Source: Bacteroidales bacterium KA00251 (GTDB lineage Bacteria; Bacteroidota; Bacteroidia; Bacteroidales; Porphyromonadaceae). Taken from it: a stretch of 51,444 bases of DNA. Where the stretch lies: positions 165,442 through 216,885 of the forward strand of contig KQ959279.1 in the NCBI GenBank assembly GCA_001552775.1, read 5' to 3'. Both the position numbers and the translations under genes were made by a program. Below the pieces are notes generated by a model. That model did no database searches, was not told where the DNA came from, and worked only from the letters and a program-made list of their open reading frames with translations. Shown here in pieces: positions 1-51,444 of the stretch (positions within the stretch are counted from its first letter, which is position 1; each line of letters opens with the position of its first letter).

Positions 1-152
1 ACACAGCGATTCGCCTTTATGCAACAGTCTCAATATGAATACTAATTTGCATAATCGTGTGCTGTGTGTCGATCTCCTCAGCTATAAACGCTTCCAACTC
101 CAAACAGCAACTTCTTACTTCTCAGCAGAGTAGTCTACAACAAAAAAACATA
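1..152. other. Intergenic, no gene seen
   Basis: I see no coding or RNA gene here. The first seven bases (ACACAGC) are complementary to GCTGTGT near position 61, which could be one arm of a dyad, but the window edge prevents a judgement. The stretch lies beyond the 22-bp repeat array that follows the large surface-protein gene. Confidence 0.4.
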
Positions 153-328
153 CGGAACTTTTCAGAAAATCTCTCGGAACTTTTCAGAAAATCTCTCGGA
201 ACTTTTTAGAAATTCTCTCGGAACATTTTGAGAAATCTCTCGGAACTTTTTCAAAAATCTCTCGGAACTTTTATTTCAGTCATTCGGAACTTTTATTTCA
301 GTCATTCGGAACTTTTTAGGATAGGATG
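153..328 (-). repeat. Tandem 22-bp repeat array A (8 units)
   Basis: Eight units begin with CGGAAC at 153, 175, 197, 219, 241, 263, 285 and 307, exactly 22 bp apart. Each unit continues with a T-tract and then an A-rich stretch. The last two complete units share a variant 3' half (ATTTCAGTCATT). Read on the minus strand the unit begins GTTCCG and resembles the arrays at 25817 and 38170, which lie in the opposite orientation. There are no unique spacers, so this is not CRISPR. The array is downstream of the surface-protein gene and its terminator. Function is unknown; the two-helical-turn spacing of A/T tracts could produce DNA bending or a phased protein-binding site. Confidence 0.9.
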
Positions 329-331
329 CAA

Positions 332-370
332 ATAAAAAAGCCCCCATCTCAATAAAGAGATGGGAGCTAT
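332..370 (-). terminator. Rho-independent terminator of the giant surface-protein gene
   Basis: On the minus strand a stem of about 12 bp (AGCTCCCATCTC paired with GAGATGGGGGCT, loop TTTATT) is followed by TTTTTTATT. It lies about 50 bp downstream of the stop codon at 420, so the gene appears to be transcribed alone. Confidence 0.88.
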
Positions 371-419
371 CGTAAGGATAGGACTCATGCTGCAAGCATG
401 AGCCTATTGGAGATCCCGA

Positions 420-3400
420 CTAGAAGACTAGCTTGGTACGTGCTCCAGCACAAACGGCAATGTAAGTACCTTCTGCAAGAGACAACTCTTCGCTATAGTC
501 ATTGCTAGTAGGACGAATTTGATAAAGGAGTCTACCTGACAAGTCATAGAGACTTACCAATACCCCCTGGGCATTTTTCACCGTAAGTTTATTGCCAGCA
601 AGGAACAACTCTGGCATTTCTCCGCGGATTACACCTTCATTGCCTTCAGGATTGGTAGTGTCGCCGATATTGTCGATTGCGAGGTAGGTAGGAGTCACTA
701 AACCATATTCATTCTTTACGTTTCCATCTACCGTAAAGGTGAGGCTCTTGACATTTCCAAGTTCCTTAAAGCTTACCCACGTCCACTCTTTCAGTACATT
801 CTTTTTGCCATTTCGGTAATCGGCAACAGGTATTGTTACACTCTTGCCATTGTCGGCAGTTACTTTTACTTCATAGAAGTGTCCATCTTTGAAGCCTTCG
901 GGAGTGTAGGAGTCTCCTTTCTCTACATGGTTCAGCGTGTACGAGGTAATCGATACATACATTCCGTGAAGAGGCTGTGCTATGAGAGGATCAACTAGCA
1001 TAATGGCATCATCTGCACGATAAGACTTAAAGAATACACCAAAGGACTTACTACCTTCTGCACCATGTCCACTAGGTACATTCCACTGACTTTGCTTGTA
1101 GTCAATGAAGTCTGTCTTCGTAGAGCGACTTACAGAGAATCCACTCCAAGACCCCCACTCAGCATTGTAACTATTATTGAACTTGAACGAACCACTAAAG
1201 AAAGGTTTCTTGATACGGTAGTATGCCTCTTCTCCTTCCTCATCATTGAGGGGTTCTTCAAAGGTAGCCATAGCAGGTGTACCATCCGTAGGATTTACCA
1301 CTACAAAGAAAGAGTTGCTAAGCTCTCTACCGATTTCGTCTGTTATCTTTAAGCGAACTTCAGAAGTGGCCTTGCACGTTAGTGCAGCTACAGGTACGGT
1401 AGGTGTCCACACTTCGTCTAGAGTGATATCCTTTTTATCGGCAGTCACGACTACCTTATAAGGTACAGCAGCATTCAAAGTCTTCACTTCAGGCAAAGCA
1501 TTTTCGCCTTCCTTGACAATTATATCCTTCAATTCAGCAAAGGTAGGAGCCTCGGGAGCATAACCGAAGTTGTCAATAGCTACTTTGCTACCGCCTTCAA
1601 TAGAAAGGACTTTAATCAGCCCTAAACTTTCAAGACCTACAAGTACAAAATCTTTGTCGTCGGCAAGTTTGAGGATTCGCTTTTTAGCGAGATCTGTGGT
1701 AAGCACGACTTCACCCTTACCTCTAATGAGCATGGACTTAATGAGCAAGCCCTTAGTGGTATTGGTAAGCAGAACTTCACCCTTTGTTCCATCTGCACGT
1801 GTAGCTACTCCATTGGTACCCTCTTTGGCTACTGCAAAACCTGTAAATTGCATGGTACCATCAGCAAAGGGTTTCCCTTCTTGGTAGTTTTTCACATCGT
1901 CGAAAGAGGCTGGTTGAGTAGGTAGTTCAGGCGTTTCAAAAGGTATGATAGTGATCAGCTCACTTGTCTTGTCTTCAGAGAGAGCCTTCAACACCCCATA
2001 GAGCTTATATTGTGTATTCGCTTCAAGCTCATTGAGTACAATTTCTTCTTTGGTACCAGCAATACAAGTGATTGGATCAAGTGCCAATAGAGCATCTTTT
2101 GTTGGAGCCTCTTCAGTTGCTTTTACCGCTTGGTAATACAACTTTGAAGAACGCTCAGCTACGAAGCTGATCGTAGCAGAGTTTTCAGTAGTAGCCACTA
2201 CTGTAGGCTCCTTGAGTTTTAGCTCCTTGTCGTAGTCATTTACATATTCATAGGCACCAACAGTAGGATGTTCCTTACTTCTTGGAAGGTCAGTAATATC
2301 TGTGGCTACTTCTTCCATCGGCTCACCTACATTGAATGCTTGTCCATCCTTTAGAGCTGCACTCTTAGGATCAAGGAAGGTCGGTTGTAGGAAGACAGAC
2401 TTATCATCGGTCATTCTTGCTTTCCAATCATCGAAGTTGCATTCAAAGTTAGTTACCCTGTTATCTGGATCCTTGTACTGATAGACAAAAGGCTTTTCAC
2501 TAGGACCATAATATCCATTGTGACTTACCTTCACAATCTCTTGACCGCTAAAATTGATAATAGCACCCTTTCTACTATTATAGAAGAGGTTGTTTTTTAT
2601 TACCAGATTTTTTGAAGTCTGAGCATGAAGACACATGGCAAAGGGATCGTTTTTAAACTCTTCCCCTTCAGCTCGCTCTGGCGACTCGCCCAATTCTAGA
2701 CGAATCGTATTGTGAGCAATTGTAAGGTTTTTGATCTCAGGATCTGAGAAGAAAATTCCTTTTATGCCAGGATATCTTATTGTCTTCTCATTGGCAGGGT
2801 TGGATATCACTGCACTATTATTCGCAAAGAGAGTTGAGCCCTTGTAAACCTGCTTCGCTGTAGACTTGCGAAGGAAGAAAGCAATGATACGGCTATGTTT
2901 TTCGGCAACGAGAGAGTTGTTTAGAATCTTCTCATTAGCTCCAGACAGCATTACGTCCATAGCCCATAGCTCGGCCGTAGGATTGTCTATGTTGAAGATC
3001 ATCTTGTTACCTTCAATCAAAAGGTCTTCACAAGCTCCAGTACTTGTATAGATCATCTTCGAGTAGGCGTTTTCAAATTGGTTGTTTCTAACAACTATTC
3101 CTCTAGGATTCTTGAAACTTACATTTCGTACTGGACTAATGCCTAGAGCAATTGAGCCTCCTTCGAAGCGGTTACCTTCAATCGTTACGAAGTCGCACTG
3201 GGAGAAGTTCTTTGCTCCTCCTACAACGTTTACTCCACCAAATCGACCGCTATACTGACTTGGCTCCTTCTTTTGAGATAAGATAACGCAATTTTTAAGC
3301 GTAAAATGCGAAGAGCCATTCGTTACAAAGAGGACATTGTCTGCAACTTTGACTGTAGACTTGAGAGTAAGCGCTTCCAAAGTAACATAAGGGGTATCAT

Positions 3401-6400
3401 CAATGATAAAGAGTCCTTTGGGAGCTCTGTAACCAGCTTCACTAGCATCAGCCTTATGAGTAATTGTTACATCTTGAGCCTTGCCCGTCTTACTGATAAA
3501 CTTGATAGGATTGTTGGCAGAGGCACCAGGTATGCCTTCCATTTTAAACATTCCTTCGTAAACACCAGCACAGAGCTGGAATGTAACGGGACCAGACACA
3601 CCAGCCTTCAGAGCCTTGAGAGCATCAGTGAGAGTAGAATATGCGGCTCCCTCTTCTGCCCCTACAATGTATTCACCATTAAGACCTTCTTTGATTGCCA
3701 CTAGAGCCTTTTTGTCGGTAATGGCCTCGTCTCCAAGTTGTGTAAGTGTAACTGCGACTTCACCACCTTCTACACTCTCTTTGGGAGCATCTATAGACAC
3801 AAAGCCATATACCTCACCATTGAGCTCGTAAAGATTTTCATCTTGAATTAGGAAAACATCGCTTCCTTCTTGTTTTACACCTTCTACAGTTTGCAATCCC
3901 TTAGAGAAGAGATTTTCTTTGCCTGCAAAGCTTAAATGTACAGCAGCAGCATGGGGTGCAGACACCTTGATTGCAGGAAGCTTTGCTCCTTTATTTTCGC
4001 CTTGAATAGTAAAAGCCAAGTCGAACACGGGGATGTACGTCTGACCATAGAGTGCCTCTTGCTTGTCTCTTGCTGTGGACGTTACCTTTGTAACCTTTCT
4101 TTCAGAAGGGACTTTTGATGTTACATCTATCTTCCAACCAGACTGTTTAAGACTGCGAGATACTTTCTTTTCAATTTTCACTGTAAGAGCACCTCCTTGT
4201 GCAAGTGTACCCCAGCAAAAGTTTTGTGGAACCTTATTGTCAATCTCTAGAATTAGCTTATCATCATCGACCTTTGTTCCATCATAAATAAACATTTTGC
4301 AGGTACGGAGGAGTTCTATTTCCTTGATGTCAAACACAACGATTTCACCCTCTTTGGCAGGGAGGAAAGTAACGACAGTTTCGTATTTATCCTCAGTCAT
4401 GTTGCCGTCAGAGCCACCTTCATCGGTGTAAAGAATAGAAGTTCCTTCAGATAGCTTATAGGTCTTAGGAGCTCCAGAAGTATGCTGTTCTACAATATTG
4501 ACAAAGTTCTTTTCAATAGGAGTTGAAGGCGCTGCAACTTCAAAAGGATCTTCACCTTTTATGGTAAGTTTGGTAAAGCGATAAGATAGCTTGCTGTCTC
4601 CTTTTGCCGCGTCATTAGCGATAACCTTTAAGACAAAAGTATTAGGACCCTCTACTACAGAAAGAGGATTTTCGGTAGAAAAGGCAAAGCTCAATAAATC
4701 TGAAGAAGAGGAAGAAGCGACTTCACTTACTAGCTTTTCTTCACTACCAATTACTTGATAGAGCTTATACTGCTTAGCAAGGCTATGGTTTCCTTTGGCT
4801 TCAACTTCGATGCTTTCGTAAATACGAGGAGAGGCGTAGCTTGCTGCACTGAGCTCTAGTTTTGCAATAGGAGCCTCTTCTGTACTGAGTAGAGAAACAA
4901 AGGTATTTCCAAGAGCTTCTTGCTGGATTTGTTTGACTCCTATACGTGGCGCTTTTACCGCAGATGCCGTAGCCTTCCAACCTTTTCCAGAATAGCCACC
5001 TTTTATGTTTATGACTACTGTCATTGTACGACCTGAAGAGAAAAGTGTTTCTCCTGGTCCTACAGACTTATTGTCTTTTGTGGCTTTCCACAGCAAAGGA
5101 GCCGTAGCATCTGCTCCATCATAAACAGTAAACTCAGGCGTATTTCCATAGCTAGGAAAATTGAGTTCAAAGCTTGCAAAATTAAGTGTTACGACATCAC
5201 CTTCGTTGGGAGCCGTGAATGTAATGATTCGTTGTCCAGCATCAGTTGTATAGTTATCACTATACTTTCCTCTTTCATGGACAAACTGCCACGGGGAGTA
5301 TAAGGTTACATTTTGTGAACCGATTGTAGCGACAACTGTATTTTCAATTTTTCCTGTTATTTCTGTGCTCTCTGCAGGACTCTTTTGCGTGCCCTTTACA
5401 CTCTTTACTTCAACGAGGGAGAGTTTATAAGTGGCACCGCTTTCACACTTATCGTTGATCGAAACTTGGATCGAGAAAGTGTTTTTATTTTGTCCTAATG
5501 CAAAGGGAGTAGCAAGTTTAATCTCTGCAGTCGAAGCATTGTCTAGTCCTGTCGCTCGTCCTAGTTCTTTTGTCCCAGTAGCATTGTAGATTGCTATTTC
5601 AGAAATAGGTCCTTCAAGTTTGAAGGATAGAGAGGACAACTCTAGTGGAGCAGCACTATACTGAGTAGTAATACCGAGTGTAGCTACTTCTACATTTTTT
5701 GAAATCGCAGAAAGGGGGTTATCTAGTTTTTTAGGAGTAACAGCAACCTCTTTAAAAGCCATGGGCTGAGGTACCTCTGCCTTTACGGTAGCAACAAATC
5801 CAGCCTTTGTATAAGCTGTAATACTTTTTAGCGTTACCAATAGGCTACCATCCTCAGCAGTTGAGTATACAGTTCCAAGCTCTTTAAGGAAAGTTTGCAT
5901 CAAAGAAGCAGTAGCGAGATCGCTTCCACTATATACCTTAAGAATATCATTTTTGCCTACAGATGAGGTATCAAAAAGTTGGAGATTGGTAAACTCAATG
6001 ACCACTTTCTTTGAAGGATCTGCAGGTTTAAAAATTGTCTTCCCCTGGAAGTTGTTGCTTATATTACCATTCGCTCCTCCATCATCATAGAAGGTAAGAG
6101 GTTGATCTACGATATAGATTGAAGAAGGCGCTTCCATAAAAGCTTCAGGGACAAGTGTGAGTTTACAGCTCTTAGCTGGCTCTAATTTCTTTTCCCCTGT
6201 ACCAAGGGTAATACTTTCTATGGATAGAGTCTTTTCAGCATTCTTTGCAACAGAGGGATCTACATCGCCTTTGATAATAATGGGAGTAGTTCCAATATTG
6301 AGGAGTGTAGCAGGTACCTCTCCACTTGTGGGGTCAAACGCTACAGCATCCTTTTTTCCAACTATCACTTTAAGATTTGAGAAAGCATTATCCAATCCTT

Positions 6401-7043
6401 TTATCTTTAACGACTTCAGTTCAAGAGGATTCTCATTGCCTTCTGTGATGATATCAAAAGCAAGTACAGTTGCTTGCTTTTTCCCAATTGATACTCGAGG
6501 TGCTTCTTCATGGAACTTAACCTCTTTGTAGGTCATTGGACCTGCCACAGGCTGCGTCACTTCTGCAACAAGGTCGCATCCATAAACTGACTTCAGCACC
6601 AAAGTAATCACACCATCCGCACTGCTACTTTGGAAAGAAGCAGGGATATCGTTTGGTGTGAGTACACGCTCAGCTCTAGGGATACTATTGTCTGTACCTC
6701 CAAAGCCGTCATCTTCCTCATCCCACTGTTTTACTCCACTGTAGAGATGGAGTTGTGGCTCACCAAATCTACCCTTGCTAAAGGTAGTGATCTTAATAGT
6801 AAGAGGGAGCCCAGGTTGAGCAGGTTTAAGTCTCACCATAGAGGTGACACTTTTAGATGATTTACTGACTCCACCGGAATCGTAGAGCGTGAGATTCCCG
6901 TCTACAGTATACTCTCTTACTTGCCAGTCTGTCTCCGGCATAGTTGCCGTTGTTTGGGCATAGAGAGCAGCTGTAGACCAGAAGCCTAAAGAAACGACAA
7001 GCACGGTGAGCAACCGACTTATCGATAGTAGATTTCGCTTCAT
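420..7043 (-). CDS. Giant T9SS-secreted surface protein with CUB-like, beta-helix, FN3 and DUF4465 domains; candidate cobamide-binding protein
   Basis: The protein has 2207 residues. It starts with a signal peptide (about 1-30, ending ALYAQ). Four CUB-like domains follow at about 42-160, 308-425, 572-695 and 858-975 (motifs such as YDDGG, YTDEGG, VYDGAD, IYDGTK). Beta-sandwich linkers between them resemble sialidase N-terminal modules. A pectin-lyase-like right-handed beta-helix spans about 1120-1605, an FN3-like domain 1608-1705, a DUF4465-like domain 1927-2128 (WGSWSGFSVS, TPTYLAIDNI) and a T9SS type A sorting domain the last 75 residues (LYDLSGRLLY, GTYIAV). A cobalamin riboswitch occupies the leader, so expression should fall when cobalamin is plentiful. 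I recall DUF4465 from surface B12-binding proteins (BtuH) of Bacteroides. Cobamide capture is therefore my inference; adhesion or glycan binding by the other domains is equally open. No btuB-like partner is in the window. Confidence 0.85.
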   Translation of the reverse strand: MKRNLLSISRLLTVLVVSLGFWSTAALYAQTTATMPETDWQVREYTVDGNLTLYDSGGVSKSSKSVTSMVRLKPAQPGLPLTIKITTFSKGRFGEPQLHLYSGVKQWDEEDDGFGGTDNSIPRAERVLTPNDIPASFQSSSADGVITLVLKSVYGCDLVAEVTQPVAGPMTYKEVKFHEEAPRVSIGKKQATVLAFDIITEGNENPLELKSLKIKGLDNAFSNLKVIVGKKDAVAFDPTSGEVPATLLNIGTTPIIIKGDVDPSVAKNAEKTLSIESITLGTGEKKLEPAKSCKLTLVPEAFMEAPSSIYIVDQPLTFYDDGGANGNISNNFQGKTIFKPADPSKKVVIEFTNLQLFDTSSVGKNDILKVYSGSDLATASLMQTFLKELGTVYSTAEDGSLLVTLKSITAYTKAGFVATVKAEVPQPMAFKEVAVTPKKLDNPLSAISKNVEVATLGITTQYSAAPLELSSLSFKLEGPISEIAIYNATGTKELGRATGLDNASTAEIKLATPFALGQNKNTFSIQVSINDKCESGATYKLSLVEVKSVKGTQKSPAESTEITGKIENTVVATIGSQNVTLYSPWQFVHERGKYSDNYTTDAGQRIITFTAPNEGDVVTLNFASFELNFPSYGNTPEFTVYDGADATAPLLWKATKDNKSVGPGETLFSSGRTMTVVINIKGGYSGKGWKATASAVKAPRIGVKQIQQEALGNTFVSLLSTEEAPIAKLELSAASYASPRIYESIEVEAKGNHSLAKQYKLYQVIGSEEKLVSEVASSSSSDLLSFAFSTENPLSVVEGPNTFVLKVIANDAAKGDSKLSYRFTKLTIKGEDPFEVAAPSTPIEKNFVNIVEQHTSGAPKTYKLSEGTSILYTDEGGSDGNMTEDKYETVVTFLPAKEGEIVVFDIKEIELLRTCKMFIYDGTKVDDDKLILEIDNKVPQNFCWGTLAQGGALTVKIEKKVSRSLKQSGWKIDVTSKVPSERKVTKVTSTARDKQEALYGQTYIPVFDLAFTIQGENKGAKLPAIKVSAPHAAAVHLSFAGKENLFSKGLQTVEGVKQEGSDVFLIQDENLYELNGEVYGFVSIDAPKESVEGGEVAVTLTQLGDEAITDKKALVAIKEGLNGEYIVGAEEGAAYSTLTDALKALKAGVSGPVTFQLCAGVYEGMFKMEGIPGASANNPIKFISKTGKAQDVTITHKADASEAGYRAPKGLFIIDDTPYVTLEALTLKSTVKVADNVLFVTNGSSHFTLKNCVILSQKKEPSQYSGRFGGVNVVGGAKNFSQCDFVTIEGNRFEGGSIALGISPVRNVSFKNPRGIVVRNNQFENAYSKMIYTSTGACEDLLIEGNKMIFNIDNPTAELWAMDVMLSGANEKILNNSLVAEKHSRIIAFFLRKSTAKQVYKGSTLFANNSAVISNPANEKTIRYPGIKGIFFSDPEIKNLTIAHNTIRLELGESPERAEGEEFKNDPFAMCLHAQTSKNLVIKNNLFYNSRKGAIINFSGQEIVKVSHNGYYGPSEKPFVYQYKDPDNRVTNFECNFDDWKARMTDDKSVFLQPTFLDPKSAALKDGQAFNVGEPMEEVATDITDLPRSKEHPTVGAYEYVNDYDKELKLKEPTVVATTENSATISFVAERSSKLYYQAVKATEEAPTKDALLALDPITCIAGTKEEIVLNELEANTQYKLYGVLKALSEDKTSELITIIPFETPELPTQPASFDDVKNYQEGKPFADGTMQFTGFAVAKEGTNGVATRADGTKGEVLLTNTTKGLLIKSMLIRGKGEVVLTTDLAKKRILKLADDKDFVLVGLESLGLIKVLSIEGGSKVAIDNFGYAPEAPTFAELKDIIVKEGENALPEVKTLNAAVPYKVVVTADKKDITLDEVWTPTVPVAALTCKATSEVRLKITDEIGRELSNSFFVVVNPTDGTPAMATFEEPLNDEEGEEAYYRIKKPFFSGSFKFNNSYNAEWGSWSGFSVSRSTKTDFIDYKQSQWNVPSGHGAEGSKSFGVFFKSYRADDAIMLVDPLIAQPLHGMYVSITSYTLNHVEKGDSYTPEGFKDGHFYEVKVTADNGKSVTIPVADYRNGKKNVLKEWTWVSFKELGNVKSLTFTVDGNVKNEYGLVTPTYLAIDNIGDTTNPEGNEGVIRGEMPELFLAGNKLTVKNAQGVLVSLYDLSGRLLYQIRPTSNDYSEELSLAEGTYIAVCAGARTKLVF

Positions 7044-7100
7044 AGGTCTAAATAATAATGATTAATTGTATCTTCAAATAAAAGGATCGCCACCCAGCAT

Positions 7101-7191
7101 TTCGAGGAATACCGAGTAGGCATAACCATGATAAAAGAGAGGTAATCCAAAGAGGTACCGACTCTAGTACTTCACCTTCCTCTTCCTCGAA
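7101..7191 (-). promoter_or_regulatory. Possible expression-platform pairing of the cobalamin riboswitch
   Basis: Between the aptamer and the start codon the minus strand holds TTCGAGGAA (7183-7191) and its exact complement TTCCTCGAA (7101-7109), 73 nt apart. They could close a long hairpin in the leader. There is no clear U-run after it, so if it is the switching element it more likely acts on translation or RNA stability than on termination. The assignment is tentative. Confidence 0.35.
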
Positions 7192-7206
7192 AAAAAGATG
7201 ATTAAA

Positions 7207-7440
7207 CAGAGAAGGCAGGTCTTCCGGCTTTTCCCTGCTTGGATAGTGCCCCTTCTCCCCTCATTCTCCTACTTTCAGGCAACTAGTCTCAAAAATAGAG
7301 ACTAGAGGGAATGGGTTATAGATATACTTCCCAAGCAATTACAGGAAACACGGCAGCGGGACTGCGGAGGATTTACACCTCTCTTCCCTTTTCATCACAC
7401 TCCTCAGAACCGAAGAGGCGACACCTTCTGCTTTCCTCTG
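7207..7440 (-). promoter_or_regulatory. Cobalamin riboswitch
   Basis: Read on the minus strand, the conserved elements appear in the right order. There is a closing helix CAGAGGAA (7433-7440) with TTCTCTG (7207-7213), then AAGGGAAG (7383-7390), then a core TAAATCCTCCGCAGTCCCGC (7357-7376), and the B12 box AGCCGGAAGACCTGCC (7214-7229). Total length of about 234 nt is typical of the class. It lies 160 nt upstream of the giant surface-protein gene on the same strand, and no other gene intervenes. By family knowledge it binds a cobalamin and represses the downstream gene. Confidence 0.93.
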
Positions 7441-7448
7441 CAAAGGTA
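7441..7448 (-). promoter_or_regulatory. -7 promoter box for the riboswitch leader
   Basis: The minus strand reads TACCTTTG, matching the Bacteroidota -7 consensus TAnnTTTG. It directly abuts the 5' end of the aptamer, as expected if the transcript starts with the riboswitch. I cannot identify a convincing -33 TTG at 19-21 nt upstream. Confidence 0.6.
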
Positions 7449-7523
7449 CGAAAATAAAAGAGCTTATTTCTTTGCCTTGATATAGGGATATTTACAACAT
7501 TTATTTTCCCTTCTACATTATGC

Positions 7524-7552
7524 AAAAAGAGTGAACTGAAAAGATCACTCTT
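7524..7552 (-). terminator. Terminator of the DUF805/OmpH operon
   Basis: An 8-bp stem (AAGAGTGA with TCACTCTT, 10-nt loop) is followed on the minus strand by TTTTTGC. It lies 125 bp beyond the stop codon of the DUF805 gene. The rest of 7449-7676 shows no gene. Confidence 0.65.
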
Positions 7553-7676
7553 CTCAATTCACTCTTCATTTTACTCGTTATTTGCCAGCGAACAGCTTAA
7601 AACATCGCTCCTCTATAAGAAAGAATCTCTACAACTAAGATCTCCATCTAACAAAAAAGAACACTTCATTTGAGAC

Positions 7677-8582
7677 TCAACCTTCTACTTCATCAGTAGG
7701 AATAGCCCCATAGGCATTTTCGTGAGGGTCTGAGGGTAGTAAAGAAAAAACAAACAGTACAATATATCCCGCTACTGGAAGTAGATAGAATAACAGAAAC
7801 CACGCAGATTTTCCAGTATCATGCAATCTCCTAGAAGTAACGGACAGCAAAGGGAGAAGAAAAACAATCGAATAAACAAATCCACCCCAAGAAGAGGAAA
7901 GGATCCCTAGAAAAGGGTCAAAGCCCATCCATCTATTAACGGCAAAGTCATAATAGGAGGTAAGGACATTGCTTTCTGCACTGATAATAAGACCACCCAA
8001 CACAAAGAAAAGGATAAAACTCCAAAACTCCGTTATAGAGGCACGACCCCCAAATGATACAAAGTTTTTAAGACAATAGACATAATGCTGCCACAGAGAT
8101 TTCTTTGAGCTCTTTTTGTACAGAGATCTTTCCTCTCGTGGAGCCTGAGTTGTCGATTGATTACTCTCAGAATACAAAGGGGGAATAGGAGGGATTACAA
8201 AACCGTCTGGCGTCTTTATTTCGTGAGCAGTTTTTTTCTCTACATCAAGACAAATCTGAAGTTCGGGAAAGTAGCTTACCTCCTTCCAGTCATCGTATCC
8301 TTCCGTCCAAGCATACCTTGCCTCTTTCAATAGCGTGTGATCGGCCATAAGCTTGGAGTACTCATAGCTACCCAAGATACCTCTTTCATTCGCAAGATGG
8401 TAGACCCGTTCCTCTCTCTCTTTTGCATTTGTGGAGAGTACCTCTTCAATGGTCTGTCGTCCTCTTTCTTTAGATATTACAATAGTCTCCTTATGAAGAT
8501 GGATTTCCGCTAGTCCAAGCTCTGTAAATAGCTTTTCCTGACTCTGCGACTGGGGTACTTCTATTCGGTAAAGATATTGCAT
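7677..8582 (-). CDS. DUF805 family inner-membrane protein with GYF_2-like N-terminal segment
   Basis: The 301-residue protein has two parts. Residues 1-160 are soluble; the stretch YAWTEGYDDWKEVSYFPEL near residue 90 resembles the GYF_2 (DUF4339) peptide-binding fold. Residues 165-301 match DUF805, with FGGRASITEFW before the first membrane helix, RRLHDTGKSAWF before the last two, and a terminal NAYG. About four membrane helices are visible. DUF805 has no settled biochemical role. It is the last gene of a three-gene minus-strand cluster, 25 bp after the OmpH-like lipoprotein gene, which suggests an envelope function. Confidence 0.8.
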   Translation of the reverse strand: MQYLYRIEVPQSQSQEKLFTELGLAEIHLHKETIVISKERGRQTIEEVLSTNAKEREERVYHLANERGILGSYEYSKLMADHTLLKEARYAWTEGYDDWKEVSYFPELQICLDVEKKTAHEIKTPDGFVIPPIPPLYSESNQSTTQAPREERSLYKKSSKKSLWQHYVYCLKNFVSFGGRASITEFWSFILFFVLGGLIISAESNVLTSYYDFAVNRWMGFDPFLGILSSSWGGFVYSIVFLLPLLSVTSRRLHDTGKSAWFLLFYLLPVAGYIVLFVFSLLPSDPHENAYGAIPTDEVEG

Positions 8583-8607
8583 GACTGAAGCTGTAATAAA
8601 AGATTAA

Positions 8608-9213
8608 CTACTTCTTACTGGACGAGTAGGATGCGTTTAGTCGCTCAATGATCTCATTTGTAATGTCAAGCTCGGGCTTTCCATAGATAACCCCACTCAT
8701 CTGCACAGTATTAAGAATAAGATCGTATCCTTTATCTTGATTGTACTTTTCGACTTCTTTCAAAATGATATTATTGAGAGAGTCGTTGTAGTGCTGTTGC
8801 TCTTTGAGGAATGTATCGGCAATTTGCGAGGCCTGCTGCTGAGCAAGGAGCCCCTTTTTCTGAATTTTTTCGTATTCCTGCTGTGCAGCAAGTTCATTGA
8901 CAAAGCCTCCCGACTGGAGTTTTTGATTAAAGGCATTCATTTCGCGCTGTAGGTTCTGCTCTTTGCTAGAGAGAAGGTTTTGGTTGGCAGAAGCTTTTGC
9001 CTCAAGCTTTTTCGACATTTCCTTGTAGCCTTTATAGTTATTGAGCACAGAGTCTAGTCTTACATAGGCTATCTTCAAGGGTCTATCTATGCTAGCATTT
9101 TCTTCAACGTTAGTATTGGCTGCACCAGAGTCTTCATTCTTCTTTTGGGAGTTGGTACACCCTACGAAAATAAGAGAGGCTACAAGAAGTAGGTAAAACG
9201 CTGTTTTTTTCAT
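8608..9213 (-). CDS. Skp/OmpH-like periplasmic chaperone lipoprotein
   Basis: The start is set at the ATG at 9213 (MKKTAFYLLL), because the longer frame begins with a TTG and the signal peptide begins at this ATG. The product is 201 residues with a lipoprotein signal peptide and lipobox (FVGC, Cys at about 19). After it comes IAYVRLDSVLNNYKGYKEM, typical of the Skp/OmpH family, and a long coiled-coil helix pair (about 60-140) rich in Lys, Glu, Gln and Ala. The C-terminal DLILNTVQMSGVIYGKPELDIT strand is also family-typical. Skp/OmpH proteins hold unfolded outer-membrane proteins in the periplasm; anchoring by lipid is common in Bacteroidota versions. It is the second gene of its cluster. Confidence 0.85.
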   Translation of the reverse strand: MKKTAFYLLLVASLIFVGCTNSQKKNEDSGAANTNVEENASIDRPLKIAYVRLDSVLNNYKGYKEMSKKLEAKASANQNLLSSKEQNLQREMNAFNQKLQSGGFVNELAAQQEYEKIQKKGLLAQQQASQIADTFLKEQQHYNDSLNNIILKEVEKYNQDKGYDLILNTVQMSGVIYGKPELDITNEIIERLNASYSSSKK

Positions 9214-9233
9214 TATGTCTAAGGTTATCAAGT

Positions 9234-9452
9234 TTATTTTTCACTTTCTTTGAGATGGTCTTGTAGGTTTTTATGGTGATAGAGATCTCTCATCTGCTCT
9301 TTAGCACAGACTATTCCCCTTTCCTTTAAAGGCTTGCTATCGTCTACATGTGAAGAGGGAAATTCCTTTCGCTTTCCAACGAAGAGACCGACAGACAAGA
9401 GAAGTGTAGCCAAACCTACCATTACTATGGCTATCACTACAACTATTCCCAT
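9234..9452 (-). CDS. Small single-pass membrane protein, function unknown
   Basis: This 72-residue protein has one N-terminal membrane helix (about 3-25) and a short soluble tail containing GKRKEFPSSHV and KERGIVCAKEQ, with a single Cys. The overall plan (one helix, short tail with Cys) recalls small respiratory-complex accessory proteins such as NqrM, but the NqrM cysteine pattern is absent, so I do not assign it. It is 20 bp upstream of the OmpH-like gene and preceded by a -7 promoter box, so it is the first gene of that cluster. Confidence 0.65.
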   Translation of the reverse strand: MGIVVVIAIVMVGLATLLLSVGLFVGKRKEFPSSHVDDSKPLKERGIVCAKEQMRDLYHHKNLQDHLKESEK

Positions 9453-9460
9453 AATTATTT

Positions 9461-9488
9461 ATTACATTTGTAATGCTATACAAAGGTA
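9461..9488 (-). promoter_or_regulatory. Promoter box and dyad upstream of the small membrane protein gene
   Basis: The minus strand reads TACCTTTG at 9481-9488, a match to the Bacteroidota -7 element. Between it and the start codon lies a dyad with arms ATTACA and TGTAAT separated by two bases (9461-9474), which could be an operator. No clear -33 element is seen at the right distance. Confidence 0.45.
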
Positions 9489-9601
9489 CATATTGTGCTT
9501 GAAATAGTTACTAGCAAACGACATGTAGAAGAGTTGGCAACACCCAGTTTTAGGAAAAACCAAGCCCAGCAAGAGGCTTTAAAGATAATCGAACTAATCG
9601 T

Positions 9602-11062
9602 ATGAAAATTACAGACCTTAAACCCGAAGCGATCTTTCGCTTTTTCCACGAAATCACACAAGTTCCTCGTCCTAGCAAAAAAGAGAAGAAGATTCTAGAA
9701 TACCTTCGTCACTTTGCAGAAGAGAGAAAACTTGAATACGAACAAGACGCTGTAGGTAATATGCTGATCCGAAAAGCTGCAACGCCTGGATATGAAAATC
9801 GTATTCCCGTGATCCTGCAAGGACACGTTGATATGGTTTGCGAAAAGAACAGCGATGTAAAGATGGACTTTGAAAAAGATCCCATCAAAACGATTGTAGA
9901 GGATGGATGGCTCCGCGCCGATGGTACTACACTTGGGGCAGACGATGGTATTGGAGTAGCAGCAGCCCTTGCTATACTCGATGATGATAGCATTGAGCAT
10001 GGTCCACTAGAATGCTTCTTTACAGTGGACGAAGAAACCGGAATGACTGGTGCCATGGGGCTACAGCCTGGCTTTTTAAAAGGCGACATCCTGATCAATC
10101 TCGATAGCGAAGACGAAGGAGAGATGTTTATAGGCTGTGCTGGTGGTATGAACACAATGGGAACTCTCCACTACAATGCCGAAAAAACTCCTCAAAACCT
10201 CGTTTTCTTTGAAATTATCGTCTCTGGACTGAAGGGAGGACACTCTGGTGGAGATATCCACATGGGGCTAGGCAATGCCAATAAGATCCTTGCTCGCGTA
10301 CTCTACGATGTGAACAAGAAAATGAACTTCCGTCTTGCCTCTATTGATGGTGGAAACCTCCATAATGCTATTCCTAGAGAAGCTCATGCCACGATAGGGA
10401 TCACCGCAAATCACAAAGAAGAACTTGCTGTTATTGTCAATACTCTTGCCTCTGAAGTAGAGAGAGAGCTCCACCACACCGACCCTGGAGTGAAAATTAC
10501 TGTGGGAAGTGCCGTTGCTCCTAAAGAGGTCGTTGATGAAGAAAGCACGAAGAAACTCCTCCAATGTCTTTTCCTCTTACCTAATGGTGTGATAGGAATG
10601 AGCCATGAAATAGAGGGATTGGTGGAAACCTCTACCAACCTTGCAGCTGTAAAGATGAAGGCTGGCGAAATACTCTCTATTGAAACAAGTCAAAGAAGCT
10701 CAGTAGAAAGTCAAAAGCAATTGATCGGAGCTGTAATTAAAGAACAGATGCTACTGGCTGGTGCAGAAGGGACCGTATCAGATGAATATCCTGGATGGGC
10801 TCCCAACACAGAATCGGTTATTCTACAGTCAACCGTTGCCGCTTATGAAAAGCTCTTTGGCAAAAAGCCCGAAGTGAAGGCCATCCATGCTGGTCTTGAA
10901 TGCGGATTATTCCTTACTAAATATCCTCATCTCGACATGGTTTCTTTTGGGCCTACGCTTAGAGACGTTCACTCTCCAGTAGAACGATTAGAGATTGCCA
11001 CTGTAGATCTATTTTGGAGACACCTGCTAGAGGTACTCAAACAGATCCCCGTAAAAAAGTAA
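9602..11062 (+). CDS. pepD: Aminoacyl-histidine dipeptidase (M20 family)
   Basis: The protein has 486 residues, the usual length for PepD. Zinc-site motifs of the M20 family are visible in order: LQGHVDMV (His and Asp), GADDGIG (bridging Asp), DEETGMTGA (general-base Glu and metal Glu), NLDSEDEG, and a late HAGLECG. The dimerisation segment with GGHSGGDIH is also present. PepD hydrolyses Xaa-His and other dipeptides in the cytoplasm, releasing amino acids for an organism that lives on peptides. The gene is on the plus strand, divergent from the preceding cluster; the 150 bp between them are A/T rich. Confidence 0.95.
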   Translation: MKITDLKPEAIFRFFHEITQVPRPSKKEKKILEYLRHFAEERKLEYEQDAVGNMLIRKAATPGYENRIPVILQGHVDMVCEKNSDVKMDFEKDPIKTIVEDGWLRADGTTLGADDGIGVAAALAILDDDSIEHGPLECFFTVDEETGMTGAMGLQPGFLKGDILINLDSEDEGEMFIGCAGGMNTMGTLHYNAEKTPQNLVFFEIIVSGLKGGHSGGDIHMGLGNANKILARVLYDVNKKMNFRLASIDGGNLHNAIPREAHATIGITANHKEELAVIVNTLASEVERELHHTDPGVKITVGSAVAPKEVVDEESTKKLLQCLFLLPNGVIGMSHEIEGLVETSTNLAAVKMKAGEILSIETSQRSSVESQKQLIGAVIKEQMLLAGAEGTVSDEYPGWAPNTESVILQSTVAAYEKLFGKKPEVKAIHAGLECGLFLTKYPHLDMVSFGPTLRDVHSPVERLEIATVDLFWRHLLEVLKQIPVKK

Positions 11063-11123
11063 ACAACAAGTGCTTTGTCTAGCCCAATAGACAAGACTCT
11101 TGATTTTTTCAAGTACTTTAACT

Positions 11124-11171
11124 AGCCCCAATCCGTGAGAGTTTTGTATACACTCTCATGGTGTTGGGGCT
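11124..11171 (+). other. Two-part stem-loop immediately before miaA
   Basis: Outer arms AGCCCCAA (11124-11131) and TTGGGGCT (11164-11171) pair perfectly. Inner arms TGAGAGT (11136-11142) and ACTCTCA (11152-11158) also pair perfectly. The structure ends 10 nt before the ATG chosen for miaA. It may be the terminator of pepD, although only TTCCTTTG follows rather than a U-run, or a leader structure affecting miaA translation. Confidence 0.6.
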
Positions 11172-11181
11172 TTCCTTTGCA

Positions 11182-12222
11182 ATGTCGTACAAACCTAATC
11201 TAATCATGGTAGTCGGCCCCACAGGGATCGGCAAAACGCACTTAGCCCTCCAGCTAGCTAGCCGTTTGCAGTGTCCAATAGTCTCTGCCGACTCACGACA
11301 AATATACCGCGAAATGCCTATAGGCACCGCTGCTCCAACTCAAAGTGAGCAGTCCCTAGTTAAGCATTACATGGTAGGGGTTGCTTCAATTCGCGAACAC
11401 TTTTCTATAGCTCATTACGAAGAAAAGACAATTCCCCTCTTAGAGACATTATTTACGAAGTATTCTTCTGTGGTAATGTGCGGAGGATCTATGCTTTATT
11501 TAGATGTGATCGAGAAAGGAATCGATGCGATCCCTTCTATTGACCCTAAAGTGAGAGACCTCATCCAGTCAAGACTACAAAATGAGGGAGCAGAGCGACT
11601 ACGTGAGGAGCTAAAACTTGTTGATCCTTTCTACTATGAAGATGTAGACCTCGCAAATACCAAACGAATAATCCATGCGCTTGAAGTGTATTACACTACG
11701 GGTAAGCCCTACTCCTTCTTCAGGAAAGGGTATACAGCAACTCGCCCTTTTCACATTTACAAAGTTTACATAGAGTTGCCTCGCGAGCAACTCTATGAAA
11801 GGATCAATCTTCGTACAGAGAAAATGCTCCGCTCTGGTTGGCTAAAAGAGGCTCTTTCTCTTTACCCCTATAGAAGTTTCAATGCTCTTAATACAATTGG
11901 CTATAAAGAACTATTCTCCTTTTTTGAAAGTGCCACAAAGAAACTCCAAGGAAGAAAGGATGGAGAGCCCATATCAATAGAAGACGTAGACGAAGCAATA
12001 GCTCCTATGGTAGAAATACTTGAGTGCAATCCGCTTTCTCTAAAAGACTCCTTCCTTCGAGAGGAGTACCTAGCTACTGTAGCAAAGATCCAGGCTGCAA
12101 CTAGGCAGTACGCCAGACAACAAACAATTCGCTTTAGACAAGACAGTCGTGCTATCCGCGTTTCCTCTACAATAGAGACGACAGCACTACTTCCCCTTCT
12201 TATCGGAAGAGGGAAGAGGTAA
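11182..12222 (+). CDS. miaA: tRNA dimethylallyltransferase
   Basis: MiaA transfers dimethylallyl to N6 of A37 in tRNAs that read codons starting with U. The P-loop GPTGIGKTH lies near residue 12, followed by the substrate-site SADSRQIYREMPIGTA, CGGSMLY (family GGTGLY) and, later, NTIGYKEL. The open frame extends eight codons upstream to an ATG at 11158, but that ATG lies inside a stem-loop. I therefore chose the ATG at 11182 (MSYKPNLIMVVGPTG), giving 346 residues. The region after 260 carries the usual C-terminal QQTIRFRQD segment, in place of the more common TRQ(Y/L)AKRQxTWFR. Unusual is Gly-Ser for Gly-Thr in the catalytic GGTGLY region. Confidence 0.93.
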   Translation: MSYKPNLIMVVGPTGIGKTHLALQLASRLQCPIVSADSRQIYREMPIGTAAPTQSEQSLVKHYMVGVASIREHFSIAHYEEKTIPLLETLFTKYSSVVMCGGSMLYLDVIEKGIDAIPSIDPKVRDLIQSRLQNEGAERLREELKLVDPFYYEDVDLANTKRIIHALEVYYTTGKPYSFFRKGYTATRPFHIYKVYIELPREQLYERINLRTEKMLRSGWLKEALSLYPYRSFNALNTIGYKELFSFFESATKKLQGRKDGEPISIEDVDEAIAPMVEILECNPLSLKDSFLREEYLATVAKIQAATRQYARQQTIRFRQDSRAIRVSSTIETTALLPLLIGRGKR

Positions 12223-12254
12223 AATTTCCAATTTAATCTTCAGGCGCTACCCTT

Positions 12255-13970
12255 TTAGGAATAAAATACACTTCCTCCCACAAATTCTCTAAGAAGAGAA
12301 GCTCGAGGAATCTCGGAAGAGGGAATAATCCGATTATAGCGGAGCAGCTTCAAAAGACGACGTGCCTCTGTATACTCAGGTACCCCTTCTGGCACATCAA
12401 GCAAGAGAGGCTCTGCAATGGGACGAATCACAGCCATCTCATAGACCATAGAGCTATTGAACATATCGTCAGAGTACTCTTGGTAAGGAAACACCCAGCG
12501 ATCTTCTCCTCGACGTACTCTATGCCATGCTTCTATCGTATCACGTGCGGTATAACCACGAAACGAATGGTCTCTGATAATACGTCGCAACAATCTATGA
12601 CTAGTCGTGGAAATTGGATTGTGCTCGTCTATTCCCAAAGCAGTAAGTGCACTCACGTACACTTTATAAAGATTCCTAGGATCCACATTGGGCAAGAGTT
12701 CAGGATTAAGAGCATGGATCCCTTCCAACATAAGAATATCTCCATCTTGTAGAGTAAGCTCTTTTCCTTCTATGTACTCTCGCTTCCCAGTCACGAAATT
12801 ATAAGTGGGTATAGCGACAGTTTCTCCACGCATCAGACGCTCCATATCCTCGCTAAAGAGATCAAGGTCGAGGGCATAAAGCGACTCAAAGTCGTAGTTG
12901 CCTTCCTCGTCCAACGGTGTATACTCTCTCTCTATAAAATAGTCATCGAGGGAGATCATATAGGGACGAATAAAATTGGTAAGAAGCTGGGTCTTCAGGC
13001 GATTGGTAAAAGTCGTCTTCCCTGAGGAGGAAGGACCCGATATTAAAACAAGACGTACACCCTCTTGATAACGCAGAGCAATACGGCTAGCAATCCCAGC
13101 GATCTGTTTTTCTTGAAGAGCTTCGCTCACCTGTATCATTTCCTTTACTTTCCCAGAAAGAATGGCTTTGTTTACACTTCCTACCCAAGAAAGCCCAAGC
13201 ATAGCCAACAAACGATCTTGCTCTTTGATCACATACTGCATTTTTTGCTGAAGCACCATCGGCGCAAGATGAGAAGGATCGTTTTTGTCGGGCACACGGA
13301 TTAGGATTCCATCAAGAAAAGGAATAAGATCAAAAAGATAAACAGCACCTGTATGAGTCATTAGAGTCTCATTACAAACATCTGCATAATCTCCTATTTT
13401 GTGAATAGTAGTATATAGGCTTCCTGTAGTCTCTAGTAGATCAACGATAGGCTGCAATCCTTTAAGCTTCGCTCTCTTTATTACTTCCTCCGTGGGCACT
13501 ACCTCTCGTGTAATAGGAAGATCTTCTTGAATGATCTGCAAAGCTTTTTCCTTAAGTTGATTGATATTTTCTTTTGTAAAGCTCTCCATTTCCGTTACCG
13601 TAGCATAGTATCCTCGAGAGACGGAGTGCTCAGCAATAAGTTTTCTGGTCGGGAATAGCTCGCTGAGAGCTTTGCTAAGGATCATAAAAAGTGTACGAAA
13701 ATAGGTCCTCCCTGCACTATCGTGCTCCATACCCATAAAGTTCACTTCACAAGATTCATGCAACGTTTCGTCTAGAGGCGAAGTAACGTTATTGATTGTG
13801 GCATTAATAGGCCTAAAACCTAGTTCCTTTTCAACAAGGGAAAGCACATCTGTAAGGTGTGTATACTGTTCAAGTTCAAAGGTACGATCTAGGTTCTTTA
13901 CTCTTACTTTTATTTTCTTAGAACACTTCATCTTTTCGTTTTTGCTATAGGTTATTATATTTCCTTCCAT
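12255..13970 (-). CDS. Nucleoside (uridine-type) kinase with TGS and ThrRS-like N-terminal domains
   Basis: The 571-residue protein combines a TGS-like domain (about 18-80), a threonyl-tRNA-synthetase second-additional-domain-like region (about 85-180; HSVSRGYYA and following) and a C-terminal uridine kinase/phosphoribulokinase domain. That last domain has the P-loop ISGPSSSGKTTF near 315, SLDDYFIERE and MLEGIHALNP. The architecture is a recognised family in Bacteroidota and Firmicutes, usually annotated nucleoside kinase; the role of the synthetase-like part is not known to me. The start could instead be the ATG at 13931 (MKCSKKIKVRVKNL), which would remove 13 poorly conserved residues. It lies 30 bp downstream of hemH and probably shares its transcript. 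Confidence 0.85.
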   Translation of the reverse strand: MEGNIITYSKNEKMKCSKKIKVRVKNLDRTFELEQYTHLTDVLSLVEKELGFRPINATINNVTSPLDETLHESCEVNFMGMEHDSAGRTYFRTLFMILSKALSELFPTRKLIAEHSVSRGYYATVTEMESFTKENINQLKEKALQIIQEDLPITREVVPTEEVIKRAKLKGLQPIVDLLETTGSLYTTIHKIGDYADVCNETLMTHTGAVYLFDLIPFLDGILIRVPDKNDPSHLAPMVLQQKMQYVIKEQDRLLAMLGLSWVGSVNKAILSGKVKEMIQVSEALQEKQIAGIASRIALRYQEGVRLVLISGPSSSGKTTFTNRLKTQLLTNFIRPYMISLDDYFIEREYTPLDEEGNYDFESLYALDLDLFSEDMERLMRGETVAIPTYNFVTGKREYIEGKELTLQDGDILMLEGIHALNPELLPNVDPRNLYKVYVSALTALGIDEHNPISTTSHRLLRRIIRDHSFRGYTARDTIEAWHRVRRGEDRWVFPYQEYSDDMFNSSMVYEMAVIRPIAEPLLLDVPEGVPEYTEARRLLKLLRYNRIIPSSEIPRASLLREFVGGSVFYS

Positions 13971-14000
13971 ACCAATTGACCATGCTTAAAAGAAGAGATA

Positions 14001-14972
14001 TCAAGGAGTATGGCAGGAAGTCGCCAATGCATAAAAAAGGTCAAGGGTATCCTCTTCACTATTGAGTGCAGGTACAAGGTCAAAGACTTTCCCCCCTTTA
14101 TCTAAGAACTTCTTTCGTAGCGTTTGTCCAATATCATAGACTGTTTCTAAACAATCTACTAAGAATCCGGGGCATACCACAAGCACCTTAGAACCCCCCT
14201 TCTCTGGAAGAAGAGGCAACTCTTTTTCGGCAAATGGAGTGAGCCATTTCTTGCCCATAGCACTTTGAAAAACTAACTGGTATGATTTTATCTCAGGCAA
14301 CAGCTGAAAGAGTTTCTTAGTAGTTGTATGGCACTGTTTGTGATAGTCGTACCCATAGCACAGTCCCCACCACTGATGAAGCAATGGAATGCTATGATAA
14401 CTGGTCACAAGGAGGTCGTACTGATTGTGTTCTACAAAAGACCTTACCCTCTTCTGGAGAAGAGAGATATAACGATCGTCTGCATAATAAGGGGGAACTA
14501 CGTGAAGTGTCGTTTTGGGGAACTGTTTGTGAAGGGCCTCTCGAGCCTTATCAACTACAGCGCGGTATGAGCTAACTGTGCATTGAGGATAGAGCGGAAG
14601 AATGGTAATCTCCTTAAACTCCCCCTCTCGAGACATCTCTTGAAGCAACTGCTCCACTTCGCGTTCTCCACCATAAAGCTGAAGCGAGTATGTTTTCCAA
14701 TCTGGAAAACGAAGTCTCATTTTTTGCACCACATTTTCCATATTCCTTCTAAGAGGCATCTCCCCACCAAAAAGCTTTTGGAGAGCCTGATATCGATTCA
14801 TAGAAAGAGCCAGGTGTCGAGGGATTATCCGATTTTCTACAAGGCTCCTGCGAAAGGGTTGAGGAATAGAGATCACATGACTATCGCCAAGAAAGTTGCT
14901 GAGATACCTGCTTACAGACTCTTTAGATGCATCTTGTGGCGTGCCTATAGTGGCTAGAATAAGCCCTCTCAT
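14001..14972 (-). CDS. hemH: Ferrochelatase
   Basis: Ferrochelatase inserts ferrous iron into protoporphyrin IX. The 323-residue protein begins GLILATIGTPQ and includes GDSHVISIPQP (family substrate lip), the catalytic His in SYHSIP near residue 200 and the metal-path Glu in CPGFLVDCLETVYDI near 275. All key residues seem present. No other heme-synthesis gene is in the window, and Porphyromonas species generally lack the full pathway, so the enzyme may use imported porphyrin. That is inference. The gene is preceded by a strong promoter and a terminator-containing leader (15084-15309), suggesting regulated read-through. Confidence 0.9.
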   Translation of the reverse strand: MRGLILATIGTPQDASKESVSRYLSNFLGDSHVISIPQPFRRSLVENRIIPRHLALSMNRYQALQKLFGGEMPLRRNMENVVQKMRLRFPDWKTYSLQLYGGEREVEQLLQEMSREGEFKEITILPLYPQCTVSSYRAVVDKAREALHKQFPKTTLHVVPPYYADDRYISLLQKRVRSFVEHNQYDLLVTSYHSIPLLHQWWGLCYGYDYHKQCHTTTKKLFQLLPEIKSYQLVFQSAMGKKWLTPFAEKELPLLPEKGGSKVLVVCPGFLVDCLETVYDIGQTLRKKFLDKGGKVFDLVPALNSEEDTLDLFYALATSCHTP

Positions 14973-15083
14973 TCGTTCTACTTCTTGTTTAATTGGAGTT
15001 CCTTTTGGATTTCGGTTGCTAAGTTACGCTTTATTCTGGTAGGTAGCGCCATCTACCTCTCCTATGCTCGTCTCTTTCCTATT

Positions 15084-15122
15084 CTATAAAACGAAAAGGG
15101 GCCCAATCACTGAGCCCCTTTT
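15084..15122 (-). terminator. Rho-independent terminator inside the hemH leader
   Basis: On the minus strand AAAAGGGGCTCA pairs with TGGGCCCCTTTT (12 bp, loop GTGAT) and is followed by CGTTTT. It lies between the promoter at 15279-15309 and the hemH start at 14972. It therefore either ends a small RNA or acts as an attenuator for hemH. The stem is symmetrical enough to stop plus-strand transcripts too. Confidence 0.8.
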
Positions 15123-15273
15123 TCTGAATAAGGAAACTGATTAAAAAGAGAGAAGGTGGAGAATTTTAAATTGTAGAAGGAAAAAACCAACCCTCATTGG
15201 ATGGGAAAGAACCCGATTCCTTCTTGATTCAATTTCTCCTAAGATCAAAAACGATCGCTTTCGTTTTTAAATC
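15084..15273 (-). ncRNA. Candidate structured small RNA or attenuated leader upstream of hemH
   Basis: A transcript from the promoter at 15279-15309 would run about 190 nt to the terminator at 15084-15122. No convincing ORF lies in it on the minus strand. It can fold into a first hairpin with arms AAAAACGA and TCGTTTTT (15242-15274 including flanks). A long rod-like hairpin follows from 15239 to 15158, built from GGAGAA/TTCTCC, ATTG/CAAT and AGAAGGAA/TTCCTTCT, with a CCAA/TTGG apical stem. The terminator comes last. It does not match riboswitch, SRP or tmRNA motifs that I recognise; a 6S-like RNA cannot be excluded. Confidence 0.5.
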
Positions 15274-15278
15274 TGATG

Positions 15279-15309
15279 CAAAGGTAGAGCTTCTTTCCTC
15301 TATCGTCAA
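15279..15309 (-). promoter_or_regulatory. Strong Bacteroidota-type promoter upstream of the hemH leader
   Basis: The minus strand reads TTG (15307-15309), then 20 nt, then TACCTTTG (15279-15286). This is the full Bacteroidota consensus of TTG at -33 and TAnnTTTG at -7 with the preferred spacing, and the best promoter match I found in the window. Confidence 0.75.
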
Positions 15310-15749
15310 TGGCTCTTTTTGGGTATATCTGGATAAAAACAGACTACAATACAACAAAAAAAGCCCATTAGAAGAGTATCATATCCCCCCTGCCACTTCG
15401 GGAAAAGAGACTCCACGGCCCCCTTCTCACAAAATCAACAGCTAGTTAACCAATTAGTTAGACAGCAAAATATACGTTAAAACTATTCTTCAGCAAATTC
15501 TTTCCATCTCATTATAAAAGGTTCAAAGCGCAATACCCTTTTAGTACCTACTATTTGTTAAGAAGATCTCCACTTTTTTGCTTATTTCTCTTCTGGAATA
15601 GGAGATTTGTCGCTTTTTCAAACCAAATAATCCTTTATGATAGGAGGAAGAACTAAACGAATATTCTTCCCCATGCACTTGTACAATACTTACTAAGCTA
15701 CCCCTTCTAAATAGATCAGATGAATGACTTCCGCTAAAACGTCAAATAG
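15310..15749. other. Intergenic, nothing recognised
   Basis: This A/T-rich stretch between the hemH promoter and the terminator of the adhesin-like gene contains no open frame with coding character, no tRNA-like fold and no repeats that I can identify. Confidence 0.5.
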
Positions 15750-15790
15750 AAAAAAATAAGAATGGACGACTTTTGTGGCCGTCCATTCTT
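15750..15790 (-). terminator. Terminator of the adhesin-like T9SS cargo gene
   Basis: An 11-bp perfect stem (AAGAATGGACG with CGTCCATTCTT, 11-nt loop) is followed on the minus strand by ATTTTTTT. It lies 80 bp downstream of the stop codon at 15870. Confidence 0.9.
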
Positions 15791-15869
15791 TTATTGAAGG
15801 AACTACAAATCCTCTTAACTACTCTTTAGAACGTTTTAAAAGTATGCAGTACCTCTAAAAAAACTATGC

Positions 15870-18344
15870 TTAAAGATTGAGTAGTTTGTAGCTTTTCCCA
15901 TTGACTTGCAGTATGTATACAGTGCCCATTGGGAGAGGGAAACGATCTCCTTCATAGCAATACTTGGAGAAGAGACGGAGTCCCTCAAGGGTGTAGAGAG
16001 AGACATTGCCTTCCTTGGTTACTACCACTTCATTGCCTCTTATTACAAAAGGCAGAGGTTGCTTCTCTACGATCTGGCTTCCATTGGGATCTTTTTCCTT
16101 TACGTTTACCTTCACATTGTCGATCTGATAGGTGGTAGTTGCTTTGGATGCACCATCACCTTGATATTCAAAGAGGATAAAACTATTAGCACTACCTTTT
16201 GGAAGAGACAAAGACTCCTTCATAAATGTTTCGCCATACCCTGATGCTGGCTCTGTAGCTACGATCTTCTTTAGCTCCTTCACGAGTTTACCTGTAGCAT
16301 CATACAGATTCACTGATAGCGAAGCACCATTGGCAAATCCCACTTTGTAGTCAAAGTGCAATTCATATTCTTTGGCGGCATCCATTGCTACAAGAGGAGA
16401 GATAAGCCCCACTACGAGTTTTCCTTCTGCTTTATAGCCTGTCATCTGTATATAGCTATTGTCATCGCGAGTTTTGATAACCCATGAGCGCGTTCCTTCG
16501 AGGGCTTGAGAAGACCATCCTGAAGGCATTTGCTTGCTTTCAAAGTCTTCATTCAAATCAATTGGTGTGGCTGCCGTATCAAAGGTGTAGCTCTTCTCTT
16601 CAGGAGTATCGCCACCTCCCTCTCCTTGCACTTCTGCTTTGAGAGGTACTACCTGTGTCACTGTTCCACTCTTGAGGATCAACTCTGTACTGAAAACGCC
16701 TTTTTTAGTTGCTTCAAAGTGAACCTGTACAGTTCCGCCTGATGCTGGGAGGGTATTTTTATCAATTGTGAAGCCTTTGTTTTCTTTTAGGCTCAGAGCA
16801 ATCTCTTCAGTAAGCCCTTTTCCAACAATGGTAAGTGGAAGATTGTCATCCTCACCTATCATAAAAGGTGTTTCGAAATCTATCTCCTTTGGACTAACTT
16901 CTATACGAGAAGCTGGGAGTGAACTTTCGCTATATACACGGATATTATCAAGTTGGTATGCGGTGGTACGCTTATTTGCTTTCTCATGTGTATCATTTCC
17001 GTTGTACTCAAATGCTATAAAGCAATCATCGGTACCACGTGGAAGAAGAAGCTCCATTGTGCTGAGATTCTTTTTCCACACTTCATTGTCGTTATGAGAA
17101 AGTCTTGTAAGCTCTTGTATAGGTTTACCTGTAGCATCAAGTAGCTTTATTGCAAGTTCTGCTCCATTAGCGAAGGCCCAGTTATAATCAAATGAGAGCG
17201 TATAATCCTTTGTGGGGTCCATGTCGATGAGAGGAGTCACCACAGCGGTCTGCACCTCTAGTCCAAGTCCAAAAGGATTAATCTCAATCAGACGATTGCC
17301 ATTATACTTCTTTACTGTCCAAGAAAGACGAGCCTTTACTGTAGCCTCTGTCCAGTCTTTGGGCAGAGAAAAATCTGCTGTCTCCGTTTCAAAGTCTTCA
17401 TTCAGAGCCTTTGGAGTCATAGATGTAGAGACATTGTAGGGATTGTTTTTGTCTGCTCCCCTACCATAAAGTTTGGTAGTAGTAACGGTCTCTCCTGAGG
17501 TGGCTTTAAGCAGAGCAAAATGGTTTCCTCCTTTCATAGGCTTGAACGTCACGGTTACCTTACCGCCCTCCTTGGGAAGGGTACTAGGTTCTACAGTAAA
17601 CGCATCGCTTTCCTCTACAGAAAAAGCGATCTCTCCAGGGAGATTCCGTCCCAAATAAGAAATCTCCAGCGTTTGCGAAGATCCCAAGTCTCGTGTGTAA
17701 AAGTCATAGCTTTCTACACTTGCAGTAAGTTCTTTCTTAGCATCTGCAAAGTCAATCTCAATGTCGTCAATTTGATAGGTTGTGGTCAAGATAGGACCAG
17801 CAGCAGGATCATCGTTGCCCACGTATTCAAATGAGATATAGCCTGGCTCTGTGGTATCGGGGATAAACACTTTTCTCTCGTCCCAAAAAGGAGCAAAGCC
17901 TGCGTGATCTGCTTGAATAAACTCATCCAGCACCTTCACTTCTTTTCCTTCTTTATCAAGGAGCTTAGCAACCATCTTCGCACCATTGGCATGACCCGTG
18001 TGAAGCCAAAAAGCGAGGTGATACCCCACCCCATTATTCGGTGCAAATGCAATAAGCGGTGTAACGAGAGCTGTCGTACACTTCTTACCAGACTTATAGG
18101 CAGTCATTTGGGCATATTGGTTCTCATCAAAACTGCGGATCTCCCATTTACGATCGCCCTCGACAGAAACATTGAGCCATCCTTCGGGTATACTTCCCGA
18201 CTCAAAGTCCACCTTAATTGTCTTGCAGTCCACAGGAGTAGCTCCTGGTACAATCCCATAAGGATTGCTTTGCGCATGAACGTATACGACTCCATAGAAA
18301 AGGGTCATCAATACACATGCTGTAAATAGTAATGTTCTCTTCAT
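15870..18344 (-). CDS. T9SS-secreted protein with three cleaved-adhesin / choice-of-anchor-type domains
   Basis: I set the start at the ATG at 18344 because a signal peptide (MKRTLLFTACVLMTLFYG, cleavage after VHAQ) begins there; the frame is open 96 bp further but without signal-peptide logic. The 824-residue product has three homologous jelly-roll domains at about 43-205, 320-480 and 600-750. Each starts with DFES or DFET and ends with TTYQIDDIEI, TAYQLDNIRV or TTYQIDNVKV. This is the pattern of the cleaved adhesin domains of gingipains and HagA. Two immunoglobulin-like domains separate them. The last 60 residues form a T9SS type A sorting domain (VSLYTLEGLRLF, GTVYILQV). Expected location is the cell surface or vesicles; binding target unknown. 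Confidence 0.85.
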   Translation of the reverse strand: MKRTLLFTACVLMTLFYGVVYVHAQSNPYGIVPGATPVDCKTIKVDFESGSIPEGWLNVSVEGDRKWEIRSFDENQYAQMTAYKSGKKCTTALVTPLIAFAPNNGVGYHLAFWLHTGHANGAKMVAKLLDKEGKEVKVLDEFIQADHAGFAPFWDERKVFIPDTTEPGYISFEYVGNDDPAAGPILTTTYQIDDIEIDFADAKKELTASVESYDFYTRDLGSSQTLEISYLGRNLPGEIAFSVEESDAFTVEPSTLPKEGGKVTVTFKPMKGGNHFALLKATSGETVTTTKLYGRGADKNNPYNVSTSMTPKALNEDFETETADFSLPKDWTEATVKARLSWTVKKYNGNRLIEINPFGLGLEVQTAVVTPLIDMDPTKDYTLSFDYNWAFANGAELAIKLLDATGKPIQELTRLSHNDNEVWKKNLSTMELLLPRGTDDCFIAFEYNGNDTHEKANKRTTAYQLDNIRVYSESSLPASRIEVSPKEIDFETPFMIGEDDNLPLTIVGKGLTEEIALSLKENKGFTIDKNTLPASGGTVQVHFEATKKGVFSTELILKSGTVTQVVPLKAEVQGEGGGDTPEEKSYTFDTAATPIDLNEDFESKQMPSGWSSQALEGTRSWVIKTRDDNSYIQMTGYKAEGKLVVGLISPLVAMDAAKEYELHFDYKVGFANGASLSVNLYDATGKLVKELKKIVATEPASGYGETFMKESLSLPKGSANSFILFEYQGDGASKATTTYQIDNVKVNVKEKDPNGSQIVEKQPLPFVIRGNEVVVTKEGNVSLYTLEGLRLFSKYCYEGDRFPLPMGTVYILQVNGKSYKLLNL

Positions 18345-18459
18345 TAGAAAATTGGTATTTATGTTACTTTTTAAAACGCACAAAAAAAAACTGCTTACTG
18401 GTAACCTCCATTCGTATACCCATAAAAACAAAACACACAATCCAGATATGGATAGAGGT

Positions 18460-19179
18460 TCAATTTATACACGAAGGGTTAGCAAGGTAAGAATCTGCAC
18501 AGTAATAGCTACTCGTCAGTTCACTTGCAGAAAGAAACCGACAAAGGAGTTCCTCAGTATACTCTACTGCTTGATAAAGTTTCTCCTCAGCCCCCTCTTT
18601 AGTAGGCAGGTAGCTATTTATAAATATCAAGGCTTCTGTAGTATTTAAACGTACTTTTGTTCGCTCAGAATCACTGGTGGGATTTGCAAAGGGGCCGACT
18701 TCATCAACATATAGAGGAAGTCCCTCAACATTTAAACGCCCTCGCCCAATCCCTTCAAAGGGGTCTTCAGCTTCCCCACGTCTTAGAAGTACCTCTCGCC
18801 CTACAGCTGGGGCATGGAAAATTCCAAGAGAGTAACCAGTTTTGATGGAAATAAGGTTTCCCATATCCACAAGAGCATTGATTGAGTAAAGTCCTTTTCC
18901 ACTGACGATACGTCGTAGGAGTTGCTCTCCAGCAGGCCTATAGCGATTCGGGTCTTTGCCCAATAGTTTGTAGGCTTCTCGTGTATGGTAGATTGCGGGA
19001 ATACTCTTTATATCCTCCAAACGATATTGGAGTACAAGTTCGCCTATAGACTGCTCAATAGCCCTCTGTAACTCCATACAATAGGGACTATTCTTCACCT
19101 TCACCTCAAGCATAGCCATCCGAAAGTGAGGGATCGTCTCTGCAAACTGAGTAGAAAAAGTTAATGTATGTGGTATCAC
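18460..19179 (-). CDS. B3/B4 tRNA-binding domain protein (possible trans-editing factor)
   Basis: The 239-residue protein matches the B3/B4 domain of phenylalanyl-tRNA synthetase beta subunit, with IPAIYHTREAYKLLGKDPNRYRPAGEQLLRR and LVDMGNLISIKTGYSLGIFHA. Free-standing B3/B4 proteins are thought to hydrolyse mischarged tRNA, but substrates are mostly unknown. The start is a GTG that overlaps the obg stop codon (GTGA), which implies translational coupling to obg. It is the last gene of the operon that begins at 24421. Confidence 0.8.
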   Translation of the reverse strand: MIPHTLTFSTQFAETIPHFRMAMLEVKVKNSPYCMELQRAIEQSIGELVLQYRLEDIKSIPAIYHTREAYKLLGKDPNRYRPAGEQLLRRIVSGKGLYSINALVDMGNLISIKTGYSLGIFHAPAVGREVLLRRGEAEDPFEGIGRGRLNVEGLPLYVDEVGPFANPTSDSERTKVRLNTTEALIFINSYLPTKEGAEEKLYQAVEYTEELLCRFLSASELTSSYYCADSYLANPSCIN

Positions 19180-20345
19180 AGATCAAGCCCCATCTCCTCC
19201 TTTATGTCGTCATCCCACTCAATATCGAGCAGTTCTCCATCTTCACTCAATGAAGAATTATCAGTCTCCTCTTCTTTTTCGGCAAGAGGTTGCCCCAACT
19301 GATCTTGTGCAAGAGGTGAATGTACAATTTCGGTATTGTCGTAAGGAAGAGGTTTATTGAGTTCTTTCCACAAAAGATCAAGTAGCTCAGTCATTCCTTT
19401 CCCTGTGACAGCAGATATAAAGCAGTGAGGAACGCCTTCAGGAAGTTCGTGCTTTCTCCACTCTATAATCTCTTCATCGGCAAGATCGCACTTTGTAATC
19501 GCCAGTACCATTCGTTTTTGCAGGAGTTGCTCTTCATATTGAGCAAGTTCATTGCAAAGAATCTCAAAATCCTTGGCAATGTCTTCCGCATCAATAGGGA
19601 TCGTTAGCAAAAGAATGGAGTTTCTCTCAATATGGCGCAAAAAGCGTAGGCCAAGCCCCTTTCCCTCTGATGCTCCCTCTATAATACCTGGAATATCGGC
19701 CATCACAAAGGATTTTCCCTCACGATAGCTTACAATCCCCACGCTTGGCACAAGAGTTGTAAAGGGATAGTTGGCTATTTTGGGTTTTGCTGCACTCACT
19801 GCAGCAAGGAGTGTAGACTTACCGGCATTGGGAAAGCCAACAAGACCCACATCTGCAAGAGTCTTTAATTGAAAGATAAAAGTTGCTTCCTTGGCCGCAC
19901 CTCCCTTTTGAGCTGTACGAGGAGCCTGATTAGTCGCACTCTTAAAGCGATCATTTCCCTTACCACCATAACCGCCTTCAAGAAGTATTTTCTCCTCTCC
20001 ATGGCGAGTTAGCTCCATTACAAAGTTCCCTGTCTCTGCATCGTATATAGCAGTTCCTTCTGGGACTTCTATATAAAGATCCTTACCAGAGGCTCCCGTT
20101 TTGAGAGCTCCTCCGCCAGACTCTCCATTCTCAGCGAAGAGATGCCGATTGTAGCGAAGATGTATAAGGGTCCAGTAGTTGCGGTTAGCACGGACGTAAA
20201 TACTTCCTCCTCTTCCGCCATCCCCCCCATCAGGTCCTCCTTTAGGGATGTACTTTTCGCGCCGAAAGTGCACAGAGCCATTTCCGCCCCTGCCAGAGCG
20301 ACAGAAGATCTTTGCGTAGTCTACAAAATTTGCTTCGTTTGCCAA
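19176..20345 (-). CDS. obg: Obg GTPase, ribosome maturation
   Basis: Obg (CgtA/ObgE) assists late 50S subunit assembly and links growth to GTP/ppGpp. The glycine-rich Obg fold fills about 1-160 (FCRSGRGGNGSVHFRREK, GGPDGGDGGRGG). The G domain follows with GFPNAGKST (G1), a Thr in the FTTLVPSVG switch (G2), DIPGIIEGAS (G3) and TKCD (G4). An acidic tail ends the protein. No ATG is available; the frame is open to 20402, but the TTG at 20345 yields MANEANFVDYAKIFCRSG, matching family N-termini, so I chose it (389 residues). It follows adk by about 105 bp. Confidence 0.95.
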   Translation of the reverse strand: MANEANFVDYAKIFCRSGRGGNGSVHFRREKYIPKGGPDGGDGGRGGSIYVRANRNYWTLIHLRYNRHLFAENGESGGGALKTGASGKDLYIEVPEGTAIYDAETGNFVMELTRHGEEKILLEGGYGGKGNDRFKSATNQAPRTAQKGGAAKEATFIFQLKTLADVGLVGFPNAGKSTLLAAVSAAKPKIANYPFTTLVPSVGIVSYREGKSFVMADIPGIIEGASEGKGLGLRFLRHIERNSILLLTIPIDAEDIAKDFEILCNELAQYEEQLLQKRMVLAITKCDLADEEIIEWRKHELPEGVPHCFISAVTGKGMTELLDLLWKELNKPLPYDNTEIVHSPLAQDQLGQPLAEKEEETDNSSLSEDGELLDIEWDDDIKEEMGLDL

Positions 20346-20450
20346 AGTACAATTGTCTATAGTATCTAGTTTACCCTCTCTCCACTTTGTTTGAAGGAGC
20401 AAAGAAAAGGTATTGCCTTAAAGAGTAATGGTTCTAAGTCCCTCACAACA

Positions 20451-21026
20451 TTAGGAACAGATTTTTTCCATCTCTTCGTGCAGACGATGTGCGATTTCTT
20501 CTATTTCACCTACACCATTGATGCGGTGATGCTTACCCTTGCCATGATAATGATCGACGATAGGCTCAGTTTGGCTATGGTACACCTTGAGACGATTGTT
20601 GATCGTATCAATGTTGTCATCACTTCTGCCCTCAATCTCTTTTCTCTTGAGGAGACGCTCTACAAGTTCTTCTTCTGGTACAGACAGCTCCAATAGAGCG
20701 GTTACACTCTGCCCATTTTTTGCTAGTTTTTTATCCAAAGCTTCTGCCTGTGCTACTGTGCGCGGAAAGCCATCAAAAAGGAGTCCCTTGTCGTTGAGAT
20801 GTTCTTTAATGAGTTTTTCCATCATGTCAATAATGACCTCATCAGGTACCAAACTCCCTTTTTCTATAAACTTCTTTGCTGTGAGACCTAGAGGCGACTC
20901 GGCTGCGATTTCTTGTCTTAGTATCTCACCTGTGGAGACCAACATAAGATTATAGTGTGAGGCAAGATTCTTGCCCTGCGTGCCTTTTCCACTTCCTGGA
21001 GGGCCAAAGAGTATAATGTTGACCAT
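20451..21026 (-). CDS. adk: Adenylate kinase
   Basis: Adenylate kinase balances ATP, ADP and AMP in the cytoplasm. The 191-residue protein has the P-loop GPPGSGKGTQ at 8-17, the AMP-site segment STGEILRQEI, FDGFPRTVAQAEALD and RKEIEGRSDDN in a short LID. It is the short-LID form without zinc cysteines, as usual in Bacteroidota. The gene sits 11 bp after hpt in the same direction. Confidence 0.97.
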   Translation of the reverse strand: MVNIILFGPPGSGKGTQGKNLASHYNLMLVSTGEILRQEIAAESPLGLTAKKFIEKGSLVPDEVIIDMMEKLIKEHLNDKGLLFDGFPRTVAQAEALDKKLAKNGQSVTALLELSVPEEELVERLLKRKEIEGRSDDNIDTINNRLKVYHSQTEPIVDHYHGKGKHHRINGVGEIEEIAHRLHEEMEKICS

Positions 21027-21037
21027 AATTTCTACTA

Positions 21038-21577
21038 TTATTCTTCAAGTATGTATATGTCTTTGAGAAGACGACCTCGCTCGTTGTAGTCGAGACCATG
21101 TCCTACGATAAACTTGTTATCTATTTTCAATCCCACAAAATCTGCCTCTATATCATTGCAGAGGGCACTTTCCTTAAGGAGCATCGTAGCAATGTAAACC
21201 TCTTCTGCCCCTTCGCTAAGATACTTATCTTTTAAGCACTTCATCGTGTACCCTGTGTCAATAAGGTCTTCCACGATCACCACAGTTTTTCCCTCAAGAG
21301 GTACTGTCAGGGGCATTACCTCCTTGAGTGCGAAGGTACTAGATGTCCCCTCATACGAGGAATAGCGTGCAAATGCCACTTCATAGTCGCCATCAACTTC
21401 GCGCAATAGCTCTGCAGCAAACATAAAAGCACCATTCATGATGCATACAAAGAGAAGCTCTCTGCCACCTAGTTTTTCTTCGATCTCTTTCGAGAGTCTT
21501 TTTATCGCCTTGTCGATCTGCTCGGCAGGGAGATAGGGTACAAAGGTAAGGTCGTGGATCTGTATTTTTTCTTTCAT
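21038..21577 (-). CDS. hpt: Hypoxanthine phosphoribosyltransferase
   Basis: The enzyme makes IMP or GMP from hypoxanthine or guanine and PRPP. The 179-residue protein includes CIMNGAFMFAAELLRE (substrate loop), VVIVEDLIDTGYTMKCL (PRPP-binding motif) and FVGLKIDNKFIVGHGLDYNERGRLL (purine site), all in the order of the family. With adk next to it, this part of the operon serves purine salvage. It lies 30 bp after the ABC permease gene. Confidence 0.95.
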   Translation of the reverse strand: MKEKIQIHDLTFVPYLPAEQIDKAIKRLSKEIEEKLGGRELLFVCIMNGAFMFAAELLREVDGDYEVAFARYSSYEGTSSTFALKEVMPLTVPLEGKTVVIVEDLIDTGYTMKCLKDKYLSEGAEEVYIATMLLKESALCNDIEADFVGLKIDNKFIVGHGLDYNERGRLLKDIYILEE

Positions 21578-21607
21578 ACAATGATTTTGCCATCTTTATA
21601 GTGAGCA

Positions 21608-22957
21608 TTACTTATAAAAGAGCCATCTTGCCATCTCTTTGAGCGTAGGCTTCTTACCATACATCAGTATGCCTACACGGTAGATCTTGGCACTTATCCA
21701 CAGCATAGCAAAGGTGGAGAGGTAAAGAAGCACAAGACTCAACACTTGCTGCCACACGGGTACTCCTGCAGGGATACGTACCAACATAGCTACGGGAGAT
21801 GTAAAGGGAATGATCGAGCACCATACAGCCATGGTACCATTGGGGTTGTTCATACTACCAAAGCCCGAATAAAAAGCAACCATGAGAACAATCATAATTG
21901 GCATCATAAACTGATTAGCATCCTCATCGCTACTCATCGAAGCGGCTATCGCAGCATAAAGTGATGCATAAAGCAGATACCCCCCCACAAAGTAAAGAAG
22001 AAACATGAGAATAAGGTGAGGAATATTGATCCCTGCAATGACCTCTAGTACATTTTGCATATCCGCTAAGAAGGAAGCATCCATGCCAGCCATCATGCCT
22101 CCAGTGGGATTTTGCGAAACGATCTGCGAGATTGCGGATAAATCATAGAGTCCGCCAAAGGCAAAGAGAGAAAACACAAGGAACAGAACTCCCAAAAAGA
22201 GAGCCCAAATAAGAAGTTGGAAGATTCCCACAAGGGCTATCCCTACGATCTTTCCTCCCATCAAATCAATCGGTCGTACACTCGATACCATCCCCTCCAT
22301 AATGCGGCTTTTCTTTTCCTCCAATACGCCAGCCATAACTAGAGCTCCATATGAAGCCACATAGTTGAAACTTAGAAAAGCTAGCACGATGCCGATTATA
22401 CCTGCCACAATACCGCTACTCCGTTTGGTATTTCCCTGCTTATCCCACTTATAATTGTCAATGCTAAGTGAGACAGTGCACGCCTCCACTGTTTCCTGCA
22501 AATTGGGGATACCTGTCTCTTCCAGCTTTTTCTTAGTAAGGTAGTCAGAAAGGGTATCCTCAATAAGCGAAGTTACGCCTATGGGGATTTCGTTGTAGCC
22601 ATACAGCGTGATGGCCTTAGGATTATGAAGGAGATCGTCTGTTATCCTTAAGATGATAGTGGCCTCTTCGCTATTCTCTTTCCCTTCAGACTTAAAGTCC
22701 TCTAAGCTTTTGTGACTAGTAAAGAAACTATAGTCTGGGGTATCTTCAAAGAGAGAAGCATACTGTCCTGTTTCGTCAAGTATGGCAATTCTTTCTTTTG
22801 CTACGCTATTCATCGTCATCCATAGCACAAAGGCCATAACGGCGACCATAAGTATAGGCACCAAAATAGTCGTAACAAGAAAGGACTTCTTTCGCACTCG
22901 AACGAAAAACTCACGTCCTACGACGGTCCAAAACTTTTTTCGATTTAGTTTACTCAT
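21608..22957 (-). CDS. ABC-2 type exporter permease (NatB-like)
   Basis: The 449-residue membrane protein has one N-terminal helix (about 22-48), a large extracytoplasmic domain (about 50-185) and five or six C-terminal helices (about 187-430). MEGMVSSVRPIDLMGGKIVG before the core helices is typical of the ABC2_membrane_3/NatB group. The start ATG overlaps the end of the ATPase gene by 8 bp, so the two are translationally coupled and form one exporter. The substrate is unknown; NatAB relatives export sodium or drugs, but this cannot be read from the sequence. Confidence 0.85.
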   Translation of the reverse strand: MSKLNRKKFWTVVGREFFVRVRKKSFLVTTILVPILMVAVMAFVLWMTMNSVAKERIAILDETGQYASLFEDTPDYSFFTSHKSLEDFKSEGKENSEEATIILRITDDLLHNPKAITLYGYNEIPIGVTSLIEDTLSDYLTKKKLEETGIPNLQETVEACTVSLSIDNYKWDKQGNTKRSSGIVAGIIGIVLAFLSFNYVASYGALVMAGVLEEKKSRIMEGMVSSVRPIDLMGGKIVGIALVGIFQLLIWALFLGVLFLVFSLFAFGGLYDLSAISQIVSQNPTGGMMAGMDASFLADMQNVLEVIAGINIPHLILMFLLYFVGGYLLYASLYAAIAASMSSDEDANQFMMPIMIVLMVAFYSGFGSMNNPNGTMAVWCSIIPFTSPVAMLVRIPAGVPVWQQVLSLVLLYLSTFAMLWISAKIYRVGILMYGKKPTLKEMARWLFYK

Positions 22958-23888
22958 GGCTTTGGGGTGCCTCTTCTTGATGAGACTTTATAGTGTGAAT
23001 AAAAATGTCGTTCATTGAGGGAATTTCGGCTTCTAACGCCACAAGAGATACTCTTTCAGGTAGGAGATTGGGGATTTCTCTCACTTTCCTATCCTTCTCT
23101 AGTGTAACTCTCAAGACTTGCTTTCCTCCCTCAAAGTGGCTTTCAACTACATTAAAAGGAGCTAGCTCGTCTGGACTTAGAGGGGTCTCCGCGAGAAAAG
23201 CAATAGATACAATTCCACTATTGAAGCGATTTCTCACCTCACTAACCTCTCCACTCAGTACGATTTTCCCCTTATTTACGAGGGCAATATCATCACAGAT
23301 TTCTTCTACTGAGTGCATATTGTGGGTGGAAAAGATAATCGTCTTACCCTTCTGCTTCATTTCCAAAATTTCATTTTTGAGAAGATCAGCATTAATCGGA
23401 TCAAAGCCACTAAAAGGCTCATCGAAGATCAGTAAATCAGGTTCATGAATAACCGTACAAATAAACTGCACCTTCTGTTGCATTCCCTTACTCAGCTCTT
23501 CAACTTTGCGATTCCACCAAGACTGAATCCCTAATTTTTCAAACCATTCTTGTAGGCGCACTTTTGCCAACTTACCATCAATTCCCTTTAGTCGCGCAAG
23601 ATAGAGAGCTTGTTCTCCCACTTTCATCTTGCGATAAAGGCCTCTTTCCTCAGGTAAGTAGCCTATACGAGCAACATCATTTGCCTCAAAAGGACGTCCT
23701 CCAAAGAAAACTTGCCCCTTGTCAGGCGCCGTGATGCGATTAATTATACGAATAAGTGTAGTCTTCCCTGCTCCATTTGGACCAAGCAAGCCAAATATAG
23801 TACCCTCTCTCACCGCTACCGACACATGGTCGAGAGCTCGATAGCTACCATATTGCTTGACTACATCTTTTGTTTCTAGAAAATTCAT
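22950..23888 (-). CDS. ABC transporter ATP-binding protein (NatA-like)
   Basis: The 312-residue protein has Walker A GPNGAGKTT near 37, a Q-loop before GYLPEERGLYRKM, the signature LSKGMQQK, Walker B LLIFDEPFSGFDP and the switch His in STHNMHSVEE. After residue 215 there is a DUF4162-like C-terminal domain, usual for NatA-type ATPases of ABC-2 exporters. It pairs with the overlapping permease gene. Confidence 0.92.
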   Translation of the reverse strand: MNFLETKDVVKQYGSYRALDHVSVAVREGTIFGLLGPNGAGKTTLIRIINRITAPDKGQVFFGGRPFEANDVARIGYLPEERGLYRKMKVGEQALYLARLKGIDGKLAKVRLQEWFEKLGIQSWWNRKVEELSKGMQQKVQFICTVIHEPDLLIFDEPFSGFDPINADLLKNEILEMKQKGKTIIFSTHNMHSVEEICDDIALVNKGKIVLSGEVSEVRNRFNSGIVSIAFLAETPLSPDELAPFNVVESHFEGGKQVLRVTLEKDRKVREIPNLLPERVSLVALEAEIPSMNDIFIHTIKSHQEEAPQSHE

Positions 23889-23908
23889 CTTCCGAAGCTA
23901 TGAAAAAG

Positions 23909-24421
23909 TTAGTTTTCTCTTAATAGGCCATTCGTGTAGTGAGCACGAAGCTCACTATATAGGGGCATTTCAGGAATAAAATCACAATCCTCTGGTGTAC
24001 TACCTAGTAGGCAAACCACCTGCTGCATTCCATTGGTTAAGCAGAGCAAATCTACTTTATACACATGATTGTAAGCCAACAACTGGCTCCACATCTCCTT
24101 TTGAAGAGACAGGTGAGCCGCCTTGTACTCCACAAGTGCCCATGGTTTACCTCCCGTACCAAACACCACCGTATCGGTACGTCCACGACGAAGAGTCTCT
24201 GGCAAAGCAACCTCATTAGCAAAGGCATGCTCGGGATATCCACGATAGCGACAAAGATAGCTTACATAGTGCTGCCTTACCCACTCTTCGGGAGTGAGTC
24301 TGAGCCACTTTTTCCGGAGGGGGTCATACACAAAATCCTTTCCCCCGAACCCCTTAATAGAAAGTGGGGTGGGCGGAAGAGATAAGCGTGGTAACTCGTC
24401 TCGCTTATTTACGTCCTCCAT
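23909..24421 (-). CDS. Stand-alone HsdR N-terminal-like (PD-(D/E)xK) domain protein
   Basis: The 170-residue protein resembles the type I restriction enzyme R-subunit N-terminal domain (HSDR_N_2). It has LTPEEWVRQHYVSYL near 40 and RGRTDTVVFGTGGKPWALVEYKA near 80-102, which gives the D...ExK nuclease core (Asp of RTD, Glu-Tyr-Lys). No helicase domain and no HsdM or HsdS genes are nearby. Such single-domain proteins are common in Bacteroidota beside housekeeping genes, and a restriction role is doubtful. It is the first gene of the operon, 20 bp before the ABC ATPase. Confidence 0.75.
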   Translation of the reverse strand: MEDVNKRDELPRLSLPPTPLSIKGFGGKDFVYDPLRKKWLRLTPEEWVRQHYVSYLCRYRGYPEHAFANEVALPETLRRGRTDTVVFGTGGKPWALVEYKAAHLSLQKEMWSQLLAYNHVYKVDLLCLTNGMQQVVCLLGSTPEDCDFIPEMPLYSELRAHYTNGLLREN

Positions 24422-24494
24422 GAAAGAGAGATTTTAGAGAACTCTTTGTCCCCTCTGAATTACTATACATTGTCATTCTTTGCAAAGTACGCAA

Positions 24495-24502
24495 CAAAGT
24501 TA
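24495..24502 (-). promoter_or_regulatory. Probable -7 box of the HsdR-like/ABC/hpt/adk/obg operon
   Basis: The minus strand reads TAACTTTG, a full match to TAnnTTTG, about 75 nt upstream of the first start codon of the operon. A -33 TTG is not evident. Confidence 0.45.
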
Positions 24503-24735
24503 CACATTTATGCAATAGCACCCTCATCGTTTGGGAAGGATAAGAGAAAAGGTAAGATCTAGAGAAAAAGCTTGTTCCAAAATGAGCTCTAAAAGCAGGC
24601 AAGACTTCCTCTCGAAAGACGATCATCCCCGCCTTAACAGATCAAAGTCTTCCTCTTATATACCTATAGATTATCATCATTCCAAAGCAACTCAAAAAAA
24701 ATGCTATTACACAACACCATAAAAGAAAAAAATAC

Positions 24736-24743
24736 TAACTTTG
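24736..24743 (+). promoter_or_regulatory. Probable -7 box of the outer-membrane protein gene
   Basis: TAACTTTG on the plus strand, 43 nt upstream of the ATG at 24787, matches the Bacteroidota -7 consensus. The upstream A-rich DNA shows no clear -33 TTG. The stretch 24503-24735 contains nothing else that I recognise. Confidence 0.55.
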
Positions 24744-24786
24744 AGGCGCAATAAAATCCAACAATCATAAAAGAGTTAGAGACATA

Positions 24787-25479
24787 ATGATCAAAAAACT
24801 TGTTTATTCAATTATTTTCGCAGGATTGCTTTTAGGACTTAGTACCACAAGCCTCTTTGCTCAAAACCAACAAAAAGATGAGATTCACTTAAAAAATGGA
24901 TCTATCATAAAAGGCTCCATCGTAGAGGAGATTCCCAGCCGATCAATCACCATTGAAACAGCAGATGGTAGTCGCTTTGTGATAAAAAGCAAGGAGGTCA
25001 AACAAATCAACAGAAAGCAAGACACCCCTACTAATACCAAGAAAATAAAGGGTAGCTATTATGGGATCAGTGCGCTCATGACCACAAATTTTGAAGGTGT
25101 GGGTTTTGGGGGATCTCCCATTGATCTAAACATTCTTCTTGGCAATAGTGGCTTTGGACTTGCTGGCAATTTTGGAATAGCCTACTATGAAAACGCCCTT
25201 CTCCTCTTAAACTTTGGTGTAGGACCTTCCTTTACCTTTATGGCAAGTCCTTCTATAGCATTGACTACTCGCAGTTCTCTTGGGTTCGGTAAACTTCATA
25301 TCAAAAAAGATGACGTAAGTATATCCTCTAATCTTTATTTTGATTGGTCGGTAGGAGTACATGCACGCTTCTTCGCCGACAAACGGTGGAATCTGCTCAC
25401 TGGTATTGAATATGAAAACGCTCCTGCCCTCAACTACAATACGATGATCTTAAAGCTTGGAGTCTCCGTCTCCTTATAA
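24787..25479 (+). CDS. Secreted outer-membrane-type protein of unknown function
   Basis: The 230-residue protein has a signal peptide (about 1-25, cleavage after SLFAQ). Next is a small all-beta module (about 30-75; IHLKNGSIIKGSIVEEIP and later KSKEVKQI), of a kind seen in many Bacteroidota outer-membrane proteins. The rest (about 90-230) is made of Gly- and aromatic-rich alternating strands, ending with MILKLGVSVSL, consistent with an eight-stranded beta-barrel. I do not recognise a specific family. It is transcribed alone, with its own promoter box and terminator. Confidence 0.8.
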   Translation: MIKKLVYSIIFAGLLLGLSTTSLFAQNQQKDEIHLKNGSIIKGSIVEEIPSRSITIETADGSRFVIKSKEVKQINRKQDTPTNTKKIKGSYYGISALMTTNFEGVGFGGSPIDLNILLGNSGFGLAGNFGIAYYENALLLLNFGVGPSFTFMASPSIALTTRSSLGFGKLHIKKDDVSISSNLYFDWSVGVHARFFADKRWNLLTGIEYENAPALNYNTMILKLGVSVSL

Positions 25480-25526
25480 GCACTAAAGAAGAGGAAAATC
25501 AAAAAACTCCTTTTAACACAAACTCA

Positions 25527-25564
25527 AAGAATGAGGTTTCTATGGGAAACCTCATTCTTTTTTA
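25527..25564 (+). terminator. Terminator of the outer-membrane protein gene
   Basis: A 13-bp perfect stem (AAGAATGAGGTTT with AAACCTCATTCTT, loop CTATGGG) is followed by a T-run. It lies about 50 bp downstream of the stop codon on the plus strand. Confidence 0.93.
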
Positions 25565-25816
25565 ATTAGCAATAGACGCTAAATCGGCTTAGGAAAAGGC
25601 ATAACGCGCTAATAATAAATCGGCACACAATCTTCGGCTACAGAATGGAGTGTATAAAAAAGTCTTAGACGCACCCCTTTAATAGGAGATTACCTTTTCC
25701 CCCCTACAAAGGAGGTCCTCTTGAATATTATTATACTACTGGGAAAGCGAATTTTGAGAGGTTCCATCCAACTAATCAAATCCTCAATAAAAGAGGCTTA
25801 GCAACTTGTCAAAAAA
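25565..25816. other. Intergenic, no gene seen
   Basis: This stretch lies between a plus-strand terminator and repeat array B. I see no coding frame and no clear RNA fold. Confidence 0.45.
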
Positions 25817-25904
25817 GTTCCGTGAGTTTTTTGAAAAAGTTCCGTGAGTTTTTTAAAAAAGTTCCGTGAGTTTTTTAGAAAAGTTCCGTGAGATTTTTCT
25901 ACAG
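25817..25904 (+). repeat. Tandem 22-bp repeat array B (4 units)
   Basis: GTTCCGTGAG begins at 25817, 25839, 25861 and 25883, exactly 22 bp apart. Each unit continues with a T-tract followed by an A-tract (for example GTTTTTTAAAAAA around the junctions). The units match array C at 38170 and, in reverse complement, array A at 153. The array sits just beyond the stop codon of rnhA. Confidence 0.9.
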
Positions 25905-25955
25905 GATACAGATGCTACTTTCTAAAAGAGAAACCTCGCACAAAGGCATTCACCT

Positions 25956-26612
25956 CTACTTTCTTCCATAGTCGGCAGGGTTTTCTCCCCATTGTTTTGT
26001 CTCCCACTTCCTTAGCGGGGGACGACAAGAATACGGATGCTCTGCAAGCCACTTTTCGGCTCGTTCTATCAGTTCATAAGCTCTCTTGTAAGTAGCGGTC
26101 TTGGGAAGATGTGTTTTACACTTTCCCTGCATGACCCATCCGATAGCATTGCGACTATCTGAATAAATCGGGATATCCCTCTTCTGCTCCTGTACACACA
26201 GAGCCATTGCATGCACAATAGCTAAAAACTCCACCACGTTATTCGTTGCAGGAAAAGGAGGAATAGCAAAGAGCACCACACCATCCGAAAGACGCACTCC
26301 TTGGTACTCTGCAGGACCAGGATTGATCCTACAGGCTCCATCAACAGCAATACCCACAGAGGGCTTCTCTTGTGTTAGTGACTCTCTAGATGTACCACAC
26401 ACTTTCGAAGAGTTCGCTTGTGGAGGATCCGAAGGGAGCAGTGCTACAGCATAGGGTAGCATAAAAGCTTCTTCTGCCTCCTCTCGGGAAGTATAAGCTT
26501 TGTACTTAGCCCCTTTATAGCCAGAAGTGGAACGCTTACAAGCCTCCCAAGACTCTAAGACACCAGTCTTATAGCCTTCCCACACGACATAATATTTTTT
26601 TTGCTTGGCCAC
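25956..26612 (-). CDS. rnhA: Ribonuclease HI with N-terminal hybrid-binding domain
   Basis: The enzyme cuts RNA in RNA-DNA hybrids. Residues about 3-48 form the small hybrid-binding (viroplasmin-like) domain (YYVVWEGYKTG, CKRSTSGYKGAKYKAY). The RNase H fold starts near 85 with catalytic residues in VDGACRINPGP, NNVVEFLAI, IYSDSRNAI and WGENPADYGRK. The open frame extends to 26693 and would overlap the TPR gene by 71 bp. A GTG at 26612 gives MAKQKKYYVVWEG and starts 10 bp after the TPR stop codon, so I use it (218 residues). The canonical AD(x)LA near the C-terminus is PADYG here. Confidence 0.9.
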   Translation of the reverse strand: MAKQKKYYVVWEGYKTGVLESWEACKRSTSGYKGAKYKAYTSREEAEEAFMLPYAVALLPSDPPQANSSKVCGTSRESLTQEKPSVGIAVDGACRINPGPAEYQGVRLSDGVVLFAIPPFPATNNVVEFLAIVHAMALCVQEQKRDIPIYSDSRNAIGWVMQGKCKTHLPKTATYKRAYELIERAEKWLAEHPYSCRPPLRKWETKQWGENPADYGRK

Positions 26613-26622
26613 TTTTCTGGAC

Positions 26623-27579
26623 TTAAAAGATTCCTCCTTGATACAATCCACTAAAGTCTGCAACGCCTTCTGCACCTTCATCTTCCAATTCACTTAGAAT
26701 GGAAGTAGCCTCACTTTCTCTTCCATTTTTAGTCAATAAATTGGCATAAACTCGTTTGAGATTGGACGATACATTTCGTTCTGCGATAAAAGATTCGATA
26801 AAGGACAAGGCTTCTGACTCTTGTGCATCGTTTAACATCATACGGAGCAAACCTAAAGCAGCTTCCTCATTAAAAGGATCGACCTCTAAGGTTTCTTTAT
26901 AAAGTCGTGTAGCTTCTTCCTCTTCCTTGTATTGCTCATAAAGATAGGCTTCATAGAGTAGGAATCTCTCTTCCAGTGGAAATCTTTGGCATGCCTCTGA
27001 AATGTAGTGGATAGCGGCACTCCTATCGGGCAAATATGTAAGAGCACGAGCCTTAACTAAAGCACTCACGGTATCGTCTTCTTGTATAGCAAGAGCTTTC
27101 TCAGCATTCTCTATAGCCTCTGTATAGTGCTTAAGGGCAAGATGAATCCGTGACAGAAGGCGATAGCAAAGAGCTTTTTCCTCGTCTGCCTCACTCTGTT
27201 CCAAGGCCAGTGTACAATCCTTCAAAGAGTCTTCCATGCGGTCTTGCTGCAAGAGCAGGTCAGCACGCTCCACAAGTGCGGCATAGTGAGTAGGAACTTC
27301 TTCAAGCAAGACATCGTATTGCACAAGAGCCTCCTCTTGCCTATTGCTTCCCTTGAGTGCTTGCGTATAGTAATAGCGGGTTTCAAACTCTGGACACACC
27401 TCAAGAGCCTTTTCAAAGAACTTAATTGCAAGGGGGAAATTGCCTATTCGCATGGCTTTTACACCATCAAACTTGTACAACGTAGCCTCTTCTTTGTCAT
27501 TCTTTCGGGTTTCTTTTATCGCTTCTTCTTTAGCGATTGGCTTGCCTTTTTTCTTAAATAGTTTGTCTAGTAATCCCAT
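26623..27579 (-). CDS. Tetratricopeptide repeat protein
   Basis: The 318-residue protein begins with a basic, lysine-rich segment (KLFKKKGKPIAKEEAIK) and then consists of about seven TPR-like helix pairs from residue 35 on. Examples are AIKFFEKALEVCPEF, AIENAEKALAIQEDD and ATRLYKETLEVDPFNEEAA. There is no signal peptide, so it should be cytoplasmic. TPR proteins hold partners together; no partner can be named. It is 10 bp upstream of rnhA and probably cotranscribed with it. Confidence 0.85.
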   Translation of the reverse strand: MGLLDKLFKKKGKPIAKEEAIKETRKNDKEEATLYKFDGVKAMRIGNFPLAIKFFEKALEVCPEFETRYYYTQALKGSNRQEEALVQYDVLLEEVPTHYAALVERADLLLQQDRMEDSLKDCTLALEQSEADEEKALCYRLLSRIHLALKHYTEAIENAEKALAIQEDDTVSALVKARALTYLPDRSAAIHYISEACQRFPLEERFLLYEAYLYEQYKEEEEATRLYKETLEVDPFNEEAALGLLRMMLNDAQESEALSFIESFIAERNVSSNLKRVYANLLTKNGRESEATSILSELEDEGAEGVADFSGLYQGGIF

Positions 27580-27794
27580 ATTCTATTGTACTTACACGAT
27601 CTGATCTATGCACGACATAGGAGTGTATGCATTTCCTCGGCAAAGGAAGGCATTTTCAAGTAAATAGAGAGTATTGTAAGCATCCTCGAAACAAACTTAT
27701 AGGGAACAAGGACAAGCCCAATTCGCCTAATTATCCTACTATTCCTCTCGTTGTAGTAATGGAGAAAAAACAACTAGCGAGACACAAGTTTTCC

Positions 27795-27836
27795 CAAAAA
27801 AGATACAGCTCCCCCCACAGTTGTGGAGAGGAGCTG
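27795..27836 (-). terminator. Terminator of dpp7
   Basis: On the minus strand CAGCTCC pairs with GGAGCTG around an inner CCAC/GTGG stem, followed by TATCTTTTTT. It lies about 35 bp downstream of the dpp7 stop codon. The remainder of 27580-27794 holds no gene that I can see. Confidence 0.85.
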
Positions 27837-27870
27837 CATAAATTTCGGATTTTTATCTAATCGGCAAGAA

Positions 27871-30105
27871 TTACTTAGTCGTTTTGCAAGTCATTCCTGC
27901 CTTAGAGCATTTTTTCTTACAAGGCTTGTTGCACTTTCCAGCGCATTTGCCACAGCAAGAAACTTTAGGAACAAATGTAAGTTCGTTAATGAGGCGCTTG
28001 CAGTTAGCCCATTTATCAATCATAAAGAGTACATAGCGGATGTCTACACTGATTGTACGTTGTAATTCTGGTTCAAACTCAAGGTCGCCACTCATAGCTT
28101 CCCAGTTGCCATCAAACGCTAACCCAATTAAATCCCCATTCTTGTCAAATACGGGGCTACCACTATTTCCACCTGTGATATCGTTGTTTGAGAGGAAGCA
28201 GAGATGGAGTTGACCCTTTACGCCATAATCACCAAAATCGCCTTTGCGAAGGAGGGAAAGGATTTCTGGTTGTACCCTAAATTCGCTGACTTTGGGATCT
28301 TCTTTTTCAAATACTCCTTTTTGGGTTGTGTAGTGCTTGTAGTAAACGCCATCCTTTGGTGTATATCCACCGATTGTACCATAGCTCATTCTCATAGTGA
28401 AATTGGCATCACTAGGCATCAATCTCTCAGGATCCTTCACACGCATTGCAGCAAAGTAGAGACGTTTATTTTTGTCTATATTATAGTTAAGTGCTCTTGC
28501 TTCTGTACGGATTTTGCGTATCCCGTCAAGGACTTCACTTCTTAGTTTTACAGCAGGATCTTTTTCAAAGGCTTCAGCTCTTTTTTTGCTAGAAAGTTTC
28601 AGTACTGATTCTAGCTTTTCTTGATAAGGAATAAAACTTTTTTCAAAAAGATCTTCTGCGTACTTGGTACAACTTCCACCAAAGTTTTTGTCAATATTCT
28701 TATACAGATTGGGCAACAGCTCTTCCCCTCCATTCTTTCTCATCAATTCTAGCATAGCGGGAAGAACCTGCTTGTCTAGCGAGGGCATATAGTCTTTATA
28801 GCGAGCTTTGAGCGAGGCGATCACTTGCTTACCCATATCGGAGGAGAGATCTTCCATCTTGGAAAGTCTTTCTGCTTGTCCAGCAAGAGTTGCGACTTCT
28901 GCTCCTCCCATCAAAGTTTCATAGAGATAGGTAGCGAGACGGTTGTACTCTCCAACTTTTTTGTAATCTTGCTCCAGTTCAGAAAGGATTGAGCCGTATT
29001 GAGCTTCCTTACCTTGTGCTTTATACCATTCTACAAAGGCTTTCTGCTCTGCAGTCTTGCGTTCAAGTAGCTTAAGGTTTTCTACACCAAGATTCATGCC
29101 TATAGCATTTTTCCAATAGTTGCTACTTTGCGAATACTTTGCAGCATACTTAATGCGAGTAGCTTGATCGGCTTCCATCGCCTTTTTCCATATTTCTTGC
29201 TTAATACCCCTTGCTGTGATACGAGGATTATGCTGATTTTGCATCAAATCTTCAATAGCCCAAGAGGTGAGGTAGCGATCTGTAGATCCAGGGAAACCAA
29301 TCGTCATTGCATAATCGCCAGGACGATAGCCATTGAGAGATACCTTAGCGTAGTAAACGGGCTTATAGGGTTTATTTTCTTTACTATACGCTGCTGGCTG
29401 GTTGTTTTTACCGGCATATACACGAAATACGGAAAAGTCGCCCGTATGCCGAGGCCACATCCAGTTATCTGTATCACCGCCAAACTTACCCACACTACTA
29501 GGAGGAGCCATTACAAGACGCACATCGCGGAATACATTATAAACCACAACATAGTATTTATTCCCTTCATAAAAAGGGATCACTGAAGCTACTACAAAGT
29601 CGCCTTTGCTATACTCTTTTTCTATTTTTTCAGACAATTCGTTGATGGCAGCATAACGCATCATTTCATCGGAGATGCCTTTTACAGCTTCTTCCACTCT
29701 TGCGGTTACGTCCACCATATCTCGCAAATAGCTTACGGTAAGTCCAGGGATAGGTAGCTCTTCGTTCAAAGACATTGAAGCAAAGCCATCTTGCAGATAA
29801 TCATGCTCAACTGTACTTTGACTCTGAATAGCACTATAGCCACAGTGGTGATTGGTAAAAATAAGCCCTTCAGAAGATACAGTCACCCCTGTACATCCTC
29901 GTCCAAAAATAACTACAGAATTTGCAAGGGAAGGGTTTTTGAGGTTGTAAAGCTGGTCTGCCGACATGGTAAAACCAAGCTCTTTCATCTTTTCGATGTT
30001 TTGCTTATTAAGTTCTTGCAATACCCACATCCCCTTATCGGCAAATGCAGAAAGTGCAAGTGCGGGGAGGAGCAATAAAGTGATAATAAATGGTCTTACT
30101 TTCAT
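27871..30105 (-). CDS. dpp7: Dipeptidyl-peptidase 7 (S46 family) with cysteine-rich tail
   Basis: DPP7 removes dipeptides from peptide N-termini in the periplasm, preferring hydrophobic residues at P1. I start at the ATG at 30105 because the longer frame begins with TTG three codons earlier. The 744-residue protein has a signal peptide (cleavage after AFA), the catalytic His in TNHHCGYSAIQ and the catalytic Ser at 648 in GGNSGSP. Gly 666 in FDGNWEAMSGD is the glycine of the DPP7 type; DPP11 has Arg there. Unusual is the tail after about 712: eight cysteines in the last 30 residues (SCCGKCAGKCNKPCKKKC and a later Cys), absent from the family's usual end. It could bind metal or form disulfides. 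Confidence 0.93.
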   Translation of the reverse strand: MKVRPFIITLLLLPALALSAFADKGMWVLQELNKQNIEKMKELGFTMSADQLYNLKNPSLANSVVIFGRGCTGVTVSSEGLIFTNHHCGYSAIQSQSTVEHDYLQDGFASMSLNEELPIPGLTVSYLRDMVDVTARVEEAVKGISDEMMRYAAINELSEKIEKEYSKGDFVVASVIPFYEGNKYYVVVYNVFRDVRLVMAPPSSVGKFGGDTDNWMWPRHTGDFSVFRVYAGKNNQPAAYSKENKPYKPVYYAKVSLNGYRPGDYAMTIGFPGSTDRYLTSWAIEDLMQNQHNPRITARGIKQEIWKKAMEADQATRIKYAAKYSQSSNYWKNAIGMNLGVENLKLLERKTAEQKAFVEWYKAQGKEAQYGSILSELEQDYKKVGEYNRLATYLYETLMGGAEVATLAGQAERLSKMEDLSSDMGKQVIASLKARYKDYMPSLDKQVLPAMLELMRKNGGEELLPNLYKNIDKNFGGSCTKYAEDLFEKSFIPYQEKLESVLKLSSKKRAEAFEKDPAVKLRSEVLDGIRKIRTEARALNYNIDKNKRLYFAAMRVKDPERLMPSDANFTMRMSYGTIGGYTPKDGVYYKHYTTQKGVFEKEDPKVSEFRVQPEILSLLRKGDFGDYGVKGQLHLCFLSNNDITGGNSGSPVFDKNGDLIGLAFDGNWEAMSGDLEFEPELQRTISVDIRYVLFMIDKWANCKRLINELTFVPKVSCCGKCAGKCNKPCKKKCSKAGMTCKTTK

Positions 30106-30332
30106 AAGATTCAATTCTATGATTATTAAATATTTCCGTTTCCTACTAGGCCTCTTCCAAAAACTCTCGACTTAGAAAGAGAAATCGTCTCTAATACCCC
30201 CAAAGTTTCTATGGGGGTCTCCTCTTGATCCTCTTTTTGATACCAGAGAAGGCTCTAAAAAGAAGGTGCTTCTTACAAAAAGAAAAAAGCTCTTTCTCTT
30301 CGGTGTTGTTGCAAGGGGCTCTTTTTCTCTTA

Positions 30333-30340
30333 CAAAGATA
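30333..30340 (-). promoter_or_regulatory. Probable -7 box of dpp7
   Basis: The minus strand reads TATCTTTG, a full match to TAnnTTTG, about 230 nt upstream of the dpp7 start. The resulting leader would include a small hairpin at 30198-30218 (CCCCC with GGGGG). No -33 TTG at the normal distance is evident. Nothing else is recognised in 30115-30553. Confidence 0.45.
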
Positions 30341-30553
30341 CTAAACGTCTACCAAAGAGTCTATAACGAAAAGCCTCAACCATCAAGAAAGCTTTGCACC
30401 TTCGCAACTACGCAAAAGGGTCTAATAGAAAGTGTGTTGCGTCCTCTGCAGGTTACAATATATCGTTGGCAACTCGGCTTATTTCTTTTTAAGGATAACC
30501 TTCCGATTTATCCTCTATCCTTTTTCCTTACTCGTTATCTCTAGAAAAGAGCG

Positions 30554-30561
30554 TACTTTTG
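30554..30561 (+). promoter_or_regulatory. Probable -7 box of the urea transporter gene
   Basis: TACTTTTG on the plus strand matches TAnnTTTG and lies 23 nt before the ATG at 30585, which supports that start over the earlier in-frame ATG at 30432. Confidence 0.5.
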
Positions 30562-30584
30562 TCTCAGTACAACCAAATATAGAC

Positions 30585-31463
30585 ATGCTTCGTTCCCTAT
30601 ATGCAGTCCTGCTCTCGCTCTTACGAGGTGTAGGGCAAGTGATCTTTCAAGAAAATCCTCTCACTGGACTACTCATTCTTTTCGGCTTGGGCTATTATTA
30701 CCCCAATATACTTCTCATGGGATCCATAGCTCTGCTGGTCTCGACCTTAACAGCTTACCTTATAGGTTGTTCCCGAGAAGAGATCTCCAAAGGCTTGTGG
30801 GGATTCAACGGATTTCTAGTGGGATTGGGAGTCGGTACTTTCTTTCTTCCCTCACCTACCACCTATACAGTATTAGGAATAGGGGCCATTTTGTCGGTTG
30901 TCCTGCCATATTTAATCAAAAAGAGGTTTTCCTTTCCCTTATACACCGCACCGTTTGTGCTTATCGTATGGGGAATGCTCCTTTTGCCAACTGGCTTTCT
31001 TCCTCTTACTTCCACACCACTATCTTTTACAGAGCCATTAATGGAATGGAGGGGAATCCTCTTTTGCAGCTTTTCCCAAATCTTTCTTCAAGGAGGAGCT
31101 ATACAATGTGGAGTTCTTATCTTAGGTGGCTTACTAATTGCTTCAACCTCTTCAGCACTTTGGGGGCTCTTGGGTGCTCTTCTTCCTCTAGCTTTCTTTT
31201 GGATATTCCAAGGTGACTTTGCCCTTCTCAACGCTGGAATGATAGGATATAATGGTATACTTGTAGCTATCGCACTTGGACAACGTGACATGAAAGAGGC
31301 TCCATGGGTAATCCTTGGCGTGCTATTGGCTTTCGGACTACAACTGCTTGGCATTTACTTTCACCTTACTACACTTACAGCTCCATTTGTCATCGCCACA
31401 TGGATAACCCTACTCCTAAAAAGAGCCTATACACGACTTGCAGCACCCCAACAAAACGAATAG
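30585..31463 (+). CDS. Urea transporter (UT family)
   Basis: UT proteins are channel-like urea carriers of the inner membrane. The 292-residue protein has about ten hydrophobic helices in two similar halves. Family motifs include LLRGVGQVIFQENPLTGLLIL near the N-terminus, GLWGFNGFLVGLGVG in the first half, and QIFLQGGAIQCGVLI and GMIGYNGILVAIALG in the second. The frame is open upstream to 30432, but a promoter box at 30554-30561 and the family N-terminus point to the ATG at 30585. No urease genes are in the window. The gene is divergent from dpp7. Confidence 0.88.
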   Translation: MLRSLYAVLLSLLRGVGQVIFQENPLTGLLILFGLGYYYPNILLMGSIALLVSTLTAYLIGCSREEISKGLWGFNGFLVGLGVGTFFLPSPTTYTVLGIGAILSVVLPYLIKKRFSFPLYTAPFVLIVWGMLLLPTGFLPLTSTPLSFTEPLMEWRGILFCSFSQIFLQGGAIQCGVLILGGLLIASTSSALWGLLGALLPLAFFWIFQGDFALLNAGMIGYNGILVAIALGQRDMKEAPWVILGVLLAFGLQLLGIYFHLTTLTAPFVIATWITLLLKRAYTRLAAPQQNE

Positions 31464-31484
31464 AAGAATCCATCAAAAGCAAAA

Positions 31485-31518
31485 AAAAGGAGACCCTCTC
31501 TTGAGGAGTCTCCTTTTT
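31485..31518. terminator. Bidirectional terminator between the urea transporter and flavodiiron genes
   Basis: The perfect stem AAAGGAGAC with GTCTCCTTT has T-runs on its 3' side on both strands. It serves the plus-strand urea transporter gene and the minus-strand flavodiiron gene, which converge here. Confidence 0.9.
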
Positions 31519-31537
31519 GAATATCAGTAGAAAAAGC

Positions 31538-32746
31538 CTAATCTTCGGGGAAGAGTTCGTTGAGGCGGTCTCCAACTTGTTGCCCGAGTTGGTATCCTTT
31601 TAGAAGTTCGTCTTCTGAAGGTGCGCCTTTGATTTCGTATGGTTCACCCACAAGTTCCCATTTCATTTCTTCTTGGAAGGGAGCCATCTTTCGGACAGCT
31701 TGCCCAGCCCAGCTACAGGATCCAAAAATAGCAACTAACCGATCAGAAACTTCACGGATCTTTACAAGGTTGAGTATGTTAGCTATTGGAGGATAAATAT
31801 TATCGCTATAGGTAGGACTCCCTACGACAAAGGCTTTGTAACGGAAGATATCTCGTAAAATGTACGAAGCATCGGTGCGAGAGACGTCGTAGCATACCAC
31901 ATCTTTTATACCCTTACTGCCGATTCCTCGAGCGATATGGTCTGCTAGCACAGCTGTATTGCCATACATGCTACCATAAAGTACGATAGCTCCTTTCTTA
32001 CCTTCGTATTTACTTAGCCTATCATACACCTCAAGTGCTTTCTTAAATCCAAAGTCTGTCCATACGGGACCATGGGTTGCACAAATTGTTTTCACGTCGA
32101 GAGAGTCAAGTTTCTTGAGCGTCTTCTGTACAAACTTACCATACTTCCCCACTATGCAGGCATAGTAACGCTCCATTTCTTCCATAAAGAAGTCTAGATT
32201 GGTAGCATAGTCAAAGACATTGCCATCAAGAGAGCCAAATGTACCGAAAGCATCAGCCGAGAAAAGCACTTTGTCTTTTGGATCATAAGTAAACATTACC
32301 TCAGGCCAGTGTACCATAGGAGCCATAGCGAAGGTGAGTTCTCGACTTCCGATATTCAGCGTATCCCCCTCCTTTACAGTAATCAGGTTATCACTAATAT
32401 CGTAGTACTCCTGCAGCATTTTAAAAGTTAGCTTATTCCCTACAATAGAGATATTGGGGTACCACTTCTTAAGCATACCAATAGAGCCACTATGGTCAGG
32501 CTCCATATGGTCAACAATCAGATAATCAATAGGACGATCACCTATGATTCTCTGGATCTGTCTAAAGAATTGCTCGGAATAGCAGATATCTACTGTATCA
32601 ATAAGAGTAACCTTTTCATCGACAATGAGGTAAGAATTGTAAGAAACCCCACGAGTCAAAGGCCAAAGGTTTTCAAAGAGAGCTTTAGTACGATCGTTGA
32701 CTCCAACATAATAGATGGAGTCTGTAATCTTAATCTGGTCTGTCAT
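31538..32746 (-). CDS. Flavodiiron protein (A-type flavoprotein, O2/NO reductase)
   Basis: Flavodiiron proteins reduce O2 to water or NO to N2O and protect anaerobes. Residues 1-250 form a beta-lactamase-like domain with the diiron ligands in DHMEPDHSG (H-x-E-x-D-H), VHWPEVMFTYD and SADAFG, plus CATHGPVW. Residues 255-400 form a flavodoxin domain with the FMN loop LYGSMYGNTAVLADHIA and VGSPTYSDNIYPPI. The 402-residue length is standard, with no rubredoxin fusion. It is the last gene of the operon beginning at 37911. Confidence 0.95.
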   Translation of the reverse strand: MTDQIKITDSIYYVGVNDRTKALFENLWPLTRGVSYNSYLIVDEKVTLIDTVDICYSEQFFRQIQRIIGDRPIDYLIVDHMEPDHSGSIGMLKKWYPNISIVGNKLTFKMLQEYYDISDNLITVKEGDTLNIGSRELTFAMAPMVHWPEVMFTYDPKDKVLFSADAFGTFGSLDGNVFDYATNLDFFMEEMERYYACIVGKYGKFVQKTLKKLDSLDVKTICATHGPVWTDFGFKKALEVYDRLSKYEGKKGAIVLYGSMYGNTAVLADHIARGIGSKGIKDVVCYDVSRTDASYILRDIFRYKAFVVGSPTYSDNIYPPIANILNLVKIREVSDRLVAIFGSCSWAGQAVRKMAPFQEEMKWELVGEPYEIKGAPSEDELLKGYQLGQQVGDRLNELFPED

Positions 32747-32776
32747 TTTGAAGAATATCTAGATATATGATTGTTT

Positions 32777-33769
32777 TTATTGATGCTTTTCTGCAGCTTT
32801 TTGTGCATCTGTCAGAGGCTCATCTTTCTTGCAAGAAAGTTTTCCTTCGTTTTTTTCGTGGTATTGTTTCAGAATTTGTTCTATTTCCATGGAGTTTTTC
32901 CCCTGCTTCTTGAGATCATAGGCAAGAGGAGGCACCACTCTACTGGGCTTTACAAGCGCACGTATAAGCAACCATGCTCCAACGACAATAAAAGGAATAC
33001 TGAGCAGTTGTCCTTGATTCAGCCCTATTCGCTCAATCATTTGCAACTCCCATCCCTCTTGTACAAGTTTTACCGACTCAATCAGTAAGCGAGAAAGGAA
33101 AACTCCTAGCAGGAAAAATCCCAAAATCAGCCCAGGACGACGACGGGCAGCATCCCTCTTCCAGTATAGCCAAAGGCACACTGCAAAGACCAAGAGGTAA
33201 CAAAGAGCCTCATAAATAGCCGTTGGGTGCACCCCCAAATCCGTTTGCAGGTTGATATACTCAGGACTTCTTAGGAAACGAAATGCCCATGGTAAGGTCG
33301 TAGGTCGACCAAAAATCTCACTATTCATAAGATTTCCCATTCTGATCATAGCGGCGACCAACCCAACAGCTACCGCTAGTCGATCAAGTGTAAAGAGAAC
33401 GGAACGATGGGTTACCTTTTTGGAATAAATCCACACTCCTATTATAATCCCAATTGCTCCTCCATGGCTTGCAAGACCGCCTTCCCATATTTTAAAAATC
33501 TCCCACGGATGTTGCAAATAATACAACGGATCATAGAAAAAGCAGTGCCCCAATCTTGCTCCTACCACAGTAGCTATAAGGATTGTCCACCACAGTTTTT
33601 CGTACCACTCTTCAGGAAGAGCCTCACGCTTCCATATCTTCCATACAACTAGAGGCCCTAGAAGGAGCAGTCCAACCGCAAAAAACAAACCATACCATCT
33701 AACCTCCAAAGAGCCTAAATGGAAAATATCGGGACCTACGGTCCAGTTGATTGCATTGAGTATCGTCAT
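32777..33769 (-). CDS. lgt: Prolipoprotein diacylglyceryl transferase
   Basis: Lgt adds diacylglycerol to the lipobox cysteine of prolipoproteins in the inner membrane. The 330-residue protein has about seven membrane helices, with [28 protein letters not shown] and the signature [18 protein letters not shown] hydrophilic tail of about 60 residues after the last helix (from KPSRVV) is longer than in the E. coli enzyme. It is part of the murB/ddh cluster. Confidence 0.95.
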
Positions 33770-33815
33770 TTTCTGTGGCTTTCTTCTAATTTTCGAGTAG
33801 GTTCTACAAAGACTT

Positions 33816-34724
33816 TTAGCAGAGTTTGTCTATCCAATAGGAGCGCTCTCCAGGCAAAAGGTCAATAACAGGTATCTCCGGTAAAATATAAGCCCCACTA
33901 GGGAGTCGCATTGCGGCACGTGCAGAGGCTACCATTACTTGAGCTGTTAGGGCAGGGTTGTTGATGCTCATTCTAAAAGAGACCTGCTGATTGTGTGTTT
34001 TCCCAGAAACGCCCTTTCTACTCATGTCTACGGCATGACCCACATCTTGAAGTGCATCTATATCCTCCACAAAGAGAATATGTGTCTCGTCGTGCGAGAA
34101 ATAAGGATCACTAAGGATCCGTTGTTTGATTTCCTCTTCGGAGCTTAGACCATTTTTCTTTACATAGACCATTCTTCTATGTAGCCCTGTACCTTTAGGT
34201 ATCGTTAGAGAGAGAGCATCTTCTACACCTTCTATAGCTTTTACGGCTACGGTGTGTCCCATACTTCTACCAGGACCAAAGTTGGTGTATGTAAGACCTT
34301 GAGGAAGCATGGCCTGCATAAGTGTTCTAACTACACTGTCACTTCCTGGATCCCAGCCTGCAGCGAGCACGGCTACAGAATGATGTGCCTTTGCTACAAC
34401 ATCAAGTTTCCCGTGCTGAGCAAGAATTTGGTCGTGAATATCAAAAGAGTCGACCGTACGGATTCCTCTAGCTAGCAACTTTTCAGCTTCTGCACCTACA
34501 AGTCTGCTAGGTAAGGCTAAAATAGCCACATCCACATCTCCTAGAGCCTTTATGTCTCCCTCCACGGGTATATCTTGTAGCTCTCGAGGTTGCTCGGCAA
34601 ATGGATCTCTACGCACCACTCCAGCTATCGTAAAGTCGGGAGCGACCTCCAAAGCATCTAGCACTTCCTTTCCAACGTTGCCATATCCAATGATGGCAGC
34701 CTTAATTGTGTTATTTTCTGGCAT
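33816..34724 (-). CDS. ddh: Meso-diaminopimelate dehydrogenase
   Basis: The enzyme makes meso-diaminopimelate in one NADPH-dependent step, for lysine and peptidoglycan. The 302-residue protein has the NADP loop [10 protein letters not shown] near 13, a substrate region with [15 protein letters not shown], and [25 protein letters not shown], all typical. Its place beside murB and lgt fits cell-wall synthesis. Confidence 0.95.
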
Positions 34725-34745
34725 AATTCTATATTACAATAAAAA

Positions 34746-36326
34746 TCAGATAAGGGTTTTATTGATTTGTTTTCTAGGGTGCTTTTTTTCTTGTGTCTCT
34801 TTCAGAGCCTTTCTGAAACGTCTATGGAAAGCTTCTTCAACTTGTTGCTTTACAAGAGCCATACTGGTGGGTGTTTTCATTTCTTTCTCCAAAGACGTCA
34901 CGCCTTTATCTGTAAAACCACACGGATTAATCGCCGAAAAGTAGGAAAGATCCGTAAATACATTCAGAGCAAACCCATGCATCGTTACATACCTTGAGGC
35001 ATATACACCTATCGCACATATCTTTCTCTCATTTTCGGTACCTATACCTACCCATATACCAGTAGCTCCTGGTATACGTCCTCCATGAATTGCATTCGCT
35101 CGTAGTACATCTATTATGCACTCTTCCATGGTATGCACAAAGTCTTTTATTCCCATACCATACTGCTGGAGGTCAAAAATAGGATAGCCTACTAACTGGC
35201 CAGGTCCGTGGAAAGTAATATCTCCCCCGCGTTCAATATGAAACAGCTTTATACCTCTTGCACAAAGCCAATCTTCACTTTGCAATAAATTTTGGGGCTT
35301 GCCATGCCTTCCAATCGTATAAACTGGATTATGCTCACAAAAGAGAAGATGATTGCTTGGTTGCTTTCCCTCTTTCTTCCGAGCCAGCGACTCCTCAAAA
35401 AGTTTTTTTTGTAGCCCTAACGCCTTTTCATAGTCGACTTGTCCCAAATCTTCAAAATGATAAGGCTCTGGACATTGCAAAGGAGTCTTGTTGTCCTCTA
35501 CTTGATGAAAACCATCTTCTCGTTGCGCAAAAGTTATTCCATCATATCCAGCCACTGTATGGGGAGGCAAAAGTGCGGGAAACTCTTTCTGCAGGGGAGC
35601 ATGATGGGAAAGATGAATGATCACAGAGAGAGGAGACTCGACTTTTCTCACAAGCTCCAAGGCTTCCTCTAAGGTCTGATGAGTAGGATGCGGTTTAGTA
35701 GCTCTAAGTGCATTCACAAAAAACAGCTTAGGTGCATTTGCCTTGGCAAGTTCTTCTGGAGCAATCGTCTTGAGATCTGTAAAAAACACAAAATCATCTA
35801 TCCGATAGCCTAGAATGGGAAGCTTACCATGCATGAGCTCAATCGGTACCACGTGAAGACCGTATAAATTAAAGGAGGTCTTCCCGTCTATTTCTTCCAA
35901 GAAGATCTCAGGGGCGCCTGCATAGCGAGTTGCTCCAAAATAGTAGTGGAGTCTGTATCGGATAGCCTCAAGGACTCTCTTTGAAGCAATAATTCGGATA
36001 GGATGGTACCAAGCAAAAGTCCGCAAATCGTCCAATCCGCCTATATGATCATAGTGCTCGTGGGTCAGCAGGATTGCATCTACATGATCTATACCAGCTA
36101 AGATCGACTGTCGATGAAAATCTGGACTACAATCTATAAGGATATTTTTGTGATCGAAAGTCTCTACGAGTGCAGAAGTGCGGCTCCTCTTATCTTGAGG
36201 ATCATTGCTTAGACACACCCGACAGAAGCACCCTGGCTCAGGTACTCCTGTACTTGTTCCCGACCCAAGCAGGGTTACTTGCTTTATATTGCTATGTAGA
36301 GGCACAACTTTTATCGCTTTCGTCAA
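34746..36326 (-). CDS. lipB: Fusion protein: PhnP-like metallo-beta-lactamase hydrolase + LipB octanoyltransferase
   Basis: One uninterrupted frame of 526 codons encodes two enzymes. Residues 1-270 form a metallo-beta-lactamase-fold hydrolase with GSGTSTGVPEPGC, a cysteine cluster (CFCRVC), DCSPDFHRQ and THEHYDHIGG. This resembles PhnP-type cyclic phosphodiesterases. Residues 290-500 form LipB, which moves octanoyl from acyl carrier protein to lipoyl domains. The LipB part shows RGGDITFHGPGQLVGYPI near 367, the catalytic Lys in KICAIGV near 435 and the catalytic Cys in INPCGFTDKGVTSL near 467. No ATG is available: the start is the TTG at 36326 or a GTG at 36305. Both active sites look intact. 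The hydrolase substrate is unknown, and lipA is not in the window. Confidence 0.9.
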   Translation of the reverse strand: MTKAIKVVPLHSNIKQVTLLGSGTSTGVPEPGCFCRVCLSNDPQDKRSRTSALVETFDHKNILIDCSPDFHRQSILAGIDHVDAILLTHEHYDHIGGLDDLRTFAWYHPIRIIASKRVLEAIRYRLHYYFGATRYAGAPEIFLEEIDGKTSFNLYGLHVVPIELMHGKLPILGYRIDDFVFFTDLKTIAPEELAKANAPKLFFVNALRATKPHPTHQTLEEALELVRKVESPLSVIIHLSHHAPLQKEFPALLPPHTVAGYDGITFAQREDGFHQVEDNKTPLQCPEPYHFEDLGQVDYEKALGLQKKLFEESLARKKEGKQPSNHLLFCEHNPVYTIGRHGKPQNLLQSEDWLCARGIKLFHIERGGDITFHGPGQLVGYPIFDLQQYGMGIKDFVHTMEECIIDVLRANAIHGGRIPGATGIWVGIGTENERKICAIGVYASRYVTMHGFALNVFTDLSYFSAINPCGFTDKGVTSLEKEMKTPTSMALVKQQVEEAFHRRFRKALKETQEKKHPRKQINKTLI

Positions 36327-36354
36327 TTGCTGTAAAGAAAGCTATTCTCAAGAG

Positions 36355-37422
36355 CTATTTCTCCCCATTATCATGAAGAGTCCCCACCATTCGCACCTCG
36401 GGTTCCAGTTCAATTCCAAATCGTTCTCTTACAGCGTGCTTTACTTTTTCGGAGAAGAAGAGTATTTCCTTGCCTAGAGGCGTTCCATAGTTTACGATAA
36501 CTAGGGGCTGTAAAGGGTAGCAACCTACACTGCCTATTCGCTTTCCTTTATAACCAGCCTGATCAATTAGCCATGCTGCAGAGAGCTTTACATTCGGATC
36601 TCCATTAGGCGAAAGCCAGTGCGGTACAGAGGAGAACTCTTTTTGGATTGACTCAAATTTTTCTTGAGAGACGAGAGGATTTTTGAAGAAACTCCCAGCA
36701 TTTGGATACTCTTCCACCTTAGGTAGCTTACTTCCTCTTATAGTAAGCACTTTATGACGGACCTCTAAAGGCGTAGGTGCAACAACACCTTCAAAGGCTT
36801 CAGCTAAAGCACGGTATGTAAGATTCGGTTGTGGCTTCGTTGAGAGGCGAAAAGTAACGTGAGTAATGACCACCTTATCGTATTGTGGAGTTTTGAAAAG
36901 GCTACTTCGATAGCCAAACTGAGCTTCTTCTGCACAAAGACGAAGAACCTTACCAGTTCCCAGATCAAAGGCCTCAATCTCTTCCACATAGTGTCCCACT
37001 TCACTCCCATAAGCTCCAATATTTTGAACAATGGCAGCTCCCACTGAAGCGGGTATGCCAGAAAGGTTTTCCAAGCCATAGAAGCCTCTAGCAATAGTTT
37101 CTGCAACAAACTCGTCCCATACGACACCACTTCCCACTCGGATCAAATGGGAAGGGGTACTATCTGAGGACATTGAGGAGTCTATTACTCCCACCTCTTC
37201 TATAGAAGTGATTTGAGAATGCAAAACAGCCCCTTTATAGTCGCCTAAGAAAAGGGTATTTGCGCCCAATCCTAAATTGATAAAGGAAAGGGTCTCAAAA
37301 TATTCGTCTTTTGCGAGCTTCTTAAGGTCTTCAATGTCTCGGTAGGCTATCCACCACTGGGCCTTGGCTTCAACTCTAAAGGTATTGTGCTCAAGGAGGG
37401 AATAGCTGGGTATAATCTCCAT
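36355..37422 (-). CDS. murB: UDP-N-acetylenolpyruvoylglucosamine reductase
   Basis: MurB completes UDP-N-acetylmuramic acid synthesis using NADPH and FAD. The product is 355 residues from the ATG at 37422; a TTG precedes it in frame. FAD-binding segments INLGLGANTLF and LSGIPASVGAAIVQNIGAYGSEV are visible, followed by the catalytic Ser region YPNAGSFFKNP and a late AAWLIDQAGYKGKRIG. The length and this last segment fit the E. coli-like type I MurB. It is 12 bp after the SPOR lipoprotein gene. Confidence 0.94.
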   Translation of the reverse strand: MEIIPSYSLLEHNTFRVEAKAQWWIAYRDIEDLKKLAKDEYFETLSFINLGLGANTLFLGDYKGAVLHSQITSIEEVGVIDSSMSSDSTPSHLIRVGSGVVWDEFVAETIARGFYGLENLSGIPASVGAAIVQNIGAYGSEVGHYVEEIEAFDLGTGKVLRLCAEEAQFGYRSSLFKTPQYDKVVITHVTFRLSTKPQPNLTYRALAEAFEGVVAPTPLEVRHKVLTIRGSKLPKVEEYPNAGSFFKNPLVSQEKFESIQKEFSSVPHWLSPNGDPNVKLSAAWLIDQAGYKGKRIGSVGCYPLQPLVIVNYGTPLGKEILFFSEKVKHAVRERFGIELEPEVRMVGTLHDNGEK

Positions 37423-37437
37423 CAAGCTAGCAATTGA

Positions 37438-37911
37438 CTAACGGTCACGCTCTAGCAACCATGCATCCTGAAAGTTGGGAGCGTAGCGTTGCTTAATTGC
37501 ATCTCTACTCTGTGCCGCAGCTTCTCTAGAATCAAAGCTTGTCACGATTACGCGAAGCATGCCACTTTCGTTGCGGGCAAGTATAGGGGTATATCCATCA
37601 GCCTCCATTCTTTCCTTCAGCGAATAAGCGTTGGTTGAATTTTGGAAACTTCCGATCACTACGCTATACTTCTTAAGTCGCATACCATCTTCCCCTTCTA
37701 CAGGATTGAGTCTTTCCTTGCGTACAGAGATTACTGGTTCTGCAGGTTTTGAAACGATTACATCAGAAGAGGTGCTAGAGGCATTGCTTTCTGCGATCTC
37801 ACGTTGCTTAGCAGATTCGTACACTTGACGATAATGGCTCTGTTTCGGTTTACAAGCTACAGCTCCTAAGAGGAGTGTCAAAGAAATAAAGACAAGAAGT
37901 GATTTCTTCAT
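37438..37911 (-). CDS. SPOR-domain lipoprotein
   Basis: The start is set at the ATG at 37911, where the signal peptide begins; a TTG lies three codons upstream. The 157-residue protein has a lipobox (LLGAVAC), a low-complexity linker (about 30-80) and a C-terminal SPOR domain (about 82-150: KYSVVIGSFQNSTNAYSLKE, LRVIVTSFDSREAA). SPOR domains bind glycan strands lacking stem peptides, usually at the division site. It leads the murB/lipB/ddh/lgt/flavodiiron operon. Confidence 0.87.
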   Translation of the reverse strand: MKKSLLVFISLTLLLGAVACKPKQSHYRQVYESAKQREIAESNASSTSSDVIVSKPAEPVISVRKERLNPVEGEDGMRLKKYSVVIGSFQNSTNAYSLKERMEADGYTPILARNESGMLRVIVTSFDSREAAAQSRDAIKQRYAPNFQDAWLLERDR

Positions 37912-37956
37912 AATAGTCAAAGATTATTTCAACGGTTTTATACTAGTTTTTCTGTA

Positions 37957-37964
37957 CAAAGATA
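37957..37964 (-). promoter_or_regulatory. Probable -7 box of the SPOR-murB operon
   Basis: The minus strand reads TATCTTTG, a full match to the Bacteroidota -7 consensus, 46 nt upstream of the SPOR lipoprotein start. No -33 TTG is clear at the usual distance. Confidence 0.5.
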
Positions 37965-38169
37965 GAAAGAAATCGCCAAGTATACCTCTTTTGAGACAAA
38001 GTGCCTCGCGTCGCTCTGTACAACGTAGGTTTCTTATGCTAGCAAAAGCCCCCTAAGATTCTTACTTTATTTCTTTTGTCTCTTATTTCTTCTTTCGTCA
38101 AGGTTCTCTTTTCTTTTTGATTCCACAAAGAATCAGGAGAAAAACAAGACTTTGAAGAGGGATATAAAT

Positions 38170-38235
38170 CTTCCGTGAGTTTTTCTAAAATCTTCCGTGA
38201 GTTTTTCTAAAAAGTTCCTGAAGATTTTTTGGGCT
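38170..38235 (+). repeat. Tandem 22-bp repeat array C (3 units)
   Basis: Units begin at 38170, 38192 and 38214, exactly 22 bp apart. The first two read CTTCCGTGAGTTTTTCTAAA and the third diverges (GTTCCTGAAG). They match array B in sequence and orientation. The array lies in the 760-bp gap between the divergent SPOR-murB operon and leuS. Confidence 0.85.
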
Positions 38236-38677
38236 TCTTCTCTTATCACGCACAGCACTTCCATAGCCCATTGTACAAAGCTTTCACGTACTCTTCACTG
38301 AAGTATTGCTACTCTCCCTTTCTGGTAAAGAAAAGCAATCCACGGCTATGTCACAAGAATCTTCATATTAGGATTCGCACAAAAGCACACCGACCAACCT
38401 CTTCAAAGCCTCTCCTTGAGTGAAGATGAAAGGCTAAGGAATGCTATACTCAGGCTTTTATCGTAATTTTGCAAGAAGTTTAAGAGCATTGATTTTGTTA
38501 AGCTTCATAAGGATGCCTAGCAAGCTCACTCTTCTTAATAGCGACCTAGAAATTGAAGACTAGGAAATGGAGATGCCTCACAACCCCTTGTGAAACAAAA
38601 AGACGTTATAGAAAAGCCGTTCTCTTGACAAAGGGAAAAAAGAAGAGAAAACAAGGACCATCAATAGCAATTGGGAA
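38236..38677 (+). promoter_or_regulatory. leuS upstream region with a possible -7 box
   Basis: TAATTTTG at 38464-38471 matches TAnnTTTG and could drive leuS, giving a leader of about 200 nt. I looked for a T-box or attenuator in this leader and did not find conserved elements. No coding frame in the region looks real. Confidence 0.35.
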
Positions 38678-41458
38678 ATGGAGTACAACTTTAAAGCAAT
38701 TGAAGCCAGTGCCAAAGCATACTGGAACGAACTTGACATCTATAAGGTAAAAGAAGACCATTCAAAGCCACACTATTACGTGCTGGACATGTTTCCTTAC
38801 CCTTCAGGTGCAGGACTACATGTAGGGCACCCTCTCGGCTATATAGCTACAGATATTGTTGCTCGATACAAACGCCACAAAGGCTTTTGCGTACTTCACC
38901 CGATGGGGTTTGATGCCTTTGGATTACCCGCAGAGCAATATGCTATCCAAACGGGACAAGATCCCCGTATAACCACAGAGATCAATGCTAAGCGCTACCG
39001 CGATCAACTTGAGAATCTTGGTTTTTGCTACGACTGGTCCCGCTCCTTCAAGACTTCTGATCCCGATTACTTTAAGTGGACTCAGTGGGCCTTTATTAAG
39101 ATGTACCACAGCTACTACGATACGGTTGCGGACAAAGCACTCCCCATCACTCTCCTTGTAGAGCATTTCAAACAAAAAGGCACAAAAGATCTCACCGCCT
39201 TTGGCTCCGCCACACTTACCTTTTCCGCTAAAGAATGGAAAGAAATGGGAGAAAAAGAGCAACAGGAAGTGCTCATGAATTACCGCTTAGCATACCTCGG
39301 TGAGACCCTCGTCAATTGGTGTGCTGAACTAGGTACAGTCCTAGCCAATGACGAGGTAAGCGAAGGTCTATCTGTGAGAGGTGGGCACCCTGTAGAGCAA
39401 CGCCTTATGAAGCAGTGGTGTCTTCGAATAACTGCCTATGCTGAGAGACTTCTAAAAGGGTTAGACTCCCTGGACTGGAGCCAATCACTGAAGGAGATGC
39501 AAAGGAACTGGATCGGAAAGAGTGAGGGAGCAGAAGTTCTTTTTGATGTTAAGGATAGCTCTTTGCAGTTTACTGTTTTTACCACACGACCAGATACTCT
39601 CTTTGGAGTAACCTTTATGGTACTGGCTCCTGAAAGCAACCTTGTGGATAAACTTACAACTCCGTCTCAAGCTGAAGAGGTAAAAAATTACGTAGCCAAA
39701 GCGAAGCAAAAGAACGAACGCGAGCGCATGGCAGACAAAAAGGTCAGCGGAGTATTTACTGGTAGCTACGCTCTCCATCCTGTCTCCAATGAGCTAATCC
39801 CAATTTGGGTCAGCGAGTATGTATTAGCAGGCTATGGTACTGGAGCCATCATGGCAGTACCCGCCCACGACACAAGAGACTTTGCCTTTGCCAAACACTT
39901 TGCCCTCCCGATAAAGCAAGTGGTACTTCCATTCGGTGAAGAGGTCTCTGATCCTTCCTTCTGGGAAAGTGCCAAAAGTAGTGAGCAAGGCAACCTTGTT
40001 CAGTCCGATTTCCTCAATGGACATGAAGTAGCTTCAGCTAAGCAAGAGATGATTAAATTCCTTGAATCCCACAAGAGAGGCTCAAGAAAGATCAACTATC
40101 GCTTACGTGATGCTATTTTTAGTCGACAAAGATACTGGGGTGAGCCCTTCCCGATATATTACAAGGATGGTATCCCCTATACCTTAGACGAAGCTCAACT
40201 GCCTCTCGAATTGCCAAAAGTGGACAAATACATGCCTACAGAAACTGGAGAGCCACCTCTAGGTAGAGCTAAAGAGTGGAAAACATCGGAAGGCTATCCA
40301 TTGGAGTTGAGCACAATGCCAGGATTTGCTGGGTCTGCAGCCTATTACCTTCGGTATATGGACCCTAGTAACCCCGAGACTCTCGTTAGCAAAGACAAAA
40401 ACTCATACTGGAAACAAGTTGACCTCTACCTTGGAGGGACAGAGCATGCCACTGGACACCTCATATATAGTCGTTACTGGAATAAATTCCTTTATGACTT
40501 AGGACTCATTTGCCAAGATGAACCCTTTCAGAAGTTGATCAATCAAGGAATGATCCTCGGCAAGAGCCAATTTGTCCATCGAATAAAAGGAACGCAGACC
40601 TTCGTAACACAATCCAAACTCGAGCAGTACGACACCATGCCAATACATGTTGACATCTCTCTCGTGATGGACAACAAACTCAATATAGAGGATTTTCGTA
40701 AGTGGCGAGAAGAGTATGCAAAAGCCGATTTTATCTTGGAGGATGACGGCTCCTATTTGTGCACATCGGCTGTAGAAAAAATGAGCAAGTCATTCTACAA
40801 TGTGGTCAATCCAGACGACGTTATCGCTCATTATGGAGCCGATACCCTTCGTATGTACGAAATGTTTCTTGGTCCTCTTGAACAGAGTAAACCTTGGGAT
40901 ACGCAAGGAATTGATGGTGTACACCGCTTCTTGAGACGACTTGTAGCACTCTTTTACGACAACGATACCTTTGCTGTCTGTGAGGATGCTCCTAGCCCAG
41001 AAGAGCTAAAGACACTTCACAAACTGATACAAAAGATCGAAAACGATATAGAGCAATTCTCTTTTAATACCTCTATCTCCGCTTTTATGATTGCTCTTAC
41101 AGATCTTCAGCAGCAAGCATGTACCAAAAGAAGCATACTTGAACCTTTTGTAGTACTTCTTTCTCCATTTGCTCCGCACCTTGCAGAGTTTTTGTACAGG
41201 GAATTAGGACACACTTCTAGTGTTGTAGATGCACCGTGGCCTATATTTAAGCCGGAATACATTGTTGAGAGTACAAAAAAATATCCTGTAAGCTTCAACG
41301 GCAAAGTTCGTTTTACGCTTGAACTACCTTTGGACGCTACTAAGGAGGAAATTGAAAAGTGTGTACTTTTAACAGAAGAAGCAAAAAAGTGGATGGAAGG
41401 CAAGACCCCCAAAAAGGTCATTGTAGTACCAGGACGCATCATTAATATTGTACTTTAA
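38678..41458 (+). CDS. leuS: Leucyl-tRNA synthetase
   Basis: LeuRS charges tRNA-Leu. The 926-residue protein has the class I HIGH-type motif in [17 protein letters not shown] near 50, the CP1 editing domain (about 225-420, [19 protein letters not shown] and [13 protein letters not shown]), [11 protein letters not shown], the KMSKS signature in [15 protein letters not shown] and a C-terminal anticodon/ZN1-type region ending IINIVL. The length is normal for Bacteroidota. It is followed by the yitT-like gene after 75 bp. Confidence 0.97.
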
Positions 41459-41532
41459 AATAGAACACTTACAGCAAATATCATTTCAGGAGCAAAATCA
41501 GAGATTTACATAGCAACTAACATCAGTATAAT

Positions 41533-42543
41533 ATGACACAGATAGCAAACGCAGGAATGATTACACCACCTAAGATGAAACCATGGTCCGTAGCCATAGA
41601 GCTTCTTACCATCTTTCTAGGTGTGGTGTCCTATACATTGGGATGGACTGCCTTTATCCTCTCTCAGAACATTACCTCTGGGGGACTCGCTGGTATCACT
41701 ACAATTATTCAGATTGCAACCAACATACCAGCAACGGTACCATACTACATTATCAATGGCTTTTTATTAATTTTGGCTCTAGTCTTTTTGGGGTGGAGAT
41801 TTTCTGTACGCACTGTTATCGGTGTGGGGATGCTTTTTGTTACAATTCCTATTGGTCAAGCTCTCTTTACCGACCCCATAGCACAAGCAGATGTATACAA
41901 CAACATCTGGCCCTGGCTTAGAGAGATATTGCCTAACTTCGGACCTCTTCTTGTAGCCAGAGAGCCTTTCGTAGCACTACTCCTTGGATCTATCCTCTGT
42001 GGGATAGGCCTTGGTCTTGTCTTTTCCGTAAATGGCTCAACTGGAGGTACAGACGTAATTGTAGCCATTATCAATAAGTATAAAAACATCTCCCTCGGAA
42101 GAGCCATGATTATGGTAGATGCCACCATCGTAGTAACTGGTGCCGTGGTAAGCCACTACATGGGACCTAAATATGAATGGACAGAAGCACTAGGCAAACT
42201 CGCCTTCTCTGTGATTGAGATCGTAATCTGTGCACAGACAATGGACTTCTTCCTCAACACTAACAAGCAGAGCGTGCAACTCTTTATCAACAGCCCCAAA
42301 GCCAAAGAAATCTCTCAAGCTATCATCCACCAACTCAACCGAGGATGCACTTTGCTCCAAGCTGAAGGTGGATATAGTGGCGTACCTTCTAAGGTGGTGA
42401 TGGTTGTGGTGCGAAAAAATATGCAAAAGCCTGTTATGGATATTGTCCGTACAATAGACCCAAAAGCTTTTGTCTCACAAGCTGTAGTACATGGTGTCTA
42501 TGGAGAAGGGTTTGACCCCATAGAACAAAAAGCGAAAAACTAA
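41533..42543 (+). CDS. YitT family membrane protein (DUF161/DUF2179)
   Basis: The 336-residue protein has five or six N-terminal membrane helices (about 20-240; FILSQNITSGGLAGITTII, GLGLVFSVNGSTGGTDVIV), typical of YitT/DUF161. The C-terminal cytoplasmic DUF2179 domain lies at about 250-330 (GCTLLQAEGGYSGVPSKVVM, DPKAFVSQAVVHGVYGEGF). The function of the family is unsettled; some members have been linked to transport. A very strong terminator follows. Confidence 0.88.
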   Translation: MTQIANAGMITPPKMKPWSVAIELLTIFLGVVSYTLGWTAFILSQNITSGGLAGITTIIQIATNIPATVPYYIINGFLLILALVFLGWRFSVRTVIGVGMLFVTIPIGQALFTDPIAQADVYNNIWPWLREILPNFGPLLVAREPFVALLLGSILCGIGLGLVFSVNGSTGGTDVIVAIINKYKNISLGRAMIMVDATIVVTGAVVSHYMGPKYEWTEALGKLAFSVIEIVICAQTMDFFLNTNKQSVQLFINSPKAKEISQAIIHQLNRGCTLLQAEGGYSGVPSKVVMVVVRKNMQKPVMDIVRTIDPKAFVSQAVVHGVYGEGFDPIEQKAKN

Positions 42544-42566
42544 ATCAGAGCATACTCTCTAACATG

Positions 42567-42617
42567 AATAAAGGAGTTCTCCTCACCCAAATGGACAAGG
42601 AGAACTCCTTTATTTAC
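42567..42617 (+). terminator. Strong terminator after the yitT-like gene
   Basis: A 17-bp perfect stem (AATAAAGGAGTTCTCCT with AGGAGAACTCCTTTATT) surrounds a 14-nt loop and ends in TTTA. It separates the yitT-like gene from the DUF2752 gene. Confidence 0.9.
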
Positions 42618-42639
42618 AGCAACAGACAAATGAAAGGCC

Positions 42640-43068
42640 ATGATGCAAGCAGACCTTCCAACTAAAAAGGGAGCACCTCACGCCAATGCATGGAAGAGAT
42701 GGCTCCCTTGGATAGGTATAGGACTAATGCTCCTGGGGGCCTTTGTACTTCTTCTCTTCATAGACCCCACTAAGGTTCCTTTTTTTCCCCAATGCATTTT
42801 TAGGAAATTAACGGGCTGGTACTGTCCAGGCTGTGGGACGGCAAGAGGAGTATACCAACTCGTGCACGGGAATATCGTTCAAGCTTGGTACTTCAATCCA
42901 GCGCTGATTATTGGACTTTTGTTGCTAACAATGATGTTTTTCTCAGAACTACTGGGAGCACGATACGCCTTTTGGTGTCGTCTCTCTAGATTCTTTAGCT
43001 CCTCCCTTTTCGCCTATCTACTTCTTGCCACTATTATTCTTTGGTGGATTTTGCGAAATATTCTTTGA
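42640..43068 (+). CDS. DUF2752 family small membrane protein
   Basis: The 142-residue protein has three predicted membrane helices (about 24-45, 85-105, 118-140). The DUF2752 signature is present: FRKLTGWYCPGCGTARGVYQLVHG followed by YFNP. The CPGCG pair of cysteines may be redox active or bind metal; the family's role is unknown. The start may be either of two adjacent ATG codons. Because a strong terminator lies just upstream, it needs its own promoter or read-through. Confidence 0.82.
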   Translation: MMQADLPTKKGAPHANAWKRWLPWIGIGLMLLGAFVLLLFIDPTKVPFFPQCIFRKLTGWYCPGCGTARGVYQLVHGNIVQAWYFNPALIIGLLLLTMMFFSELLGARYAFWCRLSRFFSSSLFAYLLLATIILWWILRNIL

Positions 43069-43128
43069 ACGCAACCCCAATAGGGAGGACATCGTTATAA
43101 CATTAAAGCTACAAACTTTCGGATATAG

Positions 43129-43470
43129 CTAATCTTCTGGAACGTAAATTATTTCCCCATTGTCTAGCTGGTAAGCAATCCCCACTCTCTTTCCTTTTGC
43201 ACCATCTTGGGGTTTGGCATTTTCATCGGGAGTATACTTCTCAATCTTCTCTCCTTTCTTGATCAGAATCTCCATGTTGTCTTTTCCAGGATTCTTTACA
43301 ATCGTGTAATCTTCTTGAGAAAAGATCTCGGTCATATCAAACTTAGTGACAAGCGCCACCATCAAAGCAACGGCAAAAACCATTGCCACATCAAAAAGAT
43401 TGGAGGTAAGCGAGGATGGATCTACATCCTCATGCTCCATTCTTCTTCTTTTTCTTCGCTTACTTATCAT
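43129..43470 (-). CDS. hmuV: HmuV-like DUF2149 membrane protein
   Basis: The 113-residue protein has a basic N-terminus, one membrane helix (about 27-45) and a soluble C-terminal part with EDYTIVKNPGKDNMEILIKKG and VGIAYQLDNGEIIYVPED, fitting DUF2149. In heme operons of Porphyromonas this is the last gene. Together with the ExbB-like HmuU it resembles an ExbB/ExbD-type proton-driven pair, although DUF2149 is not simply ExbD. The name follows gene order, and its role is not established to my knowledge. Confidence 0.75.
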   Translation of the reverse strand: MISKRRKRRRMEHEDVDPSSLTSNLFDVAMVFAVALMVALVTKFDMTEIFSQEDYTIVKNPGKDNMEILIKKGEKIEKYTPDENAKPQDGAKGKRVGIAYQLDNGEIIYVPED

Positions 43471-43496
43471 TACCTTTTCCTTTCTTAGAAAATCAA

Positions 43497-44099
43497 CTAT
43501 TCGCCTTTGCTAGACTCTTCTGAAATGCGATCGTTGAGGTAATCTAACCATATAAGACAACGATGGTTGTATTGTCTCATCATATGAGTGGCAACAAAGC
43601 CTATCGCTGAAGAGAAAAGCCCCAATACTGTGGTGGCAAATGCTACTTGCATGTTGTATGCCATGTTGGCTATATCCCCCGTAGAAAGCCCCACGAGTGC
43701 TGGGCCCATAGGAATAAGAGTACCCATGAGTCCAAGGATAGGACCAAATTTTACAAGAATCTTCGCCATACCCAGTTTGTTTTCACTTGTAAGTTCGTAT
43801 TCACTCACCAAAAGGTTGGCAGTAGCTTCATCTGAAGTGAAAAGTCGCTTTGCCGTAACGACAAATCCAGCGGGCAAGTCTATTTTCGTTACTTCTTGCT
43901 TTAGCTGATCAATAGATTTCTCATCAGCCCCCTCCATAATGGGTGCAAAGCTTCTTTTAATCTTATTATGGCGTATCCATGTACCAAAAAGCGTTCCTAA
44001 AAGAAATACGGAACGAACAAAGAGGTACAGCAACCCTATAATTACTGGAACTAGTAGCCCATTAGAGAGCCAAAACATTGCATCAGAAAGGAATTTCAT
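43497..44099 (-). CDS. hmuU: HmuU-like MotA/TolQ/ExbB proton channel protein
   Basis: I start at the ATG at 44099; the longer frame begins with TTG four codons earlier. The 200-residue protein has three membrane helices (about 10-33, 105-130 and 145-170). The conserved ExbB/TolQ region KFGPILGLMGTLIPMGPALVGLSTGDIANMAYNMQ, partly quoted as GLMGTLIPMGPAL and MAYNMQVAFATTVLGL, is near 115-160. Such proteins use the proton gradient to drive TonB- or Ton-like work. It sits 16 bp after hmuT in the heme operon. Confidence 0.82.
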   Translation of the reverse strand: MKFLSDAMFWLSNGLLVPVIIGLLYLFVRSVFLLGTLFGTWIRHNKIKRSFAPIMEGADEKSIDQLKQEVTKIDLPAGFVVTAKRLFTSDEATANLLVSEYELTSENKLGMAKILVKFGPILGLMGTLIPMGPALVGLSTGDIANMAYNMQVAFATTVLGLFSSAIGFVATHMMRQYNHRCLIWLDYLNDRISEESSKGE

Positions 44100-44127
44100 C
44101 TTATATATCAAATATTAGGTTGTTTTT

Positions 44128-44907
44128 TTACTTATGGAAAGTTCTTTTGCCTGTACGACGACTGAGGAAATAGCCACCTAGGCCACCCACAAGTACGACT
44201 ATACACAAAGAAAGAAGTTCTAGCCAGTTAGCAGAAGCCGAATAATCTCCAGAGATATGCGAATCGGGATGGAGCACACCAGCCGCAACTACTAGCAAGA
44301 ACGTAATTAGAGAAAGTGTGAGAGACCCCTGCGAAAGGAGTTCGGGACGCTTCACATTCACAAAAAGCTTCATGAGCTGCGGCGAAAGAAGCGTAACTAA
44401 AGCCACAAAAATAACCAGAGCAAGGGTCACCTGGAGAAAAGACACACCAGGGAAAACATAAAATAATTGGAGACGCACATAAAATAAGGCTGGCAAAAGA
44501 AGTAGGGAAGGTGCATAGAGCGGAAGTCTCTTAAAAAAGAGTCCCAACTTATCGATAAAACGAGTTCCCTGCTGTGGAAGTTCTATTGCCCTTGAGGTCC
44601 CCAAAGGAATATCCCCCCTTACTGCTTGCACCGTGTTATCTCTTCTTACATAATACATCGCCACGTAGAGTACAACAAAAAGATCAAGCATGACAAAGAG
44701 CGATAAATTACGAAGCGACTCCGGAGTATTGAGCAAGGAAAGAAAACGCGGAAGACTAAGATGCTGCGTGACAAAATGAGCAAAAAGAATCACTGCACCA
44801 TAAACCACAGCATGTATCAACCGCGTAACCCAAGAAGATATTCTTGCCTCTTCAAAAAGCATTTTGAAGAAGGCAAGAAATATCATGGATAAAAGGAGGT
44901 CTTCCAT
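44128..44907 (-). CDS. hmuT: HmuT-like multi-pass membrane protein of the heme operon
   Basis: The 259-residue protein has about seven hydrophobic segments and a short basic C-terminus (SRRTGKRTFHK). I recognise no catalytic motif. Its start codon overlaps the hmuS stop codon by one base (TAATG), so it is translationally coupled to hmuS. The symbol rests on its position between the CobN-like gene and the ExbB-like gene, the order of hmuRSTUV in Porphyromonas gingivalis. Confidence 0.72.
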   Translation of the reverse strand: MEDLLLSMIFLAFFKMLFEEARISSWVTRLIHAVVYGAVILFAHFVTQHLSLPRFLSLLNTPESLRNLSLFVMLDLFVVLYVAMYYVRRDNTVQAVRGDIPLGTSRAIELPQQGTRFIDKLGLFFKRLPLYAPSLLLLPALFYVRLQLFYVFPGVSFLQVTLALVIFVALVTLLSPQLMKLFVNVKRPELLSQGSLTLSLITFLLVVAAGVLHPDSHISGDYSASANWLELLSLCIVVLVGGLGGYFLSRRTGKRTFHK

Positions 44908-47900
44908 TACTTAGAAGCAGTTTTGTTTTTTCTCTTCTGTACACTCCTCCTTATTAGAGCAACTACAACGACGAGGACCAAGATTCCTATCACAACGTAG
45001 GTAATAACATAAGTCGAAGACTTGTCTTTTTCTACTGATGAAGATTCTTGTTTATCACTATCTTTCTTCAAGATTTGAGCCTTACTGTCGCTTGTTGTTT
45101 TTACTTCACGTACGTCAGAAATAGCTTTTTGATATTCTCGTTGCTCTTCAGGCTTTGCTTTGGAATCAATAAACTGTCTGAGTTTTGCATTATCACAGAC
45201 AAAGCCACTACATCCGGCACCATGCTCAAGGACTGAAGCCACATGCAGATTAGTAATGTCTTGAATTTGCTTATCAGAAGCCTTCCACATTCCCTTTCGG
45301 ATAGTTTCCATCATTACGGCGGTTAGCTCTTGAAGTGCGGCAGGGTTTTCACGATCGAAGAACTCTTGTACCCCAAGGTGATGTACATCGGCAATATAGG
45401 TATCATAAATACCATCCCAAAGTTCTTTATCTATCGCTGCCGGCTTCATTACATTCCATCCGTATGTATTACGTACTGTCTCTGCAAGGGCATTAGCTGC
45501 GCCTTCTCCCTCTTTGAGCATCTCTTTCACATAAGTGGGATTGAGGATAGTCGTGCGTGCTTCATTGCCGATGCTCCTCTTTAGCTCAGTAGTCTTTGCT
45601 TTATAATGATTTCTTAAATCATTAAAGTAAGCTTCAGGGTCCTTTCCTGTTACATTACGTACCGTAAGAGAAAGACCACCCATAAACTCATACACATGGT
45701 CAAGACTCAAAGGTCCCCAAGAGTTGCTCTGACGTGGTTGTACAACTACATCTGTACGTTGCAAAGCAGCTTCAAAAAGGCCTTCAGTAAAGCTTCCCCA
45801 GTTGTCGGGGTCACCATAGACAGCACCCATATTATTGAGGTAGACGTTAGCGATCTCTTTTTCATCATCCCATCGATCGCCAGCCTCTACCATTTCCTGA
45901 ATTCCTGTTCCATAGTTGCCATTCACGCCACCAAAGACACGCTGTGTAGAGAAGTTTCTAGCCTCACTTGGGGTAAGCCCTTTTTCCAAAAGAACCTTTT
46001 CTGCAGCCTCTGCCCCTTTCACTACTTCGTTGTCTTCTTCTTTGGAGTTGCGAGCTAGATCTACCGCCTTTTGGATTAAATAGAGACGTGACGCTGCCAA
46101 ATCTCGGAATTGACCAGAAGTTTGGACAATTACGTCAATACGCTTTCGGCCAAGCTCGTCTCGCGGTACAAGTCGTACATCTTGTACTCTTCCCATAGGA
46201 TCGCGTACTGGTTCGCAACCAAGTAAGTAGATGATTTCGGCAATCGTAGCACCTTCACTTTCAATAAATGAACTACTCCAAAGCGTAAAACTCACCTTTT
46301 GGGGAAGGTCACCATTGCGTCGCTTATAGTCCTCCAAGAGAGCATCTCCCATTTGCACACCCTTTTTCCACGCCGCATCACTAGGAGTAGCCTCGGCGTT
46401 AATCGAAAATAGGTTTCTTCCAGTAGGCAATGTTTGAGGATTAGCAATGTAGTCACCTCCTGGCGATGGAGCAACGAAGCCACCATTAAGAGCATTAATC
46501 CAAGAATCAAGTTCAAGCTGTGGACTAGCCTGGAGGTATTTGTAGTAGTTTTTAATATTGGCTACTGCGGCTCTTAGGTTGGCGATTGTTACAGCTAAAT
46601 GTTGTTCTTTAGGATCAAATTCCATTTCATCTTGCATTCCGCCACCCATTCCTGGATGTCCTCCTGCTTTTTGCCGTAACTGTTCCTTGGGTACACCTGC
46701 CATCTGAGTTGTGCCTTTAGGCATTCCTTGAGGATGTCCACCCATTGAGGCCTTCCCTTTAGGCATTCCTTGAGGATGTCCGCCCATTGAGGCTTTCCCT
46801 TTAGGCATTCCTTGAGGATGTCCGCCCATTGAGGCTTTCCCTTTAGGCATTCCTTGAGGATGTCCACCCATTGAGGTTTTCCCTTTAGACATTCCTTGAG
46901 GACGTCCACCCATTGAGGTAGGCATATCCTCCATTTTACTTTGCATTGCAAAGAACGCATCTGCACGATGGAGTTCACTTGCAGAAACTCCCAAGCTGAG
47001 AAGAGCGGCATCTGGCTGTATATCTCCTCCATTGATAATCTTTTTAACGAGAGCTTCACTCTTTACACGGTAACGCTTTGTCATGAAGCGTTCACTCTTT
47101 TGCTGTGCTACCGTAGCGGTACCTCTCTGAATATCAAGATCTGCTAAACCATAAACAATGGGATCTATAGAAAGCATCATTACAGAAGAGCGAATTTTCT
47201 TATCGGTAAAGGGCACTCCCGTTACGTAAAGACCTCCAGGGATTTTACTTATTGCGAGTTCTTCTGCAAAGTTACTCAGCTCTTCTATATCAAAACGGCT
47301 CAGAGGAGTGGTAAGGGTGGAATCAATACCAAGATCCCGATGGTAACCAGCTTTTATTGCCTCTTCTTTTATCTTTTTTGCGAGAGCTACATCATCTTTT
47401 TCGTTAGAGAGGTATTTGTCGGTAAGACTTAAAAAGTTTGCGACCTCACCTTTTAGTTCAGTTTCAATGAATGGTGGTGCGAGGTACGAAACTGTCTCTG
47501 CATAGCTTCTACGTTTGGCTATCATACCTTCGCCAATATTGGCAATGGTATAATAGTATACGTGGGGAATATCATTTACGAGACGATCGGTCCAATCGTT
47601 TGCAGAAAGAGCCACTTGCTTACCATTGATAAACTCTAAGCTTCCGTGGGTACCAAAATGCGTGAGTACATCTGCCTTAAACTCTTTCTGCGCCCACAAA
47701 TAAGCTGCTATATAAGGATAGGGAGGAATAGGATTAGCCCCATGCACAGCCTTGAAATCGTTTTCTCCGACGCCTTGCCCAGGCTGTGGTAAAAGTACCA
47801 CATTTCCAAATTGTACACGCGTTACGACGATTCCTTCTTCATTTCCTTTTCTGTAGGAATAGTAAGAGCCAGGAGCCTCTCCATATTTCTCTTTAAGCGT

Positions 47901-49289
47901 GCTTATTTGCTCTTCAGTAAGCACCTCTGTCATCATCTCGTTGAGTCTTGCAGCAGGGATAAAGGCTGGATAACCTTCTTCTATAAAACGCTGCAAAGCA
48001 CCATCTGCATAGCTATTGAAAAGCCTACCTCTTGTAGAAATTACCTTTTCAAACTCTTTCTCACTAGTAGGGAGTCCCGTCAAATTGTATCCTTCTTCTT
48101 GCATCTTACGAAGCAAGTTGTAGAGAGAAGGAAGAACTTCAATTCCCTGTGCAACCAAGCTGTTTTCTCCAGGACCTTTGTAATAGAATAGAGCTACTTT
48201 TTTGTCCTTGTTGGGAGTTTTTTTCAGTTTTATATAGTTATAAGCAAGATCTGTAAAGGTCTTTAAGCGATCGGGCATAGCTTGAAACTCTTCCACGCCT
48301 GTTTTGCTATTAAGCTCCATCGAAAAGAGAGCATAAGGCACCATCACCCCATCAAACTCTGGAGAAGATACACTCTGTGCGAGAAACCCTCCTACCATTC
48401 CTTGCTTATCTTTAAGCCACTCTTCTCGACTTGTGGTAAGCGTCATTGCAGTAAGAATGGGAACATTCAACTCTCTGAGGCTCTCTGCACCAGAATTTGG
48501 ACCTCCACCAATTAGTCTTCCGTGTGGCACATACACGATAAGGTCGGGGTTGATCTCTTTAAGCACAGCGATTCGATCTGCACCACTGCTAAACGGATAG
48601 ACATTCATTCCTTTTGCTTCAAAGGAAGCTACTACACTATCCACATGGTCTCGATTGGAGATATTGGGAGTGGCAAAGCCTAATAGAAAGGCTACTTTGG
48701 GGGCTCCTTCCACATAACCATGCGTCTGATAATATTTTTGATAAGCTTCGTAGCTATCAAATATATCCTCATCCGTCTTGCCATAAAATACATTGTCGGA
48801 GAAAACTACAGGATCCTCAACGGTTCCTTCTCGTAGTGGCTTACCAAGGAGATCTCTTCGTATGTAGTTGAAGAGTGAACGGTAGTTTTTTACCCCTCCA
48901 TTGAAAACATAATTGGAAAGCGTTTCTTTCTCTTCATCGGAAATGTTTGTGAGGTTGTTTTGAGGGTTGGTTGCAGCCAAGATGGCATAAACAATCTTTT
49001 TCTCTCCTAAAGACTGGATAAACTCGCGATCTTCATCGGTCCACTCTTTGGCATTTCCTCCCATTCCCCACAAAAGAACGGCATCGTAACGAGAAAGGCG
49101 TTTGAGGTCCTTTTCTACTTTTACAGAGACATTCTTTTCGTTGGCTGAAGAGATCATCCTGCCGACCATAAATGAGGGATAGTTGTACAAAGCAACCTTG
49201 GTCGGCTGAGGGCGAAATACGAAATAACTAGCCACCGCGGCAACAACAATTACCGCTAAGGCAATCAATAAAGGTTTCCTTTTCTTCAT
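44907..49289 (-). CDS. hmuS: HmuS, CobN-like chelatase of the heme-uptake operon, with internal Met/His repeat insert
   Basis: The 1460-residue protein is related to the large subunit of cobaltochelatase/magnesium chelatase, with FGTHGSLEFINGKQVALS near 550 and AKRRSYAETVSYLAPPF near 595. It is anchored at both ends by membrane helices (about 7-24 and 1428-1448), so the body probably faces the periplasm. In heme operons this subunit acts without the AAA+ partners of cobalt insertion; Bacteroides HmuS is reported to remove iron from heme. Residues 791-860 hold five 14-residue repeats (SMGGHPQGMPKGKA), then a GGHPGMGGGMQ segment. The gene lies 70 bp after hmuR. Calling it a cobaltochelatase for B12 synthesis would be wrong in this context. 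Confidence 0.9.
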   Translation of the reverse strand: MKKRKPLLIALAVIVVAAVASYFVFRPQPTKVALYNYPSFMVGRMISSANEKNVSVKVEKDLKRLSRYDAVLLWGMGGNAKEWTDEDREFIQSLGEKKIVYAILAATNPQNNLTNISDEEKETLSNYVFNGGVKNYRSLFNYIRRDLLGKPLREGTVEDPVVFSDNVFYGKTDEDIFDSYEAYQKYYQTHGYVEGAPKVAFLLGFATPNISNRDHVDSVVASFEAKGMNVYPFSSGADRIAVLKEINPDLIVYVPHGRLIGGGPNSGAESLRELNVPILTAMTLTTSREEWLKDKQGMVGGFLAQSVSSPEFDGVMVPYALFSMELNSKTGVEEFQAMPDRLKTFTDLAYNYIKLKKTPNKDKKVALFYYKGPGENSLVAQGIEVLPSLYNLLRKMQEEGYNLTGLPTSEKEFEKVISTRGRLFNSYADGALQRFIEEGYPAFIPAARLNEMMTEVLTEEQISTLKEKYGEAPGSYYSYRKGNEEGIVVTRVQFGNVVLLPQPGQGVGENDFKAVHGANPIPPYPYIAAYLWAQKEFKADVLTHFGTHGSLEFINGKQVALSANDWTDRLVNDIPHVYYYTIANIGEGMIAKRRSYAETVSYLAPPFIETELKGEVANFLSLTDKYLSNEKDDVALAKKIKEEAIKAGYHRDLGIDSTLTTPLSRFDIEELSNFAEELAISKIPGGLYVTGVPFTDKKIRSSVMMLSIDPIVYGLADLDIQRGTATVAQQKSERFMTKRYRVKSEALVKKIINGGDIQPDAALLSLGVSASELHRADAFFAMQSKMEDMPTSMGGRPQGMSKGKTSMGGHPQGMPKGKASMGGHPQGMPKGKASMGGHPQGMPKGKASMGGHPQGMPKGTTQMAGVPKEQLRQKAGGHPGMGGGMQDEMEFDPKEQHLAVTIANLRAAVANIKNYYKYLQASPQLELDSWINALNGGFVAPSPGGDYIANPQTLPTGRNLFSINAEATPSDAAWKKGVQMGDALLEDYKRRNGDLPQKVSFTLWSSSFIESEGATIAEIIYLLGCEPVRDPMGRVQDVRLVPRDELGRKRIDVIVQTSGQFRDLAASRLYLIQKAVDLARNSKEEDNEVVKGAEAAEKVLLEKGLTPSEARNFSTQRVFGGVNGNYGTGIQEMVEAGDRWDDEKEIANVYLNNMGAVYGDPDNWGSFTEGLFEAALQRTDVVVQPRQSNSWGPLSLDHVYEFMGGLSLTVRNVTGKDPEAYFNDLRNHYKAKTTELKRSIGNEARTTILNPTYVKEMLKEGEGAANALAETVRNTYGWNVMKPAAIDKELWDGIYDTYIADVHHLGVQEFFDRENPAALQELTAVMMETIRKGMWKASDKQIQDITNLHVASVLEHGAGCSGFVCDNAKLRQFIDSKAKPEEQREYQKAISDVREVKTTSDSKAQILKKDSDKQESSSVEKDKSSTYVITYVVIGILVLVVVVALIRRSVQKRKNKTASK
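46710..46919 (-). repeat. 42-bp tandem coding repeat inside hmuS (5 copies)
   Basis: Five copies of a 42-bp unit encode (A/T)SMGGHPQGMPKGK; the middle copies are almost identical at DNA level and the outer ones carry a few changes (Arg for His and Ser for Pro in the first, TTQMAGVP after the last). Units of 14 codons keep the frame when the copy number changes, so length variation between strains is expected. The Met, His and Gly content suggests a flexible metal- or heme-binding loop. Confidence 0.95.
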
Positions 49290-49359
49290 ACAGATATTAG
49301 TCGCTATATCTAAGTGTTCTCTTTATCTTGATTCACGATTAGTCACCATTTAGTACCGC

Positions 49360-51393
49360 TTACCAGTTGAATCGTAAAGTGGTAAGATAAGTTCTTCCTG
49401 GTGTCAGAGGTGTATTGTAAGCAAGTTTGTTGGGCTTATAGCCAAATAGGTTGTCCACGCCAAAGTATAGATCAAACACCTTAAAGATCTTTTGTGAGAT
49501 CCCCAGTTTGGCAAGAGTAGCTGCATTGTAGCTTAGGATCTCAAATTTATTATCTTCCACGCGTACACCCGATTGGAAACCTGAAAGATAACGGATGGCA
49601 AAAGTAGCACTTATGCCGTAATTACGATTGAATGTGTGCTCCCAGGTGAGCATTCCCACAAGTGAATGCGGACGTGTACTAGTAGATAGTACTTTAGACC
49701 CATCTTCCTTATGCATAGGATTCCCTTTATCGTCTTGAAGGGTATAGTAATCGTAGGTATAGGCATAGGATCCTGTAAGGGTAAATCCGTAGGGAAGTTT
49801 AGTCCTTAGATTGAGATCAATCCCATATATCCGATCTTTATTATCGGAAGCAGGGGCATTTGCATATTGATATCCTCCCTTCGTAGGGATCATGGCGATA
49901 CGATTGCGTACAATGTTGTAAAAGGCATTAGCATTAAGCGAAAACATTCTATTGTTATACTCGGCAGAGAGAATAAACATATTGCTTTTTTCTGGCTTTA
50001 GCTTGTCATTGCCATATAGATAAAACATCCCCTGATGGTCAAAGAAGAAATAGAGCTCTTGCATAGAAGGAGTACGATATCCTTGTGCAAAAGAAGCTCT
50101 AAGATTGAGCATAGACACAGGTCTGAATTTCAACGTTACACGATTGGTATAGTGAGTACCAAAGTTACTTCTCATATCCAATCTTCCTCCATAGCTTAGG
50201 GTCAACTCTTTAATGGGTTCATAGCTATATTGTCCGTATACTATACCCGTTTGCATGCTCTTAGCATTAGGAGATTCTGGACTTGCCAGACGAGGAGAAG
50301 CAATTTTATCATGGATAAACTCTCCTCCGAAGTTGAGCATATGCTCTTCGTTGCAGTCAAGGTTGTACTGCAAGCGAAGATGATGAAGAAACTCATTGAA
50401 TACGGGACGTTTCTCGTTATCCAAGAGGATCATCACAGAGTCGCGCTTGAAGTTATTAAAATGATAGGAAAGGTCTAAACTTTGATTGTGATCAATCATA
50501 CAAACAGCCCCCAAGGTAGCATCTGTAGCCATAAAGCTATTGTTGAGATACTTATCCTTTTGCTGCATTCGATAATTGGCATTCACTCCAGCCTTGAGCG
50601 AAATAGCCTTAATGGGTTGGTAAGTAAACTTTTGACTAAAGTTGATGCGATCCACATCAAATACTATATTCCCTGCCCCTTCGTCATCGACAATCACAAA
50701 ACCAGGGGCTTTGTTGTAGCCAATCGTCGTATTACTTCCAAACTTACCTCCCCCAACAGGTCTATTGAATACCACATTGCCCCAATAGCGTTGGCCGACC
50801 AAGGCTTTTTTGTTGTCTCTATTATACTTTGCTACATCCACACTTGCTAGAGCAGAAGCGTGAAATTTTTTCTTAGAAGATTTGGTGATCACATTTACGA
50901 CACCAGCCAAAGCATTAGAGCCATAAAGTGCAGAGGCCGCGCCACGTATAATTTCCACACGTTCAATGTTGTCTGGATCAATGCGATCAAAGTCTATACT
51001 GCTAGTAGATCCTGTAGTAATTAAGTCGCCATCTACCAAAAACAGCAAGCTCTGTCCACCAAATCCCCGATAGGAAAGATTGTCTTGTCCTCCATGCTTG
51101 TTAAACTCCATGCCAGGGAGTGTAAACTCAAGGATCTCATTAAAGCTACGAGGCTCAATAAGTTGGATTTGCTTTTGTGGGATCACCTGTGTCAACACAG
51201 GAATATCCTTATGAAAGCGAGGTGTACGGCTTGCAGTAACTACTACCTCATCTAGGGTTTCAGTCTTTTCTTTTGTATAGCGTGTACTATCCGCAAGCGA
51301 TGCTCGTTTGGAGGCTCTGGGATTTTGCGCAAAAAGAGATAGGGAAGTAATCGAAAGGAGGAAAATAAATAAACCTTGTTGGGCGAGTTTCAT
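49360..51393 (-). CDS. hmuR: HmuR-like TonB-dependent heme receptor
   Basis: The start is the ATG at 51393, where a signal peptide begins (MKLAQQGLFIFLLS, cleavage after LFAQ); the frame runs on to a TTG at 51423. The 677-residue protein has a TonB box/plug region (ETLDEVVVTASRTP, VEIIRGAASALYGSNALAGVVNVIT) and a 22-strand-type barrel ending RTYLTTLRFNW with terminal Trp. Near 440, YRTPSMQELYFFFDHQ followed by NDKLKPEKSN corresponds to the heme-receptor YRAP and NPDL motifs with a nearby His. It should import heme across the outer membrane. The small heme-binding gene hmuY, normally just upstream, would lie beyond the window edge. Confidence 0.9.
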   Translation of the reverse strand: MKLAQQGLFIFLLSITSLSLFAQNPRASKRASLADSTRYTKEKTETLDEVVVTASRTPRFHKDIPVLTQVIPQKQIQLIEPRSFNEILEFTLPGMEFNKHGGQDNLSYRGFGGQSLLFLVDGDLITTGSTSSIDFDRIDPDNIERVEIIRGAASALYGSNALAGVVNVITKSSKKKFHASALASVDVAKYNRDNKKALVGQRYWGNVVFNRPVGGGKFGSNTTIGYNKAPGFVIVDDEGAGNIVFDVDRINFSQKFTYQPIKAISLKAGVNANYRMQQKDKYLNNSFMATDATLGAVCMIDHNQSLDLSYHFNNFKRDSVMILLDNEKRPVFNEFLHHLRLQYNLDCNEEHMLNFGGEFIHDKIASPRLASPESPNAKSMQTGIVYGQYSYEPIKELTLSYGGRLDMRSNFGTHYTNRVTLKFRPVSMLNLRASFAQGYRTPSMQELYFFFDHQGMFYLYGNDKLKPEKSNMFILSAEYNNRMFSLNANAFYNIVRNRIAMIPTKGGYQYANAPASDNKDRIYGIDLNLRTKLPYGFTLTGSYAYTYDYYTLQDDKGNPMHKEDGSKVLSTSTRPHSLVGMLTWEHTFNRNYGISATFAIRYLSGFQSGVRVEDNKFEILSYNAATLAKLGISQKIFKVFDLYFGVDNLFGYKPNKLAYNTPLTPGRTYLTTLRFNW

Positions 51394-51434
51394 AAGAGAG
51401 AAGCTTTGAGTGTTACGAATCAATTGTGCGTGTA

Positions 51435-51444
51435 GGGGGGGGGG
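51435..51444. repeat. Run of ten G at the window edge
   Basis: The window ends in ten consecutive G, i.e. ten C on the coding strand 41 nt upstream of the hmuR start. It is either the true beginning of a homopolymer that could vary in length and change hmuR expression, or a sequencing or assembly artefact at a contig end. Confidence 0.6.

What the first reader, a model, noticed from the sequence alone, without database searches (positions are those of the whole stretch)
420..7448. Cobalamin riboswitch controls a giant T9SS-exported DUF4465 protein
Directly seen: a complete cobalamin riboswitch (7207-7440) abuts a -7 box and leads only into a 2207-residue secreted protein. That protein has CUB-like domains, a beta-helix, FN3, a DUF4465-like domain and a T9SS sorting domain. 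Known: cobalamin riboswitches nearly always control B12 uptake or B12-saving genes, and I recall that DUF4465-type domains occur in BtuH surface B12-binding proteins of Bacteroides. Inference: this is a B12-capture protein displayed by the type IX secretion system rather than as a lipoprotein, fused to adhesin-like modules. It may bind cobamides or cobamide carriers from neighbours or the host.
Basis: partly seen in the sequence, partly recalled or inferred. Interest (0 to 1): 0.88.

Follow-up and report, generated by a model that had tools for sequence, protein, structure and literature searches.

The report
Giant vitamin-B12-catching surface protein
A very large protein, probably displayed on the surface of a Porphyromonas-type bacterium, carries a known vitamin-B12-binding domain and sits behind a genetic switch that senses B12; relatives with the same layout and switch turn up in gut, rumen and mouth bacteria, so it looks like a B12-catching device of a size that the papers read here do not describe.

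The parts
7441..7448 (-). TACCTTTG, Bacteroidetes-type -7 promoter box
   Evidence: read in the sequence; motif recalled, no start site measured
7197..7443 (-). cobalamin riboswitch aptamer (RF00174)
   Evidence: cmscan 71.6 bits vs cut-off 31.5, E 8.7e-16; again in the genome search
7090..7119 (-). possible terminator-like hairpin between aptamer and start codon (candidate expression platform)
   Evidence: 12-pair stem, 4 of them G-C, then a T-rich tail; leader folding not better than shuffles, z -0.74; weak
420..7043 (-). 2207-aa giant BtuJ-type (DUF4465) secreted protein
   Evidence: ORF, domains, family alignment A1
6954..7043 (-). N-terminal signal peptide without lipobox cysteine
   Evidence: by eye from the translation, no Cys in the first 60 residues; no signal-peptide program was run
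6579..6911 (-). CUB-like module 1 (res 45-155)
   Evidence: self-HMM i-E 6.2e-5; weak
5769..6131 (-). CUB-like module 2 (res 305-425)
   Evidence: seed of the self-HMM; overlaps the Pfam CUB match E 0.0021
4956..5324 (-). CUB-like module 3 (res 574-696)
   Evidence: self-HMM i-E 2e-4; weak
4122..4472 (-). CUB-like module 4 (res 858-974)
   Evidence: self-HMM i-E 2.1e-11
4494..4823 (-). BNR_assoc_N-like module (res 741-850); a second, weaker one at res 480-553
   Evidence: PF14873 matches 8 of 9 genus members but is not in the list for the window protein itself; self-HMM with this stretch as seed
2517..3206 (-). right-handed beta-helix region (res 1280-1509)
   Evidence: PF05048/PF13229, below cut-off in the window protein; PF13229 at E up to 0.01 in 9 of 9 members
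1539..1925 (-). degenerate DUF4465-like domain (about res 1707-1835) without the HI-loop motif
   Evidence: hhalign against the DUF4465 region, probability 97.7, E 7.4e-12 for a single comparison
660..1271 (-). DUF4465 / BtuJ B12-binding domain (about res 1925-2128)
939..941 (-). Tyr2035, equivalent of BtuJ1 Tyr146 at the start of the DE-loop helix
   Evidence: profile alignment to 9fct (residue numbers counted by hand along the printed chain); model helix 120-128 = res 2034-2042
684..686 (-). Tyr2120, equivalent of BtuJ1 Tyr245 in the HI loop (TPTY)
   Evidence: Tyr in 52 of 54 rows of A3
456..587 (-). T9SS type A sorting tail (res 2153-2196)
   Evidence: TIGR04183 22.0 bits in whole protein, 24.9 for tail alone, cut-off 23

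Best explanation
The locus is a B12-repressed scavenging gene. When cellular cobamide is low the riboswitch lets the giant gene be expressed (inferred from the known class). The 2207-residue product leaves the cell, most likely through the type IX system, and stays on the surface or on vesicles (inferred). Four CUB-like modules with Ig-like modules between them and a beta-helix act as a long stalk or adhesive arm (inferred). Near the far end a BtuJ-type (DUF4465) jelly roll holds one cobamide in a loop pocket headed by Tyr2035 and Tyr2120 (fold predicted and residues shown, binding inferred). The captured cobamide is then handed to BtuG-BtuB and on to BtuFCD for import (inferred). The genome has BtuB, BtuG and a BtuFCD-like set at other loci, and five of the homologous loci encode BtuB, BtuG, BtuH and the giant in a row behind one riboswitch (shown by sequence).
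For: Riboswitch. DUF4465; fold match to B12-bound 9hmu/9fct far above the rest. Of the residues reported for BtuJ1, W78, Y97, Y146, T242 and Y245 correspond to W1963, Y1982, Y2035, T2117 and Y2120 (residue list from PMC12751083 section 7; alignments; W1963 and Y1982 placed by eye). Conservation: 72 of 75 loci with upstream DNA have a riboswitch upstream on the same strand, and all 84 R1 matches in the 78 loci lie on the giant's strand. Rfam's own model finds RF00174 somewhere in 10 of 10 and 50 of 50 of the source genomes that I submitted, and upstream of the BtuH-giant pair in 5 of the 8 genus loci scanned. Operons with BtuH, and in 5 loci BtuB-BtuG-BtuH. Own genome: BtuB, BtuG, BtuFCD-like, a protein with a B12-binding domain, SprA.
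Against: No binding or expression data. Contact residue Asn241 of BtuJ1 is Val2116 here. At the Tyr146 position the eight other genus members have Trp; over 54 rows it is Tyr in 37, Trp in 14, others in 3. 17 of 26 genus genomes have no DUF4465 at all, and 3 of the 9 with the giant have no riboswitch at it. One complete relative with a riboswitch lacks DUF4465 (L096), so the arm may have a role of its own. The T9SS tail is borderline, and only 19 of 71 tails match TIGR04183 at E 0.01. No convincing expression platform. BtuB and BtuG of this genome have no riboswitch match of their own.
Confidence: 0.82

Rival explanations
1. The giant is mainly an adhesin or matrix-binding protein that binds host or polysaccharide surfaces; DUF4465 only senses or stores B12, and the riboswitch ties adhesion to B12 shortage.
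For: About three quarters of the length (to about residue 1600) is CUB-like, Ig-like and beta-helix modules, kept across relatives; L096 keeps riboswitch and modules but not DUF4465.
Against: DUF4465 is kept in 71 of 78 loci and 6 of the 7 others are cut by a contig end; operons with BtuB, BtuG, BtuH.
Confidence: 0.1
2. The domain binds a different ligand (for example a sugar) and the riboswitch is incidental, or the domain has lost B12 binding in this species.
Confidence: 0.06
3. The giant is not a T9SS cargo; it stays in the periplasm or leaves by another route.
For: The tail model score straddles its cut-off; 52 of 71 tails do not match TIGR04183 at E 0.01.
Against: SprA/Sov homologue in the genome; 9 of 9 genus members match TIGR04183 at E up to 0.01. 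A lipoprotein is unlikely: no lipobox.
Confidence: 0.12

Closest known systems
BtuJ1 / BtuJ2 of Bacteroides thetaiotaomicron (BT_1491, BT_1957; PDB 9FCT, 9I2L)
   Same: DUF4465 augmented jelly roll, DE-helix and HI-loop tyrosines, cobalamin-riboswitch control, association with btuB/btuG/btuH
   Different: BtuJ1/2 are small lipoproteins in multi-gene operons; here the domain is about a tenth of a 2207-aa multi-module protein, near its end, with a T9SS-like tail, and is the only gene of at least 110 aa close behind its riboswitch
D5EK51 of Coraliomargarita akajimensis (PDB 9HMU)
   Different: single-domain protein of about 250 residues
BtuH2 (PDB 7BIZ) and the BtuG1 H-domain (8BLW)
   Same: B12-binding surface protein under B12 riboswitches; a BtuH homologue lies near the giant in 27 of 78 loci
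   Different: different domain; the window protein has no BtuH match
DUF4465 proteins with a C-terminal sorting domain (229 of 824 with IPR026444, PMC12751083)
   Same: DUF4465 plus sorting tail
   Different: that paper gives counts; the sections and passages I read describe no giant multi-module architecture, riboswitch link or operon for them. PMC13398666 instead calls over 70% of the family lipoproteins and the rest periplasmic, so the two papers differ on targeting

Membership tests
Cobalamin riboswitch (RF00174) | covariance-model score over the gathering cut-off, full model | tested here: met
   71.6 vs 31.5 bits, positions 1-189
Cobalamin riboswitch (RF00174) | expression platform that couples the aptamer to the gene | tested here: inconclusive
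   terminator-like hairpin 7119-7090, leader fold z -0.74
Cobalamin riboswitch (RF00174) | cobamide-dependent repression | not testable with these tools
   needs a reporter or RT-qPCR
DUF4465 / BtuJ | PF14717 over its curated cut-off | tested here: met
   118.1 vs 25 bits
DUF4465 / BtuJ | augmented beta-jellyroll fold | tested here: met
DUF4465 / BtuJ | HI-loop Tyr and DE-helix Tyr | tested here: met
   Y2120 and Y2035
DUF4465 / BtuJ | conserved hydrogen-bonding Asn241 (BtuJ1 numbering) | tested here: not met
   Val2116; Thr in 25 and Asn in 19 of 54 rows, so the position varies among the giants. The papers read name the HI tyrosine, not this Asn, as the hallmark
DUF4465 / BtuJ | binds cobamide | not testable with these tools
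   needs ITC or co-purification
BtuH | BtuH B12-binding domain (7BIZ) | tested here: not met
   phmmer of the whole protein against PDB sequences at E up to 1: 6 hits, all at the DUF4465 region, none 7BIZ; by sequence only
T9SS type A cargo | C-terminal sorting domain TIGR04183 over cut-off 23 | tested here: inconclusive
   22.0 in the whole protein, 24.9 for the tail alone
T9SS type A cargo | T9SS translocon in the same genome | tested here: met
   SprA_N PF14349 E 9.5e-194 in a 2521-aa frame; other T9SS parts not searched
DUF4465 surface lipoprotein | lipobox cysteine | tested here: not met
   no Cys in the first 60 residues

The most novel reading that the evidence does not exclude
Giant BtuJ is a distinct class of B12-acquisition machine in Bacteroidales: a long surface arm whose CUB-like/Ig-like/beta-helix part grips a second partner (a host B12 carrier such as haptocorrin, vesicle or matrix polysaccharide, or a producer cell) while the BtuJ head strips and holds the cobamide, so that one polypeptide couples 'where B12 is' to 'who imports it'.
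Probability: 0.15. Interest if true: 0.85.

Novelty: new variant of a known kind. Interest (0 to 1): 0.56.

Why it matters
The BtuJ proteins studied so far are small, and in B. thetaiotaomicron they are lipoproteins that load B12 onto vesicles. Here the same domain is the head of a protein of about 2200 residues, kept with its riboswitch in Porphyromonas, Prevotella and Hoylesella, Muribaculaceae and other Bacteroidales, in some loci beside btuB, btuG and btuH. That adds a large secreted format to B12 scavenging in mouth, gut and rumen bacteria, gives a likely function to large proteins with a sorting tail that would otherwise read as adhesins, and poses a testable question: what the kept arm of about 1,600 residues is for.

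Tried and rejected
BtuH membership: no sequence match. A scan of genome contigs with the window protein alone found nothing, probably because its peptide patterns were too specific; repeated with alignment A1 it gave 78 loci. My regular-expression riboswitch search recovered only 24 of 31 known elements (0 hits in shuffled loci), so the counts in this report use the covariance model R1; R1 has only 20 base pairs and is mostly a sequence model, hence the Rfam checks. T9SS tails of the BtuH neighbours: no T9SS model hit in 10 proteins, so I make no such claim (my note did). My hand sorting of tail types is not used as evidence. Leader fold as expression platform: not better than shuffles. The second riboswitch of the genome (C26) has no ORF of 100 aa or more on its strand behind it, so it did not help to define a regulon. 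Of 14 TonB-receptor plugs in the genome I looked at 10 by NCBIfam and two by PDB sequence: L132 matches the colicin I receptor first, the window's own receptor (49360-51423) heme receptors first, L137 BtuB1.

A3 uses the window and 53 of the 71 DUF4465-bearing loci; A4 the window and 70 of 71 tails. Dropped before the riboswitch count: 3 of 78 loci whose giant starts at a contig end (L089, L101, L109). CUB-module counts use a model whose seed includes the window protein and a threshold of domain E 0.01. Print status: searched only; supplements not read, subscription journals and preprints not held.
Full report
What was checked. The window holds exactly one Rfam match, a complete cobalamin riboswitch at 7197-7443 on the minus strand (71.6 bits, cut-off 31.5, E 8.7e-16). 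A TACCTTTG box ends at 7441. The gene behind it, 420-7043 (-), encodes 2207 residues. Its C-terminal part has DUF4465 at 1962-2126 (E 7.1e-34). CUB and beta-helix matches are below Pfam's cut-offs in this protein alone. The T9SS tail model gives 22.0 bits in the whole protein and 24.9 for the tail alone, cut-off 23. The next same-strand ORF of at least 110 aa lies 886 nt further on.

Where it lies. The window is part of a 1.86-Mb genome in 34 contigs. It has two cobalamin riboswitches and one DUF4465.

Conservation in the genus. 9 of 26 genus genomes have DUF4465, each in a frame of 2181-2502 aa; 17 have none. A riboswitch lies upstream in 6 of the 9: here directly, in the five others in front of a gene of about 370-390 aa that precedes the giant. 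That gene's product, tested for L018, matches BtuH (E 6e-46 to 7biz, 3e-55 to the BtuG1 chain with its H-domain, 8blw_B). In one of the three without riboswitch the giant is followed by a Peripla_BP_2 and a FecCD gene, the BtuF/BtuC type.

Conservation beyond the genus. The scan of genome contigs with alignment A1 gave 78 loci, by title nearly all Bacteroidales (Porphyromonas, Prevotella, Hoylesella, Bacteroides salyersiae, Muribaculaceae, Paludibacteraceae and others; one record is titled Clostridium). 71 of 78 have DUF4465 in the giant ORF; six others run off the contig and one, L096, is complete without it. The 68 ORFs with DUF4465 that have both ends measure 1809-2459 aa, median 2166. With my covariance model R1 (19 genus riboswitches that do not precede giants) there are 84 matches in 1.59 Mb, all on the giant's strand. 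Of 75 loci with upstream DNA, 72 have one upstream: 57 within 700 nt, 10 at 0.8-1.5 kb, 5 at 4.3-4.5 kb. The three without are three Porphyromonas-type loci (L051, L052, L069). Rfam's own model finds RF00174 in 10 of 10 and 50 of 50 submitted genomes. In 9 of the 10 loci of the middle group a BtuH homologue fills the gap (L074 is the exception); in the five of the last group the order is riboswitch, BtuB (L087: E 1.5e-136 to BtuB1), BtuG (L087), BtuH, giant. Within the fetched flanks 27 of 78 loci have a BtuH homologue and 15 of 78 both BtuB and BtuG.

Anatomy. Four CUB-like modules (of 71 relatives 53 have four, 17 three, 1 two), BNR_assoc_N-like modules (8 of 9 genus members), a beta-helix, an FN3-like stretch that Pfam sees in 5 of 9 members only, a degenerate DUF4465-like domain (hhalign probability 97.7), the DUF4465 head and the tail. 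In a draw of 393 genomes of the order, 169 have DUF4465; among the matches listed at least 9 have open frames over 1,800 aa and most are under 1,000 (the list is cut), so the giant is a minority format of the family.

Uptake in this genome. BtuB homologue at C32 (E 5e-102 to BtuB1) followed by a BtuG-like protein, a BtuFCD-like cluster at C29 (the ATPase by eye), a BtuH-domain protein at C31 with a lipobox-like start by eye, one protein with a B12-binding domain in a 736-aa frame, SprA. The only RF00174 matches are at the giant and at C26, so none of the other uptake genes has one, and the giant is the only gene of at least 100 aa found behind this switch in a genome judged 95% complete.

How it most likely works. 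Shown: the switch, the domain, its predicted fold, most of its contact residues, the conserved linkage and operons. Inferred: B12-dependent repression, cobamide binding, T9SS export, transfer to BtuG-BtuB. Unknown: the task of the long arm. A stalk or adhesive arm is the simplest guess; a second ligand is possible.

Novelty. Sorting tails on DUF4465 proteins are in print (229 of 824 with IPR026444), while PMC13398666 puts over 70% as lipoproteins and the rest as periplasmic. I found no description of the giant format, of its riboswitch or of its operons in the texts read or in searches. I rate it a new variant of a known kind.

Noticed in passing
G000 contig C26:118345-118639 (-), L004:9846-10140: Second cobalamin riboswitch of the genome (75 bits) has no ORF of 100 aa or more on its strand behind it; the next gene (ilvE-like, by eye) is on the other strand. 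It looks like an orphan whose gene was lost.
   Followed up: partly
L096:9821-14137 (Hoylesella loescheii): Riboswitch-led, complete 1438-aa relative of the giant; no DUF4465 match in the three forward frames from 9001 to the end of the locus.
   Followed up: partly
L063 giant C-terminus; L087 and L119 BtuH-like genes: C-termini read like dockerin repeats (by eye, recalled motif) on a giant BtuJ and on two BtuH homologues.
   Followed up: no
window 1539-1925 (-): Degenerate DUF4465-like domain in tandem with the true one, without the HI-loop tyrosine.
   Followed up: partly
L023, L024, L037 (genus riboswitch loci): Cobalamin riboswitches about 300-500 nt in front of a gene that reads like 4-hydroxybutyryl-CoA dehydratase (by eye, recalled), not a usual B12-riboswitch target.
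   Followed up: no
window 49360-51423 (-): TonB-dependent receptor whose best models are heme/haemoglobin receptors, with a B12-receptor model next, all below their cut-offs.
   Followed up: partly
L084:17360-21634 and L107:16076-20335: A second cobalamin riboswitch beyond the giant leads into another protein of about 1420 aa with a signal-peptide-like start by eye.
   Followed up: no
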